64,000 nt of DNA from Psychrobacter namhaensis (GTDB taxonomy: Bacteria; Pseudomonadota; Gammaproteobacteria; Pseudomonadales; Moraxellaceae), in contig NZ_JABASS010000004.1 of assembly GCF_016107545.1 (NCBI RefSeq), positions 1 through 64,000 on the forward strand, in the 5' to 3' direction. The translations under genes and the position numbers were made by a program. The notes under the pieces are model-generated. The model was given only the letters and a program-made list of their open reading frames with translations, did not search any database and had not been told where the DNA came from. The number at the start of each line of letters is the position of its first letter. Within the stretch, counting starts at the first letter, position 1. Positions 1 to 64,000 of this stretch are shown piece after piece.

Positions 1-34
1 GTGGCTTGTTGCGTTCAAACTTGGCCTTTGCCAT
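1..34 (-). CDS. tuf: Elongation factor Tu, 5' end only (partial)
   Basis: Reading the minus strand from 34 gives ATG and the residues MAKAKFERNKP, which is the conserved amino terminus of bacterial EF-Tu. The rest lies beyond the window. A ribosome-binding site (GAGGAA) sits just upstream on the minus strand. EF-Tu delivers aminoacyl-tRNA to the ribosome. Its position after the tRNA genes at 513-1072 matches the thrU-tyrU-glyT-thrT-tufB operon of E. coli. Only 11 codons are visible, but the match to EF-Tu and the context make the call firm. Confidence 0.9.
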   Translation of the reverse strand, partial: MAKAKFERNKP

Positions 35-512
35 GGGTATTTCCTCTTTTTTTGGTGAATCTTTATCAATCAAAGATCGGTGAATAGCTGTTTGACGGTC
101 TATGATATATATAAAACCATCAAACCGTTGACGCTATGGTTTATCTATCTAAACTATTTTGCAAAACTGTTTTTTGCTCTGTTACTGTCTACGTTTTGAT
201 CCAGTATCTGTGTGACCACTGAATACGTAGATATAGACATTATACGTGCTTTTTAATCTATTGAACAACGTAAGGCATTATACGCTACAGCAATGGTTAT
301 ATTTTATCTTACTAGCAGTTATTAATGAAGCTGTCTTACAAATAGGGATATTATTTATTAATAAACTGACAGCACTAAAAGGCAACACCTCAGTGTCACC
401 TTCAAATCATTACCTGCCACACTGTATTTATAATTTTCAATATCTTATGAATTCAATAACAACGCAAAGCTATATAAATAGCAAAACAAGCAAGTAGGGT
501 TTCACTAATAAA
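35..512 (-). other. tRNA-to-tuf spacer / tuf leader
   Basis: This 478-base spacer separates the last tRNA gene from tuf; the E. coli equivalent is roughly 110 bases. It is AT-rich. A small inverted repeat (AAACCAT/ATGGTTT, 114-142) lies near the tuf end and on the minus strand is followed by a T/A-rich run, so it might be an attenuator or a processing hairpin. An open frame on the plus strand at 246-497 has no ribosome-binding site and no recognisable protein, and is not called. Confidence 0.4.
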
Positions 513-587
<75 letters not shown>

Positions 588-687
588 GTATATCAAACCT
601 TTAAGCTGCACTAAAAAAAATATCACGATACAGCAAAATAACTGTGGTCGTGATGAATAATTAATAGGCTTTGCGACGGTGTATATA

Positions 688-761
688 TGGAGCGGGTGGC
701 GGGAATCGAACCCGCGTCATTAGCTTGGAAGGCTAAGGTGTTACCATTATACCACACCCGC
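688..761 (-). tRNA. glyT: tRNA-Gly (anticodon TCC)
   Basis: The minus strand begins GCGGGTG and ends CACCCGCTCCA with encoded CCA. The anticodon stem is TTAGC/GCTAA with loop CTTCCAA, giving anticodon TCC, and the T loop GGTTCGATTC is canonical. It is the third tRNA of the operon, corresponding to glyT. Confidence 0.95.
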
Positions 762-845
762 ATTGACTCTCATTCAGATCAACTCTAATCGAGAGTTGTT
801 AACTACAAAGAGTGTGCTTGGCGCTATGACAAACTTTAAAAAATA

Positions 846-929
846 TGGTGGTGGGGGAAGGATTCGAACCTTCGAAGCTTTCGCGACAGATTTACAGTCT
901 GTTGGGTTTGACCGCTCCCCAACCCCACC
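846..929 (-). tRNA. tyrU: tRNA-Tyr (anticodon GTA)
   Basis: This 84-base gene has the long variable arm of a class II tRNA. The anticodon stem CAGA/TCTG encloses CTGTAAA, giving GTA. The acceptor stem GGTGGGG pairs with CCCCACC and CCA is encoded. It is the second tRNA of the operon, corresponding to tyrU. Confidence 0.95.
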
Positions 930-996
930 TTAGGTTGCTTTGAACAAAAATGACTTTCATTTAAGACAAATTCATAAAAAGCTACTTTGAGAGAGA

Positions 997-1072
<76 letters not shown>

Positions 1073-1094
1073 TTGTTCTCTCAAAGTGGAGGCT

Positions 1095-1122
1095 ATTCTA
1101 TCAAATATTTTGAGATGCGCAA
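1095..1122 (-). promoter_or_regulatory. Probable promoter of the tRNA-tuf operon
   Basis: On the minus strand TTGCGC (1117-1122) and TAGAAT (1095-1100) are separated by 16 bases. A GC-rich segment (GCCTCC) follows the -10 box, as in stringently controlled stable-RNA promoters. Transcription would start some 15 bases before the first tRNA. It was assigned by eye. Confidence 0.6.
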
Positions 1123-1254
1123 GCCCTTTTTTATCTTTTTTATGATTATTTTAATAATAATTTTCAAGTAATTGATTATGCTGATATTTTTTATAATTAA
1201 AAAGATCGTTATTTGGCGCGTTTGTGACCTGCCCTATATTTCTCGGTTAAACGG

Positions 1255-2751
1255 CTAGCGAATGCGCAAACCATTACATGCCATTTTTACCGCTTTAACC
1301 AATGCCAACGCTTTTTTATTGGTCTCATCCCACTCCGCTTCTGGCACAGAATCAGCGACGACGCCAGCACCTGCTTGAATGTGGATCTCACCGCGGCGCA
1401 TCACAGCGGTACGAATAGCAATCGCTGTGTCCATGTTGCCATGCCAGCCCAGATACCCCACTGAGCCGCCAAACACGGTGCGACGCACAGGCTCTATCTC
1501 ATCAATGATCTGCATGGCACGGATTTTGGGAGCACCTGTCAGCGTACCTGCTGGGAAGGTGGCACAAAAAACGTCCAATGCGTCTTTATCCGGTGATATG
1601 GTGCCCTCCACATTGGACGCGATGTGCATCACTTGTGAGTAGCGCTCCACAAACATCTTTTCGGTGACCTTGACACTGCCATACTCACAAACACGGCCAA
1701 TATCATTACGACCCAAATCAATGAGCATCAGGTGCTCGGCTATCTCTTTTTCATCATTTAGCAGCTCTTGCTCAAGCGCCAGATCTTCTGCTTCATCTTG
1801 ACCACGTTTGCGGGTACCAGCGAGCGGTCTCACAGTCACTTTACCGTTTTCAATACGCGATAGTATCTCAGGCGAAGCCCCAATAATGTCAAAGCGCTTA
1901 TGATCATCAAGCGTATAGCCATGCACCAAAAACAGATAAGGCGATGGATTTAAAAACCGTAGAGCGCGATAGACGGCCAGTGAGTCACCTGTATAGTCGG
2001 CTGTCAAACGCTGCGCTGGAACCACCTGCATGACATCGCCTGCTAAGATGTATTCTTTTATCTTATTGACGTCACTACAGTATTTATCTGCGCCGGTTTT
2101 TGACGTGAACTTTGGTGTGGGCATCACAGGGGCGCTCAGATTTGGCGTTTCTGCCAGCTTGTCTTCTATTTTTTCTAGATCACGAATGGCTTTACTGTGC
2201 CCATCCTCATCATTGCAAACGGCATAAACAATAATAGACAAGGTGTTTTCTAAACTATCGAAAACAATCACGCTCATGGAAAGCATGAGCCACATGTCTG
2301 GCATCGACATTGGATTGGGTGCATCAGACAGACCCACCGTTGGCTCTATGACACGTATCATGTCATAGCCAAAGTAGCCGACCAACCCCCCACTAAAGCT
2401 CGGTAACGCAGCAATATCGGCTGTCGTTGGCATCTTATACTGCGCCATCAATGTGCGAATAAAGTCAAAAGGGTCATCCACCGCATCGACATCGATATGA
2501 TCATTTTTTTTGACCGTCATATGGCCGTCTGTATACTGCAAAATCAGCTCGCTACCCAGACCAATCATCGAGTATCGCGCCCAACGCTCCCCGCCGACGA
2601 CAGACTCAAATAAATACGCAGAACCGTTTAAATCACGCACTTTAGAAAAAACAGATACGGGAGTTTGTGCATCCATTAAACGTTTTTTCACCAGTGGTGC
2701 GTGACTAAAGCCACGGTCTTTAAACGCTTGATACTCTTTAAAGGTCATCAT
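1255..2751 (-). CDS. trpE: Anthranilate synthase component I
   Basis: TrpE (498 aa) makes anthranilate from chorismate, using ammonia supplied by the TrpG glutaminase. This is the first committed step of tryptophan synthesis in the cytosol. The N-terminal part carries the LLES-like segment (SAYLFESVVGG) typical of tryptophan-feedback sites. The C-terminal chorismate-binding domain (about 220-490) contains GDVMQVVPAQR, RPLAGTRKRG, DLGRNDIGRV, PAGTLTGAPK and GAGVVADS, which hold the catalytic and Mg-binding residues. The length is normal for proteobacterial TrpE. The gene opens with two Met codons after an AAGAGAG ribosome-binding site. trpG and the rest of the pathway are not in the window, so the gene stands alone here, between the tRNA operon and an FHA protein gene. 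No Trp-rich leader peptide was found. Confidence 0.95.
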   Translation of the reverse strand: MMTFKEYQAFKDRGFSHAPLVKKRLMDAQTPVSVFSKVRDLNGSAYLFESVVGGERWARYSMIGLGSELILQYTDGHMTVKKNDHIDVDAVDDPFDFIRTLMAQYKMPTTADIAALPSFSGGLVGYFGYDMIRVIEPTVGLSDAPNPMSMPDMWLMLSMSVIVFDSLENTLSIIVYAVCNDEDGHSKAIRDLEKIEDKLAETPNLSAPVMPTPKFTSKTGADKYCSDVNKIKEYILAGDVMQVVPAQRLTADYTGDSLAVYRALRFLNPSPYLFLVHGYTLDDHKRFDIIGASPEILSRIENGKVTVRPLAGTRKRGQDEAEDLALEQELLNDEKEIAEHLMLIDLGRNDIGRVCEYGSVKVTEKMFVERYSQVMHIASNVEGTISPDKDALDVFCATFPAGTLTGAPKIRAMQIIDEIEPVRRTVFGGSVGYLGWHGNMDTAIAIRTAVMRRGEIHIQAGAGVVADSVPEAEWDETNKKALALVKAVKMACNGLRIR

Positions 2752-2805
2752 AGTAACGCTCTCTTAGCAAAATATTGGCAAAAGATATAAACAGTAGAAA
2801 CAATA

Positions 2806-2834
2806 ATAAAAATACAAATGAAATATAGCGTCAA
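2806..2834 (-). promoter_or_regulatory. Candidate trpE promoter
   Basis: The minus strand shows TTGACG (2829-2834), a 17-base spacer and TTTTAT (2806-2811), about 55 bases before trpE. The -35 box is good and the -10 box is weak. The -35 box lies in the arm of the hairpin at 2824-2859, so terminator and promoter functions may overlap. Confidence 0.4.
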
Positions 2835-2859
2835 CACTCTACTGAATGCTGACGCTATA
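2824..2859 (-). terminator. Hairpin between the FHA gene and trpE
   Basis: A perfect 10-base inverted repeat (TATAGCGTCA/TGACGCTATA) has a 16-base loop and lies 160 bases downstream of the FHA gene. On the minus strand it is followed by a loose T-rich stretch; on the plus strand it is followed by A's. A terminator for the FHA gene is the simplest reading, but the U-tract is poor. Confidence 0.4.
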
Positions 2860-3017
2860 AAAAAAGGCGGGTGATAAACAATGGTTAGAGTGACTGATAA
2901 TCGATATACGAGTACACCAAAGCTCGCTGACGATCACGCTATCCATAAGGACTGGCCAGTTAGCCAAGCCCCTAACATTTACCCGTACTCACAGCTTGGC
3001 GCCTACGTAAAAACCAA

Positions 3018-4055
3018 TTACGCACCGCCCATATTAAATAACCACAGCGCCAGTCCGATCACAAGAATGGCAAGAAATACCCAGATAAACCAACTGCCGC
3101 TCGGTTTTTTCTCTACCTGCCCTGCATTGGCTGGGTTACTAACGGCCTGATCCATCGCGTTATTCCCTTCGGTACCGAGATCACGAGACTGGCCTAGATT
3201 AGCCGTACCCGAAAACTGAGCGGTGGCCGCCTGCTTAGCACGCAGTACCTCAGGATCAGCTTCTTCTTGTAGTTCAGTTTTGGTCGTCTTATCGTGCTCT
3301 GGTTGGACTGCTGGCTCTTCATGTACAACTGGCTCTTCATGTACAACTGGCTCTTCATGTACAACTGGCTCTTCATGTACAACTGGCTCTTCATGTACAA
3401 CTGGCTGCTCTACTAATGAATCGTTATCGACAGAGACTGTCGGTGTGCTTTGTTTGGTTGTCACAGCTTCCTCCTTGATACCAGTCGCTGGCGATTCTGA
3501 CACGGTGGCAGCTTCGCTCGATGCTGACTCTACATTATCTGTCGTCGGTAAAAACTCTTCGATACCTGTTTTTTGTACCACAGGCTCTTTAACGGTTGGC
3601 TCTTCGTTCATGTGTGCTTCTTTTACAGTCTCAGCAGCTTCTGTTTCAGCCGTATTCGTACTAGCCGCTGTACTCTCTGCCGTCACTGGCGCCAACCCTT
3701 CAATATCTTCTGCCTCGTCAACAGGCGCATTCACCTGAAAGCGAAAGCTTGCAAAACCAATCGTATCGCTCACTTGTAAAAGGTGCGATTTATTACCCTC
3801 GATACGTTCGTCATTAATAAACGTACCGTTTGATGAGTCCAAATCTTTCACATACAGTTGACCCTCTAATACGCTTAGCACGGCATGGTTACGCGATACT
3901 TGCTTGCTGCCGAGCACCACATCATTATCACTGCCACGACCAACAGACAAGCTTTCACTGACCGTTAATGTCAACTCGCCAAGCGCCTCTGTTAGCGCAT
4001 TAAGCTGCCAAGTGTCTGCGTCTACCGTCGTTTTCACGCTATCTGTATTATTCAT
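3018..4055 (-). CDS. FHA-domain protein with C-terminal membrane anchor and tandem repeat
   Basis: The protein (345 aa) starts with a forkhead-associated domain at about residues 28-105, showing VGRGSDNDVVLG, VSRNHAVL and DSSNGTFINDERI. These are the Gly-Arg, Ser-Arg-Asn-His and Asn-Gly-Thr signatures that bind phosphothreonine peptides. A long acidic, Thr/Glu/Val-rich linker follows, with a run of five identical hexapeptides (reading EPVVHE). One hydrophobic segment at the very C-terminus (IWVFLAILVIGLALWLF) would anchor the tail in the inner membrane with FHA in the cytosol. FHA proteins usually act with Ser/Thr kinases or secretion systems, but no kinase, phosphatase or secretion gene lies nearby, so the partner is unknown. 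The start has a GGAG-type site upstream (AAGGAGTGACAGCATAATG). Confidence 0.8.
   Translation of the reverse strand: MNNTDSVKTTVDADTWQLNALTEALGELTLTVSESLSVGRGSDNDVVLGSKQVSRNHAVLSVLEGQLYVKDLDSSNGTFINDERIEGNKSHLLQVSDTIGFASFRFQVNAPVDEAEDIEGLAPVTAESTAASTNTAETEAAETVKEAHMNEEPTVKEPVVQKTGIEEFLPTTDNVESASSEAATVSESPATGIKEEAVTTKQSTPTVSVDNDSLVEQPVVHEEPVVHEEPVVHEEPVVHEEPVVHEEPAVQPEHDKTTKTELQEEADPEVLRAKQAATAQFSGTANLGQSRDLGTEGNNAMDQAVSNPANAGQVEKKPSGSWFIWVFLAILVIGLALWLFNMGGA
3313..3402. repeat. Five perfect 18-bp tandem repeats within the FHA gene
   Basis: The 18-base unit GGCTCTTCATGTACAACT is repeated five times without a mismatch, in frame, encoding repeated Glu-Pro-Val-Val-His-Glu on the minus strand. Perfect identity implies recent expansion or slippage. 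Because 18 is a multiple of three, changes in copy number alter linker length without breaking the frame. The repeat also keeps other frames open, which explains the long spurious antisense frames here. Confidence 0.95.
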
Positions 4056-4190
4056 TATGCTGTCACTCCTTATTTTCTATTAAAGTTCAAATGGTTCTAA
4101 AACAGTATGGCCAGTTTTCTCAAGATTTTTTAAGTATGTTGATGTGAGCTGTAATGCATTATGTAATGACTATTTACGTTATTTATTAAG

Positions 4191-5045
4191 TTATTTAGGC
4201 AAAAAGCGAGGCTTTATCACACCATCAAGCTTACTATACGGGATACTGAGCACGGGCATGCCGTAAGCATAGGGACCGATAGAATAATGCTGATAACGAA
4301 TATTGATGCCTTTATCCGTCAGTGTCACATTGTCACTTAAGGTAAACGGCCAATTTTTCTCATAGCTGCTGATGTCATCGTCCACCGTTTTCACCCACGT
4401 TTTATAAGCATCATAAGCGAGCGCCTTAAAACGTGCCTTCTGACCTGATTGCAGCATGTCATTCAGCTGAATGTGTTTTTTGCTGCTGAGATCAAACATC
4501 AAGTACTCACTATAAGGCATACCGTGAGCGCCACCAGTGAAGACATACGTGTTAATTTCAAACAACTCAACGTCATTGATGTGACCTAAGTAGTCCGGCG
4601 TTACCGTCAGACTGTAAGCCCATGAACGACCCTCAGGCATGTCTCTCAACTGCGATTTAGCAAAATCATCGATAGCTGCTGTCACCTCTGCCTGACTGCT
4701 TATCGTCTTAATAGGCGCTGACTCAGTCGGTTTGCTGTTTACGACTAAGTGATTAATACGGGCGTTGGTAATATCATTTATCCAATCATGATTGGTCTGA
4801 AGATATTTAACCTCAATCTCTGGGCAGTTGTCTTTCTCAACACACTGCTCTTGCAGATTTTTAGGCAAAGTATAGTTCAGATAGTCAGTGCTACTAATCA
4901 GGCTGCCAGCGTTTGCGGACATAGCCATTGTCCCTAGTAGCACCCCACTCACTAGTAGACCTAACAGACGTGTAGGACTGGCGTTTATCGCTAAGCGCCC
5001 CGCCGTTTCTGGGGTTTTGATATCGAAGTGATTCGCAGCGTTCAT
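4191..5045 (-). CDS. Exported RsiV/DUF3298-like protein
   Basis: The product (284 aa) has an N-terminal cytosolic stretch of about 25 residues and then a hydrophobic segment (LLGLLVSGVLLGTMAMSANA) that looks like a late signal peptide or anchor. The periplasmic part includes a DUF4163-like region and the GGAHG motif (VFTGGAHGMPYSEYLMFDL) followed by an IQLNDML segment, the hallmarks of DUF3298. The family contains RsiV, an anti-sigma factor that binds lysozyme, and many uncharacterised envelope proteins. No sigma-factor gene is adjacent, so a lysozyme-sensing or inhibitor role is only possible. The open frame continues upstream to 5201, but ATG at 5045 has the ribosome-binding site AGAGGA at the right spacing, and the extra residues look non-coding. 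Confidence 0.75.
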   Translation of the reverse strand: MNAANHFDIKTPETAGRLAINASPTRLLGLLVSGVLLGTMAMSANAGSLISSTDYLNYTLPKNLQEQCVEKDNCPEIEVKYLQTNHDWINDITNARINHLVVNSKPTESAPIKTISSQAEVTAAIDDFAKSQLRDMPEGRSWAYSLTVTPDYLGHINDVELFEINTYVFTGGAHGMPYSEYLMFDLSSKKHIQLNDMLQSGQKARFKALAYDAYKTWVKTVDDDISSYEKNWPFTLSDNVTLTDKGINIRYQHYSIGPYAYGMPVLSIPYSKLDGVIKPRFLPK

Positions 5046-5190
5046 ATATCCTCTTTTATCCACATAAGACGTTACTGAATATTCTACCGTAACCATGGCA
5101 ACGTATTGTAGGAACACTGTTTGTGTTTTTGAGGTGCTATTCCTACTGAGCACACCCCTAGCCTCATTCAATAGATAAATAATAGTTAAT

Positions 5191-5215
5191 AAAAAAGACA
5201 CGGCTGGCGTGTCTT
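5191..5215 (-). terminator. Rho-independent terminator of prfC
   Basis: On the minus strand AAGACACG, a five-base loop and CGTGTCTT are followed by TTTT. It lies about 30 bases after the prfC stop. Confidence 0.85.
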
Positions 5216-5246
5216 AAGAGATGGCTATACCTTATATTTACGGATA

Positions 5247-6869
5247 TTAGTGCTCACGCGTACTACTAAAGGTTACTTCTGGATAACGATCTTGCATCAG
5301 CTGCAAATTAACCCGCGATGGCGCAAGATAGGTTAAATAACCACCACCATCTAGCGACAGCTGGTCGTGGGCTTTTTTCTTAAACTTAGCCAGTGCCACT
5401 TCATCATCACAGTGAATCCAGCGTACCGTGGCAATCGAGACCGGCTCAAAGATACATTGTACCTTGTACTCTTCTTTGAGACGATGCGCGACCACCTCAA
5501 ACTGTAGTACACCCACCGCACCCAAGATTAAATCGTTGTTAATCTGCGGCATAAACACCTGTGTTGCACCCTCTTCACTTAACTGCTGTAGACCTTTTTG
5601 CAGCGCTTTTGATTTCAGCGGATCTTTTAGCACCACACGGCGGAACAATTCTGGGGCAAAGTGCGGAATACCGGTAAAGTTCAACTCCTCGCCTTCGGTG
5701 AAACTGTCACCGATAGAAATCGTCCCATGGTTATGAAGCCCAATAATGTCACCCGGATACGCCTCTTCTAACGCTTCACGGTCACCAGCGAGGAAGGTCA
5801 ATGCATCGGCAATACGCACGTCTTTACCCAAACGCACATGCTTCATTTTCATGCCTTTCTCGTACTTACCTGAGCAGACGCGTAAAAAAGCAATGCGGTC
5901 ACGGTGACGCGGATCCATATTTGCCTGAATCTTAAAGACAAACCCACTAAAATCTGTCTCCGTTGCTGCCACTTCACGCTCTTGCGTGGGATGGGATTTT
6001 GGCGGCGGCGCATACTTCACTAACGTATCGAGTACCATATTGACACCGAAATTGCCGAGTGCCGTGCCAAACAACACAGGCGTCATCTCACCCGCTAAAA
6101 ACGCCTCAACACTGAACTCTTCTAACGCCATTTGTACCAGCTCAAGTGATTCTTCAAAGGCATCAAACATCAATGTCCCTAGACGCTCACGTATATCCGG
6201 ATAATCATAGCCTTCACGGGTCTCAGCCACCGTCATCTTACCGCCATGACCTTTTTGATAAAAGTAAGTCTTATTTTCGGTCAAATGGTACACGCCGATA
6301 AAATCTTGTCCCATGCCAATAGGCCAAGTCACAGGAATACATTTAATTTTTAGCACCGCTTCGATTTCACTAAGTAGCTCTAGCGGCTCACGAATCTGAC
6401 GATCGAGCTTATTGACGAATGAGATAATCGGCGTATCACGCATCCGGCAAACTTCCATCAATTTGATGGTACGTTCTTCGACACCCTTGGCACCGTCCAC
6501 CATCATCAGCGCGCTATCCACAGCGGTCAAGGTACGATAGGTATCTTCACTAAAGTCGGCGTGACCGGGTGTGTCTAGTAAGTTGACGATGTGGTCTTGA
6601 TAAGGAAACTGCATGACAGAGGTAGTAATCGAGATACCACGCTCTTGTTCCATACTCATCCAATCTGAGGTGGCATGACGATCTGTTTTGCGGCCTTTGA
6701 CTTCACCAACCACCTGAATCGCCTGCCCCCACAACAGTAACTTTTCAGTCATGGTAGTCTTACCTGCATCGGGATGCGAGATGATGGCAAAGGTACGGCG
6801 TTTGGCAACTTCTTTGGCTAATTTTTTTGGATCTACGCTCATAGTTTTCGGCTTCAACGGTTGTGTCAT
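5247..6869 (-). CDS. prfC: Peptide chain release factor 3
   Basis: RF3 (540 aa) is the GTPase that removes RF1 or RF2 from the ribosome after peptide release. The G domain shows G1 (SHPDAGKTT), G2/G3 ([10 protein letters not shown] and [16 protein letters not shown]) and G4 ([12 protein letters not shown]). The later RF3-specific domains end at a normal C-terminus; E. coli RF3 is 529 aa. The assigned ATG at 6869 has no clear Shine-Dalgarno; an ATG ten codons inside ([12 protein letters not shown]) is an alternative. The gene is followed by its own terminator and is probably monocistronic. Confidence 0.95.
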
Positions 6870-7160
6870 TTAGAAATCAATCTAAATAAATAGAATAAAT
6901 AATGAGCGTATTGTAGCGGATTTAGCAGAATGGTGCAGAATAAGCGTATAAAAAAACCCGCTCTAATCGTCAAACACAGAGTGTCAGTCGCCTTTTTGGT
7001 GGCAATTTATGACAGGGTGTTTGGCCTCGTACTTACAAATACACAGTATATGTTTACGACTGACCTATATAGGAACTTCACTAGTTTGTTATGCTAAATC
7101 CCATATTAAAATTTACCGCTTAAATATAAAAATTCAAAATATTAAAATAAAGGATGTGTT

Positions 7161-7574
7161 ATGAAAACATTATATTCTACTAAAGCTACGGTTACTGGCG
7201 GTCGCATGGGTACAGCAACGCTAAGCGATAGTGATCTTGAAATAAACATGGCACCGCCAGGCGGCAACCAGAAGGGCAATAATCCTGAGCAGTTACTTGC
7301 TATGGGTTACGGGGCTTGTTTTGATAGCGCCTTGGGTGTGGTCAAAAAAATGGAAAGCGCAAGCTTCGGTTCAACGACTGAAACTTCTGTTGATTTGTTA
7401 CAAGGTGACAATCATGAGTACAAACTTTCCGTAAAAATTCACGTCATTGCTGATAGCACTGATCTATCAGCGGACGACATTCAAAAACTGGTCGAAAAAG
7501 CCCACCAAGTTTGTCCCTATTCAAAAGCGACCCGTGGCAATATCGATGTAGAAGTCACCTCAGAAGTAAAATAA
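7161..7574 (+). CDS. ohr: Organic hydroperoxide resistance protein (Ohr/OsmC family)
   Basis: This 137-aa protein is a thiol peroxidase that reduces organic hydroperoxides, usually with lipoyl proteins as electron donors. Both catalytic cysteines are present: C53 in MGYGACFDSAL and C118 in VCPYSKATRGN, and an Arg lies in the early TGGR motif as in Ohr. Length and motifs fit Ohr better than OsmC. The ATG follows AAAGGA at good spacing. The usual repressor OhrR is not in the window. The gene is followed by a strong terminator and is probably a single transcription unit. Confidence 0.88.
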   Translation: MKTLYSTKATVTGGRMGTATLSDSDLEINMAPPGGNQKGNNPEQLLAMGYGACFDSALGVVKKMESASFGSTTETSVDLLQGDNHEYKLSVKIHVIADSTDLSADDIQKLVEKAHQVCPYSKATRGNIDVEVTSEVK

Positions 7575-7612
7575 GCAGTTAGGGCTTATCTTTACAGAAA
7601 AGGTTTCGTATA

Positions 7613-7650
7613 AAAGAATCCAGTCAGCGCTGGATTCTTTTTTATTTTAG
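7613..7650 (+). terminator. Terminator after ohr
   Basis: AAAGAATCCAG and CTGGATTCTTT form an 11-bp stem with a six-base loop, followed by TTTTTATTTT. Confidence 0.9.
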
Positions 7651-7690
7651 ATTTTGGAAAACCCTAGAATATCTCGTAACGGTTAAGCAG

Positions 7691-7720
7691 TTCGGCACGC
7701 GCTGATTTTAGCGTTATAAT
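7691..7720 (+). promoter_or_regulatory. Probable polA promoter
   Basis: A perfect TATAAT lies at 7715-7720, about 40 bases before the polA start. The best -35 match is TTCGGC at 18-base spacing, which is weak. Confidence 0.5.
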
Positions 7721-7758
7721 AAGCACATATTTTATCTAACAGATACTAAGTGACTTTT

Positions 7759-10737
7759 ATGAGCGATAATATGAGCGACAGTAATCACAACTCCCACCAG
7801 GCACTCGACCCCAAAGCCCTACCAAACTTTGACACCATGCCCAATGTCGCGACCATGGACACCAGTCACGTCGACAAAGACCAACCGCCTTTTATTTTGG
7901 TTGATGGCTCTTATTATCTATTTCGTACTTATCACGCTTTACCAAAAACCATGCAAAACTCGCAAGGGCTGGTAACCAATGCCATTCGTGGCACGCTCAA
8001 TGCGCTGCTAAAACTGATGCGTCGTTATCATCCAACCCATATGGCCGTGTGTTTTGATACCAAGTCGCCGACTTTTCGCCATCATATGTCTGCTGATTAC
8101 AAGGCGGCTCGTCCACCCATCGATGTAGAGTTGGTAGAACAGATTCCTTACATTCATCGTTTAGTGATCGCGTTAGGCATTCCGCTGTTACGCATCGAAG
8201 GCGCAGAAGCCGATGACATTATCGGCACACTGGCCCACCGTGCGGTTGAACAAGGTCATCATGTGGTCATCTCCACGGGCGATAAAGACATGATGCAGCT
8301 GGTCAATGACTGCGTGATACTAGAAGACAGCTTTACTGGTAAAGTGACGGACACCCAAGCGGTCATTGATAAATTCGGTATCAACCCAAATCAAATGATT
8401 GATTTTTTAACTTTAATGGGTGACGCCTCTGACGGTATCAAAGGCGTGCCTGGTATCGGTAAAAAAACCGCGAAAGACCTGCTTATTGAGTATGGCACCA
8501 TTGACAATATGTTAAAGCACATTGGCTTTATTAAAGGCCGCGGAGCCAAAGGTCTGATTGAGCACGCAGACGATATTCCGTTCAATGCAAAGCTGGCCAC
8601 TATCGTCACAGATTTGGAGATCGGTCAAGACTGGAATGACTTAAAAATCAATACAGACCCTTGTGCCCACATAAATGAGTTGCGCGAGCTGTATGGTGAG
8701 CTTGAGTTTAGAAATGAGCTGGCATCGCTTGATCATCCCAACCATCCCGCCAATGCTAATGGGAACGGCTCGCAAAGTGTCGCTGATAGCCAAGCGGATG
8801 CCAAATCCCAAGCGCAAATCGCCAAATCGCTACAATCAACCAAGATCGACAATATCAAAGACAGTAAACATCATGACAAAGCATGGCACACTGTTTTAGA
8901 TGAGCCGGCATTTGATAATTTGGTCAAATTATTAGAATCTGCGCCGCACTTCGTCATTGATACCGAGACGACCAGCGTTCACTGGCGCGAGGCACAAATC
9001 GTCGGTCTATCTTTTGCCGTACAAGCCCATGAAGCTTATTATATACCGCTAACGCACAGCTTAGAGGGCGATGAGCTGACAGCCAAGCAACTTGACCGCG
9101 ACATGGTATTGGCACGCTTAAAGCCTATTTTAGAAAACCCAAGCATTGGTAAAATCGGTCAACATTTAAAATACGACGCTCATATCCTCGCCCACTCCGG
9201 TATTGACCTCATCGGTGCCATCCATGAGCAGCCAAATAACTGGGCAATGGATACCATGCTCGCCAGCTATGTGATTAATGCGGCTGTCACTCGTCATGGT
9301 ATGGACGATCTGGCACGGCACTATCTGCAAACGCAAACCATCAGCTATGAAGATGTCGCTGGCAAAGGGGCGAAACAAGTCACCTTTGATCAAGTCGCCA
9401 TTGATATCGCCAGTGACTACGCGTGTGAAGATGCCGATATCACTTATCAGCTGTTTGACGTGTTTAGCGTCGAGCTTGCTAATGACGCCAATAATGCCAA
9501 ATTACTCCATGAGCTAGAGATTCCAACGGCCCAAATACTTTGTCAAATGGAAGCGCACGGTATCCTAATCAAACGCTCATTTTTGAACGAGCTGTCCAAA
9601 CGCTTTGATGAAGAAATCATTGCCTTAGAAAAACGCGCGTATGAAGTCGCTGGCGAAGCATTTAACTTAGGCTCACCGAAACAGCTTGGTGAGATGCTGT
9701 TTGACAAACTGGGCGTCCCTGGTGGTAAAAAAACCAAGTCTGGTCAATACTCAACAGGTGAGGCGGTCTTGTCAAAGATTGACCATCCATTGGTTGAAAT
9801 CGTCCTTGAATATCGCGGTCTTTCTAAGCTAAAAAGTACTTATACCGATGCGCTTGATAATGTGGCAGATGCTAAGACTGATCGCGTCCATACCAGCTAC
9901 CATCAAGCATTAACCAGTACGGGCAGGCTGTCCTCAACCGATCCTAACTTGCAAAACATTCCGATCCGTACGGCCACAGGTCGCCTGATTCGCCAAGCCT
10001 TTATCGCACCAGAAGGTCGCGTGATCTTGGCCGCGGATTACTCACAAATTGAACTGCGTTTGATGGCGCATTTTTCAGGCGATAGCAACCTGACTCGTGC
10101 CTTTAACGAAGGGCTGGATATTCACGCGGCCACCGCGGCCGAAGTGCTTGGAAAGGATGTCTCAGACGTGACACCAACCGAGCGCCGTAATGCCAAAGCC
10201 ATTAACTTTGGACTGCTCTATGGTATGAGCGCCTTTGGCCTTGCCAAGCAGATACAAATGAGTCGCGGCGAAGCGCAAGATTATATCGATATGTACTTTG
10301 AGCGTTATCCAGGCGTCAAGAACTATATGATCAACACGCGTACCAGCGCTTATGAGCAAGGCTATGTCGAGACGATACTGGGTCGCAAACTCTACACGCC
10401 CGATATCACTCACAGCAATCGTATGGTCAAACAGGGCGCTGAGCGTGCGGCGATCAATGCACCGCTACAAGGCTCTGCCGCTGATTTGATTAAACTTGCC
10501 ATGATTGCCGTTGATAAAGTATTACCAAAAGATCAGGCCAAAATGCTGCTACAAGTGCATGATGAATTGGTATTTGAAGTTGATACGGATAAAGTGGATG
10601 AGATTAGCCAGTTGATTACCGATGCGATGCAAGATGTCTTGACCACGACAGCGGTAGATAAAGGTTGGAGTGTAGACTTTGCCGTGCCGTTACTCGTTGA
10701 GACTGATAGTGGGCAAAACTGGGATGAGGCGCATTAA
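7759..10737 (+). CDS. polA: DNA polymerase I
   Basis: Pol I (992 aa from this start) removes RNA primers and fills gaps in replication and repair. Three domains are visible. The 5' nuclease (about 45-320) starts at ILVDGSYYLFRTYHAL and includes EAEADDIIGTLA, STGDKDMMQLV and GVPGIGKKTA. The 3'-5' exonuclease (about 385-575) has FVIDTETTS and YACEDAD, so the proofreading acidic residues are intact. The polymerase (about 600-992) has motif A DYSQIELRLMAH, motif B RRNAKAINFGLLYGMS and motif C VHDELVFEV. E. coli Pol I is 928 aa; the extra length is an N-terminal extension of about 40 residues and a Gln/Ser/Ala-rich linker near residue 340. An in-frame GTG at 7750 is also possible, but ATG at 7759 is preferred. 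Confidence 0.96.
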   Translation: MSDNMSDSNHNSHQALDPKALPNFDTMPNVATMDTSHVDKDQPPFILVDGSYYLFRTYHALPKTMQNSQGLVTNAIRGTLNALLKLMRRYHPTHMAVCFDTKSPTFRHHMSADYKAARPPIDVELVEQIPYIHRLVIALGIPLLRIEGAEADDIIGTLAHRAVEQGHHVVISTGDKDMMQLVNDCVILEDSFTGKVTDTQAVIDKFGINPNQMIDFLTLMGDASDGIKGVPGIGKKTAKDLLIEYGTIDNMLKHIGFIKGRGAKGLIEHADDIPFNAKLATIVTDLEIGQDWNDLKINTDPCAHINELRELYGELEFRNELASLDHPNHPANANGNGSQSVADSQADAKSQAQIAKSLQSTKIDNIKDSKHHDKAWHTVLDEPAFDNLVKLLESAPHFVIDTETTSVHWREAQIVGLSFAVQAHEAYYIPLTHSLEGDELTAKQLDRDMVLARLKPILENPSIGKIGQHLKYDAHILAHSGIDLIGAIHEQPNNWAMDTMLASYVINAAVTRHGMDDLARHYLQTQTISYEDVAGKGAKQVTFDQVAIDIASDYACEDADITYQLFDVFSVELANDANNAKLLHELEIPTAQILCQMEAHGILIKRSFLNELSKRFDEEIIALEKRAYEVAGEAFNLGSPKQLGEMLFDKLGVPGGKKTKSGQYSTGEAVLSKIDHPLVEIVLEYRGLSKLKSTYTDALDNVADAKTDRVHTSYHQALTSTGRLSSTDPNLQNIPIRTATGRLIRQAFIAPEGRVILAADYSQIELRLMAHFSGDSNLTRAFNEGLDIHAATAAEVLGKDVSDVTPTERRNAKAINFGLLYGMSAFGLAKQIQMSRGEAQDYIDMYFERYPGVKNYMINTRTSAYEQGYVETILGRKLYTPDITHSNRMVKQGAERAAINAPLQGSAADLIKLAMIAVDKVLPKDQAKMLLQVHDELVFEVDTDKVDEISQLITDAMQDVLTTTAVDKGWSVDFAVPLLVETDSGQNWDEAH

Positions 10738-10767
10738 TCGCTGATTTCAGTTGGCTAAGATATAAAA

Positions 10768-10817
10768 TGAGTTGGTTTTTTAAGCGCTCAAAAAAAAGCG
10801 CAAAGAAAGCCAACTCA
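10768..10817. other. Nested hairpin downstream of polA
   Basis: An outer arm pair TGAGTTGG/CCAACTCA (10768-10775 and 10810-10817) encloses an inner pair GCGCT/AGCGC (10784-10788 and 10797-10801) with an A-rich loop. The position, 30 bases after polA, suggests a transcript-end or processing structure. There is no U-tract after the outer stem. Confidence 0.45.
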
Positions 10818-10854
10818 CCAGTGCTAATGCGCACTAACATAACAGTTTGGAGAG

Positions 10855-10996
10855 TACAGTCGATTCACTTTAAGAACGATATAAGGCGACTGGAATGAAT
10901 TTTTCGCAGCCTCTGTATTAGCAGCAAGCAAGGAAAATTGATACCAGTCGCATGTCGCTATTAACGTATCAATTTTATTTTGTACTGCCTATAGTT
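10855..10996. repeat. Structured interspersed repeat, copy A
   Basis: The core at 10886-10951 begins GCGACTGG and ends CCAGTCGC, a perfect 8-bp inverted pair. Between them is the conserved motif GCAGCCTCTGT followed by CAGCAAGCAAGGAAAATT. Five further copies in the window share this motif (core positions 20542, 30030, 31515, 32785, 60104). The outer limits are approximate, set by similarity to other copies and by a TATAGT near the right end. Confidence 0.85.
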
Positions 10997-11074
10997 AATC
11001 ATCATACTTATGGTTAAACACGTTGTGCTGTCCAGCTTAACCTTTCCTTATGACCAGTTGGTTAATATAACTAA

Positions 11075-11102
11075 CTGACCACAACAAATTTGGCGTTATA
11101 AT
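11075..11102 (+). promoter_or_regulatory. Probable promoter of the 11200 gene
   Basis: CTGACC (11075-11080) and a perfect TATAAT (11097-11102) are separated by 16 bases, about 100 bases upstream of the start codon. Confidence 0.55.
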
Positions 11103-11199
11103 AGCCGTCTATTAAATAGTATGTCATTGGATAATTTTCGATCTACGGTGAGCCTTTGCGCTCACTTTTTTATTTTTCAAAAACTAGGAGTTTCCTACT

Positions 11200-11697
11200 T
11201 TGGCTTCAGATGGCATCATTGAAATCCCTGGCAACTTGCTCTTGTTCGCCTGTTTGCTACGTTGCGCGCAATATCTTTGGCAGAGCCATCTTAAACAAAC
11301 ACGGGCTTTTTGGTTGGCTGCGGCACTGATATTTTTTACTGTGATACGCCGCGAATTGAACTACCTACCAGATTTATTTGTACCCAGTGACTTCTCATTT
11401 CTCAGCCAATCTTATGACTGGTGGGAAGATAGCATTTTGACCGTTATTTACCTCGTTGCGCTTGGCTTGCTGGCTTACTCAAGGCATTATCTTTATGCGG
11501 TATTGAAGCGCGTTCCTGTTTCTCTTTATCTCAGTGTCACGGCATTGGCGGTAATACAATATATGGGAGAAAATGCGATTATGTTCCCTCACACTATTGG
11601 CGGTATCGTCGAAGAGTTGACTGAAACGGTGATCTACACTATCGCTTTGGTTTATTTATGGCGATTGCACTTGAGCGATTATAGTGGTCAACCATAG
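11200..11697 (+). CDS. Unknown four-helix membrane protein
   Basis: This 165-aa protein is not recognised. Hydrophobic segments at about residues 8-25, 36-50, 78-95 and 106-125, with a further segment near 140-158, suggest an inner-membrane protein with four or five helices. Charged and aromatic residues between helices (RRELNYLPDLF and YDWWEDSIL) and the motif YMGENAIMFPH followed by EELTETVIY could be functional. The start is TTG at 11200 with TAGGAG eleven bases upstream; no ATG is in frame near the beginning. It has its own promoter and no operon partner. A quorum or stress function cannot be assigned. Confidence 0.65.
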   Translation: MASDGIIEIPGNLLLFACLLRCAQYLWQSHLKQTRAFWLAAALIFFTVIRRELNYLPDLFVPSDFSFLSQSYDWWEDSILTVIYLVALGLLAYSRHYLYAVLKRVPVSLYLSVTALAVIQYMGENAIMFPHTIGGIVEELTETVIYTIALVYLWRLHLSDYSGQP

Positions 11698-12131
11698 AGC
11701 GTAAGCAAGCCATAACGTCCTCCGACATCACGAACAATGCCGCGACCCTCTTACAGACACTGGCCAAAACTGTGCCCAGCTCCTCGATGCATTTGGTCAA
11801 TACCAGATTGGTGCCAACTAAGTCTTTAACATGATGTCATTACACCCCTCAAAAACTCATTATCATCTTATAAATTTCCATGACAGCTACTCAATATGAG
11901 TGGCCGTTGTTACTTGTCCTCACACGCTCATCGCTTGCGCTGCCGCTCTATTGATAAAATTACTGTCTCTCCTCTCTATACTCTAGCGGGTCTTCTTGAG
12001 TTATTGTTCGGGCTGTCTTACATTTTTTGAACATGCTGTGACAGCATACTACTATGAGTGGTCAATATAACGCGTCACACTATTCTTGATAAACAAAACC
12101 AATAATAACCATCGATAGTAAGGAACCCATT
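11698..12131. other. Long spacer, possibly with a decayed gene
   Basis: No intact gene was found in these 434 bases. The first 130 bases (to about 11830) are more GC-rich than the rest and keep frames open on both strands without a start or ribosome-binding site, as expected from a coding remnant. The rest is AT-rich spacer. No hairpin terminator was seen after the membrane protein gene. Confidence 0.35.
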
Positions 12132-12494
12132 ATGGACAACTCAAAAACCCCACTACCAAAAGAGATGGATCAAATTGATGGCAATGCCCGTCGCAACAAT
12201 GACAATAACGATGTCACTCTAGATAACCAAGACAACCAGTTAGTCGATTTAGACAACCCTATGCTACATACAACTGATGATGACGACGTGATTGATAACA
12301 GGGCAGGTTTTGATAATTCAGAAGTCGGCACGGATGCAACTCAAGGTTTGACGCCCATACATCGTCAGAATATCGATGAAGCACGTGTTGATGAGGTGTT
12401 GGTTCAAGACAACCTTGATGACAGTGACTATCCAGATGTGGTAGACATCGCGGATAAAGAAGCGGCAGAACGTAGTAATGATGATGATTTTTAA
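12132..12494 (+). CDS. Small acidic hypothetical protein
   Basis: The product (120 aa) is extremely rich in Asp and Asn, with several DNDND-type runs, no hydrophobic segment and no Cys. It is probably largely disordered and soluble. The function is unknown. The start ATG follows AAGGAACCCATT, a good ribosome-binding site, and a strong bidirectional terminator follows the stop; both support real expression. The composition leaves open ion binding or a solubility role, but nothing in the sequence decides it. Confidence 0.6.
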   Translation: MDNSKTPLPKEMDQIDGNARRNNDNNDVTLDNQDNQLVDLDNPMLHTTDDDDVIDNRAGFDNSEVGTDATQGLTPIHRQNIDEARVDEVLVQDNLDDSDYPDVVDIADKEAAERSNDDDF

Positions 12495-12549
12495 TAAAGC
12501 CACTTAAACCATTTTTTGGGTTTAGGCGTGTGTGCCTTATTTGCAACAT

Positions 12550-12596
12550 AAAAGCCCCTTTATTGCTATTATTTTACTGTTATTAAAGGGGCTTTT
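12550..12596. terminator. Bidirectional terminator between the acidic protein gene and hemH
   Basis: AAAAGCCCCTTTA and TAAAGGGGCTTTT form a perfect 13-bp stem that works in both directions between two convergent genes. Confidence 0.85.
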
Positions 12597-12619
12597 GATA
12601 CGAAAACAAACGTAACTAT

Positions 12620-13639
12620 TTACGCCCAACCTTCTAACGTTCCCGCCCAGCCTTGTACTAAGGGCACACTTAGGGCTTCGAGCAAATCAATGTGAGCCTC
12701 ATCAAGGTTTAGTGCTGGAATATAATGATACTCTTGCCCGCCAGCATTCAAAAAGTTATCACGGTTTTCAATCGCCAGCTCCTCTAACGTCTCGAGGCAA
12801 TCCGCTGAGAAGGCAGGGCTGATGACTTGTACCGAACGTACCCCTGACTTGCCCCAATCCTCCAGCACCACATCGGTATAGGGCTTGACCCACTCTTGTT
12901 TGCCAAAGCGTGATTGAAAGCTGATAATCCATTCATCGGCTTGCAAACCAAGCGCGTGCGCCACTTGCGCCGCCGTACACTTACAACGCTTAGGATATGG
13001 ATCACCTTTGTCCGCATAAGGTTGCGGGATACCATGAAAGCTAAACATGAGCTTATCAGGCTTGCCATGCTCTGCTTGAAAACGACGTACCGAATCGGCC
13101 AGTGCTTGAATGTACAGTGGGTGGGCAAAGTAATCTTTAACAATCGTATAGTTTGGCAAGTTGCGTTGCTTGAGCGTCCACTTAGTGAGCGCATCATACA
13201 CCGCCCCACCTGAAGAAGCCGAATACTGAGGGAACAAAGGCAAGATGACGAAATGGTCAACCCCTTCACCGCGCAACGTATCCATCACCTCAGGCAATCC
13301 AGGATTACCATAACTCATCGCTGGATGTACAGAGACACGAAAGGGGCCCGCACTATCCCCCAAACGCGGCTCTAACAACTCAACTTGGCGCTTTAGTATC
13401 TTACGAATCGGCGAGTCCCCTTCCCAAATGCTGGCATAAGCCTTTGCCACGCGTTTAGGGCGACTGGGCAAAACAAACAGGTTTAGAATAATCGCCCACA
13501 AGAATTTTGGGATTTCAATCACCCGTGGGTCTGACAAAAACTGTTTTAGGTAACGACGCACCGCAGGCGCGGTCGGCTCATCAGGTGTACCAAGGTTAAC
13601 TAATAGGACGGCGATACGGGGTGGCAGTTCAGGTTTCAT
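12620..13639 (-). CDS. hemH: Ferrochelatase
   Basis: HemH (339 aa) inserts ferrous iron into protoporphyrin IX, the last step of haem synthesis, at the cytosolic face of the membrane. The sequence shows the family start ([20 protein letters not shown]), the signature around the metal-binding His ([20 protein letters not shown]) and the second acidic site ([14 protein letters not shown]). The Cys pair in [11 protein letters not shown] is seen in some ferrochelatases. Length is standard. The gene is monocistronic, divergent from metX and convergent with the acidic protein gene. Confidence 0.95.
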
Positions 13640-14041
13640 AGCAGCACTGTTTTAGGAGTAGGTTAATTAGAGAAAAACATGGGATCATGTCAAAGATTAG
13701 CAGATAAAAGAGTGTTAAGTCATTATTGAATGAACGCCCGATTAGTGTAGCATTTTATCCCTTAACAACGCATGAGAAAAGATCACTTATATCGTATGAT
13801 ACTCGATCACTATTCTTTATCACCCACCATTATCTATCTATTATACCGTCACGATAAAAACTCGGCTCAAAAGATGTCCCTCGAAGGTTGTACTCATATG
13901 CGCATCACCATACAATAGGCAAGCGCGTTGTAGTAAACAAAGTGTAGGTAAAAAAACGTAGGTAAAAACAATGTCGGCAACACAGCCTATCGACATATTG
14001 CCATTTTATTTTATTGATGATTGTTGTCTTGCGAGGTAGCT
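13640..14041. other. hemH-metX divergent spacer
   Basis: This 400-base region must hold the promoters of both hemH and metX. No SAM or B12 riboswitch motif and no clear MetJ or MetR box was recognised. There is a loose direct repeat near 13946-13972 (GTAGGTAAAAA twice). Nothing else stands out. Confidence 0.3.
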
Positions 14042-15502
14042 TTGAACGCACGCCCTGATAATACCAGTGACCAGCTCCCAAAAGATGAAGCTGATTTGAC
14101 TAGCCAAGTGGACACTGTTGGCTCAGTTGGGCTTGTCACGCCCGAGATTTTTCACTTCCCTGAGCCATTAACCTTAGAGTGCAATCGTACCCTGCCCTCG
14201 TTTGACTTGATCGTCGAAACTTATGGCACGCTCAACCGCGATAAGTCGAATGCCATACTTATTTGTCATGCGCTGTCAGGCAGCCATCATGCGGCAGGTT
14301 TTCATAGTGCCGATGACAAAAAGGCTGGCTGGTGGGACAACATGATTGGCCCGAATAAAGCCATCGACACCAATCAATTCTATGTGGTGTGTGTCAACAA
14401 TATCGGTAGCTGCTTTGGCTCCACAGGCCCCACAACGATCAATCCAGACCGCGTCAGCTCAGACGAGCATCATTTAGACAAACCACATACAAGTGATCAT
14501 AACGAAGCTCAAGTTTATGGGCCTGATTTCCCTTTGGTCACCATTAAAGACTGGGTAAAAACCCAAGCCATGCTGTCAGACCGCCTAGGCATTGACGTTT
14601 GGCACGCCATCGTCGGTGGCTCAATGGGCGGGATGCAGGCGCTACAATGGTCGGTTGATTACCCAGATAGGCTTAAGCGCTGTGTGGTGATTGCCAGTAC
14701 CCCCAAGCTGTCCGCACAAAATATCGCCTTCAATGAAGTCGCGCGTCAGTCCATTCTCTCTGATCCTGACTTCAAAGACGGGCGCTACTTACAAGCAGGC
14801 ACTTATCCTCGTCGTGGCCTGATCCTAGCGCGCATGGTCGGACATATCACCTATTTGACCGATGACGCCATGAAAGCCAAATTCGGCCGTGATTTAAAAT
14901 CCGGCAAGTTTATGTATGGCTACGATGTCGAGTTCCAAGTCGAAAGCTATCTACGCTATCAGGGCGAACGCTTTAGCGAAAACTTCGATGCCAATACATA
15001 TTTGCTAATGACCAAGGCGCTAGATTACTTTGATCCGACGCGTGATTATCCAGCAGCACTGGCAACAGAATCGACAGAACCATTAGTCCCACTTGAGGAC
15101 TCAATTGGCGCATCAGTCGAAGCCACCAAGAAAGCCACTCAAAATGCACTAGAAGAGACGGTAACCTCGATAGATGAGGGCGAGAATAACCGTCAGCAAG
15201 AGCTTAACGCACTTAAAGCCGCCTTTGCTCACACCCAGTGCCAATATTTGGTCGTGTCATTCACCACTGACTGGCGCTTTGCCCCAGAGCGCTCACAAGA
15301 GATTGTCGATGCGCTGATGGCCACGGGTAAGCCGGTCAACTACATTAATGTCGATGCACCGCACGGTCATGACTCATTCTTATTTGATATTCCGCGTTAT
15401 ATGGGCGCCGTCAAAGGGTTTTTAACCGCGCCATTTATAACAGGTAGCCTGCCGAAAAACAGCCGCGGTAACAGTCATCAAAAAACAGGAGCGCGCTCAT
15501 GA
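14042..15502 (+). CDS. metX: Homoserine O-acyltransferase
   Basis: MetX (486 aa) activates L-homoserine with acetyl-CoA or succinyl-CoA for methionine synthesis; sequence by eye does not decide the acyl donor. The alpha/beta-hydrolase fold is visible: the nucleophile elbow [10 protein letters not shown], the oxyanion segment [10 protein letters not shown], and the Asp and His of the triad in [11 protein letters not shown] and APHGHDSF. Residues of about 340-390 form a low-complexity insertion rich in Glu, Thr and Ala that is absent from shorter homologues. The start is TTG at 14042, chosen for GAGG six bases upstream; the frame opens at 14021 with another TTG. It overlaps metW by the ATGA junction, so both are translated together. 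Confidence 0.92.
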
Positions 15503-16116
15503 GAATGGACCATCAGTTGGCTGAGCGCTGGATTGCCCCGCACTCACACGTGCTCGACTTGGGCTGCGGTAATGGCGAGCTGCTCGCGCACTTGCAACAA
15601 AACCGCGGTGTGTCGGGATATGGGCTGGAGATTGATGAAGAAAAAATCAATGACGGCATTGCCAAAGGTCTATCTATTATTGAGCAAGATCTCAATGATG
15701 GTTTAGCACGTTTCGCTGATAACAGCTTTGACACTGTCGTTATGGCGCGGGCCCTACAAGCGGTAAAATCACCAGATGTATTATTGCTTGATATGCTGCG
15801 GGTGGCTCGCGAGGCCGTCATTACCTTTCCTAACTTTGCTCACTGGCAAAACCGCCTACACTTGGGACTAAAAGGCCTCATGCCCGTCTCAGAAGCTCTG
15901 CCTTATGAATGGTATAACACCCCAAATATTCATCTGTGTACCTTTAAAGACTTTGAGCAGCTGTGCGCCAAGCACGATATTCATATCATCAACCGCTTTG
16001 CGGTCAGTGACTCTGAGAAAGGTCACACGACTCTAATGAAGTCGTTGATACGACAAGCTCCCAATCTGTTGGCCGATGTGGCTATTTACCGTGTCACCAA
16101 ACAACAGCCAAAATAA
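15499..16116 (+). CDS. metW: MetW, SAM-dependent methyltransferase-like protein
   Basis: MetW (205 aa) is the usual partner of MetX in proteobacteria and is reported to support its acyltransferase activity. The Rossmann methyltransferase fold is present with motif [12 protein letters not shown] and the acidic residue ending beta 2 (GLEIDEEKI). The family block [15 protein letters not shown] is also clear. The start ATG overlaps the metX stop (ATGA), which indicates translational coupling. The true substrate of MetW is not established. Confidence 0.92.
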
Positions 16117-16516
16117 TCCAAAGGTTTATTAATGAGCGTGCAGCGGTTCCATAAGGACAGTTTTTAACCTTAACACGGTATTAATCCTTTATTGCGCTTA
16201 AGTAACTCTATGATTTTATTGAAGACAATGAAGTACAAATAGGAATTAAATCGTGTAATTAGTATTTGAGTTTCGTAAGTTTGGGTGTTAAGCTAGCAAA
16301 ATAGTGTCAATCGCACCATGTTTTTCACCGTTTATCGGTTGAATTCAGGCCATCTGCCATGACTTTATGCGTTGTCACACTACAATGATGAATGATATTG
16401 CTAATAATTAGGTAAGTTGCTAAAGCAAGATTTCACCTAATTGTTATCACCGTCTAAACGGATTTGACGGTACAACTTTTTCTTTTGCTTATTAACTGCC
16501 TAATTTTGGAGCTGCT
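16117..16516 (+). other. Spacer before the Sel1 gene with an imperfect hairpin
   Basis: No gene was found. An inverted pair AATTAGGT/ACCTAATT (16406-16413 and 16435-16442) encloses an inner TTGC/GCAA, about 75 bases before the Sel1 gene start, and could fold in its leader RNA. The rest is AT-rich. No clear terminator follows metW. Confidence 0.35.
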
Positions 16517-17098
16517 ATGAAATTATTAAAAGCTGCGTTGTTTACTGCCTTATTTTCTTGTGCCGGTATTGCCAACGCTGAGTTAATATCAAACGTACCA
16601 CTGGACACGTCACGCTTTGAGCTGATGCCTATCAGTGAGCTATCCAATCGTGCGGCTCAAGGTAATGACCATGCTCAGTTTTACCTAGCCAAGCGTTTGC
16701 AAAAAGGTGAAGGGGTTGCCCAAAACACGCAACAAGCGATTCAGTGGTACACCAAAGCAGCAAACCAAGGCGTCGCTCCTGCTCAATTGAACCTTGCCAT
16801 CATGTACTTACGCGGTGAAGGTGTCCAACCAAACTTGCAACAAGCCCGTGTTTGGTTAGAGAAAGCCGCCATGCGTGGCGATAACCGTGCTAGCTATACG
16901 CTTGCGTTGTTAGACGAAAAGCAAAAAAATCTTGTCGATGCGTATAAATGGTACGACTTGGCTGCCCGTGATGGTATGCTCGATGAAAAAGTCCGTAACA
17001 AAGCCCGCGGCAAAATCGGTCAGTTGGCATTGAACTTATCAAGTGCAGATATCGCGAGCGCCCGCAACCAAGCGGATACTTGGTTCCAGAGTAAGTAA
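16517..17098 (+). CDS. Exported Sel1-repeat protein
   Basis: The product (193 aa) has a signal peptide (AALFTALFSCAGIANA) with cleavage expected after residue 21. Sel1 repeats follow: AAQGNDHAQFYLAKRLQKGEG, AANQGVAPAQLNLAIMYLRGEG and AAMRGDNRASYTLALLDE, plus a C-terminal half-repeat ending in a helix. Such periplasmic solenoid proteins serve as interaction scaffolds, and specific partners are unknown. The ATG has GGAG eight bases upstream. The gene is monocistronic with its own terminator. Confidence 0.85.
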   Translation: MKLLKAALFTALFSCAGIANAELISNVPLDTSRFELMPISELSNRAAQGNDHAQFYLAKRLQKGEGVAQNTQQAIQWYTKAANQGVAPAQLNLAIMYLRGEGVQPNLQQARVWLEKAAMRGDNRASYTLALLDEKQKNLVDAYKWYDLAARDGMLDEKVRNKARGKIGQLALNLSSADIASARNQADTWFQSK

Positions 17099-17130
17099 GT
17101 TTAACAAAATACAATTTTAGTTTAAAAATA

Positions 17131-17158
17131 AAAATCCAGCCTTTGAGCTGGATTTTTT
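17131..17158 (+). terminator. Terminator after the Sel1 gene
   Basis: AAAATCCAGC and GCTGGATTTT pair around a six-base loop, followed by TT. It may also serve the convergent gene at 17174. Confidence 0.9.
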
Positions 17159-17173
17159 ATTATTGGCTTCTTA

Positions 17174-17569
17174 TTATTCATCATCATAAATTTGCTGTAT
17201 CGTTTTACCACCTTTAAACTTAATAACTCTTTTAGTTATTTTTCGACCCTCACCACTTGCTCCTAAACTTAATCCTTCATTACTACCTCTAGCTCCAACG
17301 TGACCTTCGCCTGAAATATCATAATATTCTTCTATTTCTACTTCTTCAGCGTTTTCTATTCTTCTAGCAATAGCCATTTCTTGAGCAGCTTTAGCCTGAT
17401 TCTGTAAAACACGTGCTCTAATATCCTCTTTGATAGATTCTTCTTCTAACACTTTCAAGTTAGATTGGTCGGTGTCATCGCTAAAATCTTGGATACGACT
17501 ATTGAGAACTTCATAAAGCACCTGAGATGGAAACATTGCTGCTCTTAATATATTTAATGGATCTACCAT
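17174..17569 (-). CDS. Orphan hypothetical protein, AT-rich gene
   Basis: This 131-aa protein is not recognised. The N-terminal third (MVDPLNILRAAMFPSQVLYE) contains an amphipathic start. A charged helical stretch (about 40-80, many Glu, Ala and Arg) looks coiled-coil forming. The C-terminal third has a Gly-rich part (SGEGHVGARGSNEGLSLGAS) and ends with a basic then acidic tail. No signal peptide or membrane helix is seen. ATG follows TAGGAATTATT, a good ribosome-binding site. Base composition is clearly more AT-rich than its neighbours, and it lies alone beside a long palindrome, which hints at acquired DNA. Confidence 0.6.
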   Translation of the reverse strand: MVDPLNILRAAMFPSQVLYEVLNSRIQDFSDDTDQSNLKVLEEESIKEDIRARVLQNQAKAAQEMAIARRIENAEEVEIEEYYDISGEGHVGARGSNEGLSLGASGEGRKITKRVIKFKGGKTIQQIYDDE

Positions 17570-17676
17570 AATAATTCCTAAAATTTAATCATAAGTAGAT
17601 TGAATAATAGCATTAGTATTACTTTGGCATTTGAAAATTTTTTTCATCCAAAAGGCTTATATTTCTAGTTGCTAAA

Positions 17677-17717
17677 CACCTTTAAAATATCATTCTGACT
17701 ATGATATTTTAAAGGTG
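17677..17717. repeat. Perfect 17-bp palindrome with 7-base loop
   Basis: CACCTTTAAAATATCAT at 17677-17693 is matched exactly by its reverse complement at 17701-17717. It lies between the divergent orphan gene (17569) and trhO (17892). Neither side has a T-run, so a simple terminator is unlikely. An operator, an RNA hairpin or the remnant of a mobile element are possible. Confidence 0.8.
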
Positions 17718-17891
17718 CTACTACAATGCTACATTCAATTAGAACATTAATATTTTTAAGTTTCAAAACCCACCCAAAATTTGCTACACTACGCGCGCAT
17801 TGGCCAATTCCACAATTGCACCAATGTTTTATCACTTCAAAAAACTTAACGTATTGCACTAGGTTTGCGACCTAGCCAGCAGGAGAAAGAC

Positions 17892-18965
17892 ATGAGTACG
17901 ACCCAAGATAGTAATATCCAAGATACCACTGTAATTGATGATAAGTCCGCCCCCGCCTACGATAGCGTCACTAATAATATCGTTGTGGCCGCTCTTTATA
18001 AATTCACGCGCTTTGCTGATTTTGAGCAATACCGTGAGCCAATTTTAAACACTATGCTCGATAATGACGTCAAAGGTACCTTGTTAATCGCAAGCGAGGG
18101 CATTAACGGTACGATTTCTGGCACGCGCCAAGGTATTGATACTGTCCTTGAGTATCTACGTAGTATCGAAGCGATTGGCAGCTTTACCTTTAAAGAGTCT
18201 TATACCGACGCCCAGCCTTTTTATCGCACCAAAGTAAAGCTCAAAAAAGAAATCGTGACTATGGGCGTAGAAAACATCGACCCACTACAGTCAGTCGGTC
18301 GTTATGTGAAGCCTAGTGAGTGGAATGCGCTAATCTCAGATCCAGACGTTATTCTCATTGATACGCGAAACGACTATGAGGTAAAAATCGGTACGTTCCA
18401 AAATGCCGTCAACCCCAACACGGAAACTTTCCGCGAGTTTCCAGAATATGTGGCAAAAGAGCTGGATCCCGCGAAGCATAAAAAAGTTGCGATGTTTTGT
18501 ACGGGCGGTATCCGCTGTGAAAAGTCCACCGCTTATATGCGTGAGCAAGGGTTTGAAGAGGTCTATCATTTAGAAGGTGGTATCTTAAAGTATCTGGAAG
18601 AAGTCCCGGCCAGTGACTCTATGTGGCAAGGCGACTGCTTTGTCTTTGACAATCGCGTTTCGGTCAATCACAACTTAGAAAAAGGCAACTATGAGCAGTG
18701 TTTTGCCTGCCGTATGCCCATCACTGCTGAGGACATGCAGAGCCTTGCCTATGTTAAAGGCGAGTCATGCCCGCATTGTATTGACAAAGCCACCGATGAG
18801 CAAAAAGCCCGTTTCCGTGAGCGTGAGCATCAAATGCAGTTAGCCAAAAAACGTGGCGAAGCCCACATTGGTAGCGACGTCATCGATGTAATAGAAAAAC
18901 GCAAAGCCGCTAAAATTGAAGCGCGCCTGCAAGCAGAAGCGGCTAATCATATCAAAGCTGACTAG
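17892..18965 (+). CDS. trhO: tRNA uridine(34) hydroxylase, rhodanese-like
   Basis: TrhO (YceA/UPF0176, 357 aa) makes 5-hydroxyuridine at position 34 of certain tRNAs using oxygen. The N-terminal domain contains [18 protein letters not shown], typical of the family. The rhodanese domain follows (about 130-260), with [13 protein letters not shown] and the active-site loop [17 protein letters not shown]-terminal Cys-rich segment (CFACRMPI and CPHC) may bind metal. The ATG at 17892 follows AGGAGAAAGAC. The frame runs upstream to a TTG at 17865, which is not used. Confidence 0.92.
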
Positions 18966-18983
18966 GCTGTCGCCTGATGCCAT

Positions 18984-19024
18984 AAAAAAAGAGATGACCT
19001 ATTTACTAGGGCATCTCTTTTTTA
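18984..19024. terminator. Bidirectional terminator between trhO and serA
   Basis: AAAAAGAGATG and CATCTCTTTTT pair around a 15-base loop, with A's on one side and T's on the other, between two convergent genes. Confidence 0.85.
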
Positions 19025-19072
19025 ACACAGTTTTTTATGGGGAGTTGTAGATTCAGGCAATCAACGCTGTTA

Positions 19073-20299
19073 TTAGAACAAAATACGCACGCGGATGGTT
19101 TCTTCGACGTCTTTGAGCTGGTCTAGCGCGGCATCTGAATCGTTATAGTCAACATCCATCACCAGATAACCGACATCGCCTTCTGTCATTAGGCTCTGTG
19201 CGAGGATGTTAATCCCTGCTTCAGCGAACAGACGGTTGATCTGTGACAATACGCCCGGTACGTTTTTATGTATATGGAGCAGACGATGCGAGTTTTCTTT
19301 AAACGGTACAGAAACTTCTGGGAAGTTGACAGCGGTCGCGGTATCGCCTTGATCGGAATATCTGACGAACTTATCTGCGACTTCAAGGCCGATATTGGCC
19401 TGTGCTTCTTGCGTTGAGCCACCGATATGCGGTGTCAAGATGACATTGTCAAACTTACGCAGTGGTGATTCAAACTCTTCATCCGCAGATTTTGGCTCTT
19501 TTGGGAACACGTCAATGGCCGCGCCCAATATCTTTCCAGACTCAAGCGCAGCAGCCAGATCATCAATCTCGACACAAGTACCGCGAGCGGCGTTGATAAA
19601 GTAGCTGCCCTCTTTCATTTGCGCGAACTGCTCCGCTTTCATCATGTAACGCGTGCTTGGCACATCAGGGACGTGCAACGTCACGATATCAGCCGTTGAT
19701 AGCAGCTCCTCTAAGCTTCCTACTTGTACGGCATTGCCTAGTGGCAGTTTGGTCACGGCGTCATGATAGATGACTTTCATACCGAAGCTTTCTGCCAACA
19801 CAGACAACTGCGAGCCAATAGAGCCATAACCGACGATACCGATGGTTTTACCACGCACTTCATGTGAGTTGGTTGCAGACTTGCCCCAACCGCCGCGATG
19901 CACGGTTGCATTTTTTTCGGGGATACCGCGGTACAGCATGATGGCTTCAGCCAATACCAGCTCAGCCACTGAACGGGTGTTAGAAAATGGCGCATTAAAA
20001 ACGGGAATGCCAAGATCACGAGCCGCTTCCAGATCTACTTGATTGGTACCAATACAAAAGCAGCCAATACCGATAAGCTTATGTGCGTGCTCAAGGACGT
20101 CGCGTGTCAACTGAGTACGCGAACGAATACCAATAAAATGGGCATCCTTGATTTTTTCGATCAGCTCATCTTGATCTAGGGCGTGACTGATATTCTCGAT
20201 GTTGTGATAGCCCGCTCCTTCTAGTACTTTTAACGCATTGTCATGCAGGCCTTCGAGCAATAAAAACCGGATTTTGTCTTTTTGTAGTGATAACGCCAT
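19073..20299 (-). CDS. serA: D-3-phosphoglycerate dehydrogenase
   Basis: SerA (408 aa) oxidises 3-phosphoglycerate with NAD, the first step of serine synthesis, and can also reduce 2-oxoglutarate to D-2-hydroxyglutarate. The NAD-binding motif GIVGYGSIGSQLSVLAESFG is followed by catalytic Arg, Glu and His in AARGTCVEID, FPKEP and LTPHIGGST. A C-terminal ACT domain (about 335-408) provides serine feedback. The length equals the E. coli type (410 aa). It is divergent from the flavoprotein at 20815. Confidence 0.95.
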   Translation of the reverse strand: MALSLQKDKIRFLLLEGLHDNALKVLEGAGYHNIENISHALDQDELIEKIKDAHFIGIRSRTQLTRDVLEHAHKLIGIGCFCIGTNQVDLEAARDLGIPVFNAPFSNTRSVAELVLAEAIMLYRGIPEKNATVHRGGWGKSATNSHEVRGKTIGIVGYGSIGSQLSVLAESFGMKVIYHDAVTKLPLGNAVQVGSLEELLSTADIVTLHVPDVPSTRYMMKAEQFAQMKEGSYFINAARGTCVEIDDLAAALESGKILGAAIDVFPKEPKSADEEFESPLRKFDNVILTPHIGGSTQEAQANIGLEVADKFVRYSDQGDTATAVNFPEVSVPFKENSHRLLHIHKNVPGVLSQINRLFAEAGINILAQSLMTEGDVGYLVMDVDYNDSDAALDQLKDVEETIRVRILF

Positions 20300-20510
20300 A
20301 TGAGAACTGTCCTATAATTGCTTATAAAATTATCTAAGGGATAATCTATGATGGATGAAACGAAAACAGTCTAGATATCTTACACAAAATCCGACGTCGA
20401 TGTTAGCAGATTAGATGAATTATTGATTATCAAGCCTGAAAACTTTTTATGCTATAGTGAATTATTCTGTTCAACATTGACTAAATTGCTTTTTTCTACT
20501 GACGCTCAAC

Positions 20511-20654
20511 TATAGTTAACACACTTTAAAATAGGCGCAGGGCTACTGGTATTGATTTCGCGCAGCATCGAGCGGCGTAGGCACAGCACGCAAGGGAAAT
20601 TAATACCCAGTAGCACTTGGCATAGTGTGTGCCAGTTTTATTCAGGATTGACTA
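20511..20654. repeat. Structured interspersed repeat, copy B
   Basis: The core at 20542-20614 begins GCTACTGG and ends CAGTAGC, and an outer pair ACACACT/AGTGTGT (20519-20525 and 20624-20630) extends the stem. The conserved inner block reads GGCGTAGGCACAGCACGC. It lies in the divergent serA/flavoprotein spacer, unlike most copies. The ends resemble TATAGT and its complement, as in a transposable unit. Confidence 0.85.
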
Positions 20655-20763
20655 CATGTACACTAAATCGACCACTCTATAGTTACTCACGAACGAACAT
20701 TTAGTTATACCCACACAATTATATAAACATAGTTATAGGCGTTTCGTTACAGCAATTTAGCGA

Positions 20764-20769
20764 TATAAT
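20764..20769 (+). promoter_or_regulatory. -10 box for the flavoprotein gene
   Basis: A perfect TATAAT lies about 45 bases before the start codon. No convincing -35 box is seen. Confidence 0.4.
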
Positions 20770-20814
20770 ACTCCCCTCTATGCATCGCGCTTCCGTTAAT
20801 ACTGAGATTTGACC

Positions 20815-22257
20815 ATGACTTCTTTATCTAGCCAAAGCACATTTGAAACCAACACAGCCGCTGTCCAAACTATTTTAAGCACACTGCTTGATGCTCATCA
20901 GTTTGACCCAAGCCAAATCAAAACTGACCTTGAGAGCTTAGAGCACTGGGGCAAAGACTGGACCAAACACTTTGCGCCAGCCGCCGCCGCCATCGTCTTT
21001 CCAAAGACCACCGAGCAAGTTCAAGCCATCGTGTTGCTCGCTAATCAGCATAATGTCGTTCTAACCCCAAGCGGCGGTCGTACGGGACTCTCTGCTGGTG
21101 CAGTAGCATCCAATGGCGAGATTGTCGTCAGCATGGATAAAATGAACCGGATCGGTCAGTTTTATCCTGCCGATCGCATGGTTGAGATTGAAGCAGGCGT
21201 GGTCACCGAACAGTTACAACAATTCGCCGAATCAAAAGATCTGTACTACCCCGTTGACTTTGCCTCAGCGGGCTCAAGCCAAATGGGTGGCAATATCGGC
21301 ACCAATGCGGGCGGCATCAAGGTCATTCGCTACGGCATGACCCGTCAATGGATCATGGGACTCACCGTTGTCACCGGTAAAGGCGATATCTTGCAACTTA
21401 ACCGCGGCATGGTCAAAAACGCCACCGGTTATGACTTGCGTCAACTCTTTATCGGTAGCGAAGGCACGCTAGGGCTAGTCACCCATGCCCAAATCAAGCT
21501 GGAACGTCAGCCGCAAGACTTAAACGTCATGGTACTTGGCATGGACAGCTTTAATGATGTCATGAATGTCCTATCTGCATTTCAAGCGCAGATTGATTTG
21601 ACCGCGTTTGAGTTCTTTGATGATGTCGCCATTGATAAACTCATGGCCCATGGTCAAGTCCAAGAGCCGTTTGAATCACGTACCAAGTTTTATACTTTGC
21701 TAGAGTTTGAAGCACCATACGAGCCAATCATGGATAAAGCCATGGCCATATTTGAGCACTGCATGGAGCAAGGCTGGGTCGTCGATGGGGTCATGAGCCA
21801 AAGCCTCGCACAAGCGACAGAGCTATGGAAACTGCGCGAATACATCTCTGAGACCATCTCAGTATTCACCCCTTACAAAAACGATGTATCTGTACTCATC
21901 AGCTATGTGCCTGAATTTATCACTGAGATTGATCATATCGTCAGCAGCAACTATCCTGACTTTGAAGTCTGCTGGTTTGGCCATATCGGTGATGGTAACT
22001 TGCACTTAAACATCTTAAAGCCTGAAAATATGAGTAAAGACGACTTCTTTAGCGAATGTCAGATCGTCAATAAGTATGTGTTTGAGACAGTACAAAAATA
22101 TGGCGGCTCGGTGTCTGCTGAGCACGGGGTTGGTATGACCAAAAAGCCTTATCTACACTATAGCCGCAGCGAGACCGAAATAAACTATTTGCGTGACATT
22201 AAAAAAGTCTTTGACCCAAACAACATTATGAATCGGGGTAAGATTTTTGATATTTAA
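20815..22257 (+). CDS. FAD-linked D-2-hydroxyglutarate dehydrogenase-like oxidase
   Basis: The protein (480 aa) belongs to the GlcD/D2HGDH branch of FAD-binding PCMH oxidases. The FAD-binding part has LTPSGGRTGLSAGAV, GSSQMGGNIGTNAGG and the block NATGYDLRQLFIGSEGTLG. The C-terminal FAD-oxidase domain has WFGHIGDGNLHLNI and VSAEHGVGMTK, with the metal-binding His residues. Family members oxidise D-2-hydroxyglutarate, D-lactate or glycolate. The partner serA gene, divergent next door, argues for D-2-hydroxyglutarate: SerA makes it and the flavoprotein recycles it to 2-oxoglutarate, as described in Pseudomonas. The ATG at 20815 is preferred to an upstream in-frame TTG. Confidence 0.85.
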   Translation: MTSLSSQSTFETNTAAVQTILSTLLDAHQFDPSQIKTDLESLEHWGKDWTKHFAPAAAAIVFPKTTEQVQAIVLLANQHNVVLTPSGGRTGLSAGAVASNGEIVVSMDKMNRIGQFYPADRMVEIEAGVVTEQLQQFAESKDLYYPVDFASAGSSQMGGNIGTNAGGIKVIRYGMTRQWIMGLTVVTGKGDILQLNRGMVKNATGYDLRQLFIGSEGTLGLVTHAQIKLERQPQDLNVMVLGMDSFNDVMNVLSAFQAQIDLTAFEFFDDVAIDKLMAHGQVQEPFESRTKFYTLLEFEAPYEPIMDKAMAIFEHCMEQGWVVDGVMSQSLAQATELWKLREYISETISVFTPYKNDVSVLISYVPEFITEIDHIVSSNYPDFEVCWFGHIGDGNLHLNILKPENMSKDDFFSECQIVNKYVFETVQKYGGSVSAEHGVGMTKKPYLHYSRSETEINYLRDIKKVFDPNNIMNRGKIFDI

Positions 22258-22284
22258 CTGACTGTCTTATCATCAGCCTGACAT

Positions 22285-22325
22285 AAAAAAGACGCTAAAC
22301 TGCAAAAGTTAGCGTCTTTTTTTAC
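22285..22325 (+). terminator. Terminator after the flavoprotein gene
   Basis: GACGCTAA and TTAGCGTC form the core stem, extended by flanking A's and T's, with a T-run. Confidence 0.9.
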
Positions 22326-22335
22326 ACGTTTGAGT

Positions 22336-22598
22336 TTATAAATACAGCAGTACCAAAGCCGCAATAAGTAACGTACTTAAAAAGCTTTGGACGATTAAAC
22401 GGGCTTGACGCGGTGCCGCAATATGAAGACACAGGTTGCCCAGTGCACTTTTAGTAATGCCAATACGTGCGCTTTCTCACCTCCGATACATTGCAAAAAA
22501 GGACCACTGCCATAATATAAGACACCTGTAATGCTTGAATAAACAAAAGGTATTGACTCACAAAAACGTAGCAAATAGTTACCACGTTAGACTGTCAT
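22336..22598 (-). pseudogene. Decayed gene for a small membrane protein (probable)
   Basis: On the minus strand two partial frames join into one plausible protein. From about 22586 to 22475 one reading contains RGNYLLRFCESIPFVYSS and GPFLQCIGGEK. A one-base shift near 22475 continues into ARIGITKSALGNLCLHIAA and a hydrophobic tail (LSTLLIAALVLLYL) ending at the stop at 22336. A stop codon also interrupts the fourth codon after the only ATG (22598). The parent family was not recognised. The spacer being larger than its neighbours fits a decayed gene, but chance open frames are possible. Confidence 0.4.
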
Positions 22599-22728
22599 TG
22601 ATAAGGCAGCTTGTTATGATAGCGAACAAAATAAAGGGTGCTAAAGACAAAGCCTTGCCAACTTGAGTACCGCCCCACACATATATTTGATACCACCAAA
22701 ACCAGTAGAGTCCCACAACAGGAAAATT

Positions 22729-24366
22729 ATGAGTAAAATAGAAAAATTAGATGATTTTCATCTTACAATCGCTGAAATCAAGAAAAAAGACTATCCGCAA
22801 TTAAAAGCACTGATGGACCGTGTCTATGTAAACTTAGGCGGTGCTTGGTCAAAAAACACCATTCATGCCTTAATTGATGCTTTCCCTGAAGGCCAGATTG
22901 CATTATTTGACCACGATCAGCTGATTGGTATCGTCCTATCCATGCGTGTGGATTATGCCAAGTTTTCAAACCCGCATACCTACGATGATCTGATTGGACA
23001 AAAGGAAATTATCAGAGACAATCCAGAGGGTGATGCTATCTATGGGTTGGACGCCTTGATTGACCCTGAATATCGCGGTTATCGCCTAGGTCGTAGGCTT
23101 TATGATGCCCGTAAAGAGCTTTGTCGCCAGCTAAACTTCCGCGCTATTTTGGCAGGTGGCCGCATTCCTAATTACCATAACCACCAAGACCTCACCCCTG
23201 GCGAATATATTGACGCCGTGGCAGCTCGGGAAATACATGATCCTGCGCTATCATTTCAATTATCGAACGGCTTTATCGTCAAGCGTATCTTGACCGCTTA
23301 TTTGCCCGATGACAAACAATCCAAAGGATTTGCGACTTTGCTTGAATGGGCAAATATTTATTATGAGCCACAAGATTACAAGCCTAGTACGCGTAAGTCT
23401 GAAGTGCGTATTGGTGGTATTCAATGGCAAATGCGTGAGGTCGAATCACCTGAGGAGTTGTTACAACAAGTTGAATTCTTTGTCGATGTGATGGCAGACT
23501 ACAACTCAGATTTTGCTTGCTTACCAGAATTCTTTAACGCGCCATTAATGGGTTTGTGTGAATCGACGGATCAAAACATCGCTATTCGATTTTTGGCAGG
23601 TTATACCGAATGGTTCAAAAATGAGATTTCGCATTTAGCGGTCAGCTATAACGTCAACGTGATCACTGGTTCCATGCCATTACTCGATGAAGACGATACT
23701 TTGTACAATGTCAGCTACTTGTGTCGCCGCGATGGTACGGTTGAAGAGCAACGCAAAATTCATATCACGCCGCACGAGCGTAGCGCTTGGGTCATCGAAG
23801 GCGGTGATGAGGTTAAAGTATTCGATACGGATGCCGGTCGTATTGGTATCTTGGTCTGCTATGATGTTGAATTCCCAGAGCTTGCCCGCCTACTCGCGCT
23901 TGATGACATGGATATTTTGTTCGTCCCTTTTTGGACAGATACCAAAAACGGTTATCTGCGGGTGCGCCACTGTGCACAAGCACGGGCGATTGAAAACGAA
24001 TGCTATGTCATGATTTGCGGCTCAGTGGGCAACTTACCGCAAGTTGAGAGCTTGGACATTCAGTACGCACAGTCGTCTGTTTTCTCACCATCAGACTTTG
24101 CCTTCCCCCATGATGCGATTATGGCAGAAACGACCCCCAATACTGAAATGATCTTCTTCTCAGACGTGAATTTAGATAAGCTCACCCACGTCCGTAACGA
24201 AGGCTCGGTACATAATTTGCTTGATCGCCGTGATGATTTGTTTAGCTTAAAATGGAAGCGAAAAGCCAAAATTCCAGCGAGCAAATTAACTGATGAAGAG
24301 CGCCGTGAAAACTCAGGCAGCGTACTGACCGGTGATCCGTTACAAAACCGCGCCAAAAAGCCTTAA
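22729..24366 (+). CDS. GNAT acetyltransferase / carbon-nitrogen hydrolase fusion
   Basis: This 545-aa protein joins two enzymes. The N-terminal part (about 1-210) is a GNAT domain, with the acetyl-CoA loop in DPEYRGYRLGRRLYDAR. The C-terminal part (about 225-510) is a nitrilase-type hydrolase: Glu in FACLPEFFN, Lys in EEQRKIHITPHE and Cys in GILVCYDVEFPEL make the catalytic triad. Such fusions are widespread in bacteria, but their substrates are mostly unproven; an amide released or made by one domain could be the other's substrate. The ATG at 22729 follows CAGGAAAATT. The frame extends upstream to a TTG at 22663, which is not used. A terminator follows. Confidence 0.88.
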   Translation: MSKIEKLDDFHLTIAEIKKKDYPQLKALMDRVYVNLGGAWSKNTIHALIDAFPEGQIALFDHDQLIGIVLSMRVDYAKFSNPHTYDDLIGQKEIIRDNPEGDAIYGLDALIDPEYRGYRLGRRLYDARKELCRQLNFRAILAGGRIPNYHNHQDLTPGEYIDAVAAREIHDPALSFQLSNGFIVKRILTAYLPDDKQSKGFATLLEWANIYYEPQDYKPSTRKSEVRIGGIQWQMREVESPEELLQQVEFFVDVMADYNSDFACLPEFFNAPLMGLCESTDQNIAIRFLAGYTEWFKNEISHLAVSYNVNVITGSMPLLDEDDTLYNVSYLCRRDGTVEEQRKIHITPHERSAWVIEGGDEVKVFDTDAGRIGILVCYDVEFPELARLLALDDMDILFVPFWTDTKNGYLRVRHCAQARAIENECYVMICGSVGNLPQVESLDIQYAQSSVFSPSDFAFPHDAIMAETTPNTEMIFFSDVNLDKLTHVRNEGSVHNLLDRRDDLFSLKWKRKAKIPASKLTDEERRENSGSVLTGDPLQNRAKKP

Positions 24367-24406
24367 TCGATTAAGATAAGACATCTATCATAAATCGTTT
24401 GATAAT

Positions 24407-24436
24407 ACGGCTGACCACTCAGCCGTTTATTTTTAT
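24407..24436 (+). terminator. Terminator after the GNAT-nitrilase gene
   Basis: ACGGCTGA and TCAGCCGT pair around CCAC, followed by TTATTTTTAT. Confidence 0.85.
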
Positions 24437-24466
24437 CTATAGTCAACTCGACATAAAAAAGCAGCC

Positions 24467-25021
24467 ATGATGACGACTGATACCAAAAAGAAAAAAGACA
24501 AACCTAAAAAAACACCAACACAAAAGGCGTGGTCTGTCTTTAGAACCATACTATTATACGGTCTGGTATTCGCGGTGATTTATACAGCGTTTAACTGGTG
24601 GCGCCAACCGGTCATGCCAGCCAACCCGCAGCTACAGTTAACAGACTATCAAGGACAACCGGTTGATTTAGCAGCGCTGAGTCGTGAGCAACCAACGCTG
24701 GTGTATTTTTGGGGGACGTGGTGCCCCATTTGTCGTGTTACCTCTCCCACGATAGACAAACTTGCGGCACAAAACCATTATCCCATCGTCACTATTGCGA
24801 TCAAATCAGGTTCTGACCAAGAACTCCATCGCTACCTCACTGAAAACAACTATCGTTTTACCACAGTAAACGACCAAGAGGGCCGTGTCTTTGCCGACTG
24901 GCAAGGGCAAGTGACGCCGTCCTACGTCATTTTAAAAGAGGATGAGATGGCACAAGGTCTGACAGGGATTCAGCCCCTGTGGTCATTGAAGTTACGATTG
25001 TGGTTGTCGTCCGTTTTTTAA
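24467..25021 (+). CDS. Membrane-anchored thioredoxin-like protein (ScsD/TlpA type)
   Basis: The product (184 aa) starts with a Lys-rich cytosolic tail, then one transmembrane segment (about 27-45, ILLYGLVFAVIYTAF). The periplasmic thioredoxin fold carries the redox motif WGTWCPICR and the cis-Pro region VTPSYVIL. It resembles ScsD and other protein disulfide oxidoreductases that are recharged by DsbD-like proteins. Partner genes (scsB, dsbD, ccm) are absent here, so its role in disulfide reduction or metal tolerance is not determined. Two adjacent ATG codons open the frame. It may be co-transcribed weakly with the upstream gene despite the terminator. Confidence 0.82.
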   Translation: MMTTDTKKKKDKPKKTPTQKAWSVFRTILLYGLVFAVIYTAFNWWRQPVMPANPQLQLTDYQGQPVDLAALSREQPTLVYFWGTWCPICRVTSPTIDKLAAQNHYPIVTIAIKSGSDQELHRYLTENNYRFTTVNDQEGRVFADWQGQVTPSYVILKEDEMAQGLTGIQPLWSLKLRLWLSSVF

Positions 25022-25148
25022 CGTTTAGCCAATTTTTTGGCGGTTATAAATAAACCCTCAACAGGGTCACACGTATGACGTGATAGGTGACATATCCCTG
25101 AGATAAACAGTTGATTTTGGGCAAAATACGCGCGACACTGGTCAGCTC

Positions 25149-25177
25149 TTTTTACCCTACCCTTTTTGTCATATAAT
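25149..25177 (+). promoter_or_regulatory. Probable ileS promoter with a 400-base leader
   Basis: TTTTTA (25149-25154), a 17-base spacer and a perfect TATAAT (25172-25177) lie about 400 bases before ileS. If used, the leader RNA (25185-25583) is long for this gene. No T-box core or other riboswitch motif was recognised in it. Confidence 0.5.
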
Positions 25178-25583
25178 AGCTGCCGTTATCATTGCACCTA
25201 TTTAATGTATTCTTATCACGGTGTTTTGTGGCTGATAAACGTATTTTATGTTGCATTCGTCTCGTGAGCATTTATTATTGACGTAACGGGGCTTATAAAT
25301 AGCATATCGCAGCCTAACCTTACAGTCACAGCACCACTAAATAAAGACGCTAACAGTCTGTGCTACTGGTAAAATCTTTTAGCGTGCGGTTCGCAAACAT
25401 GACAGAGGTGGCAAAATTTTCATCGCATACACACCATAGCACCTTTAAAGCGTTTTAACCCTATTAGCAAAAAAACGCCTAGGCACGTTGAAACGATCAG
25501 CTAAGCGTTGCCTTAAATTTTACATCCGATTGTACACTGACCTTTTAATCCAATCCTAACCTACCTTTTAAAAAGACACCTTT

Positions 25584-28442
25584 ATGACTGATAAAAGTAC
25601 TGATACACCAAGCCACGATTATAAAGACACCCTAAACCTTGCCGACACGCCATTTGCGATGCGTGCAAATCTTGCTAAGCGCGAGCCTGATTGGCTGGCG
25701 GCGTGGGAAGCGGATGACGTGTATGGCAAAATTCGTCAGGCACGAGCGGGTGCGCCCAAGTACATTTTGCACGATGGCCCTCCATACGCCAACGGTCAGA
25801 TTCACTTAGGTCACGCGGTCAATAAAGTACTCAAAGACATTATCGTCAAGTCCAAAACACTATCAGGTTTTGATGCGCCATACGTGCCTGGCTGGGACTG
25901 TCATGGTCTGCCAATCGAGCAAAAAGTCGAAGCCAAGGTCGGAAAAGTTGGCCAAAAAGTCTCGGCCACTGAGTTTCGTGGTCTTTGCCGTGAGTACGCC
26001 AGCACACAGATTGAATTGCAAAAAGCGGATTTTAAGCGCCTAGGCGTGTTTGGTGATTGGGACAATCCTTATCTAACGATGAACTTCCATCAAGAAGCCA
26101 ACATCGTACGCGCACTTGCCAAAATTCATGAAAACGGTCATGTGACTCGTGGCATGAAGCCCGTCAACTGGTGCTTGGACTGTAGCTCTGCCTTGGCAGA
26201 AGCTGAGGTCGAATACCAAGATAAAGTCTCAGATGCCATCTATGTCAGCTTTGATGTGCTTGGCACTGATAAGGTTGCGGCGCTGGCTAATGTTGAAAGC
26301 CGTATTGCCGCTGTTATCTGGACGACGACGCCATGGACATTGCCTGCCAACCAAGCCATCTCGGTACATCCTGAGCATGACTATAGCGTGGTTGCCACTT
26401 CAAGGGGCAATTTGCTGTTGGCGGCTGATTTGGTTGAAACCGCATTGACTGAGCTTAAATTGGATAACAAAGGTATCCTTGCGACTGTAGCCGGACGCGA
26501 GCTTGAAGGGCTGCGCGCCCAGCACCCACTGATTGCAGAGCGTCAAGTACCACTTATCTTAGGCGATCACGTGACCACTGACAGTGGTACAGGTCTCGTG
26601 CATACCGCGCCGGGTCATGGTCTCGACGATTATATTGTGGGTCTAAAATATAACTTACCAGTGGAAAACCCAGTGAGCGGTACAGGCGTTTATTTAGACA
26701 GCGCAGCGGTATTTGCTGGTGAGCATATTTATAAAGCCAATCCAAAAATCATCGCAGCCTTACATGACAACGGTCACTTAATTAGCCACACCAAGATTGA
26801 ACACAGCTATCCACACTGCTGGCGTCACAAGTCGCCGATTATTTTCCGCGCCACGCCGCAGTGGTTTATCAACATGGAAACCAAAGGGTTACGTGAGTGC
26901 GCGCTTGCTGATATCCCATCCGTCAATTGGACGCCAGCATGGGGCCAAAACCGTATTGAAGCGATGATGACAGGTCGCCCTGACTGGTGTATCTCCCGCC
27001 AGCGCACTTGGGGCGTGCCGATTACCTTCTTTACCCATAAAGAAACGGGTGAGCTACATCCAAACACGCTTGAGCTGATGGAGACGGCCGCGCAAAAAAT
27101 CAATGAAGGCGGCGTGGAAGCGTGGTTTGATGCCAGCTGTGAAGATTTCTTAGGTAGCGAAGCCGCTGATTATGACAAAGCGACGGATACGCTAGACGTG
27201 TGGTTCGACTCTGGTACGACGCACTTTGCGGTACTTGAACAGCGTGATGAGCTGACCAACCCTGCCGATATGTACTTAGAAGGCTCTGATCAACACCGTG
27301 GCTGGTTCCAAACGTCACTACTAACGTCTGAAGCCATGTACGAGCGTCCGCCTTTTAAACAAGTACTGACGCATGGTTTTGTCGTCGATGAAAACGGCCG
27401 CAAGATGAGTAAGTCACTCGGCAATATCATCACGCCGCAAGAAGAGATCAACAAAACGGGCGCAGATATGCTGCGTTTATGGATTGCTTCAAGCGACTAT
27501 CGCTATGAGATGAGCGCTGGTAAAACAGTGTTTAAAGGGGCAATCGATATGTATCGCCGCATTCGTAATACGCTCCGTTTCTTACTTGCCAACACCGATG
27601 ATTTTGATCCGGCAACCAACAGCATTGATATCAATGAATTGGTGAGCCTTGATAAGTTCATCCTTGAGCGCGCGCAAACGGTACAAGCGCAAATCATTAG
27701 TGCATATGATGCGATGGACTTTCACCAAGTCACTCAACATGTGACGGCATTTTGTTCGCAAGATTTGGGCAGTTTCTATTTAGATATTATCAAAGACCGT
27801 CAATACACCACCCAGACTGATGGGCAGCCACGTCGCTCTGCGCAAACGGCTATTTATCATATCGCTCATGCCTTGATTCGCTGGATCACACCGATTTTGT
27901 CATTTACGGCGCAAGAGGCTTGGGAAGTATTGAATCAACGTGATACGGCTAAAGGTGGCTACGTCTTCACTCAAGAATGGTATGAGTTCCCAGAGTTTGA
28001 GCTCAGTGCCATCAGCAACGATGACTGGCAACGTATTATGCTGGCCAAGGACATGGTAAATAAACATATCGAAACCGCACGTGGCGAAAAAATCATCAAT
28101 GCCAACTTATCTGCCGATGTGAGCCTATATGCGGACGGCGCGATGTTTGAGAGTTTGGCCAAGCTGGGAGAAGAGCTGCGTTTCGTCCTGATTACCAGTA
28201 GTGCCACATTACAGCCCATGAACGCGGCACCTGTTGACAACGTTGCCCTAGATGAGCAAGCTGACAGTGATACAGAAGCATCTGTAGAGTTAGTGGTGGA
28301 TGTTAGTGCCGCCACGGGTACCAAATGCGTGCGCTGTTGGCACATCCGTGATGACATTGGCACAGATAGCGCCCACCCTGAAATCTGCGCTCGCTGTGTG
28401 ACCAATGTCAGCGGTGATGGCGAGGTGCGTCACTATGCCTAA
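25584..28442 (+). CDS. ileS: Isoleucyl-tRNA synthetase
   Basis: IleRS (952 aa) charges tRNA-Ile in the cytosol. The class I signatures are present: HIGH type in [16 protein letters not shown] and KMSKS in [12 protein letters not shown]. The editing (CP1) domain contains [13 protein letters not shown] and [14 protein letters not shown]. The C-terminal zinc site has CVRCWH and CARC. The domain arrangement and length match the bacterial type 1 enzyme (E. coli 938 aa). lspA begins inside the ileS end, forming an operon as in most proteobacteria; ribF, often upstream, is absent. Confidence 0.97.
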
Positions 28443-29061
28443 CTCAACGGGTCCGTCAGAAAATAACCAGCCACGTGTAGAAGTCGATCATTCGCCCAAG
28501 CCTGCGCATGCAACGACGGGCAGCTCGACAACACCCAGAAGTCGCTTAACTAAGACGCCAAAGGTCATCGCTAATGGTCGACGCGCGTTTATGTGGTATT
28601 TGTTGGCATTGGTGGTGGTGGTCATCGATCAATGGACGAAGTGGTTGGCGGAAACCAAACTGACCTTTCATGTGCCAGTGCCTGTCATCGAGCCGTTTCT
28701 TAACTGGACACTCGCCTACAACTATGGCGCGGCCTTTAGCTTTTTGGCAGATGCAGGTGGTTGGCAAAAATGGTTTTTTTCAGGCTTGGCGCTGGTCATG
28801 TCGCTGTTTTTGATCATTTATCTGATTAAAGCACCGCGTAAAGCCACACTGCTATCGTTCGGTTTAGCTTTGGTGCTTGGCGGTGCAGTGGGTAATTTAA
28901 TTGACCGCTTGCTACATGGTCATGTGATTGATTTTATCCATGTGCACAATGCCGACGTTTGGCATTATCCAATCTTTAACATTGCTGATATGGGTATTAG
29001 TATCGGTGTGGCACTGATTGTCATTGACATGCTGTTTTTGGAAAAGAAGCGCGGTACTTAA
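28435..29061 (+). CDS. lspA: Prolipoprotein signal peptidase (signal peptidase II)
   Basis: LspA (208 aa) is an inner-membrane aspartyl protease that cleaves signal peptides of diacylated prolipoproteins. The conserved blocks [27 protein letters not shown] and [11 protein letters not shown] hold the catalytic Asp pair. Four transmembrane helices are visible. Residues 1-45 are an extra hydrophilic, Pro/Thr-rich extension not found in the 164-aa E. coli enzyme. The ATG at 28435 overlaps the ileS stop by eight bases; the earlier in-frame GTG at 28405 lacks support. Confidence 0.94.
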
Positions 29062-29090
29062 CGCTTATTGCTCTAGATAATGCTATTAAT

Positions 29091-29125
29091 AAAGGCGGGT
29101 GACGTGTACGTGACCCGCCTTTTTG
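29091..29125 (+). terminator. Terminator of the ileS-lspA operon
   Basis: AAAGGCGGGT and ACCCGCCTTT form a perfect stem with a T-run, 30 bases after lspA. Confidence 0.92.
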
Positions 29126-29364
29126 CCATCTATCTTTTTAACTTTATAGTCTAAACTACGATCTTGTGACGCCCAAACACCAGTCTCTGCACGAATTGAG
29201 TGGGTATACTTGTATAAAGTAATCACTGAGATTCGCCTTTTGTGAACGCAACCGTTTTTAAAAAGTACAACTTATTATACTCATACCATTACAAGCAAAC
29301 GCTAGAAAATCATTTAGAATATATGAGAAAAGGCGAAGACAAAATAAGTAAAAGGATATTCTCT

Positions 29365-29991
29365 ATGTTACCTGCTCACCCAAACTCTGTTTTTCAAAAA
29401 CGAATTACCATTTCCGATGCAGCGAATAACGAGCACACAATCACTAGAAAGTCAGTCACTTTATCCGTGTTACAAGCAGATATCACCACGCTAAACGTTG
29501 ATGCCATTGTCAATGCTGCCAATTCAAGCTTATTAGGCGGTGGCGGTGTGGACGGTGCGATTCATCGCGCCGCAGGTCCTGAGCTGCTTAAATACTGCCG
29601 CACGTTAAATGGCTGCCCGACAGGCGATGCTAAAATAAGCCCAGCGTTTAATTTGCCTTGCCAGTACGTGATTCATACTGTCGGCCCTGTTTGGCATGGT
29701 GGCAATCGAGATGAAGAGGCGCTGCTTGCCAGTTGTTATCAAAAATCTCTCGCAATAGCGACTGAGCACAATCTGACGAGTATCGCCTTTCCCTCTATCA
29801 GTACTGGCGTCTATGGTTATCCTTTAGACCAAGCGGCTGAAGTAGCAATTGACGCCGTACAGGCCTATATAAAAGGCTATGAATCAGACGATAAACAAGC
29901 ATCCAATCTCCCAATTCGTGAGGTGATTTTTTGCTGTTTCTCTGATAAAGCGGCAACCATTTATAAGCAATTATTAGAGAAGGAAGAATAA
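29365..29991 (+). CDS. Macrodomain protein, O-acetyl-ADP-ribose deacetylase-like
   Basis: The product (208 aa) is a MacroD/YmdB-type macrodomain: [20 protein letters not shown] forms the ADP-ribose-binding loop with the catalytic Asn and Asp, and [17 protein letters not shown] forms the second loop. Such enzymes remove ADP-ribose from proteins or hydrolyse O-acetyl-ADP-ribose. ATG at 29365 follows AAAAGGATATTCTCT. The frame extends 41 codons upstream to a GTG at 29242 with a Lys/Tyr-rich sequence; this could be translated but lacks a ribosome-binding site. It stands between lspA and fkpB, which are usually adjacent. Confidence 0.88.
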
Positions 29992-30008
29992 GTAAACTTG
30001 CATAATCG

Positions 30009-30142
30009 AGCCGCTATCAAATAAATATAGTGCTACTGAGATAAATTTTACGCAGCCTCTGTCTGCGCAGGCACAGCAAGCAAGGAAAATTTATACCAGT
30101 CGCACGTCGCCTTCAATGTAACGATTTCATATCGAACTGATT
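30009..30142. repeat. Structured interspersed repeat, copy C
   Basis: The core at 30030-30105 begins GTGCTACTGA and ends CCAGTCGCAC. The inner block has GCAGCCTCTGTCTGCG and AGGCACAGCAAGCAAGG. It lies between convergent genes (macrodomain and cold-shock). Outer limits are approximate. Confidence 0.85.
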
Positions 30143-30158
30143 ATGTCATCGATAATGT

Positions 30159-30818
30159 CTACAAGATTCCGTCTAAAAACGCCAAGCCGTCACCCGCTAA
30201 GATAAACAACAACCCTGCCATATTAATGACGACGGTCAAGTAATAGGTGAGGCGAAACTCCGGCTTTTGTGACTTATGACGCAAATAAGTCTGCGCGACC
30301 ATTGCCCCGACCCAGCCGCCAAGGGCACTTAGCAAATGCAGCGTTGATTCAGGCGTTCGCCAATCGCCGCTTTGAGCCGCTGCCTTGTCTTTGGCGTACA
30401 TCGCATAGGTTATGACTCCCAATGCCGCGTACCAAGCAATGATCAGCCAACTCAACTTATCTGTCGCGGCCAATAAAATTAACACACCATAAAACCCAAT
30501 GCCTAAGAACAAGCGTTTCTTTTGTCCTGCTTCAAAGTCCGCTTGGGCACTACGCTTTGTATTACGCTGACGGATTTGCTGGTTTTTTTGGGCCATCTTT
30601 TGTTGTACAAAGCTCAGCTCTTGTACTTCTTTTGCTTGTATCCGTCCTTGATGGTCTCGCCCAAGCGTAAAGACGACTTGCTCACCGACCTCAGGCCGAC
30701 GGCGTGCTTTAAATTCATTGATATGAAAAAAAACGGACTCACCATTCTGCGTTTCGATAAAGCCAAAGCCTTTGTCATCTTGCCACTTTTTGATGAGGCC
30801 TTGTTGCTTATTTGCCAT
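30159..30818 (-). CDS. Cold-shock domain / DUF1294 membrane protein
   Basis: The N-terminal 65 residues are a cold-shock domain with both RNA-binding motifs (KGFGFIET and VFFHINEF). The C-terminal half (about 100-219) is DUF1294, with four hydrophobic segments and the family motif WRTPESTLHLLSALGGWVGA. The fusion would tether a nucleic-acid-binding domain to the inner membrane. It is a known architecture in gammaproteobacteria but its function is unknown. The start ATG follows TAGGAGTATCC. The gene is divergent from fkpB and convergent with the macrodomain gene. Confidence 0.88.
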   Translation of the reverse strand: MANKQQGLIKKWQDDKGFGFIETQNGESVFFHINEFKARRRPEVGEQVVFTLGRDHQGRIQAKEVQELSFVQQKMAQKNQQIRQRNTKRSAQADFEAGQKKRLFLGIGFYGVLILLAATDKLSWLIIAWYAALGVITYAMYAKDKAAAQSGDWRTPESTLHLLSALGGWVGAMVAQTYLRHKSQKPEFRLTYYLTVVINMAGLLFILAGDGLAFLDGIL

Positions 30819-30855
30819 GGATACTCCTACCCTCTTTTAGACTCGCCAAATATAG

Positions 30856-30882
30856 TACACTATTTGCGTTACACTATTTACG
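30856..30882. promoter_or_regulatory. Tandem 13-bp direct repeat between divergent genes
   Basis: TACACTATTTGCG (30856-30868) and TACACTATTTACG (30870-30882) differ at one base and lie 14 bases apart, between the cold-shock gene and fkpB. They may be operator half-sites or duplicated -10 regions. Confidence 0.4.
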
Positions 30883-30965
30883 CTTACAACCTTTTCTAGA
30901 TGGATTATCATTTCCGACATCTTGATGACCCTCACTTTCTATTCCAGCAACAGGTGGCTTTTACT

Positions 30966-31463
30966 ATGACCGAATCACAGTTTATTAACCCCAATGAAGA
31001 CACACGTATTACTTACGGCAGCCTTGTGAAGCTGCACTTTGAAGTATCCTTAGAAAACGGTACGGTGATTGATTCGACCTTTAACCGCGACGCGCCAGTG
31101 ACCTTGACGATTGGTGATGAGAGCCTATTACCAGGCTTTGAGCAAGTGCTCATGAATCTACGCGCAGGTGACACCCGTACTGCCCATCTTGAGCCAGAGC
31201 AAGCGTTTGGCGACTGGAACCCTGACAATATCCAACATTTTAGCCGTACCCAGTTTGCGCTCGTGGCTGAAAACCCTGAAATAGGTATGATGGTGGAATT
31301 TGAGGACAAAGGTAAAAACACGCTGCCCGGTACCATCAGCGCGATCGATGATGACGAAATCGAAGTGGATTTTAATCACCCGCTTGCGGGGCAATCCGTC
31401 CTATTTAAAGTAAAAGTATTCAAAGTCACCCCGCCTGGCGTTACGGGTATAAAGTTAATGTAA
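30966..31463 (+). CDS. fkpB: FKBP-type peptidyl-prolyl isomerase (SlpA type)
   Basis: The product (165 aa) is a cytosolic FKBP of the SlyD/SlpA group, which folds and chaperones proteins. The FKBP domain starts at YGSLVKLHFEV and contains GDESLLPGFEQVLMNLRAGD; an insert-in-flap domain follows (about 90-140), containing MMVEFEDKGKNTLPGTISA. fkpB is commonly downstream of lspA; here a macrodomain gene and a convergent gene separate them. The ATG at 30966 fits the family; the frame opens at 30900 with an ATG that would add 22 atypical residues. Confidence 0.88.
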   Translation: MTESQFINPNEDTRITYGSLVKLHFEVSLENGTVIDSTFNRDAPVTLTIGDESLLPGFEQVLMNLRAGDTRTAHLEPEQAFGDWNPDNIQHFSRTQFALVAENPEIGMMVEFEDKGKNTLPGTISAIDDDEIEVDFNHPLAGQSVLFKVKVFKVTPPGVTGIKLM

Positions 31464-31466
31464 TAG

Positions 31467-31630
31467 TTTAATATAGTTATTTCACTATCGTTTATAAGCT
31501 ATACAAGAGACACAGTGCTACTGAAATAAATTTTATGCAGCCTCTGTCTGCGTAGGCACAGCAAGCAAAAAAAATTTGTTTCAGTAGCGCATTATAGTGT
31601 ACGTTTTTACTGATAACGGATTGTATAGTC
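31467..31630. repeat. Structured interspersed repeat, copy D
   Basis: The core at 31515-31590 begins GTGCTACTGAAATAAATTT and ends TTTCAGTAGCGC, with nearly complete pairing of both arms. The inner block reads GCAGCCTCTGTCTGCG and AGGCACAGCAAGC. It lies between fkpB and the aldo/keto reductase gene. Confidence 0.88.
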
Positions 31631-31694
31631 GCTCAAATATCCTATCAACGACCACCAAACAAAAAACAAAAACGAATTTAAAAAGGACACTTAC

Positions 31695-32735
31695 ATGCAA
31701 TATGAAACGCTGCCACAGCTGGATGAAAAGGTTTCTAAAATTTGCCTAGGTACCATGACATGGGGACAGCAAAACACCGAATCTGATGCGCATACACAGA
31801 TGGATTTGGCACTCTCTGAGGGCGTGAACTTTTGGGACACGGCTGAGATGTATCCTTCACCACCAGATAAAGACAAGCAAGGTGATACTGAGCGCTTCAT
31901 GGGCACGTGGTTTCATAAAACCAAGCAGCGTGACAAAGTGATCCTTGCCAGCAAAATATCTCCGATGGATTTTTTACGGGATGGTCAGACACGTTATACG
32001 GCCGAACACATTAGTCGTGCTATCGATGACAATTTAGAGCGTTTACAAACTGATTATATTGATATTTATCAGCTACACTGGCCTGAGCGTCAAGCGAATT
32101 TTTTTAGTCAGCGCGGTTACACAGAAGAGATGGCAGCGCAGCCGCTAGATGATTTAACGCCCTTTTTAGAAACCATCCAAGCGTTAAATGATGAGATTAA
32201 AAAAGGCCGTATTCGCGCTTATGGGCTGTCAAATGACACCGCTTGGGGTCTGATGCGTTACCTTTGGGAGGCGGATAAAAACGGCCTGATTGCGCCCATC
32301 ACCGTGCAAAACCCTTATAGTTTACTCAATCGCTTATATGAAGTTGGTATGGCCGAAATCGCGCATCGTGAAAACGTTGGCCTGCTCGCTTACTCGCCGC
32401 TTGGCTTTGGCGTACTGTCTGGTAAATACCTCGACGGCAAACGCCCTGCTGGTGCGCGTCTGACGATGTATGATCGCTTTGCCCGTTATACCAATGAGCA
32501 AGCCAAGGCAGCCACCGCTCAATATGCCAAAATCGCGGCTGATGCGGGGCTAGATATGGCCCAGATGGCACTGGCTTTTGTCAACACGCGTTCGTTTGTC
32601 ACCAGTAACATCATTGGCGCAACCACGACCGAGCAGCTTCAGTCCAACATCGACAGTATTCACGTTAATCTGACGACAGACGTATTAGAGGCAATTGAAG
32701 CGGTACATACACAGCATCCCAATCCGTCTCCTTAG
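31695..32735 (+). CDS. Aldo/keto reductase (Tas-like)
   Basis: This 346-aa NADPH-dependent reductase has the TIM-barrel family motifs: LGTMTWGQQNTESDA, the catalytic Asp and Tyr in NFWDTAEMYP, Lys in ILASKI, and the substrate/cofactor block YGLSNDTAWG. The C-terminal cofactor site is IIGATTTEQLQSN. It is closest by eye to E. coli Tas, whose natural substrate is not firmly known. The ATG follows AAAAAGGACACTTAC. It is monocistronic, flanked on both sides by interspersed repeat copies. Confidence 0.88.
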   Translation: MQYETLPQLDEKVSKICLGTMTWGQQNTESDAHTQMDLALSEGVNFWDTAEMYPSPPDKDKQGDTERFMGTWFHKTKQRDKVILASKISPMDFLRDGQTRYTAEHISRAIDDNLERLQTDYIDIYQLHWPERQANFFSQRGYTEEMAAQPLDDLTPFLETIQALNDEIKKGRIRAYGLSNDTAWGLMRYLWEADKNGLIAPITVQNPYSLLNRLYEVGMAEIAHRENVGLLAYSPLGFGVLSGKYLDGKRPAGARLTMYDRFARYTNEQAKAATAQYAKIAADAGLDMAQMALAFVNTRSFVTSNIIGATTTEQLQSNIDSIHVNLTTDVLEAIEAVHTQHPNPSP

Positions 32736-32760
32736 AACGTTGCAATTAACTTAATTACCA

Positions 32761-32880
32761 TTAAGCTTTGATGATTTACTTTAATTACTGGGATGAATTT
32801 TTTGAAGCCTCTGTCTGGCATAGCGCACAGCAAGCGAGAAAATTTCATCCCAGTAAGTCATTTTTATCAGTAGAGCATTC
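32761..32880. repeat. Structured interspersed repeat, copy E
   Basis: The core at 32785-32856 has the best-preserved stem: TTACTGGGATGAA pairs exactly with TTTCATCCCAGTAA minus one base. The inner block AAGCCTCTGTCTGGC and CGCACAGCAAGCGAGAA is slightly altered. It lies between the convergent aldo/keto reductase and acyltransferase genes. Confidence 0.88.
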
Positions 32881-32901
32881 TTTGTTTTAAACTGACTAAA
32901 T

Positions 32902-32951
32902 AAAAAAAAGGCGCCAATCGCGAGTATTATCACTGCGATTGGCGCCTTTTT
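32902..32951. terminator. Bidirectional terminator between convergent genes
   Basis: GGCGCCAATCGC and GCGATTGGCGCC form a 12-bp stem flanked by A's and T's; it can serve both the reductase and the acyltransferase genes. Confidence 0.92.
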
Positions 32952-32985
32952 CTTTGCGTCTGCTTTCTCACTTAAACGCAAGAAG

Positions 32986-33786
32986 TTACGCGTTAGGGGC
33001 TTTCGTCAATACCCGAGAATGCAGCTCAGCCAGACCTTCTTGCATCCGTGCTTGCAATAAATTGGTCAGCTCACTTTTATTCAGCCCTTTAGGATCTATC
33101 GGCTCAAGTGGTAAGACATAGGCTGTGACATCCTTGCTATCGAGCACCTTTTTTATGCTGTCTTTCATCGTCAGCTTACCGTAATAGGGTAACGCTTCGC
33201 TTAGAGTCCCATCTTTATTGACATAAGAGATAATGAGCGGACGAACAGGAACATCGGCATCTATTGCCGCTTGTAGCAATGTGCCATGTATGCGCTTGAT
33301 TTTTTTACCATCCGTCGTGGTTGCCTCTGGAAAAAAGATCACCGAGAACCCTTCGGTCAAAAAACTGGCTATTTGCGCTGCGACCGAACCTGCATCCCCA
33401 GAGCCACGCTCAATAAATACCGTACCTGCCGCATGGGCCAGCTTACCAAAGATAGGCCAGTCCCCAATTTCAGCTTTAGATAAGAAGAAAGCAGGGCTTA
33501 GCGTGCCTACCACAGGAATATCCATCCATGACACATGATTAGATACCCATAAACCATGATGCTGCTCTACTGGCTCAACGGCGACGACCTTTACGCCAAA
33601 AGAGCCGGCCATTTTGCGACAAAACGTCTGGATATAGCGTGGCAGCGTTTCGCGTGGTGGCTGTTTAAACGCCCCGATACGTTGAGCGGCGCGCATGCCC
33701 CCAGCGATTGTCGTGGTCATGCCAGCAATTTGTCTGCCGCGGCCCAATTGTCGTTTGAGTGAAAAGCCTGACTTAGATTGGCTCAT
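32986..33786 (-). CDS. 1-acyl-glycerol-phosphate acyltransferase-like protein (PlsC family)
   Basis: This 266-aa protein has the PlsC signatures: NHVSWMD (His-x4-Asp catalytic motif), GTVFIERGSG and FFPEATTTDGKKI, with a hydrophobic N-terminal helix region. It transfers acyl groups to lysophosphatidic acid or a related lyso-lipid at the inner membrane. Because MSQSKSGF-type PlsC paralogues are common in Moraxellaceae, its lipid substrate (phosphatidate or ornithine lipid) is open. It is monocistronic and convergent with the reductase gene. Confidence 0.85.
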   Translation of the reverse strand: MSQSKSGFSLKRQLGRGRQIAGMTTTIAGGMRAAQRIGAFKQPPRETLPRYIQTFCRKMAGSFGVKVVAVEPVEQHHGLWVSNHVSWMDIPVVGTLSPAFFLSKAEIGDWPIFGKLAHAAGTVFIERGSGDAGSVAAQIASFLTEGFSVIFFPEATTTDGKKIKRIHGTLLQAAIDADVPVRPLIISYVNKDGTLSEALPYYGKLTMKDSIKKVLDSKDVTAYVLPLEPIDPKGLNKSELTNLLQARMQEGLAELHSRVLTKAPNA

Positions 33787-34058
33787 CTGTGTCCCTCGTG
33801 GTTAAAAAACTTATGATTATATATCTTAAACAAGCGCCATGAGTATAACAAAATTCAGTCAGTCAGTGACGATTTGTGCACTGAATTATAAATGGCTTTT
33901 GTTAGTATGTTGACCCTCGCCACAATAAGAGTGTGTGCTGGTTACAGCGATCCATTTGAGAATAAGACCTCCAATCATTGCCGTTGTAACATAAAACCAT
34001 CGCTAATTATGATAATACGCTTTAATATCAAGTGATAAGGCCCTATATAGGAGATCAT
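33787..34058. other. Divergent spacer before hflX
   Basis: The region holds the promoter of the acyltransferase gene (minus) and of hflX (plus). A GATAAT at about 34010 may be the hflX -10 box. No gene or large repeat is seen. Confidence 0.3.
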
Positions 34059-34094
34059 ATGAACGTTATGTCAAAGCGTACTGAGGCTTACTGA
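34059..34094 (+). CDS. Candidate 11-residue leader peptide upstream of hflX
   Basis: ATG at 34059 has a strong Shine-Dalgarno, AGGAG five bases upstream, and reads MNVMSKRTEAY before TGA. It ends 58 bases before hflX. A ten-base direct repeat (GGCTTACTGA) covers its end and recurs 13 bases later. Leader-peptide control of hflX has been reported in other bacteria. No anti-terminator fold was found by eye, so function is speculative. Confidence 0.35.
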   Translation: MNVMSKRTEAY

Positions 34095-34152
34095 GCTGGC
34101 TTACTGAATTGATAATAACGATATATTTATTTTATTGAATAGGTGATACTCT

Positions 34153-35619
34153 TTGGATTATTTTGAAAGACATGAAGGTGGCGAACGCGCCATTATCGTA
34201 CATTTAGACATCCGCCAAATTCAAGATCCTGATGATCTTAGTGAGTTTGAACTGTTGGCAGATTCAGCAGGCGCAGATCGTTTGGCGCTGGTGACAGGCT
34301 CACGCTCACGCCCTGATGCCAAATATTTCGTGGGCAGCGGTAAAGCAGAAGAAATCGCAGAATTGGTGCGCGAACACGATGCGGATATCGTCCTTTTTAA
34401 CCATAGCTTATCGCCCTCACAAGAGCGTAATATTGAAGCCCTGGTAAAATGCCGCGTCCTTGATCGCACCGGCTTGATTTTAGACATTTTTGCTCAGCGT
34501 GCCCGTACCTACGAAGGTAAGCTGCAAGTTGAGCTGGCGCAGCTGAACCATCTCTCGACACGTCTGGTACGTGGTTGGACGCATTTGGAGCGTCAAAAAG
34601 GCGGTATCGGCTTACGTGGACCTGGTGAAACCCAGCTGGAGACGGATCGTCGCTTGCTACAAACTCGCGTCAATCAGCTCAAAAGTAAGCTAGAAAAAGT
34701 CCGTCAAACCCGCGCCCAAGGCCGTGCTCGTCGCCAAAAATCTGACGTGCCAACCATCTCACTCGTCGGTTATACCAACGCCGGTAAGTCTACACTGTTT
34801 AATCGTTTGGTCGATGAAAACATCTATGCTGCCGATAAACTGTTTGCAACGCTAGATCCTACATTGCGCCGCTTAGACTGGCAAGGCGTGGGCCGAGTGG
34901 TGCTGGTCGATACCGTGGGTTTTGTCCGTCATCTACCGCATGAGCTGGTCGAATCTTTTCATGCGACATTAGAGGAGACACTAGAAGCCGATTTGCTGCT
35001 GCACGTCATCGACTCCTCAAGTGAAGATATGCATGAGCAAATCCAAGCGGTGAAAGCCGTACTGGCTGAAATCGACAATGATGTGCCAGTGCTCAATGTC
35101 TATAATAAGATTGATTTGACCGATGAGCCTGCACATATCGGTTATGCTAGCGAAGGTCAACCGAATCGCGTTTATGTGTCTTCTAGAGAAAATCTGGGCA
35201 TGGAAGCACTGTCACTCGCTGTCCAGCAGTTGCTGACAGGTAATTTAACGACCTTTGATCTGACCTTGCCTTATAATGCGGGACAACTTAAAAACACCTT
35301 GTATGAGCTGGGCGTCATCTTAGAAGAAAGTTACAATGATAATGGTCATGAGTGCTTGACCATCCGTTTGCCAAGCGAGCGGCTAAGACAACTGCTGGGT
35401 CAAGCTGACTTAGATCCCATAGACGTACTACCGTTAGCACAGGCAACCCTACTGATGCCAGTACTTGAAGCGTTCGAAAAACCGGATGACAGTGAAGCGC
35501 CCACCATGACTGAAGCGCATGAGAAGGCTTTTGACGAGTTCGATGCGCTAAACTCTGTAGACGAAAACGTAGAGATGTCAGCAGCGAAAGAAACACCAAC
35601 GCCTGACTCCCAGAGTTGA
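34153..35619 (+). CDS. hflX: GTPase HflX
   Basis: HflX (488 aa) is a ribosome-binding GTPase that splits stalled or hibernating 70S ribosomes. The N-terminal HflX domain has ADRLALVTGSRSRPDAKYF and GLRGPGETQLETDRR; the G domain shows G1 GYTNAGKSTL, G3 DTVGFVRHLP and G4 NKIDL. The C-terminal tail (about 450-488) is acidic and specific to this lineage. The start is TTG, supported by AGGTGA six bases upstream; no ATG is near. hfq, its usual neighbour in enterobacteria, is not here. Confidence 0.94.
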   Translation: MDYFERHEGGERAIIVHLDIRQIQDPDDLSEFELLADSAGADRLALVTGSRSRPDAKYFVGSGKAEEIAELVREHDADIVLFNHSLSPSQERNIEALVKCRVLDRTGLILDIFAQRARTYEGKLQVELAQLNHLSTRLVRGWTHLERQKGGIGLRGPGETQLETDRRLLQTRVNQLKSKLEKVRQTRAQGRARRQKSDVPTISLVGYTNAGKSTLFNRLVDENIYAADKLFATLDPTLRRLDWQGVGRVVLVDTVGFVRHLPHELVESFHATLEETLEADLLLHVIDSSSEDMHEQIQAVKAVLAEIDNDVPVLNVYNKIDLTDEPAHIGYASEGQPNRVYVSSRENLGMEALSLAVQQLLTGNLTTFDLTLPYNAGQLKNTLYELGVILEESYNDNGHECLTIRLPSERLRQLLGQADLDPIDVLPLAQATLLMPVLEAFEKPDDSEAPTMTEAHEKAFDEFDALNSVDENVEMSAAKETPTPDSQS

Positions 35620-35685
35620 TTCAGTGGCCAGCTTTTTAAAACTGCTCGTGTCTCAAAGTCACGTTATCAGCTAGTGGTAGATAAT

Positions 35686-35719
35686 AAAAGGATGATATCA
35701 GTCGATATCATCCTTTTTT
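35686..35719 (+). terminator. Terminator after hflX
   Basis: GGATGATATC and GATATCATCC form a stem around AGTC with flanking A4 and T6. Confidence 0.92.
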
Positions 35720-35953
35720 ATGGCATGTGTTTGATTTTTAGTTTTTAGATTTTTCAGCTTCTAGATTTTTACAGTCTTCGCAAAGTAAAAAAGCCCTATT
35801 CCCTATAAACTTTATAATTTTGCCTACTCTCTATATAATCGCTTGTTACGTATTCAACAAATATTGATGTATAAGCCATCCTTATTAGGGCACTATTACC
35901 CATACTGCATCTTGTTGCTACTCTACTTATCCCTGACTTGGCCAGAATTTCTT

Positions 35954-36388
35954 ATGAAATCTACTCCCTCCTCCCCTTTGCCGCTGTGGCTAGCAGTCAT
36001 TTTGACCTTAGCGATGGTCATCTTTGTCCGTGAGTCTGCCGTTATTATTTGTCAGTGGGCTGGCATAGAAAAAGCGGCCAACATCGTCGGGCTGGTCGCG
36101 ATGTTCTTTATTTTGATGACGTGGCGACTGCTCAAAGGATTACCGAGCTGGCTGACCCAAGCCAGTAATACCTTATTGGTCGATAGCGGCTTTGCCTTCT
36201 TGCCCGTCTCCGCTGGCGCAGGCTTATTGCTATTTGCTTTAGGTGATGAGCTATGGGGCGTGATGCTAACGATGATCATTAGTACACTCATACCACTTTG
36301 GGGGCTGGCCATACTTGCCAATCGCTGGCTAAATCACGATACGAGTAACGATCACACCACCGTGAACGAGCACAAGGGACAGCTGTGA
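35954..36388 (+). CDS. LrgA/CidA-like membrane protein
   Basis: The product (144 aa) is a four-helix membrane protein. The segment SGFAFLPVSAGAGLLLFALG matches the LrgA/CidA hallmark, and the last helix follows in VMLTMIISTLIPLWGLAIL. The family forms holin-like or transporter complexes with LrgB and modulates murein hydrolase activity or pyruvate export, depending on organism. The start is unsure: ATG at 35954 fits family length, while TTG/ATG codons at 35843 and 35867 precede it, and a TATAAT at 35832-35837 suggests the transcript starts there. Gene order is lrgA-lrgB, 22 bases apart. Confidence 0.75.
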   Translation: MKSTPSSPLPLWLAVILTLAMVIFVRESAVIICQWAGIEKAANIVGLVAMFFILMTWRLLKGLPSWLTQASNTLLVDSGFAFLPVSAGAGLLLFALGDELWGVMLTMIISTLIPLWGLAILANRWLNHDTSNDHTTVNEHKGQL

Positions 36389-36410
36389 GCTGTGTGAATA
36401 AGGAAATCTT

Positions 36411-37100
36411 ATGAGTTTTGATAGTGTGTTTACAGCAACCCTTGCGGCGATATTGTTAACCTTAGCAGCCCATGTGATAGCCCGTGTCTTGGCACGTAAG
36501 CTTTCATGGTTGCCGATGGTCATTACGGCGCTTGTATTGGTCCTCGTGTTTTTATTCATTCTGCAATGGGATTACAATCACTATTACGGTGTGGCCAAGC
36601 CTGTATTTGATCATCTATTAGGATACGTCACTGTACTACTAGCAGTACCGCTGGCCGCGATGAATTTTAAAGGGCTACCCATCAAAAAACTCACGTTAAT
36701 CGTCGCGCTTGCCAGTGTCGTCGGCGCGTTATTGCCGATGTCATTGGCTTATCTGTTTTCGTTAAGTCATGACACGATCCTAGCCTTTGCTACCCGTTCA
36801 GTGACGACACCCATTGGCCTGAGTGTGGCAGATTTGATTAAGGCCCCACTAGCAATGGCAAACTTAATTATTATTGTCTCAGGACTACTGGGAGGAAGTT
36901 TGGCGCGCTTCTTATTTCGCGGTATCGATGATGATCGCGCTAAGGGCCTCGCCCTTGGCTTGGCCGCTCACGCTTTTGGCACCGTAGAAGCATGGCAGAT
37001 TAGTCACACTGCTGGGCGTTATGCGGCGTTTGGACTGGCAGTCAATGGACTAGTCACCGCTGTCTGGGTACCGATTTTTATCAGTGTGCTTAGTCATTAA
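36411..37100 (+). CDS. LrgB/CidB-like membrane protein
   Basis: This 229-aa protein has about seven hydrophobic helices and the LrgB blocks RSVTTPIGLSVADLI and ALGLAAHAFGTVEAWQ. It is the partner of the LrgA-like protein upstream and presumably forms a membrane complex with it. The start ATG follows AAGGAAATCTT. No LytTR-type regulator is adjacent, so its control differs from Staphylococcus systems. Confidence 0.85.
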   Translation: MSFDSVFTATLAAILLTLAAHVIARVLARKLSWLPMVITALVLVLVFLFILQWDYNHYYGVAKPVFDHLLGYVTVLLAVPLAAMNFKGLPIKKLTLIVALASVVGALLPMSLAYLFSLSHDTILAFATRSVTTPIGLSVADLIKAPLAMANLIIIVSGLLGGSLARFLFRGIDDDRAKGLALGLAAHAFGTVEAWQISHTAGRYAAFGLAVNGLVTAVWVPIFISVLSH

Positions 37101-37496
37101 GCACGCTATATCATTAGACTAACGTGGCGTCTTGGCCTTTGAGACGCCCCATTTGCTCTGTTTTTTGTACTACCACTGTTTAAATGTGCACAAGGTTTTA
37201 TTGTGTTATAAAGGTCGAGTGAGTGACTCACACAATGGAAGGGAACGCCATAGCGTATTGATTTATCTAACGTTATTTTGGCATTTGTCTGCGTCAAAAA
37301 ATTATTATATGTTATAGTAAATAACTATTATTTTTTGTATCTATTGCAAGTGGTTTTAGTTAGCCGTGGTTTTTGCGAGATCATCATAGCTGTTATGGCT
37401 ATAAAGTCCTGCGAACCCGATAACCGCTTAAACGCGCAAAACGACGCGCTTATAGGCAAAGCAATTTGCTATTACTCGATAAAAAGTGATAACCCT
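37101..37496. other. Spacer between lrgB and the transglycosylase gene
   Basis: No gene or terminator was found. The frame of the downstream gene remains open back to 37278, but that part is AT-rich and has no signal-peptide logic. A loose T/A-rich promoter-like region (TTATAGTAAATAAC near 37312) occurs. Confidence 0.3.
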
Positions 37497-38309
37497 ATGA
37501 TGAACGTTGCAACTTTAGTTACTCGCTGCATGTCTCCTATTTTACTAACCGCCGTTGCCCTATCTAGCTTACCCATTGCCGCTCAAGCGGGAAATATGTA
37601 CATCTATAAAGATAAAGGCGGACAAGTCCTACTAACTAATGTCAATCCAAGTGGCAACTTTGATAAATTTACCAAAAAAGTAAAAGTGACTTACTACAAA
37701 GACTCTAAGATGTATGACGGCAGTAGTAGCAGTAATAACTACGGTAGCAGCTCTGCTAGCAGCAGTGGTAGTCGTAACGCTTATGACAACTATATTCGCG
37801 CCTCTGCCAACCGCCATGGCGTCGACCCTGCCCTTATGAAGGCAATGATGCATACTGAGTCAGCATTTAATCCAAATGCACGCTCGCCCGTCGGAGCGCA
37901 AGGTCTGATGCAGCTGATGCCAGCTACGGCTCGCCGCTTTAATGTAAGCAACCCGTGGAACCCTGCTGACAATATTGAAGGCTCAGCCAAATACATCGCT
38001 TGGCTCATGCGCCGTTTCAACAACAATATCGAACATGCAGTCGCCGGTTATAACGCTGGCGAAGGCAATGTCGATAAGTACGGTGGCATTCCCCCTTTTA
38101 AAGAAACGCGTAACTACGTCCAAAGAGTCATGAGCCGCTACCATAGCTTATATAAGAATGATGCAGGGCTTGCTGGTGCTAGTATGAGTGCTAGCAATCA
38201 AATGACTAATGCGAATACCACAAGCGGTGGGCTGCAAAATGTCAGCTACGGCACCAGCAGTAACAATAACGCCAGTTATAGCAATTCAGCCTACGCCGCA
38301 TTACGCTAA
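37497..38309 (+). CDS. Exported lytic transglycosylase with DUF4124 domain
   Basis: This 270-aa protein has a signal peptide (ILLTAVALSSLPIAAQA) and then DUF4124 (YIYKDKGGQVLLTN). A Ser-rich spacer leads to an SLT domain of about 120 residues: catalytic Glu in MMHTESAFNPNA, GAQGLMQLMPATARRF and AVAGYNAGEGNVDK. It would cleave peptidoglycan between MurNAc and GlcNAc in the periplasm. The C-terminal tail is Ser/Asn-rich. Two ATG codons (37497 and 37500) fit the signal peptide; an upstream ATG at 37395 would place it 34 residues in. Confidence 0.87.
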   Translation: MMNVATLVTRCMSPILLTAVALSSLPIAAQAGNMYIYKDKGGQVLLTNVNPSGNFDKFTKKVKVTYYKDSKMYDGSSSSNNYGSSSASSSGSRNAYDNYIRASANRHGVDPALMKAMMHTESAFNPNARSPVGAQGLMQLMPATARRFNVSNPWNPADNIEGSAKYIAWLMRRFNNNIEHAVAGYNAGEGNVDKYGGIPPFKETRNYVQRVMSRYHSLYKNDAGLAGASMSASNQMTNANTTSGGLQNVSYGTSSNNNASYSNSAYAALR

Positions 38310-38346
38310 TATAAAGACAAAAAGATCAACTAAAAGACCAGACATC

Positions 38347-38378
38347 AAAAAGCCCGTTAATACCTTAACGGGCTTTTT
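38347..38378 (+). terminator. Terminator after the transglycosylase gene
   Basis: AAAAGCCCGTTAA and TTAACGGGCTTTT pair around TACC and end in a T-run; the stem could also terminate tsf from the other side. Confidence 0.92.
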
Positions 38379-38446
38379 GATACTTAAACACCAAACGCTA
38401 CGTGTTAGATAAAAACTTATTTAACACTCACAGTATGGTCTACCGC

Positions 38447-39328
38447 TTACTTGTTAGCGGCTTGAGTGGCAGCAACTTCAGCAGCGAAATCTTCTTGTTT
38501 CTTCTCGATGCCTTCACCAACTTCTAGACGTTTGAAACCAAGTACTTTTACGCCTTCAGATTTTAGTACGTCACCAACTTTTTTCTCGTTGTCCATGACA
38601 TACGGTTGACGTAGTAAAGTTACTTCGTCTAGGTACTTACGCAGACCACCTTCGATCATTTTTTCAACGATGTTGTCAGGCTTACCAGACTCTTTCGCTT
38701 TGGCTTCGATGATGTCTTTTTCGCGTGCTAGTACGTCAGCTGCCACGTCTTCGTCATCAACAGCAACAGGGTTGAATGCAGCAATGTGCATGGCAAGGTT
38801 TTTACCAGTCTCAGCGTCGCCACCTTCATAAGAAACCACAACACCAATACGTAGGCCATGACGGTACGATGCGATGTTAGCGCCTTCTAGCGTTTCAACA
38901 CGGCGGATTTGGATGTTTTCACCGATTTTTTGTACGAGTGACACACGGGCTTCTTCAACAGTTTGGCCATCGCCATAAGGCAATGCAGAGATGGCAGCAA
39001 CGTCAGTTACGTTGTTTTCTAGCGCAAGGTTAGCCACTTTTTCTGCAAAGGCAGTGAAGCTGTCATCTTTTGCTACAAAGTCAGTCTGGCAGTTAACTTC
39101 TAACAAGAATGCTTTGTTGTCGCCTTGAGCAATGATGATAGCGCCGTCAGCTGCGATGTTACCTGCTTTTTTGGCCGCTTTTGCTTGACCAGACTTACGC
39201 AAGTTATCGATGGCAACTTCAACATCACCATTTGATTCTTCTAACGCTTTTTTACATTCCATCATGCCAAGACCAGTACGGTCACGCAATTCTTTTACCA
39301 TTTTGGCAGATACTTTTACTTCTGACAT
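38447..39328 (-). CDS. tsf: Elongation factor Ts
   Basis: EF-Ts (293 aa) is the nucleotide exchange factor of EF-Tu. The N-terminal UBA-like module ([19 protein letters not shown]) and the core block [13 protein letters not shown] are diagnostic. The start has AAGGTAACTCTT upstream. It follows rpsB with a 316-base spacer, the standard rpsB-tsf operon. The C-terminal tail ends in an Ala/Lys-rich segment. pyrH and frr, often downstream, are not present. Confidence 0.97.
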
Positions 39329-39520
39329 AAGAGTTACCTTAGTATAGTTATGTATGGGAGAGCTTAATTTTTACTTGATGTCTTTTTACTGCTCGTTTGC
39401 ATAGTGTCGCCTGTTGTAGTCATGAAAACACTTTTGGTGCTTGTTTAATAGACATTGCGTCTAACAGGCGCCAACATAAGCGACAATACTCGCCTATGAA
39501 CGAGTCGTCCATTAACAACA

Positions 39521-39550
39521 AGGCATGACGAGTAAAACTACATCATGCCT
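39521..39550. other. Hairpin in the rpsB-tsf spacer
   Basis: AGGCATGA and TCATGCCT form an 8-bp stem with a 14-base loop, 95 bases after rpsB on its transcribed strand. There is no clear U-tract. It may attenuate or process the rpsB-tsf transcript. Confidence 0.5.
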
Positions 39551-39644
39551 ATTATAAGCTTATACGCTGTTAACGGCACTGTGGGGATGCCTGATAGCGA
39601 CACTACCAAGGCAACCTGTCCATTATAGCGCTATTTACTGAGTC

Positions 39645-40469
39645 TTATAGATCAGCTTGTGCTTCTGCTGGGTTTTTTACAGCAGGGGCTTCTTCTGGCT
39701 GTTCAATAGCAGCTGGTGCTTCGTCAGTAGCAGCAGGCGCTTGCTCAGCTTTACCGCCAGCTTGAGTCTGTGCGTATTCTTTACCAGCGATGATCGCATC
39801 AGCCATAGAAGTCACATATAAAGTCACAGCACGGATCGCATCATCGTTCGCTGGGATGATGTAATCAACGTTGTCTGGGCTAGAGTTTGTATCAACGATA
39901 CCGATCACTGGGATACCCAAGTTTTTGGCTTCTTTGATAGCGATCGCTTCGTGATCTACGTCTACAACGAAGATTGCGTCAGGTAGGCCGCCCATGTCTT
40001 TGATACCGCCTAGTGAACGCTCAAGTTTTTCCATATCACGAGTACGCTCTAACGCTTCACGCTTGGTTAGCTTCGCGAAAGTACCATCTTCTGCTTGCTT
40101 CTCAAGCTCTTTTAGACGGTTGATTGACTGACGTAGTGTCTTCCAGTTAGTCAACATACCACCTAACCAGCGATGATCAACGTATGGCATGCCAGCGCGA
40201 GCTGCTTGCTCACGAACGATGCCGCTTGCAGCGCGTTTAGTACCAACAAATAATACTTTGTTTTTCTTAGCAGCTAAGCCGTTTACGTAAGTCAATGCTT
40301 CGTTAAACGCTTTTACTGTGTGCTCTAAGTTGATGATGTGAATCTTGTTACGGGCACCGAAGATATATGGACCCATTTTTGGGTTCCAAAAACGTGTTTG
40401 GTGACCAAAGTGAGCGCCGGCTTGTAGTAAGTCGCGCATTTCGATTTTGGTTGGATTCTTTGTAGCCAT
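39645..40469 (-). CDS. rpsB: 30S ribosomal protein S2
   Basis: S2 (274 aa) joins the back of the 30S head-body junction. The family blocks are clear: [34 protein letters not shown] and [20 protein letters not shown]. The C-terminal 40 residues are rich in Ala, Glu and Pro ([13 protein letters not shown]), an extension typical of Moraxellaceae and not present in E. coli (241 aa). The ATG follows AGGATATATTCAC. Confidence 0.97.
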
Positions 40470-40812
40470 GTGAATATATCCTATTGGTTGGGTTATGCCT
40501 CCACATCACAAAAACTGCCTATCTAGCGACACGCATCTGCTACCGGTTCGTTTTTATCAGTAAAGCACTAACGGTTCACAAATTAATCAAGTCGCCAAAC
40601 ACCCAGCAATTTTTTGCCATGATGTGTGTGTCATTGGTTGGTTTAAAAAAGAAGCTATCGTCAGAGGTCAGCAACATACTCACACCTGAACTATAAAGCG
40701 AATTATAAAAATAGCTGCGCTGTATTTTATCACATTATCGATTAAAACCTCCAGCAGTTTATTAGGCGCGTGACAATGCGATAAAAACAAAAGTACAGCC
40801 GTATCAAAAGAC
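40470..40812 (-). other. rpsB leader and downstream spacer
   Basis: The minus strand here carries the rpsB leader. A TATAAT on that strand (40702-40707) may be the -10 box, giving a leader of about 225 bases. S2 controls its own operon through the leader in other gammaproteobacteria, but no consensus fold was checked. The remainder is spacer. Confidence 0.3.
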
Positions 40813-40841
40813 AAAAAAAGCGACACCGCAGCATCGCTTTT
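40813..40841 (-). terminator. Terminator of the CheX-containing operon
   Basis: On the minus strand AAAAGCGA and TCGCTTTT pair around a ten-base loop, followed by TTT. It lies 70 bases after the last gene of the signalling operon. Confidence 0.8.
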
Positions 40842-40911
40842 AATGGTTAGCTTGTTTTTAGACCACTTAACGCTCAACCCTCTCGCTTTGGTTGGCTCAG
40901 CGTACATCAGG

Positions 40912-41361
40912 TTATGTGATACAAATACCAATGACCGCTTTATAGCCACGCCACGTAAATGGGGTGACATAACTTTGGCGATCTTTTGACAAGTAAGACA
41001 CACTTGGTGCCCCCTCAACGATATGAGGCGGCGAGATAATAAACTCTGACCCAAATTCAGTACGAGCATTACCAGAGATGGTATTGGCCATTTCCCCCAA
41101 CAAATCTTTCATCATGGTAATGGAGGAATCAGGCTCGCCCATCACTTTGATGACCTCTCGCAACATCACACTCGGCGCACTCACATACACACAGCCTGCA
41201 AGCGGCCCTGATATCTGGATGATGCCGCTATAGTCATAACCAACTGCACTTTTATTGTTGTTCAAATAAGGGGTGTCAATCGCCACTTCTGAGCCATCAA
41301 TCTGGGCAAAAAATGCGTTAATTGAACTGAGGAACACACCCAATTTTTCTACTTTAACCAT
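40912..41361 (-). CDS. CheX-like phosphatase, second copy
   Basis: This 149-aa protein is a full-length paralogue of the one at 41403-41852. It carries the CheX signature: MKDLLGEMANTISGNARTEF has the Glu-x-x-Asn pair that in CheX dephosphorylates CheY. The rest shows the alternating beta-strand/helix pattern of CheX. It is likely to act on the receiver encoded upstream. There is no CheW, CheA proper, methyl-accepting or flagellar gene nearby. The gap to the first copy is 41 bases. Regulation of a non-motility output is inferred, not shown. Confidence 0.78.
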   Translation of the reverse strand: MVKVEKLGVFLSSINAFFAQIDGSEVAIDTPYLNNNKSAVGYDYSGIIQISGPLAGCVYVSAPSVMLREVIKVMGEPDSSITMMKDLLGEMANTISGNARTEFGSEFIISPPHIVEGAPSVSYLSKDRQSYVTPFTWRGYKAVIGICIT

Positions 41362-41402
41362 AATATATTAGTATCCATCTGTATTACGTGGTGGCAGCAT
41401 CA

Positions 41403-41852
41403 TTAATCCTGCAAACAAACCACAATCTCGCCAACTTGCGAGCGCCAAGTGATGGGGATGATAAAAGAACGCTCGTCGTTCGGCAATACAATGCTTTGCG
41501 GAGAGCCTTTAAACACAAATGGCACAGAGATATGAAACTCTGAACCAAACTCTTTGCGCGCATTACCCGCGATGGTATTGGCCACCTCGCCTGCCAAATC
41601 TATGTAATTGGCCTCACTTTTATCAGTCTCACCCATGCTGTCCAATATAGAAGACAGCAATTGATGGGTTGCCGAAAAATACACCACGCCTTTTTGTCCA
41701 CCTGAGATACCGATCACACCCGTATAGTCATGAACTTTTGGCTGGTTGTTCTCTAACAAGTAAGGGGTATCAGCGACGAGCTCTTCTCCACCGAACTGAT
41801 CAAAATAATGACTGATAATACTTAAAAAAATCTGTAGCTTTTGTTCTTTCAT
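41403..41852 (-). CDS. CheX-like phosphatase, first copy
   Basis: The product (149 aa) has the same fold signature: YIDLAGEVANTIAGNARKEF with the Glu-x-x-Asn catalytic pair, VADTPYLLEN near the start and a conserved FGSEFHISVPFVF block. Similarity to the second copy runs end to end, so the pair arose by gene duplication. Gap to the receiver gene is 30 bases. The two copies differ in the loop after the core, which could give different targets or mutual binding. Confidence 0.78.
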   Translation of the reverse strand: MKEQKLQIFLSIISHYFDQFGGEELVADTPYLLENNQPKVHDYTGVIGISGGQKGVVYFSATHQLLSSILDSMGETDKSEANYIDLAGEVANTIAGNARKEFGSEFHISVPFVFKGSPQSIVLPNDERSFIIPITWRSQVGEIVVCLQD

Positions 41853-41882
41853 AGTGACATCTGCTTTAGTCGATGAATGGTG

Positions 41883-42245
41883 TTAGTCTTGCATCAGCTC
41901 ATACAAAGACTCTACAAGCTCTTCTTCTGAAAAAGGCTTGCATAAAAAGCCGCTGGCACCCAACGACAATGCCTCAATGCCAGTGGCTTTGTCAGACAAG
42001 GCTGACACCACTAAGATACGGACTTCAGGATCAATCGCAATGATTTTTTCAATACATTCAAGTCCATCCATTTGCGGCATGGTCAAGTCCATGGTGATCA
42101 CATCAGGACGATGGATGTTAAACTTTTCGATGGCCTGAACCCCACTGGTGGCCGTGGCCACCAACATAAACTGGCCTGAATCATACGCGCGCTGAATACG
42201 GTTTCTAATAATATTTGAATCATCAACAATCATTAACTTATGCAT
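41883..42245 (-). CDS. CheY-like single-domain response regulator
   Basis: This 120-aa receiver-only protein has the phosphorylation site Asp in VITMDLTMPQMDG, the acidic pair in MIVDDSN, Ser in VVSALSD and Lys in CKPFSEEEL. It has no DNA-binding or output domain, so it must act by protein contact, like CheY. It lies between the CheA-like kinase and the CheX-like pair, giving kinase, receiver and phosphatase in order. Confidence 0.88.
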   Translation of the reverse strand: MHKLMIVDDSNIIRNRIQRAYDSGQFMLVATATSGVQAIEKFNIHRPDVITMDLTMPQMDGLECIEKIIAIDPEVRILVVSALSDKATGIEALSLGASGFLCKPFSEEELVESLYELMQD

Positions 42246-42313
42246 AACTTATCTATTACCTTGAATGAAGGGCTTGTCGTCCTTGACAATGTACCTGCGG
42301 TTTTTAATTTTAA

Positions 42314-44557
42314 TTAAGCTTTCGGTAACGTAATAACAAACCGTGTCATCTGACCCAGCTCGCTATTCACATTCAGCTTGCCATCATAATCTTTTACTTG
42401 CGCTTTAATGATGTCAAGCCCAACACCGCGGCCGCCATCTTCATCTGCGTGTTCTTTGGTAGAGAAACCAGAGGAAAACAGTTGCTTAAGTAAATCACCC
42501 TGACTGAGCTGATTTGCCTCTTCGGCACTAAAACGGCCTTCTTTGCTTAATTTGGTACGGATGCCATCGTAGTTGATACCTTGACCGTCATCTTGCACCA
42601 TCAGCGTAAAATCTGACCCGTTGTCTTTTACTTCCAAATCAATCGTCCCGACCGCGGCCTTCCCAGCAGAGTGACGAGTACTTGGTGTTTCGATACCATG
42701 CACCACCGCATTACGTAGTAGTTGAATACTAATCTCTTTGATCGGCTTGGCAAGATGCGCTGGGATGTCCGCTTGTGTCAGTGTATTACTCTTGAGCTGT
42801 ACTTGCTTACCTTGCCTTGTGGCAATGTCTTTAGCAAAGTCTTTGTAAAAAGACAGCCGATCATCTTCTGCGTCACCGTCCAGATCGATGTCCTGACCAC
42901 CATACGTATCTATACTACCGATTGAGTGGTTTGCTGCCTGACTTTCAGTAACGACCGTTTTTGAGACGCTGTTTTTTACGATGTCGTTATCTGCGGCAAG
43001 CGGTGTTGGTACGTTGGTCGCTTGCGTAGCCGCTGGGGCTGGGGCTGGGGCTGGGGCTGAACGATTGATGCGTTCACCCAAGGTGGCAATGGTATTTGAT
43101 AGACTTAACAAGTCATCTAAATGTACGGCCAATGGCAAGAAATCATTACCCGATAGCTGACCTTGATTTTGCAATGCATGTAGTTTGTCTTCTGCATCTG
43201 AGGCAATCTTGGTAAAGCTGTGCAGTTTTAACGCAGACGCCTCCCCTTTTAGGCTATGCATTTCGCGATAGATGGCTTTTAGCTTACCTTCTAGCTCGTA
43301 TTGTGAACTACCCGGATTTTTTAAGATGTTGTTCATCTTTTCGATGTGCATCTGAGTGTTGGTAATAAACTCGTTGATGATCTTTGGATTCACATTCAAG
43401 ATGGTGGTGAGCATCTCAATCTGCATATCGTTTTGCGACCGCTCTTTTTCTAGGCGCTGCTCTAGATAAACGGCGTCTGACACGTCGTTGACGTTGACCA
43501 AAATACGGGCAATGTCTTTGTTGTCATAAACACGCGAAAACTTAAAATCTAAGAAGCGATTGTTCAGCGCTTTACTGCCAGCGGTGTTGTGGAGCATCAC
43601 TTTATGCAACGGGTTGAGCGAATCCACCAATTTTTCTTTGACTCGGGGGTTATAAAGCTGTTCAATAAACTGCTGTGTGGTTTTTAGGTCTTTATCAGAA
43701 ATACGCCCACGCAAGACATTGGTAAAGTTCTCGCCTGCCAAACGATCAGCACCGATAATGTCGTTGAGTGCGCGAGAATGCTGCTGACCAATATTGAGGT
43801 CTTTATCAAGCAAGAATAGTCCCGTATTGACCGTTTGCATAATCTCTTGCGTTTCGCGACGAGCAGCAAATGCTTCGGCATCCGTCTCCCGTAAGCGGCG
43901 CACAAAGAAGAAAACAAAGATTAAGAAGTACGTAAAGATAGCGGCAACACCCAGCACCTGAATAAGACGAATGGTCGTCGCCTGACGCTCTGCACTATTG
44001 AAGACGTCTTTCGTCAGATTGTCTAACGAATCGTTGATAAACAAACTGGATGTCTTTGCCTGCTCAACCGCTTGCGTCAACGCATCGGCAGAGGGCACCA
44101 TGACGTTGTCAGCATCTTTAAGATACGTTTGAATTTTAGGTTCTAGCGCTTGCCACTGCTCATTGGCGGCAGCAACGTTGGCTTGCGCCTTGCTATCAAT
44201 GTTTGGCAGATCATAAGTATTGCCTTCAGCATCAGTGATCGTGCCACCTTGCTCAATAGCAGTCATAGAGCTGGTAATCAGCGCCGTGTTTTGCTCCAAG
44301 CGGCTCAGCACTCGTTGTATGTGTGGGGATTTGGTATCCTCACCATAACTACTGTCTAAGTCAAAGAGATCCTTGATTACCGCTTGCGCGCTATTAGCGA
44401 CTTGGTTGGTTTGATCAATCAGCGCCGTGTTTCTTTCTAATAAATTTGAGGTATAAAACGTAAACGCTAGCAAAGCACCAATCAGCGATAAAAATAGGGC
44501 AATTGAAACAATTAGACCTTGATAGCGCTTATTGTCAACATGAGGTGTGGTTGCCAT
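42314..44557 (-). CDS. Membrane CheA-like kinase with PAS and Hpt domains
   Basis: This 747-aa protein is anchored by two helices (about 14-35 and 198-219) flanking a helical periplasmic domain of 160 residues. A PAS-like domain (about 235-360) leads to an Hpt domain: YREMHSLKGEASALKL has the phospho-acceptor His at about 434. After a Pro/Ala linker (about 500-515) comes a CheA-type ATPase: IQLLRNAVVHGIE (N box), VQDDGQGINYDG, GFSTKEHADEDGGRGVGLDII. The CheW-binding domain of chemotaxis CheA is missing. The DHp dimerisation helix is not obvious. It probably phosphorylates the downstream CheY-like protein through its own Hpt. It is 12 bases from the lipoprotein gene, which implies that the lipoprotein is its sensor or ligand partner. 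Confidence 0.85.
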   Translation of the reverse strand: MATTPHVDNKRYQGLIVSIALFLSLIGALLAFTFYTSNLLERNTALIDQTNQVANSAQAVIKDLFDLDSSYGEDTKSPHIQRVLSRLEQNTALITSSMTAIEQGGTITDAEGNTYDLPNIDSKAQANVAAANEQWQALEPKIQTYLKDADNVMVPSADALTQAVEQAKTSSLFINDSLDNLTKDVFNSAERQATTIRLIQVLGVAAIFTYFLIFVFFFVRRLRETDAEAFAARRETQEIMQTVNTGLFLLDKDLNIGQQHSRALNDIIGADRLAGENFTNVLRGRISDKDLKTTQQFIEQLYNPRVKEKLVDSLNPLHKVMLHNTAGSKALNNRFLDFKFSRVYDNKDIARILVNVNDVSDAVYLEQRLEKERSQNDMQIEMLTTILNVNPKIINEFITNTQMHIEKMNNILKNPGSSQYELEGKLKAIYREMHSLKGEASALKLHSFTKIASDAEDKLHALQNQGQLSGNDFLPLAVHLDDLLSLSNTIATLGERINRSAPAPAPAPAATQATNVPTPLAADNDIVKNSVSKTVVTESQAANHSIGSIDTYGGQDIDLDGDAEDDRLSFYKDFAKDIATRQGKQVQLKSNTLTQADIPAHLAKPIKEISIQLLRNAVVHGIETPSTRHSAGKAAVGTIDLEVKDNGSDFTLMVQDDGQGINYDGIRTKLSKEGRFSAEEANQLSQGDLLKQLFSSGFSTKEHADEDGGRGVGLDIIKAQVKDYDGKLNVNSELGQMTRFVITLPKA
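43032..43058. repeat. Hexanucleotide tandem repeat in the kinase linker
   Basis: Four perfect GCTGGG units and a partial fifth encode alternating Pro and Ala in the linker after the Hpt domain. Copy number can change without a frameshift. Confidence 0.85.
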
Positions 44558-44569
44558 CTTTAGAACTCC

Positions 44570-45448
44570 TTAGTTCACTTGCTTAGTATTGGTGGCAGAA
44601 GTGCTCTTGTCAGCAGAGGTATCTACACCCAACCAGCGCTCTTCAATCTCTTTAAACGTCCCTTTTGCTTTAAGCTTCACAATACCCTCGTCCACTTTAT
44701 TAATGAGCTCGTTATTGCCCTTGGCCATCAAGATCACTTGCTGCGCTGATGGGTTATCCTCTCCCTCATAAGGCACGATGGTGACATCATATTCTGGATG
44801 GTTTTTTGCGGTGAACTGTAAGATCGGTAAGTCGTGCAAAATGACATCGACTTTGCCTTGCATCAAATCTTCATACAACAAAAAAGCCGTGCTACGAGTC
44901 GTCATTTGGCTATATTTGCCCATGGCATTGAGCTGATCTTCTTGTTTTGAGCCTTCCATAGCAGCGACGTGCATACCTTGCAAATCTTCTATGCCATTGA
45001 TGGTCACATCACTTTTTGCGTACATGATAGAGGATGGATTAAAAAAGTAAGGCGCGGATAATCCGTATTTTTCGGCGCGGTCATCTTTATAAGAAATACC
45101 TGAGATTGCTAAATCGCGACCTCCTGATGCCACACTATCAAACATGTTTTGCCACGTTTCTTTGTAAAACTCGACTTTGAACCCTTGTTCTTCACCAATC
45201 GCACGAATTGAATCGATATCAATGCCTTGCATATTGCCGTAGTCATCTTGGAACGAAAACGGAGGCATCGTGCCTGTGGTCGCCACTTTTACAGTGGGCG
45301 CGGTATCAGGCAACTGACTAACAAAACTGTCTTTTTTTTCTGTGACTGGGGTTCCAGTCGCACTGGCATTTTCTTGGGTGGCAGAGTTACCACAGCCAAA
45401 TAAGCCCACACTCAACACCATTGGTAACACGCGATATAACTGCACCAT
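44570..45448 (-). CDS. Solute-binding lipoprotein, first gene of the signalling operon
   Basis: The product (292 aa) has a lipoprotein signal with the lipobox LFGC (Cys 19). The mature protein is a family 3 extracellular solute-binding protein: ATTGTMPPFSFQDDYGNMQG, WQNMFDSVASGGRDLAISG, and KAKGTFKEIEERWLG. In transport this family binds polar amino acids. No permease or ATPase gene is adjacent; the kinase gene follows after 12 bases. It is likely a ligand-sensing subunit, and both ligand and membrane partner are unproven. Confidence 0.85.
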   Translation of the reverse strand: MVQLYRVLPMVLSVGLFGCGNSATQENASATGTPVTEKKDSFVSQLPDTAPTVKVATTGTMPPFSFQDDYGNMQGIDIDSIRAIGEEQGFKVEFYKETWQNMFDSVASGGRDLAISGISYKDDRAEKYGLSAPYFFNPSSIMYAKSDVTINGIEDLQGMHVAAMEGSKQEDQLNAMGKYSQMTTRSTAFLLYEDLMQGKVDVILHDLPILQFTAKNHPEYDVTIVPYEGEDNPSAQQVILMAKGNNELINKVDEGIVKLKAKGTFKEIEERWLGVDTSADKSTSATNTKQVN

Positions 45449-45794
45449 AATCTACCCTTTAAACTTAACGTTGTTGTACATATTAAGGAATGACAATCTA
45501 GCAAGGTTAGGTAATATTTCTACAATATTTTCTTACAGAAAGTTACGTTCGATCATACTTGGGTAAATTTGCGATTGCAATAATTATGTTTAGTTATTAC
45601 ATACAATTTATTATAGGTAGGCCAGACTGCGATAACGCTTCATATCTATAGGTAGCTGTTTATAAAGGAGACTTGGCTATTAGGGAGCGCTGCTAGCGTT
45701 TTTAAAAGAAACCGACGGTAGTTTGGGCTAATAAAGTAGTCCATATATTTTTAGGAGGGCGTTGGTACCCAGTCAAAAGAATGAAAGGACCATA
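45449..45794. other. Spacer upstream of the signalling operon
   Basis: No gene was found. The promoter of the signalling operon (minus strand) should lie here, but no clear consensus is seen. An AGGAGG at 45752-45757 lacks a start codon at proper spacing. The region is AT-rich. Confidence 0.3.
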
Positions 45795-45831
45795 AAAAAG
45801 TACTTATACATAGGACGTATAAGTACTTTTT
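45795..45831. terminator. Terminator after the Bcr/CflA gene
   Basis: AAAAAGTACTTATAC and GTATAAGTACTTTTT form a 15-bp stem and can act on the minus-strand exporter transcript. Confidence 0.92.
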
Positions 45832-45864
45832 AGAATGTGGTGTAAGAAGCGTAATACTTAGCGC

Positions 45865-47124
45865 TTACTCAGCATCATCAAGATTTAAATTACGGTCTAT
45901 TTGCCAGATTAAAAAGGAACCAAGGCTCATGAGAGCAAACATAGCTATACCTATCTTCAGTACGGGGTTGACCGGAAATAGATTTAGTAATAAACCACCA
46001 AAAATACCAACTGAAAACATAAGCGAGCCTTGTAGCGCACTTGCCATACCAGCACGGCGTTTTTGGAAGGCTAACGCAATGGCAGAGGCGTTCGGCTGTG
46101 TCAAACCCAAACCTGCGATACAAAAGAAAATACAGGCAAGTACCAAGGGCAGCCAGGCATCCGTACCCAAAAAGAGGCCGACCATAAACAACACACCCGC
46201 AGAAATAACCTGCATCATGGCACCAAAGCGTAAAATACTTAAAATACGAAAGCGGTTGGTCAGCCATTGGTTCATCTGTGTCAGACCCACAAAGCCTGCA
46301 GCATTCATCCCAAACAGCCAACCAAAGTGTGTCGCTGAGACGCCATAGGTATCCATAATCAGCTCAGAGGCCGAGCTGATGTAGACAAACATGGCCCCCA
46401 TCAACAGGCCACCGCCAATCGCCGGATAATTAAAAGTGGGGTCTTTTAATAAGTCCCAATACTGACTGAGCACTTCTTTGGCAGGGCGCACATTACGGTT
46501 CTCTTCAGTCAATGTCTCAAAAAAGAAAAATTTAGTGAGTAATAGGTTGAGCGTACCAAAGGCTGCCAAGAACCAGAAAATAGAGTGCCAACTAAAAAAC
46601 TGTAAAAATAGAGCACCAAGCGATGGGGCTAATATGGGGGCTAAGCCCATCACCAAAATCATAATAGAAAATGCTTTGGCGGTTTGTTTGGCTGTCAGGC
46701 GATCACGAATGGCGGCACGTGTAACCACTGCGCCCACACAAGCGCCAAGTGCTTGCATGGTTCGTCCAAAAAACAACACATATTCATTATTAGTGGTCGC
46801 ACAAATAACGGAAGCGATGACATACAGTGTCATACCAATATATAAGGGCTTAACGCGGCCAACACGGTCACTAAAGGGGCCGTAAAACAGCTGACCAAAC
46901 ACCAATCCCAAAAAATACGCTGGTACAGAGTTGGCCATAAAGGCCGTGGAGACGCCAAAGTCATCGGCCATTGATGGTAGTGCTGGCAGATACATATCGA
47001 TAGATAATGGTCCTACCGCTACGATAAGCCCAAGCATCATAATCCATGCGACAGGCAAATCAGCAGAACGCACACGCTCAGAGGCGACGGGTTTATTGGG
47101 GAGGGTAGATTTTGGAGCAGACAT
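45865..47124 (-). CDS. Bcr/CflA-family drug exporter
   Basis: This 419-aa major facilitator protein has 12 predicted helices. The family block VGPLSIDMYLPALPSMADDF opens helix 1; RVGRVKPLYIG follows helix 2 in the A motif and LGACVGAVVTRAAIRD lies in helix 4. It is likely a proton-driven multidrug exporter of the Bcr/CflA subgroup. It is monocistronic. The basic N-terminal tail is about 30 residues long. Confidence 0.92.
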   Translation of the reverse strand: MSAPKSTLPNKPVASERVRSADLPVAWIMMLGLIVAVGPLSIDMYLPALPSMADDFGVSTAFMANSVPAYFLGLVFGQLFYGPFSDRVGRVKPLYIGMTLYVIASVICATTNNEYVLFFGRTMQALGACVGAVVTRAAIRDRLTAKQTAKAFSIMILVMGLAPILAPSLGALFLQFFSWHSIFWFLAAFGTLNLLLTKFFFFETLTEENRNVRPAKEVLSQYWDLLKDPTFNYPAIGGGLLMGAMFVYISSASELIMDTYGVSATHFGWLFGMNAAGFVGLTQMNQWLTNRFRILSILRFGAMMQVISAGVLFMVGLFLGTDAWLPLVLACIFFCIAGLGLTQPNASAIALAFQKRRAGMASALQGSLMFSVGIFGGLLLNLFPVNPVLKIGIAMFALMSLGSFLIWQIDRNLNLDDAE

Positions 47125-47190
47125 ATTTAGACCGTTTTATATAGTGGTTATTATTTTATTATTCATGTTGTCTTTTTCGTTAGCGGTTAT

Positions 47191-47364
47191 TAGGGCGTGT
47201 CCTCATATTAAAAATGGTGATAAAAATGAGATAAATTGCTGGCAAACAAGGAAAAGAGCGCAGATAATATCGAGATATTAACCAGCTATTTGACGCTGTT
47301 TGACAAAATTTAGCCATTTTTAGTCCATTTAGATGACTATCGATTGAACTGAGGACATGCCCTA
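47191..47364. mobile_element. Probable MITE with 13-bp inverted ends
   Basis: GGGCGTGTCCTCA at the left end and TGAGGACATGCCC at the right end are inverted and differ at one base. Both are flanked by TA, consistent with duplication of a TA target. The 174-base element contains no transposase; the long minus-strand frame across it resembles no protein. TA duplication occurs in IS630-type and some IS5-type elements, so a relative of these would move it. Confidence 0.75.
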
Positions 47365-47575
47365 GTACAGAAATCAACGGCTATTCACAACAGCCGTGCA
47401 CCCCTGTATGCATCTGTGCAAACGGACAATGTTATGACAGGGTTATATTGTACTAGCGTCGCTTATACTTCAATAGTGGCATGACGTTAATAAAACAAAT
47501 CTCAACCACTAAACACCATCAGAAAAATGCCTCAAAATAGGGCCAAGCGTTTAATGCCACTCTTGTTAGGATCGA

Positions 47576-48388
47576 TTAACGGAACTGACGTTTGCCAAAT
47601 ACCGTACTGGCTTGCTTGGCTTTTCTGAGCGCCAGCTTACGGTTGCGACCGAGCATCATTTTTAGCTGCCATACTTTCTCTTTATATAAAGTAGCCTTAG
47701 GCTGCTGATGCATGGCATTGATGATGCGCTTACTCGCCAGCACAGCATCCGGAGAACGCTCTGCAAATTCAGCAGCGAGCTTTTGCGCCTGCTCAAGCGG
47801 CGTCTCACTACAATGACTGATAAGACCCAGCTCGCAGCCTTTACTCGCATCAATGATACGTGCACTCATGGCCAGCTCTTTTAAGGTGTCTTCTCGCACC
47901 ACCCCAAACGCAGATTGGGTCAGCCCCATATCCGGTACTAAGCCCCACTTGGCTTCCATGATAGACAGTTTACAATCAGGATGACTGACTCGTACATCAC
48001 ACGCTAATGCCAGCTGTAGGCCTGCACCAATACAGTAACCTTCTAGTACCGCAATGACGGGCACAGGCACATCGCGCCAAACGAGACAGACTCGTTGAAA
48101 TGAGCTCTGCCATGGTTTTATAAGCTCCCACACGGCAAATGCTTGGTTTTTTGGATGGTTTAAATCACCCAAGTCAATGCCCGCACAAAAGGTCGCTTCC
48201 GCCCCATTTAAAATGACCGCTCGTATTGTTTTGTCTTTGCTAATACGACCTGCCACTGCAATCAGCTCATTTACTACTTGAAAGCTCATGGCGTTTTTTT
48301 TGTGCGGACGATTTAGGGTAACCGTTAATATGTTATCAGTGATACTAACTTGTAATGTCTCATACTGGTAAGTGGCAATCGCGTTCAT
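47576..48388 (-). CDS. Crotonase family protein, possible dienoyl-CoA isomerase
   Basis: The product (270 aa) has the crotonase fold: oxyanion-hole segments FCAGIDLGDL and GYCIGAGLQLALACD, then the second region MEAKWGLVPDMGLTQ. Hydratases have Glu in the first block, where this protein has Gln. The second block retains Glu and, eight residues on, Asp, the spacing of catalytic residues in delta3,5-delta2,4-dienoyl-CoA isomerase. It is therefore more likely an isomerase than a hydratase. Start ATG 48388 follows AAGGATTGTT; the frame runs upstream to 48478 with a spurious hydrophobic extension. No beta-oxidation gene is adjacent. Confidence 0.8.
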   Translation of the reverse strand: MNAIATYQYETLQVSITDNILTVTLNRPHKKNAMSFQVVNELIAVAGRISKDKTIRAVILNGAEATFCAGIDLGDLNHPKNQAFAVWELIKPWQSSFQRVCLVWRDVPVPVIAVLEGYCIGAGLQLALACDVRVSHPDCKLSIMEAKWGLVPDMGLTQSAFGVVREDTLKELAMSARIIDASKGCELGLISHCSETPLEQAQKLAAEFAERSPDAVLASKRIINAMHQQPKATLYKEKVWQLKMMLGRNRKLALRKAKQASTVFGKRQFR

Positions 48389-48590
48389 AACAATCCTTAT
48401 TAAAAATAAACATAGTGTTGATAGCAGCAATATTAGCAGGCTTACCCCTATTCTACCGTAGCAATAACTGACTGCCACGGTACGCCCGACAAGACCGCTC
48501 TAAAATATCTATAAGATTCTGTCCACCATTTATCCGCAAATCGATTAAGAGCCCTTAACTTTTGAGCCACTGTCTTACCTACTATCTCGT

Positions 48591-51500
48591 TTATATCATC
48601 TTCCACGTCATATCGTTTTCACTTAAACGGTGATAATTCAGCTGAGGATAGGCGGACAGATCTAGCGCTTGTAAGTTGTTTAATGCGGTTAGCAGTGCCT
48701 CATAGTAAGGCTCGAGCATAGCAAACTGTGCGGGGGTGGTATGCTGGATATTTAACAAACACTTGTCTTCTAAGTCTTGACTGGCCTGACGTAACTGCGG
48801 TACCCCAGTATAACGACTACCGCCCAATATACGATGGGCAATTTGCGCCAGTGTATTACGATCACGCGCGATCCACGCTTGGGTTAGGGCTTGCTTCTCA
48901 TCGTTGATCGTATCAAGCATCATAATGATAAGCTTGGCTGCTAGGTCAGGTTTGTTCGCCGACCGCGTAAGCGCATCTTGCCAGTCTAAAATGGCTAAAG
49001 TATCGTTAGCAGATCCCCCTACATTACCGCTGCTTGCATAACGATGGCTGCCTAAATCCTTTCTTTCTTGCTCAGATGCTTGTGAGTCCGTATGGGCTGT
49101 CATCGTATTATAAGCACTGGCTGCAGGGTTTTTCGGTGGGTTTAAGAGTGAGATGGTTCCCTGATTTTGCAAACGTAAACTCTCATAGCGCGGCTGAGTG
49201 TCACGCGGGGTTTCTCGTCTGTAGTCCTCACGAGGCTGACTATCACGCAAATAGTCATCCCGAATTTTTTTCAATGATAAAGGCCGCGTAATTTTTTGCT
49301 GACTTACCCTATCAGAGGCACTACTGCGATTGCTCTCCTCCCCTTTCACCAGTGGATAAGCCATCATGGTAGAGTCTGCAGGCCAACTTGAATACTTTTC
49401 AGCCTCTGCATTTTGCAAGTCCATAGTGTGCAAATCATTCTCTGGTGCGTCATTAGCTTGTAAGTCAACGCTATGTAGACTGGAATCAGGCAACACCGTT
49501 AGTTGAGGGGTGGTCGTTGTGCGTCCCAGCCATTTTTGCAGCACTTGCAGTAACTGAGGCTGGCTAATCGGCTTACCCACATAATCATTGATGCCGCTTG
49601 CGATCAGCTTGTCACGCTCATCGGCCAAGCCATGAGCGGTCAAGGCAATGATGGGGATTCGGCCATCATCGTGCTCAATATTGCGAATTTGTCTTGCGGC
49701 TTCATGGCCTGACATGCGCGGCATTTGAATGTCCATAAAGATTAAGTCAATATTGTTTTTATCCGGACTAGGGCCTTTATCGTCAAAACCTGCCTCTTCA
49801 TAAAGTGCGCTGTTTGATTTCTTGTTTATTTCATCGCGCGTTTCAGCTTTAGAGATTTGGGTTTTATTCGATAGACTCTGCTTGTCATTTTTCGTGGTTT
49901 TGAAGTTTTTGGTTTGTTGTTTACTGATGATCTCGATGGCATCAAACCCACTACTCGCCGTAATCACCTGAATGCCAAGCTCGCTGAGCAAAGCATCGAG
50001 CACCAGTAAGTTGGGTAAATGGTCATCGACTGCCAGCACAGTCACGCCTGTCCAACGTGGTTCTTGCAGATTTTTTGGCACGCTGCGGTTTTGTGTATCG
50101 AGCATGGCGTAGAGTTGTCTTTTATCTAGTGGCTCATACAGTACATTGGCATGATAACGATTTAGTAGCGCTTGATCGGCGGCCACTTGATAACCAAATA
50201 CCGCAAGCTTGCCTTGATAATGGAGACGAATCTGTTTGAGTAGCGCCATCATATCGTCTTGAGTATCATCATCAACGATGACCCAATCCCAATAGTTGCC
50301 ACGCTCCTTTAATGACTCAAGCACCCCTGGCAGTGAGTTGGCTTGCGTCAATTTAATCGGTAAGTACTGCAAGCTGGCTTTGAGCACTTGGATGGACGCG
50401 GTATGATTGATCCAAACCAACACGTTGAACTCGTCGGTCTCACTTGCCAGTGGTGCCAAGACTGGCAGCTCAATCGTCTGACCAGTGGCGGCTTCTAACA
50501 CATCGACATGTGCTGGCATGCGAAACCAAAAAGTGGCGCCTTGATTGGCAATATTTTCTTGGGCATTGTCATGAAACCCAATATCACCGCCCATTAGCCG
50601 GGTTAATTGCTTAGAGATGACCAGACCCAGCCCTGTGCCACCATATTGGCGAGTGATGGATGGATCACCTTGGCTAAAGCTTTGAAACAGCATTTTTTGA
50701 TCGGCCAGAGAAATCCCTTTACCGCTGTCTTGCACACTGATCATCAAGTAATTGTCTCGGTGATCGTCTAAGCTGACGCGCACCACCACATCGCCGCTGT
50801 CGGTAAACTTAATGGCATTGCCGACGATGTTGGTCAGTACTTGTTTGAGGCGCAAGGCATCACCGTTGATGCGCATCGGTACGTCGTTATAAAACAGCAC
50901 CGCCATACGTAGACCTTTTTCTGCAGCCACTGGGGACAGCATATCGACTACATCGTAAATGGTGTCATAGAGATCAAACTCATGGCGATCGAGTACCAAT
51001 TTGCCGGCTTCTATTTTAGAGAAATCCAAAACATCATTCACGAGTGCGAGTAAGTGAGCTGAGGATTTGCGGATGGTCTGCACATATAAGTCTTGTTCAG
51101 GGTTTAATTCACCATGACGGGCCAGCAAATTAATAAAGCCATCAATACTGTTTAGCGGCGTGCGCAGCTCATGGCTAATATTGGCCAAAAACGCAGACTT
51201 GGCTTGGCTGGTCGAGATTGCCGCATCACGCGCATTACGGATAGAGATGTTCTGCATCTCCATCTCATCAAAAGCCAGGCGCAAATCATCTTCGGTTTGC
51301 TCAGCATGATCCTTGAGATCCTGAAAACTTCTGTGCAAGCGGCGCAACGTTTTGACCAAATCTTGCTGTAATAAGTTAAGCTCACCATCGGACTCAACCG
51401 GAATCGGCTGATACAGATTATCGACATGGGTGCGTTGCAGCTGTAAGCGTAGCTCATAGATTGGAGCGATCCAGCGTTTTGAATAGATGTTTAAACTTAG

Positions 51501-52094
51501 CAATAAAATTAAAATAGTGAATAAACCCGTAATCACCAGCGCCATGGCAATACGATACCGAGCAATATAGAGTGGCTCATTGTCCATATCGACGAGCAGC
51601 CATAGCCTCTGCCCTTCAAACTCTCCTAGCACACTGCCATAAGCCGTCCCAATAGGCGTTGGTCTTTGCGATAAGAAGTTCTCTGTTACATCTATCGAAG
51701 GCCACGCTTCATTTAATCCATAGCCTACTGCCGCGAGTACTTGATTATTCTCGTTAATAATAGCAATGCGCTGTACGTGCTGCTCGGATTGCATGCGTCC
51801 TAATTTATCTTGCACACCCTCAAGTTTAGTGAGCACGGTATTATCCGCATTGTCATCACGGCTTGCTTGCGAACGCTCCTGCTCTAATAATTCAGGAATC
51901 AGCTCAGCAATCGCTGGGGTGTAGCGAATCAGCACCGCTTCGGCCAACACTTCTTGCTCTGAGTTGCTGGCACGCATGGTTTCATAAAAGACCAAAATAC
52001 CACCGACAGCCGCTAACACACAAATGGGCAAAAACACCAAGATGATGAGCTGACCATACGCACTACTGGTATCAAAACGTTTTTTGTATGCCAT
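48591..52094 (-). CDS. gacS: Hybrid sensor kinase GacS/BarA
   Basis: This protein (1167 aa) is the tripartite sensor of the Gac/Rsm system, passing phosphate to the regulator GacA/UvrY. Two helices near the N-terminus (about 14-36 and 183-205) flank a periplasmic region; a HAMP follows. The kinase core has the H box ISHELRTPLN (His about 308), N box NIVGNAIKFTDSG and G boxes. A degenerate receiver-like domain precedes a true receiver (Asp about 788 in LIFMDIQMPRMSG). The receiver has an inserted hydrophilic stretch of about 55 residues before its phospho-acceptor. A C-terminal Hpt has AHRILGGSRYTG. An alternative GTG start at 52160 adds 22 residues. Confidence 0.93.
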   Translation of the reverse strand: MAYKKRFDTSSAYGQLIILVFLPICVLAAVGGILVFYETMRASNSEQEVLAEAVLIRYTPAIAELIPELLEQERSQASRDDNADNTVLTKLEGVQDKLGRMQSEQHVQRIAIINENNQVLAAVGYGLNEAWPSIDVTENFLSQRPTPIGTAYGSVLGEFEGQRLWLLVDMDNEPLYIARYRIAMALVITGLFTILILLLSLNIYSKRWIAPIYELRLQLQRTHVDNLYQPIPVESDGELNLLQQDLVKTLRRLHRSFQDLKDHAEQTEDDLRLAFDEMEMQNISIRNARDAAISTSQAKSAFLANISHELRTPLNSIDGFINLLARHGELNPEQDLYVQTIRKSSAHLLALVNDVLDFSKIEAGKLVLDRHEFDLYDTIYDVVDMLSPVAAEKGLRMAVLFYNDVPMRINGDALRLKQVLTNIVGNAIKFTDSGDVVVRVSLDDHRDNYLMISVQDSGKGISLADQKMLFQSFSQGDPSITRQYGGTGLGLVISKQLTRLMGGDIGFHDNAQENIANQGATFWFRMPAHVDVLEAATGQTIELPVLAPLASETDEFNVLVWINHTASIQVLKASLQYLPIKLTQANSLPGVLESLKERGNYWDWVIVDDDTQDDMMALLKQIRLHYQGKLAVFGYQVAADQALLNRYHANVLYEPLDKRQLYAMLDTQNRSVPKNLQEPRWTGVTVLAVDDHLPNLLVLDALLSELGIQVITASSGFDAIEIISKQQTKNFKTTKNDKQSLSNKTQISKAETRDEINKKSNSALYEEAGFDDKGPSPDKNNIDLIFMDIQMPRMSGHEAARQIRNIEHDDGRIPIIALTAHGLADERDKLIASGINDYVGKPISQPQLLQVLQKWLGRTTTTPQLTVLPDSSLHSVDLQANDAPENDLHTMDLQNAEAEKYSSWPADSTMMAYPLVKGEESNRSSASDRVSQQKITRPLSLKKIRDDYLRDSQPREDYRRETPRDTQPRYESLRLQNQGTISLLNPPKNPAASAYNTMTAHTDSQASEQERKDLGSHRYASSGNVGGSANDTLAILDWQDALTRSANKPDLAAKLIIMMLDTINDEKQALTQAWIARDRNTLAQIAHRILGGSRYTGVPQLRQASQDLEDKCLLNIQHTTPAQFAMLEPYYEALLTALNNLQALDLSAYPQLNYHRLSENDMTWKMI

Positions 52095-52337
52095 GCTAGC
52101 TTTACTCTCTACTGGGGTTTGCACTGTGTATAAATGACAGTGGTCAGTTGTGGTTGCCACTCATTAAATCTTAACGGCTGTAGGTATTTTAACAGTATTT
52201 ATAAAGGTAGATACTGTCATCGCAAATGAGTGAATGGGCTGCCGCTATAGATTGTATGATTTTAACTGTCCAGCCGATATTAGACACGCCTCATTTACCA
52301 AAATCTCTTGATGCTCTCAGCGTAGCCAAAAACAAAA

Positions 52338-52346
52338 TGATATAAT
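52338..52346 (+). promoter_or_regulatory. Extended -10 promoter for cysM
   Basis: TGATATAAT is an extended -10 box, about 175 bases before cysM, in the spacer divergent from gacS. No good -35 box was found, as expected for extended -10 promoters. Confidence 0.5.
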
Positions 52347-52521
52347 GACGCAACTTCTTATTTTTTACCATTTTCTTGTGACTACAATAATATAATTGGC
52401 CACTAAATCACAGGCTTACACCGGTAGTCACGAGGTTAAGGCTTTTATTCAAAAACCAACATTAAATTTAAAAAATAAACCTCTGTTTAAAAATCAATTT
52501 TGAACCTAATAAGGATACCTT

Positions 52522-53490
52522 ATGTCCGATACGGCCATGTCAAACGCTAACTTTATTACTCAGGTCACTGTCCTTGCCGATTGCGTCGGTCAGACACCAT
52601 TGGTCAAATTGCAACGCTTACCTGAGCAAGCGCAAATGACCAACGGTGCAACATTACTGGCCAAGCTTGAAGGTAATAATCCAGCTGGCTCTGTAAAAGA
52701 CCGTCCTGCTTTCAATATGATTTATCAAGCAGAACAGCGCGGTGACATCAAGCCTGGCGACACCCTGATTGAAGCCACCAGCGGCAATACTGGCATTGCC
52801 TTAGCCATGGTCGCTGCGATGCGTGGCTATCCGATGACATTACTGATGCCAACCAATTCAACTCAAGAGCGCAAAGACGCCATGATTGCTTATGGTGCAA
52901 CCTTAATCGAGGTGGATGAGGGCATGGAAGCAGCACGCGATCTGGCATTGCAAATGCAAGCAGACGGTAAAGGTGTCGTGTTAGATCAATTTAACAACCC
53001 TGATAACAGCCAAGCCCATTACCTAACCACAGGGCCTGAATTATGGGCACAAACGGACGGTAAAATTACTCACTTCATCAGCTCAATGGGCACGACCGGT
53101 ACGATTACGGGTGTCTCGCGTTATCTGAAAGAAAAAAACCCAGACATTAAAATTATCGGCCTTCAGCCTGATGAAGAAGCCTCGATCGCTGGTATCCGCC
53201 GCTGGCCTGCCGCTTATATGCCGGGGATTTTTGACGCCGATCTGGTCGATGAGGTTATGGATGTCGATCAGAGTGTTGCGGAAGTTTACATGCGCAAACT
53301 GGCTAAGACCGAAGGTATCTTCGCTGGAGTGTCTTCCGGGGCAGCCGCATGGGCCGCGATGGAAGTTGCTAAAGAAAACCCGAATGCCGTCATCGCTTTT
53401 ATTGTTTGCGATCGCGGTGATCGTTACTTGTCGACGGGTTTGTACAATGTTGATGATAGCAATGTCGATAATAGTGCAAACGTTAACTAA
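52522..53490 (+). CDS. cysM: Cysteine synthase B
   Basis: CysM (322 aa) forms cysteine from O-acetylserine and sulfide or thiosulfate using PLP. The PLP Lys lies in LEGNNPAGSVKDRPA; the phosphate loop EATSGNTGIALAM and SMGTTGTITGVSRYL complete the site. The ending DRGDRYLSTGLYN fits CysM rather than CysK. The start ATG follows AAGGATACCTT. cysM next to gacS is also seen in Pseudomonas. Confidence 0.93.
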   Translation: MSDTAMSNANFITQVTVLADCVGQTPLVKLQRLPEQAQMTNGATLLAKLEGNNPAGSVKDRPAFNMIYQAEQRGDIKPGDTLIEATSGNTGIALAMVAAMRGYPMTLLMPTNSTQERKDAMIAYGATLIEVDEGMEAARDLALQMQADGKGVVLDQFNNPDNSQAHYLTTGPELWAQTDGKITHFISSMGTTGTITGVSRYLKEKNPDIKIIGLQPDEEASIAGIRRWPAAYMPGIFDADLVDEVMDVDQSVAEVYMRKLAKTEGIFAGVSSGAAAWAAMEVAKENPNAVIAFIVCDRGDRYLSTGLYNVDDSNVDNSANVN

Positions 53491-53641
53491 CGCCAGACAA
53501 CACCGCCCAATATTGTTGAATCCACTTAAAAAACGTACAAAGCAACCGAGTGCAGACATACATGTCATACTCCAAGCGCAGTTAGCATCGTCACTCTTTA
53601 TAGTGGATTCATTGTAAGCTTATAAATAGTCAGGACCACCT

Positions 53642-54466
53642 ATGCCACAAGCCCTACCATCCGACCCTATCTTAGTCTTTGATATTGAGACTGTCGCTGA
53701 TGTTGATGCAGCTCGCCGTATCTATCCCCAGTTGGCAGCGCTCAATGATGCAGATGCGCTAAGTGCATTGACTGCGATACGTACGCAAGAGGCTGGCCAT
53801 GATTTTATGCGCTTACCATTGCAGCGCATCGTTTGTATTTCTGCGCTTTATATCAAAGAGGGTAAGTTATCGTTATTTTCGTTGACCGCAGATAAGTTTA
53901 ACGAAAAAGACATTCTAGCCAAATTTTTTCGGGCGTTTAGTGACATTGAAACACTGCCTCAGCTCATCAGCTGGAATGGCTCGGGTTTTGATATTCCGGT
54001 GCTGATATATCGCGCCATGCAGTATGACTTGTCAGCCCCTTGGTTGTTTGAAGAAGGCGAACGTATCAAAAACATGCGATTTGATAATTACGTCAATCGT
54101 TTCCACACTCGCCATCTTGATTTGATGGACAGGTTTAGTCAGTACGGTGCCAGTCGCCGAGAAGCGATGGATGTGGTGGCCAGTTTGTATGGGCTCCCCG
54201 GTAAGACAGATGTCGATGGCAGTATGGTTGGCGATCTCGTCAGCAAGGGTGATTGGCAGACGCTATCAATATATTGTGAGTCTGATGTCATGAATACTTG
54301 GCTGATCTATCTGCGCTGGTTGCGTTTAACCGGTCAGTTGTCCTCAGCAGATTTTACTGCTTGGCAGCAGCAAAGCCATGATTATTTGGTCAACTATACC
54401 CAAGCAGATGGCAGTGCTCGCCATCAAGACTTCATTGCTGATTGGTCAACTGCGCCCAACACATAA
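53642..54466 (+). CDS. Predicted 3'-5' exonuclease (PolB-type DnaQ fold)
   Basis: The protein (274 aa) begins with ILVFDIETVADVDAAR, the exonuclease I motif with Asp and Glu. It continues with the II motif in WNGSGFDIPVLIYRA and the III-like segment in YCESDVMNTWLIYLRW. This is the PolB-like exonuclease family, found as a stand-alone protein without a polymerase domain. A role in DNA or RNA processing is possible. It sits between cysM and rlmD, and the ATG follows a weak GGACC site. Confidence 0.85.
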   Translation: MPQALPSDPILVFDIETVADVDAARRIYPQLAALNDADALSALTAIRTQEAGHDFMRLPLQRIVCISALYIKEGKLSLFSLTADKFNEKDILAKFFRAFSDIETLPQLISWNGSGFDIPVLIYRAMQYDLSAPWLFEEGERIKNMRFDNYVNRFHTRHLDLMDRFSQYGASRREAMDVVASLYGLPGKTDVDGSMVGDLVSKGDWQTLSIYCESDVMNTWLIYLRWLRLTGQLSSADFTAWQQQSHDYLVNYTQADGSARHQDFIADWSTAPNT

Positions 54467-54548
54467 AAAACCGCGTGACACATAGCGGCTTTTAGTGGCT
54501 TTCATCTTCATTTTTTAGTTATTTATCATTTATCATTAAGGCATGTTT

Positions 54549-56090
54549 ATGCAACCCACCGATTCAAAAACATCTACAACGCTTGATGCGACGCAAAAAG
54601 CCAGCGATACCCAAACGATTGCCATTCCTCCTAATAAGAAAAAGTCTAAACCCTCATCAAAAACGCGTCGTCGTCTAAAAGACGCTGAGCCATTACCTTT
54701 TACAGTAGATGGCTTATCGCATGATGGTCGCGGCGTTGCCGTATATGGTAACGGCTTTGGGACAACGGACGGTCATATCGAGGACAAGCATGGCAAAAAA
54801 GTCTTTGTGAGCTTTGCACTACCCGGTGAAAGTGCGATGGTTAGACTGACCAACGTGCGCAACAGCTTTGAAGAAGGTGACGCTATTAGCATCACTGCAA
54901 ACCCAAACCCTGAACGCGCCGTACCGCCCTGCCCGCACTTCGGGGTCTGTGGTGGTTGTAATTTGCAGCATTGGGAGCCTACAGGACAGATCAATTTTAA
55001 ACAGTCCGTCTTGGCTGAAATGCTCCTACATCAAGCCAATATAGCGCCTGACCATTGGCTTGAGCCAGTCGTTGGCGATCGCCTGGGTTATCGCACCAAA
55101 GCTCGTCTTGGCGTACGTTATGTCGTCAAAAAAGAGACGGCTCTAGTCGGCTTCCGCGAGCGCTCAAGTAACTTCTTAGCAGAGTTAAATGAGTGTCATA
55201 TCTTAGATCCCCGTATTGGTTTTGAGATTGAAAATCTAAAATCGCTGATTAGCACCTTAGAGAGCCGTGACAAAATTGCTCAGCTTGAATTGGCAATGGG
55301 TGAGCAAATACCGGAGCTACCCGATGGCGATCAACCTGTTGCCCTGATTGTGCGAAACTTGGCGCCGTTATCAGATGCTGACATTGATAAGTTAAAGACA
55401 TTTTTTGCAGCGCGTCACTGGCAGCTGTATTTACAGTCCAAAGGCGTCGACAGTATTGAGCGCATCGCCTTGACGGACGCTGACGATATGAGCCAGCAGT
55501 TTGGACGCTTGTATTATCAACTGCCAGAGTACGATCTGACATTTGAATTTATTCCGACTGACTTTACCCAAGTCAACTTATCTGTCAACCGTCAAATGAC
55601 CAAGCTTGCTTGTGACTTGTTGGATTTAAAAGCAGGTGAGCGCGTACTGGATCTGTTTAGTGGACTGGGCAATTTTAGCTTGCCACTAGCGCGCCTCGTT
55701 GGGGAAACCGGCTCGGTGGTCGGGGTCGAAGGTAGCGAAGCGATGACGGCACGCGCCGCTGATAACGCACGTCGCAACGGCATCAATAATACTGAGTTTT
55801 ATAGCCAAGACTTGACACAAGACTGTACGGACAAACCTTGGGCCAACCAAGGCTTTGATGCGCTACTGATTGACCCACCGCGCTCTGGTGCTTGGGAGAT
55901 TATGCAGTATTTGCCAAAATTTAATGCTGAACGCATCGTTTATGTGTCTTGCAACCCAGCAACGCTCGCCCGCGATACCAAAGCACTGTTAGAGCAAGGC
56001 TATCGTTTGACTCACGCTGGCGTGATGGATATGTTTTGCCACACAGGGCATGTTGAGTCCATTGCTCGCTTTGAAAAAATAGCAGTTTAA
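54549..56090 (+). CDS. rlmD: 23S rRNA (uracil-1939-C5) methyltransferase
   Basis: RlmD (513 aa) methylates U1939 of 23S rRNA using SAM. It has an N-terminal TRAM-like domain (about 45-110), an iron-sulfur site with [15 protein letters not shown], and the C-terminal methyltransferase domain with [25 protein letters not shown] and the nucleophile in [12 protein letters not shown]. The preceding Lys-rich tail is longer than in E. coli (433 aa), and a further insertion lies in the central part. ATG 54549 has AAGG at good spacing; ATG 54543 precedes it too closely. Confidence 0.93.
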
Positions 56091-56472
56091 TGCTTTTCTG
56101 CTTTACCTAAGCTGGCCAAAACGATAAATAGCCGTGTTTATAGTCACTAATGCTTGACCAAAATTGGGTTAAGCTAGGCTAATAAATGACGGCTCTTTAT
56201 CCTGATTCACAACAGACATTACATAGCCTCGCTTGATTTGTCCCCTTAAAATGAGATAATAGCAAACAATCTTCCTATGTTTGTTGAATGAAAACTTAGT
56301 GAACGTTTGCACTCATAACTTTATATATTTTTCGCGTATTCTATAGCTGCTAAGAATCACAATTTTTAGCAGTTGTAGTGGTTTGTAGCTGACACTTTAT
56401 GAGTGTCACTTCGAGGTTTTTGCGTAGTAAATGAGGTTATAATTAACTCAATATAGCTAAGAGGAGTCGGCT
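56091..56472 (+). other. rlmD-relA spacer
   Basis: No gene is seen. A TATAAT at 56438-56443 is a good -10 candidate for relA, about 30 bases before the start; its -35 is weak. No terminator after rlmD was identified. Confidence 0.35.
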
Positions 56473-59025
56473 ATGGTAAAGATTCGTGAAGGATTACCAC
56501 TAGTGGATGGACAGACCACGCAAGCCGATAGCGCAGCACTAGCGGCACAACTGGTGGCGAGCCAACGCTCTCATCAGTCTGCCAATAGCTATGCCCAAAT
56601 CCCCCTCGATATCAAATACCAGCTATCCACTCACAAGCTACACACCACTTTTGATCGCTCAGCATTACATGCTTTTCATAGTCATGACCCAAAACTTGAG
56701 AACGAGTATTCTGACAACCCGCTTCTAGATGAGAATAATACACTCTCAAAACAAGAGCTGGAGGCGGTTGATTTAGATCAGGTCAATATTGACATTCCGA
56801 CTTGGTTAGACAATGTCGCCAAGCGTATCGGCCAAGAGTCCGTTCCTAACCTAAGCGCTGCTTGTGAGTTTATTCGCAGTCATATGAATACCAGTGAATC
56901 TGAGCGCTCAGGTGCTTATGTGACGGGTATTGGTATGACGGACATACTGACCTATCTTTATCAAGATGAAGATGCTCTTGTCGCGGCTATGCTATACCGC
57001 AGCGCGCGTAAGTCCATTATTAGCCTCGCTGATATCGAAAAAAACTTCGGTGCGGATATATCGACTTTGGTCAAAGACACCTTAGCCATGGGTAAGCTGT
57101 CTGAGATTATTGAAAGTAACAAACGCTTAGAAGACCACTTTGTAAACAATCAACGAGATCAGCTATCCAATATCTATAGCATGCTGATTTCTGTTACCAA
57201 TGACGTGCGCGTCGTACTGATCAAGCTGGCTGAACGTACCTTTGCCATGCGCGAGTTGACCTTCTCTAATGAAGAACGGCAAAGCCGCGTCGCACGCGAA
57301 GTCATGACTATTTATGCCCCGTTAGCGCATCGACTGGGCATCGCCCAGCTCAAATGGGAGCTTGAAGACTTAGCTTTTCGTTATCTGGCCCCCCAGCGCT
57401 ATAAAGAAATTGCCAAACTACTGTCTGAAAAACGTAGCGAACGTGAGTCCTATATTCAACGCGTGCAAGACAAGTTGAATGAAGCATTGCTGGACGCCAA
57501 TATCGAAGGTGAAGTTTCTGGACGCGTGAAGCACATCTATTCTATCTACCGAAAAATGAAGCTCAAAGGCTTATCGTTTGATCAGCTTTATGACATTCGT
57601 GCGCTGCGGGTCTTGGTCAATAACCCCTCAGATTGTTATCACGTGCTCGGCTTGGTCCATGGTTTATGGCGTTATATCCCCGAGCAGTTTGATGACTACA
57701 TCACTAACCCCAAATCTAATGGTTATCGCTCACTACATACAGCGGTTATTGCTGAGAATAAGTCACTTGAAGTACAGATTCGCACTCATGAAATGCACTT
57801 TGAGGCCGAGCTTGGCATGTGTGCGCATGTCAATTATAAAGAAGGCCTGAAGAAGAAACAGGACAACTATCTTAATCAAAGAATCAGCTCCTTGCGTCAG
57901 CTCCTATCTATCAATAATGAAACGCGCAATCAACCGCGCTCGTCGTTACTAACAGGCGAAGAAATAGATGACATGGGGTTTGATGAAGAAGAGCAAGTCG
58001 TTGATTTTGATGAGCTCGAACGCATTTATATCTTCAGTCGTGATGGCGATATTACCGAATTGCCAAAAGGCGCAACCGTCCTTGATTTTGCCTATTACGT
58101 ACATACGCAAGTTGGTAATCGTGCGCAAGCGGCTCGAGTCAATCAGCGCTATGTGCCCCTGACCTACCAGCTCAAAACTGGCGAACAAGTTGAAATTATT
58201 ACCAAGGCGTCACGCGAGCCCAATCGCGACTGGCTGGTTGCGTCACTCGGTTACATCCATACCAACCGCGCGCGCTCGAAACTGCGTCAATGGTTTAACA
58301 AGCAAGATCGCGATAAAAATATCGAGATTGGCCGTCAAATGCTCAGCAAAGAGCTCGAGCGATTGTCAGTGCATCCAAACAGCATTGATTTAAACGATTA
58401 CACTCAGCATTTTCATGTCAATAATACCGATGATATTATCGTTGGACTGGTCACGGGTGACATTGGTCTCAACCAGCTCACCAGCCATATTTCTCGGCAA
58501 CTACATCTAGAGCCTGAGATTCCGCCAGAAAGTTTTGTGCCAAATACGGATACCAGAGACGCAGGTAAACTTGATGCGTATAAAATTCGTATCGATGGTC
58601 TGGATAATATTGAAATCAACTTAGCAGGCTGCTGCCATCCTGTGCACGGTGAGCCGATTGCTGGCTATATCACCTTGTCACGGGGTGTCAGTGTCCATAA
58701 CCGCGGTTGCCCTGAGTACTTACGCCTTATAGAGCGTGACCCTGAGCGCGAAATAGAGGCGGCTTGGCGGGTTCAATCTGGCCGCTATCAACCGGTTGAT
58801 ATTCACGTAGAAGCCTATGATAGACGAGGATTATTGCGTGATTTGACACAGATTATTGACAAAGAAAACGTGAATATTCGTCAAGTTGAGACACTGAGCA
58901 ATGATGATAATATCGCCTTTTTAAAATTTCATATCGAAGTTTCAGGATTGGCACATTTATCTAAACTCCTCGCCAAATTGGAGCAACAGCACGGTATCTT
59001 ACATGCACGGCGTGCTGTCGCCTAA
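56473..59025 (+). CDS. relA: (p)ppGpp synthetase RelA
   Basis: RelA (850 aa) senses uncharged tRNA on ribosomes and makes (p)ppGpp. The HD region (about 150-310) lacks the His-Asp pair: LYRSARKSIISLADI replaces it, so hydrolysis is lost, as in RelA. The synthetase (about 370-480) has YDIRALRVLV and the acidic EQFDDYITNPKSNGYRSLHT, typical of monofunctional RelA. TGS and zinc/RIS-like and ACT domains follow; CCHPVHGEP and a C-terminal ACT segment are visible. The ATG follows AGAGGAGTCGGCT. It is longer than the E. coli enzyme (744 aa), chiefly at the N-terminus. Confidence 0.95.
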   Translation: MVKIREGLPLVDGQTTQADSAALAAQLVASQRSHQSANSYAQIPLDIKYQLSTHKLHTTFDRSALHAFHSHDPKLENEYSDNPLLDENNTLSKQELEAVDLDQVNIDIPTWLDNVAKRIGQESVPNLSAACEFIRSHMNTSESERSGAYVTGIGMTDILTYLYQDEDALVAAMLYRSARKSIISLADIEKNFGADISTLVKDTLAMGKLSEIIESNKRLEDHFVNNQRDQLSNIYSMLISVTNDVRVVLIKLAERTFAMRELTFSNEERQSRVAREVMTIYAPLAHRLGIAQLKWELEDLAFRYLAPQRYKEIAKLLSEKRSERESYIQRVQDKLNEALLDANIEGEVSGRVKHIYSIYRKMKLKGLSFDQLYDIRALRVLVNNPSDCYHVLGLVHGLWRYIPEQFDDYITNPKSNGYRSLHTAVIAENKSLEVQIRTHEMHFEAELGMCAHVNYKEGLKKKQDNYLNQRISSLRQLLSINNETRNQPRSSLLTGEEIDDMGFDEEEQVVDFDELERIYIFSRDGDITELPKGATVLDFAYYVHTQVGNRAQAARVNQRYVPLTYQLKTGEQVEIITKASREPNRDWLVASLGYIHTNRARSKLRQWFNKQDRDKNIEIGRQMLSKELERLSVHPNSIDLNDYTQHFHVNNTDDIIVGLVTGDIGLNQLTSHISRQLHLEPEIPPESFVPNTDTRDAGKLDAYKIRIDGLDNIEINLAGCCHPVHGEPIAGYITLSRGVSVHNRGCPEYLRLIERDPEREIEAAWRVQSGRYQPVDIHVEAYDRRGLLRDLTQIIDKENVNIRQVETLSNDDNIAFLKFHIEVSGLAHLSKLLAKLEQQHGILHARRAVA

Positions 59026-59078
59026 GTAGCCCTGCTTTACCCTACATTTATTTAAAATAGAGTTCTTATAAAAACACC

Positions 59079-60020
59079 ATGCCTGAATTGCCAGAAGTAG
59101 AAACCACTAAGACAAGCCTTGCACCATTGTTAGGGCAACGCGTCATCGATGTAAAAGTATTTCAACCAAAGCTACGCTGGTCTATGCCCGATGACTTGGA
59201 TAGCTTGGTTCATTACACATTAGACAGTGTCGAGCGTCGAGCGAAGTATTTAATACTGAACTTTCTGCCATTAGCACCTAAGGATGACAGCACTGCTGCG
59301 CAAGCAGGAACATTATTACCGCGTCAGCTCTTAGTGCATTTAGGAATGTCAGGTAGCTTACAGCAGCACAGTGACGGTACTGATACACGTAAACACGACC
59401 ATTTGGTGATAGTGTTTAGTGACGTGGACAACACAAAGTCGCAGCTACACTATTATGACCCCAGACGTTTTGGCTCAGTTTTATGGTATAAGGATTATGG
59501 GACGAAGCTGTTAGATCATCTAGGCCCCGAACCATTGGCGGATGAGTTTACTGCAGACTATTTATATCAGTTCATCCAACGCACAAATACAGCTGATATA
59601 GATGACACTGATAAAATAGGCCGTAAAACCAAATTAAAGAAACCACAGCCCATTACCCGCCCCATTAAATCTGTCATTATGGAACAACAAATTGTGGTTG
59701 GGGTTGGGAATATTTATGCGACCGAAAGTTTGTATCTGTCAGGGATCCATCCTGCTACCCCTGCCCATCACCTGTCTTACGATCAGCTCACTGTGTTGGT
59801 TGCCCATATTAAGGCAATCTTACAAAAAGCCATAGAGCTTGGAGGGTCAACCCTACGAGACTTCACGGTAGCAAGTGGCCAAACAGGTTATTTCCAACAG
59901 ACATTAAACGTTTACGGCAAGCAAGGTGAGACTTGTCCGCATTGTAGTACAGTACTTGAGAACATCAAGCTAAATGGCCGCGCTAGTGTTTACTGTGCCA
60001 ACTGTCAACCACTCATCTAA
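59079..60020 (+). CDS. mutM: Formamidopyrimidine-DNA glycosylase
   Basis: MutM (313 aa) removes 8-oxoguanine and ring-opened purines and nicks abasic sites. The invariant N-terminus PELPEVETT provides the catalytic Pro and Glu; the helix-two-turn-helix segment GVGNIYATESLYLSGIHP and the zinc finger CPHCSTVLENIKLNGRAS with CANC at the end are intact. Two lineage-specific insertions (about 60-75 and 170-190) make it longer than E. coli MutM (269 aa). The gap from relA is 53 bases, and co-transcription is possible. Confidence 0.94.
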   Translation: MPELPEVETTKTSLAPLLGQRVIDVKVFQPKLRWSMPDDLDSLVHYTLDSVERRAKYLILNFLPLAPKDDSTAAQAGTLLPRQLLVHLGMSGSLQQHSDGTDTRKHDHLVIVFSDVDNTKSQLHYYDPRRFGSVLWYKDYGTKLLDHLGPEPLADEFTADYLYQFIQRTNTADIDDTDKIGRKTKLKKPQPITRPIKSVIMEQQIVVGVGNIYATESLYLSGIHPATPAHHLSYDQLTVLVAHIKAILQKAIELGGSTLRDFTVASGQTGYFQQTLNVYGKQGETCPHCSTVLENIKLNGRASVYCANCQPLI

Positions 60021-60073
60021 AGGCTGTTTTAGCAATGTATGTCTATGGCACCCTAAACATGGGTAGCCTGTTA

Positions 60074-60215
60074 TATAGTCAGATTAATATAAAAGAGATA
60101 CACGGGGCTGGGATAAATTTTTTGTGGCCTCTGTCGGCGTAGGCACAGCAAGCCAGAAAAAGTTGAACCAGTCGCGCAGCATAGTATCGTGTATCCATTT
60201 TATTCAGTATTGACC
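60074..60215. repeat. Structured interspersed repeat, copy F
   Basis: The core at 60104-60175 begins GGGGCTGGG and ends CCAGTCGC. An outer arm pair GATACACG/CGTGTATC (60097-60104 and 60188-60195) is perfect. Inside is GGCCTCTGTCGGCGTAGGCA and CAGCAAGCCAG. The left end TATAGTCAG and the right ATTGACC are partly inverted. It lies between mutM and the small exported protein gene. Confidence 0.88.
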
Positions 60216-60450
60216 ATAACAACTAAATACTTCCGTTTAAACGTTCTGCCTTTTTTATTACGCTCGCTACATAGTACGCATTTTTGTTGCTTATTCACGT
60301 ACATCTTGCTTTAATAGTGCTAACAGCTACATAAGTCGTGCAGCTTTTTTGGTTGCCTGTAATATCAGTCTACCTATTATTTTATACTGTTTGTGCATAG
60401 CAACGGCAGCAGTCAGTAATCATACCCCTTATGAATTTTAGGACATCGTT

Positions 60451-60891
60451 ATGACGGTTAAAGCCAAGAACCAACGCTCAGTTAAACAGAAAGTTTTTAC
60501 TGTAGCTGCAAGTTTAAGTTTATTGGCCGCTAGTACGCAGCCTGCCTTGGCAGCCATAGAAATTGATGAAACAGACTTTGGTCCTTCGTATGAGACTATG
60601 GTGGTGGATACGGTTGTAGGTAAGCCGCTACAACTTGTCAATGCCGTTGCTGGTACTGCCGCCTATCTTGTCAGTCTACCCTTCTCGCTTATCGGGGGTA
60701 ATGCCGATCAGGCGCAGCAGAAATTATTTGTAGAGCCTTGGGATGCGATGGGCCGTTGTCTAGGTTGTACTGTTGCCGAAGACAATTATTATAAATCACA
60801 AGCCACTAATGATAATGTGGTACGTATCGTTGTTGACCAACCATCAGAGATTTTGATTAACACTAATGATTATGTGATAGTCACTCCATAA
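60451..60891 (+). CDS. Small exported hypothetical protein
   Basis: The product (146 aa) has a signal peptide (VFTVAASLSLLAASTQPALA) with cleavage after residue 34. The mature part has a hydrophobic segment (GTAAYLVSLPFSLIGGNADQ), a short Cys-x-x-Cys (RCLGCTV) and ends in beta strands. Similar small proteins occur widely in Pseudomonas and Moraxellaceae without known function. The start ATG at 60451 has TTTAGGACATCGTT upstream, and a terminator follows. Confidence 0.72.
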   Translation: MTVKAKNQRSVKQKVFTVAASLSLLAASTQPALAAIEIDETDFGPSYETMVVDTVVGKPLQLVNAVAGTAAYLVSLPFSLIGGNADQAQQKLFVEPWDAMGRCLGCTVAEDNYYKSQATNDNVVRIVVDQPSEILINTNDYVIVTP

Positions 60892-60962
60892 GCGATTTGC
60901 TCTTTTAGAAGTTTTTAAACGGTACGTATGATTTAAAAGCTGCAACTTTATCAATCGACAAT

Positions 60963-60996
60963 AAAAAAAGGCTAACATCGCGTTAGCCTTTTTTTG
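60963..60996. terminator. Bidirectional terminator between the small protein gene and typA
   Basis: AAAAAGGCTAAC and GTTAGCCTTTTT pair around ATCGC, with flanking A7 and T7, between convergent genes. Confidence 0.92.
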
Positions 60997-61023
60997 TTGC
61001 TTGACTCTTATTAAGCCAAACTA

Positions 61024-62874
61024 TTAAGCACCTTTTTTACTACGACCATGACGCTTACGCTCACTTTCGGTCAAATAGCGTTTGCGGATACGTATGGCTT
61101 TTGGCGTTACTTCCACGAGCTCATCGTCTTGAATGAATTCAAGCGCCTGCTCAAGAGTGAACTTGACAGCTGGCGTCAACGTCAACGCTTCATCAGTACC
61201 ACTAGCACGTACGTTGGTCAACTGTTTAGCAGTCGTTGGGTTGACCGTCATATCATCGTTACGCGAGTTCAGGCCAACAATCATACCTTCGTAAACTTCA
61301 AGCTGTGGCTCAGCGAATAATTTACCGCGTTTTTGTAGGTTAAACAGGGCAAAGCCTAGGCAAGTACCATTGGCCATAGAAACCAATACACCGTTAGAGC
61401 GACCACCCACATCACCGATCTTTTGCGGACCGTAATGTGAGAAGCTTGACGTCATGATGCCACTACCTGAAGTCAGCGTCAAAAACTCTGAGCGGAAACC
61501 AATCAGACCGCGTGCTGGCATCGTAGCTTCAATACGCATACGACCTTTGCCATCCAGCTCCATGTTAGTCATCTCGCCTTTGCGTAGACCAACCTGCTCC
61601 ATGATAGAACCTTGATGCTCTTCTTCGATATCAAAGACAACATTTTCATATGGTTCTTGCAGCTTACCATCAACTTCTTTGACAATAACTTCTGGACCTG
61701 AAACACCCAGCTCAAAACCTTCACGGCGCATGTTTTCAATAAGTACAGACAAATGAAGCTCACCGCGACCTGATACTTTAAATTTATCAGGAGATTCTGT
61801 GTCTTCTACACGCAGCGCCACGTTATGAATCAACTCACGCTCAAGACGCTCACGAATATTACGTGAAGTCACAAACTTACCATCACGACCAGCAAAAGGT
61901 GAGTTATTAACTTGGAAGTTCATAGAGACAGTTGGCTCATCGACCGTTAGCGCTGGTAATGCTTCAACGTGATTAGGATCACAGATAGTATCTGAGATAT
62001 TAAGAGCATCAATACCTGTGATACAAACGATGTCGCCCGCTTGTGCATCTTCTACTTCGATACGATCCAGACCATGATAGCCCATGATTTTTAGGATACG
62101 ACCATTACGCGTTTTGCCATGCTTATCAATGACAGTAACTTGTGTATTGGTTTTAACCTTACCGCGCTGAATACGACCAATACCAATAACGCCGACGAAG
62201 CTATTGTAGTCGAGGCTTGAGATTTGCATACGGAACGGTGCATCTGCATCAACCTGTGGAGGCTGTACAACATCGACAATAGTTTTGAAAAGTGGTGTCA
62301 TGTCATCAGCTAAATCATCGGCTTCTAGACCTGCAATACCATTCAACGCTGAGGCATAAACAACTGGGAAATCCAACTGCTCATCTGTGGCCCCTAGGTT
62401 GTCAAACAAATCAAAAATTTGATCCATGACCCAATCAGGACGTGAGCCCGGACGGTCAATTTTATTGATAACCACAATCGGCTTTAGGCCTTGCTCGAAT
62501 GCTTTTTGCGTGACAAAACGAGTTTGAGGCATTGGACCATCAACCGCATCAACCACTAGAAGTACGCAGTCAACCATCGACATGACACGCTCAACTTCAC
62601 CACCGAAATCGGCGTGACCTGGGGTATCGACGATATTGATACGGTATTCAGTTTCTGAAGTTTGATCTGTCCAGCGGATGGCTGTGTTTTTAGCCAAAAT
62701 AGTAATACCACGTTCTTGCTCAATATCGCCTGAATCCATTGCACGTTCAGCAATGTTTGCACGGTCGCCAAAAGTACCAGACTGATGTAATAACTTATCA
62801 ACCAAAGTTGTTTTACCGTGGTCAACGTGGGCAATAATTGCAATGTTACGCAGGTGTTTGATATCGTTCGCCAT
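61024..62874 (-). CDS. typA: GTP-binding protein TypA/BipA
   Basis: TypA (616 aa) is a translation-factor-type GTPase that helps 50S assembly, especially at low temperature. The G domain has [43 protein letters not shown] and [16 protein letters not shown]-like domains and the BipA-specific C-terminal domain (ending [10 protein letters not shown]) follow. The length is standard. Convergent with the small protein gene. Confidence 0.96.
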
Positions 62875-63064
62875 ATAAAATGCTCGTTTCGTCTTAAAAA
62901 AATGCAGTAGCAGTAAGCGCCGCTGGATAAACTTTTATCATAAATCAGTTAGACATTGAATACCTAAATTTGACAACGGCACAATAGGGCAGTTAATCAA
63001 ACAACTTCAATACAATCAAGTATCTACACTGATTAATTCATCATACAGATAGCTATGCTAAAGT

Positions 63065-63088
63065 ACATTCTGTCAATTTACAGAATGT
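63065..63088. promoter_or_regulatory. Palindrome in the typA leader region
   Basis: ACATTCTGT and ACAGAATGT are a perfect 9-bp inverted repeat with a six-base spacer, about 190 bases upstream of typA, between typA and the OmpA-family gene. It may be an operator or an RNA hairpin. Confidence 0.45.
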
Positions 63089-63157
63089 TTGGGCAGCTAG
63101 TATAACATTATTGCTTCATAAATTTATGTAATAACTTGCTTATATCAATACATAAAT

Positions 63158-63188
63158 AAAAAAAGCCACCCAATGGGCAGCTTTTTTT
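63158..63188 (-). terminator. Terminator of the OmpA-family gene
   Basis: On the minus strand an A-rich lead, a GC-containing imperfect hairpin (GCTGCCCATTGGGTGGC) and a T-run lie about 40 bases after the stop. Confidence 0.75.
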
Positions 63189-63227
63189 GTAACTTCATGT
63201 TTGACTACATAACCAATTGGTTATTAC

Positions 63228-64000
63228 TTACTGAACAACCATGTCTTTAGTTTGTTCAACAGTCATTGTTTTGTCACCAGTGATGATGGCATAAACACGA
63301 CGGTTCATAGCACGGCCTTCTTCAGTGTCGTTTGGCGCGATTGGGTTGTCATAACCATAACCAACGGTTGATAGACGGTTTGGAGCAATACCGAATTCGT
63401 TAGTTAGCATAGATTTAACGGCAACGGCACGAGCTTCAGACAGACGTTGGTTGTAACGTGCTGAAGGACCAGTTTTAGAAGCATGACCTTCGATACGTGC
63501 GGTAGAGTTAGGATACTCGCGCATCTTCTCTGCTACTTTAGCGATTTCAGGCTTGTACTGGTTTTTGATAGCTGATTTGTCGTTATCAAAGAACACACGT
63601 AGTTCCATTTTCAGCTCATCAGTAATATCTACTGGTACTGGGCAACCGCGCTCATCAACAACCACATTCATTGGAGTGCCTGGGCATGCATCGATGCTAT
63701 CAGGTACGCCATCACCGTCAGAATCAAGATCAGACTCAACAACTACTACTGGCGTAGTGTCAACTACTGGCTCTTGCATTGGTGGTACTGCTACCGTAGG
63801 CGCTAAATGGCCACCCAATACAACTTCTAGACCGGCCAAAGCCATGCCTTCCCACCAGTTGTTATCAAAGTTATGGATCGCACGAGCTTCACCACGTAGG
63901 CTTAGCGCGTCGTTAATGCGATACATAGCACCTAGACCTAGGTTACCGATAGTATCTTTAGTGCCACTAACTTTATCACCAGCCGCATCTTCGATTTCAA
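63228..64000 (-). CDS. OmpA/OprF-family outer-membrane protein, C-terminal part (partial)
   Basis: The frame is open to the window edge, so the N-terminus and barrel start are missing. The visible barrel end ([20 protein letters not shown]) is followed by a Pro/Val-rich linker, a calcium-binding type 3 repeat ([20 protein letters not shown]), and the periplasmic OmpA domain with [21 protein letters not shown], which binds peptidoglycan. Such proteins link the outer membrane to the cell wall. A terminator follows. Confidence 0.9.

Follow-up and report, generated by a model that had tools for sequence, protein, structure and literature searches.

A probable IS630-family MITE of Psychrobacter with strand-specific covariation in its inner stem

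The window analyzed here is a 64-kb stretch of the Psychrobacter namhaensis genome, in which an initial annotation had recognized six copies of a structured intergenic repeat. By sequence inspection and an inverted-repeat search we found all six where they had been placed, with the cores ascribed to them, and every arm pair that had been quoted occurs in the window copies. The count of six was nevertheless too low, because there is a seventh, decayed copy on the minus strand at 25319–25465 (covariance model [CM] score 33.0 bits, E = 0.003). The repeat unit, a core with its flanking arms, is also real but was drawn too small: intact copies extend over about 138–150 bp from one terminal inverted repeat (TIR) to the other. 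The flagged copy lies on the plus strand at 32748–32902 (CM hit of 71.4 bits, E = 2.8e-12 in its own genome). Its ends are decayed, with GATTTACTTTAA as the remnant of the left TIR and TTTTAAACTGACTAAA of the right one. The inverted-repeat search delimits the two arms of its inner stem, TTACTGGGATGAA on the 5' side (32785–32797) and TTTCATCCCAGTAA on the 3' side (32843–32856), and between them is the conserved core GAAGCCTCTGTCTGGCATAGCGCACAGCAAGC (32804–32835), all on the plus strand. The GC-rich hairpin that adjoins this copy at 32904–32951 (AAAAAAAAGGCGCCAATCGC...GCGATTGGCGCCTTTTTC, with runs of A and T at its sides) is likely to be a two-way terminator between converging genes.

The other window copies named originally are also on the plus strand. 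Both TIRs are present in the copies at 10853–10995 (128.4 bits; TACAGTC...GCCTATA), 20509–20658 (126.4 bits) and 60072–60220 (125.4 bits); the first of these is placed between a polA-like ORF and the next ORF and has a shortened apical loop, the second has the core variant GCATCGAGCGGCGTAGGCACAGCACGC, and the third has the subterminal pair GATACACG/CGTGTATC. The copy at 29999–30147 (131.3 bits) is situated between convergent genes and starts 8 nt past the stop codon of the upstream ORF. At 31484–31627 (97.5 bits) the inner stem and core are intact and the TIRs poorly preserved; this copy and the flagged one are among the more decayed ones. The conserved core of the inner stem is GCAGCCTCTGT...ACAGCAAGC, and its first block, which had been described as common to all six copies, is exact in three of them (at 10906, 30052 and 31537) and variant in the other three: it has one mismatch at 32804 and two at 60124, and is replaced by GCAGCATCGAG in the copy at 20542. 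The copy at 10853–10995 (contig C40) and one elsewhere in the same genome (contig C5, 58007–58149) are 94% identical over 139 bp, which ranks them among the most similar copies of that genome, and they represent a sub-type with the shortened apical loop GTATTAGC.

When 120 bp of the flagged copy served as the query, 16 places in the 2.9-Mb P. namhaensis genome matched with E-values of 2e-6 or better, many more than chance would produce. A covariance model built from 12 copies (149 positions, 49 pairs) detects about 50 distinct places in this genome at E < 1e-3. The copies are intergenic, and their overlap with ORFs is almost nil. The search of Psychrobacter genomes that had been proposed as a check found the repeat genus-wide, with matches in 58 of 60 genomes of the genus, the weak ones (best E about 1e-5) being to a second MITE family described below. 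In a wider sample of 299 genomes, 94 Psychrobacter genomes and one genome of another genus in the same family have matches at E < 1e-5, and copy number varies widely among Psychrobacter species, from 0 to more than 50. We also searched the GTDB collection (84,980 species) for the exact core pattern: among the matches listed, all are from Psychrobacter except for two single hits, in Acetobacter and in a Sabulitectum MAG, which by our estimate are no more than chance would give. A plasmid search gave one partial match to the repeat. At the gathering score, Rfam models hit only tRNAs in this sequence and the repeat matches no family; a hit to RT-14 at a relaxed threshold (E = 0.22) was set aside, since it covers the repeat together with an unrelated terminator. 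Our literature search did not find a description of this Psychrobacter repeat.

The ends of the repeat identify its probable origin. Intact copies end in the inverted repeats TATAGTC(G/A)(A/G)TTCA..(T/A)TAAAA..GATACA and their complement, 138–150 bp apart (the consensus can also be written TATAGTCrrTTCa..TAAAA..GATACAg), and in the P. namhaensis genome this pattern has 79 hits, compared to 15 for a reversed-pattern control. These terminal repeats, and the transposase they point to, had been overlooked initially; they match the ends of full-length IS630 copies. Transposases of the IS630 type (PF13358) are present in 17 of 20 copy-rich Psychrobacter genomes, in elements of about 910 bp (908–920 bp) whose ends are the same as those of the repeat over about 29 bp (for example, TATAGTCAGTTCAAAATAAAAGAGATACA at locus L206). 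These elements carry two ORFs, one for a helix-turn-helix part (PF01710) and one for a DDE part (NF033545 over the cut-off, PF13358), and relatives in Moraxella and Acinetobacter plasmids likewise start with TATAGT. DDE_Tnp_1 (PF01609) transposases were considered as an alternative partner, and convincing matching ends were not found for them. The TIRs are shared with autonomous IS630 elements of the same host group, but the genome that contains the window has no PF13358 transposase, and we found no autonomous copies near orphan TIRs there, so mobility in P. namhaensis would be past or would need an outside source.

Comparison of the joined flanks of filled sites to all the loci that we fetched revealed two clean empty sites among related species, at which there is a single TA where the filled site has TA on each side of the element: GCATA-TA-GCGC (filled at locus L400, empty at L332) and CCGGA-TA-AACAAC (filled at L163, empty at L436). 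The target preference is palindromic, (A/C)TA(G/T), with A or C before the TA and T or G after it. Most relatives lack the copy that the window has at its polA-like locus, and genome G029 has an independent insertion there in the opposite orientation. Mobility of the repeat is thus well supported. Considering also that it is shorter than 300 bp, is without a transposase ORF and is multi-copy (about 50 copies), we regard it as very probably a non-autonomous member of the IS630 family, that is, a miniature inverted-repeat element (MITE) of 138–150 bp, on which an IS630 transposase would act in trans. The suggestion of palindrome-dependent transposition is therefore borne out as far as transposition goes, but a dependence on the inner palindrome is unsupported. 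Similarly, the outer-arm changes that had been read as covariation (ACACACT/AGTGTGT versus GATACACG/CGTGTATC) do pair, but they are better explained as parts of IS630-type terminal repeats, because the two ends of individual IS630 copies co-vary in the same way in their GATACA/GTTATA/GTACA stretch.

Inside the ends, a conserved asymmetric internal loop and a hairpin (GCAGCC-UCUGUC...GCACAG-C-AAGC) cap a 20-bp stem. The inner stem and core have no 10-mer in common with the IS630 elements, for which reason we rejected their derivation from the IS, and judged by sequence they are a module separate from the IS630 ends. In an alignment of 89 copies, both partners have changed in 34 of the 49 pairs that make up the whole structure, compared to 19.7 when the alignment is shuffled and 18–22 when it is slid; counted in cells, the difference is 248 to 101. 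In the inner helix, 18 of 20 pairs have changed on both sides. A stricter, tree-aware null, in which substitutions are replayed on the tree, is exceeded at E < 0.05 by two of the 49 pairs (35–104 and 36–103) and by no non-pair, and 8 of the strongest 20 column pairs are structural. The proposed covariation test is thus significant for the inner stem, strongly so against the weaker controls and in two pairs beyond phylogeny. Most of the copies were top entries of score lists, which biases percentages of paired positions upwards.

We then compared the two kinds of wobble mismatch in the stems, since an A.C pair on one strand is a G.U pair on the other. In 175 copies we counted 312 G.U cells and 51 A.C cells for the inner stem, with 17 columns favoring G.U and 3 favoring A.C (P = 0.0026), whereas the TIRs of the same copies have 189 and 120 cells (4 columns to 7). 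This comparison within the same copies is one safeguard against the score-list bias; the other is a set of copies collected by blastn instead of the covariance model, in which the inner stem has 76 G.U and 17 A.C. On the tree, a standard pair gave way to G.U 90 times and to A.C 33 times in the inner stem; for the TIRs the counts are 57 and 45 (Fisher P = 0.008). The asymmetry suggests that what matters is folding of a single strand, the one with the core, probably as RNA. Variants that are shared among copies are biased towards G.U (18 to 7) and rare variants are not (6 to 10; P = 0.05), in keeping with selection that acts on source copies, after which neutral decay sets in. The original claim that covariation suggests selection for folding is therefore supported for the inner stem, by both the compensating changes and the strand-specific wobble, but not for the outer arms.

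Several kinds of variant exist. At least eight copies carry the inner stem and core in reverse orientation with respect to the outer ends and to a 13–14-nt one-sided spacer (L086, at G000:C4:19588-19740 in the window's own genome, and L089, L133, L289, L291, L293, L310 and L357); these suggest hairpin-mediated rearrangement, and they keep passive correction of one arm by the other alive as a rival explanation. In a sub-family found in several species, about 20 nt (CTTTTTTTAAAACATAGGTT-like) take the place of the AATTTT stretch in the 5' arm (L362:4327, L368:767 on the minus strand, L422, L432, L433 and L385). The second Psychrobacter MITE family, of about 107–111 bp, has the same IS630-type ends and another interior (..AAGGCAACCGAGTGCAGATGT...ATACTTCAAGCGAGGTTAACGCTGT..). 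It is common in genomes that are poor in the first family; for example, G009 carries the second family instead (loci L267–L283 in G009, G033, G057 and G038, such as L267:1501-1611).

The copies show no preferred orientation relative to genes: 40 are sense and 36 antisense in gaps between genes of the same direction, while convergent gaps hold 38 copies and divergent gaps 18. This randomness makes selection by way of read-through transcription unlikely. We looked for a conserved internal promoter upstream of the inner module and did not find one, and there is no conserved outward promoter, TATAAT being present in only 25 of 153 copies. One copy (L031:1592-1620) has a promoter-like TTCATA-17-TATAAT in its 3' spacer, directed out of the element.

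Our preferred interpretation, to which we give a probability of about 0.66 as a whole, is that the repeat is an IS630 MITE with an inner module under selection for a fold of one strand. An IS630 transposase acting in trans would cut and paste the element, inserting it at TA and duplicating the TA. In source lineages, the inner stem has been kept paired through compensating changes; one strand in its folded state, most likely the element's own transcript, would help source copies to spread or make them better tolerated; and inserted copies would then decay. We give the selective component, acting on the one-strand fold mainly as RNA, an even chance, and an RNA role for the inner module should be read as conditional on it. 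Against it are the facts that only two of 49 pairs survive the strict null and that the sub-family in which part of the stem is replaced still has several copies; we also know of no hairpin requirement for IS630 transposition. The arms could instead have stayed complementary by mutation, if template switching at quasi-palindromes copies arm onto arm as the DNA is replicated, in which case the element would be a plain MITE. Inverted inner modules are one possible outcome of template switching within a hairpin, and the second MITE family also keeps its TIRs and subterminal arms matched. Template switching treats the two strands alike, however, and the observed excess of G.U over A.C is about six-fold in the inner stem but far smaller in the TIRs; moreover, the most conserved part of the element is the core, whose sequence is not self-repeating. 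We consider this explanation unlikely.

Selection could alternatively act on the folded single strand as DNA, as a strand-specific hairpin for a recombinase or host protein comparable to attC or REP/RAYT. A single-stranded DNA substrate would account equally for the strand-specific pairing preference and the conserved unpaired bases, but a DDE mechanism acting on double-stranded DNA is indicated by the ends, the duplicated TA and the matching IS630 transposase, the copies are oriented at random with respect to genes, and by eye we saw neither integron R/R' boxes nor a REP GTAG foot; we think it improbable that the hairpin acts in this way. Least credible to us is that the repeat is a cis-acting mRNA element or a family of small RNA genes, repeated by chance and kept at each site by host selection. 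Its covariation and conserved internal loops do resemble those of an RNA family, and several window copies begin less than 20 nt from a stop codon. The empty sites already largely refute it, because copies are present or absent at orthologous sites with TA duplication; the random orientation led us to reject an mRNA element, and the range of copy number within the genus and the lack of an Rfam match at gathering score also argue against it.

The closest known elements to the Psychrobacter MITE are RUP and Correia/NEMIS. RUP, the repeat unit of pneumococcus, for which mobilization by IS630-Spn1 at TA has been proposed, is likewise a small intergenic non-coding repeat with IS630-like TIRs, a TA target and a predicted folded transcript; it differs in its length (about 107 bp) and its Gram-positive host, and the available extracts on RUP do not mention a covarying inner stem around a conserved core (PMC2229807, PMC3049150). 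Correia/NEMIS elements (CREE) are intergenic, occur in two size classes of about 107 and 155 bp, and have folded transcripts that are cut by RNase III, according to the extract available (PMC2229807). Their TIR as given in the source extract, TATAGTGGATTAAATTTAAA (abbreviated TATAGTGGATTAA...), is identical at 17 of 20 places to the end of the Psychrobacter MITE, TATAGTCGATTCACTTTAAA, in a comparison that covered the ends (PMC5039591). They belong to another host family: Correia elements are from Neisseria, whereas our repeat occurs in Psychrobacter, with a single confident match outside it, to another genus within the family, and the extract names no autonomous partner for Correia. BOX and SPRITE of pneumococcus are also described as repeats that are dispersed between genes and predicted to fold as RNA (PMC3049150), but they have other ends (ISSpn2-like in BOX) and other folds. 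MITEAba12 is a MITE of the same bacterial family, Moraxellaceae, but in the passages available it is mobilized by ISAba12, makes 9-bp duplications and is predicted to fold only weakly (PMC6382973).

The Psychrobacter MITE is unusual in that its inner module covaries in a strand-specific way. To our knowledge, MITEs are usually said to fold without a test of whether folding matters, and counting G.U against A.C on each strand is a simple test by which selection at the RNA level can be told apart from passive correction of palindromes in these elements. The similarity of the ends makes an IS630-type transposase a candidate for the mobilization of Correia elements, and suggests that such an enzyme may have mobilized them in Neisseria. 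For Psychrobacter, the analysis names a transposase family for a genus-wide repeat that shapes intergenic regions. More tentatively, and with odds that we put below even, the inner stem and core may be an independent strand-specific RNA module that was captured between IS630 ends, is maintained by selection on the element itself, and is able to flip within it. If that is true, IS630-type MITEs of this kind would be small RNA-bearing parasites and not passive palindromes.

Follow-up and report, generated by a model that had tools for sequence, protein, structure and literature searches.

What does a bacterium do with a CheA-like kinase, a CheY-like receiver, and two CheX-type proteins that are encoded behind a binding lipoprotein? 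We consider this question for a five-gene operon in Psychrobacter namhaensis, from a cold-loving genus; the window analyzed is a stretch of 64,000 nucleotides, and coordinates below are those of the window unless a locus is named. The operon consists of the following features:

44570..45448, minus strand: binding lipoprotein gene, type A, 292 aa (SBP_bac_3, E 7.7e-34)
42314..44557, minus strand: membrane sensor histidine kinase gene, 747 aa (Hpt and HATPase_c, both above cut-off)
41883..42245, minus strand: single-domain, CheY-like receiver gene, 120 aa (Response_reg, E 2.5e-28)
41403..41852, minus strand: CheX 1 gene (PF13690, E 2.7e-20), orthologous to the lone CheX seen in other families
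40912..41361, minus strand: CheX 2 gene, the Moraxellaceae duplicate (PF13690, E 6e-19)
40816..40841, minus strand: intrinsic-terminator-like hairpin of 11 pairs, then a T run

An earlier note had described five same-strand genes closed by a terminator, and this layout holds: the genes are separated by gaps of 12, 68, 30, and 41 bases, and the hairpin (40841-40816) was found about 71 bases past the last stop of the operon. An MFS transporter gene flanks the operon on one side and rpsB-tsf on the other. Searching each protein against Pfam, as the note had proposed, assigned the family 3 substrate-binding domain SBP_bac_3 to the lipoprotein (116.7 bits), Hpt (31.1) and HATPase_c (57.2) to the kinase, Response_reg (98.9) to the receiver, and CheX to each of the last two proteins (72.6 and 68.3, where the cut-off is 27 bits)—all matches lie above their cut-offs. 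A promoter scan was uninformative, with 14 sites against 11.4 expected. Our targeted literature searches turned up no description of the operon, and among the papers searched nothing combines Psychrobacter, CheX, and a histidine kinase.

The kinase is the central component, and its AlphaFold model (mean pLDDT 80) runs from a first transmembrane helix (TM1) through a periplasmic helical bundle, a long TM2/signaling helix, a PAS-like domain, a coiled coil, a five-helix Hpt, and a disordered linker to the ATPase. Its parts, with the evidence for each, are as follows:

43973..44449, minus strand: periplasmic four-helix bundle, kinase residues 37-195 (structural matches; exchange pattern)
43484..43822, minus strand: PAS-like domain, kinase residues 246-358 (Foldseek PAS/LOV matches)
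43058..43387, minus strand: P1-type Hpt, kinase residues 391-500, with phospho-acceptor His434 (T. maritima CheA P1)
42869..43054, minus strand: disordered hypervariable linker, kinase residues 502-563 (pLDDT under 50)
42317..42868, minus strand: CheA P4-type ATPase, kinase residues 564-747 (CheA P4 structures)

Pfam and structural matches agree with the earlier description of a kinase with a membrane anchor, PAS, Hpt, and CheA-type ATPase, but no CheW domain. The Hpt matches P1 of T. maritima CheA (1tqg) at Z 15.4, and the ATPase matches CheA P4 structures at Z 22.8 and 31% identity (phmmer E 4.8e-26); H434 and the ATP-site residues N616, D657, G658, G709, G711, and G713 are invariant across 51 homologues. 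The place of CheA P3 is occupied by the linker, which shows 9-59% identity among homologues. A P3 dimerization domain is absent—the model has no two-helix hairpin before the start of P4 at residue 564—and alignments of the kinase to full CheA chains begin at P4. There is likewise no Pfam match to a CheW/P5 domain, and P4 forms the C-terminal end of the protein. CheA is described as having no sensor domain, and according to a survey every CheA sequence has HATPase_c, the dimerization domain, and CheW (PMC10542144). As P3 and CheW are missing here, the kinase fails the definition of CheA; it is CheA-derived and probably uses CheA chemistry, and we assume that it dimerizes through its transmembrane and helical parts. 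The system thus shares with CheA (PMC10542144) a P1-type Hpt with its catalytic His, a P4-type ATPase, and a CheY-like receiver with a CheX partner, but differs in that the kinase brings a membrane sensor and a PAS domain of its own and is without P3, P5/CheW, or an MCP/CheW partner.

PAS/LOV structures match the PAS-like domain with a Foldseek E of about 4e-4 and Z of about 11; Pfam finds no PAS domain in the window kinase, and the assignment is supported by weak PAS matches in the kinases of relatives together with the predicted fold. The best fold match to the periplasmic bundle is PilJ (8wdf, Z 14.6), followed by LytS from its complex with XylFII (13.8) and McpN (13.6), with NarQ close behind, though these scores sit near the background expected for any helical bundle. 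PF13675 (PilJ) has no Pfam match in the window kinase, and is matched by the kinases of two relatives (L026 and L169).

Downstream of the kinase, Pfam and the gene calls bear out a receiver that has no output domain and is followed by two CheX-type proteins. The receiver contains the catalytic Asp/Asp/Asp, Ser, and Lys, and each of these residues (D8, D9, D53, S81, and K103) is conserved at 97% or more among 95 homologues. It also varies less than any other protein of the operon: its mean distance is 0.047, compared with 0.25 for P4 and 0.35 for the lipoprotein, and this conservation points to a conserved partner. CheX-type phosphatases insert a Glu/Asn pair into the receiver active site (PMC3035606); the corresponding ExxN motif is kept in both proteins as GEVAN and GEMAN (E89 and N92 in CheX 1), and GExxN occurs in every aligned homologue. 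Both CheX proteins are accordingly predicted receiver phosphatases with intact catalytic residues. In a tree, CheX 1 falls among the CheX proteins that other families have as single copies, and CheX 2 forms a separate Moraxellaceae clade (CX2). CheX 2 stands alone in three Moraxella-type loci (L091, L094, and L178), and CheX 1 stands alone in one Psychrobacter whose kinase gene is broken. By its placement, CheX 2 arose through duplication in Moraxellaceae, and lineages can lose either copy. The proposal of two phosphatases thus stands for the domains and catalytic residues, and gives way where it implies a fixed pair. As in Thermotoga and Borrelia, the CheX proteins have the PF13690 domain, the ExxN pair, and a CheY-like genetic partner; here, however, they lie outside a chemotaxis gene set and are tandem paralogues in most Moraxellaceae loci.

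How widely is this arrangement kept? The closest matches are all from Psychrobacter, with Moraxella next, and a comparison of gene order across Moraxellaceae, another check that the note had suggested, found kinase-receiver-CheX-CheX kept in the 73 loci examined. CheX 1 has a match in 73 of 91 sampled genus genomes; in G019 only a weak fragment is found. In ten genomes the operon is absent with both flanks kept, the MFS gene leading straight into rpsB over 312-434 bases. A CheX 2 fragment remains between the MFS gene and rpsB in G019, indicating direct loss of the operon there. Outside Moraxellaceae, a PAS-Hpt profile match, in some cases weak, was found in 15 of the 369 class genomes, and the core occurs in scattered gammaproteobacterial families, usually with a single CheX and without a binding protein. 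The kinase-receiver-CheX order recurs in these other families with genes that overlap or nearly touch (often by 4-8-base overlaps), and its recurrence across loci and families argues that the grouping is not chance. Judged from gene order, the conserved core is kinase-receiver-CheX, which the lipoprotein accompanies at some loci and not at others. We tested co-occurrence across genomes family by family and surveyed neighbors mainly by inspection, running a minority against domain libraries; by inspection, nothing recurs beside the core outside Moraxellaceae except nitrate genes, at three loci, and on this survey we reject a conserved neighbor as the output.

Several individual loci depart from the common layout. 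At L035:7775-9674 (G002) a 1.9-kb element interrupts the kinase gene around residue 591; it encodes a TnpB-like protein and a 139-aa TnpA-looking frame (IS200/IS605 type). L217:4846-13431 holds two tandem kinase-receiver-CheX sets, with an extra CheX in the upstream set and a protein of about 300 aa with no Pfam match after each set. At L224:1470-7881 a weaker relative of the kinase shares an operon with an MCP signaling domain, a STAS protein, a receiver, and two CheX-domain proteins—this operon resembles a different branch of CheX systems.

Whether the operon serves motility can be addressed from the remainder of the genome. CheW and MCP domains are found only on contig C22, in a Pil-Chp-like cluster with its own 2312-aa ChpA-like kinase, so no MCP or CheW is encoded with the operon kinase; CheX is found at the five-gene operon only, and no FliM was found in the genome. 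With CheW and MCP confined to C22 and FliM missing, the operon does not supply an array with its kinase set and is not a flagellar system, and we reject a flagellar link. The earlier description of the pathway as detached from motility is therefore upheld for flagella and the Che array; for type IV pili it is not, as the receiver could act there. The phosphorylated receiver might bind the pilus motor or a Pil-Chp component and so provide a second input to the pili, which would make this a motility pathway. The CheW-, MCP-, and ChpA-like genes of the C22 cluster, the resemblance of the kinase bundle to PilJ, and the suitability of a protein-binding role for a CheY-like output are all in keeping with such a link. 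However, the operon and the Pil-Chp genes are on different contigs, no pilus gene was recognized at the examined loci, and a PilJ-like fold is no pointer to pili because NarX and NarQ share it; we consider a pilus pathway unlikely.

We turn now to the input. The lipoprotein has a signal peptide, an LFGC lipobox, and a linker of ~35 aa, and no ABC permease or ATPase gene was recognized beside it among the ORFs of window positions 36000-50000. Its closest solved structures are amino-acid-binding proteins. Lipoproteins of types A and B, the two forms met across Psychrobacter loci, also have amino-acid-binding proteins as best matches, with type B equally near the ancestors of cyclohexadienyl dehydratase; these matches make an amino acid the likeliest ligand. 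Two or three tandem binding lipoproteins precede a single kinase at four loci (L087:3758-7000, L070:4990-6977, L033:4241-6270, and L073:4418-6971), and the arrays of L087 and L070 contain both types. A second periplasmic fragment was looked for beside these tandem arrays and none was found.

The new result of this comparison is that the lipoprotein and the periplasmic bundle form one exchangeable input cassette, as sequence comparison across Psychrobacter shows, set upon a fixed PAS-Hpt-P4, receiver, and CheX. Three types can be told apart by TM1 and the periplasmic part of the kinase, whose PAS, Hpt, and P4 are alike throughout. Type A bundles (48 loci) occur with type A lipoproteins and type B bundles (5 loci) with type B lipoproteins; type C bundles (11 loci) have an adjacent lipoprotein in 0 of 11. 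Bundle and lipoprotein types agree in all 52 tested loci that have an adjacent lipoprotein (in one type A locus, L047, our script called no lipoprotein frame, and a 68% match lies at the expected place). The exchange can be followed in DNA: L044 and L071 have flanks 89-100% identical on both sides, mostly 97-100%, and L056 and L062 have a similar left flank and a more variable right side, within the kinase. Between about -800 and +550 relative to the kinase start, the members of each pair are only about 40-65% identical, and the breakpoints lie within the linker of the lipoprotein and immediately ahead of TM2. At least nine type changes are found on a tree built from the fixed genes. With flanking genes corrected for, the distance between lipoproteins still follows that between bundles (partial r 0.89); the corresponding values are -0.11 to 0.05 for PAS, Hpt, P4, and the receiver and 0.11 for CheX 1. 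Within type A only, the correlation is 0.52 against 0.04 to 0.15. Adjacent DNA could co-vary without contact, so that the exchange pattern supports a pairing of lipoprotein and bundle but is not proof of it, and there is a counter-case—three loci from Moraxella and related genomes (L086, L091, and L176) have no lipoprotein next to a bundle that shares about 45% identity with type A. The label "ligand-gated" is retained for the CheA-type kinase, which is probably ligand-linked, and qualified for the lipoprotein, which belongs to an exchangeable cassette and not to a fixed system.

Distant relatives suggest a different input for the same core. The nitrate N-box of McpN-type domains has the consensus [IVL][ND]xAGxQRML[ST]Q (PMC6381276), and exact copies occur in 11 distant kinases from 10 families; the motif is absent from every Moraxellaceae kinase examined, that of the window included. 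Nitrate genes adjoin three of these 11 kinases: napA-napB-napC and a narQ-like kinase at L166, nrtB and nrtCD at L171, and narK and nirB at L213. With the N-box and the adjoining genes taken together, the core in these relatives very probably reports nitrate and probably senses it directly. From the distribution, nitrate may have been the ancestral input, in which case Psychrobacter would have been rewired from it. The likeness to NarX/NarQ and McpN (PF13675) is one of probable bundle fold, with the N-box and nitrate neighbors in distant relatives only, whereas the window bundle has neither an N-box nor a Pfam PilJ match and its kinase has a CheA-type catalytic part.

These relatives also bear on the possibility that the Psychrobacter bundle senses directly, in the manner of NarX, NarQ, and McpN, leaving the lipoprotein as a linked scavenger or transport protein with no part in signaling. 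Type C kinases and all examined loci outside Moraxellaceae do without an adjacent lipoprotein, and the N-box relatives probably bind nitrate themselves. However, no permease or ATPase gene lies nearby, bundle and lipoprotein types constantly agree, and type A and B bundles lack the N-box, which leads us to regard this explanation as distinctly unlikely.

On the output side, the receiver might control a Ser/Thr protein kinase pathway. At L209:10113-11357 (G834) a receiver-Ser/Thr-kinase fusion lies 4 bases past CheX in the same operon and is a candidate output there, and a PP2C-kinase gene abuts CheX in L213. Corynebacterium GlnH-GlnX-PknG offers a similar cascade, in which an amino-acid-binding lipoprotein signals to a membrane four-helix protein and on to a Ser/Thr kinase, although GlnX itself has no kinase domain (PMC9769921). 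Against this, L209 is the one clear co-operonic case, and the PP2C-kinase of the P. namhaensis genome occurs in 29 of 69 operon-bearing relatives and 11 of 18 operon-lacking ones (Fisher p 0.19), so that we see no positive association across the 87 relatives; a Ser/Thr kinase as obligate output is rejected, and control of such a pathway in general seems very unlikely. The PP2C-Ser/Thr-kinase fusion itself (L227:88-2211, G000 contig C11) lies beside a nirB-like oxidoreductase gene and is present in 46 of 100 genus genomes. That the receiver and CheX have no output of their own and are a mere phosphate sink or a relic of a lost chemotaxis system would suit the missing output domain, the lack of an adjacent effector gene, and the clean absence of the operon from ten relatives that retain both flanks, but it is most improbable given that the low variability of the receiver relative to P4 and its kept catalytic residues speak for continued selection on function and partner.

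We return, with moderate confidence, to a stand-alone sensor pathway made of CheA, CheY, and CheX parts, for which family knowledge and the comparisons above suggest the following mechanism. A small molecule, probably an amino acid, would bind to the lipoprotein, which would dock on the kinase dimer at its periplasmic four-helix bundle, much as TorT engages TorS and XylFII engages LytS. From there the signal would travel down the helix through the PAS domain and set the phosphorylation by P4 of His434 on the tethered P1/Hpt, from which the phosphoryl group would pass to Asp53 of the receiver; this anatomy suits a single His-Asp transfer step that starts at the kinase's own Hpt, and not a multi-step relay, which qualifies the phosphorelay proposed earlier. 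The phosphorylated receiver would bind its conserved target until the Glu/Asn pair of CheX hydrolyzed the aspartyl phosphate, which would make for a fast, reversible response that needs neither MCPs nor CheW. The shared core is probably a direct nitrate sensor in other families; the Psychrobacter input would differ in acting through a binding protein.

To our knowledge, none of the kinases TorS, LytS, and LuxQ is of CheA type or has CheX as a partner. Periplasmic binding proteins act on sensor kinases in TorT-TorS, XylFII-LytS, and LuxP-LuxQ (PMC6321045), and the proposal that a binding protein acts on the periplasmic domain of a kinase is the same, with the difference that the pairing here is read from exchange patterns only.

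A broader proposal, on which we are evenly divided, is that these operons represent a portable, array-free class of CheA-derived transmembrane kinases with their own CheY and CheX across Gammaproteobacteria, in which the Psychrobacter input is an allelic cassette exchanged between lineages and the ancestral input is nitrate. If true, a recurrent kinase with CheA catalysis, its own sensor, CheY, and CheX would represent the phosphochemistry of chemotaxis in a simple, array-free form. The natural swaps of A, B, and C inputs in near-identical backgrounds would serve as ready-made chimeras for the recognition between binding protein and bundle—they also bear on how sensors shift between direct nitrate binding and the use of a binding protein.
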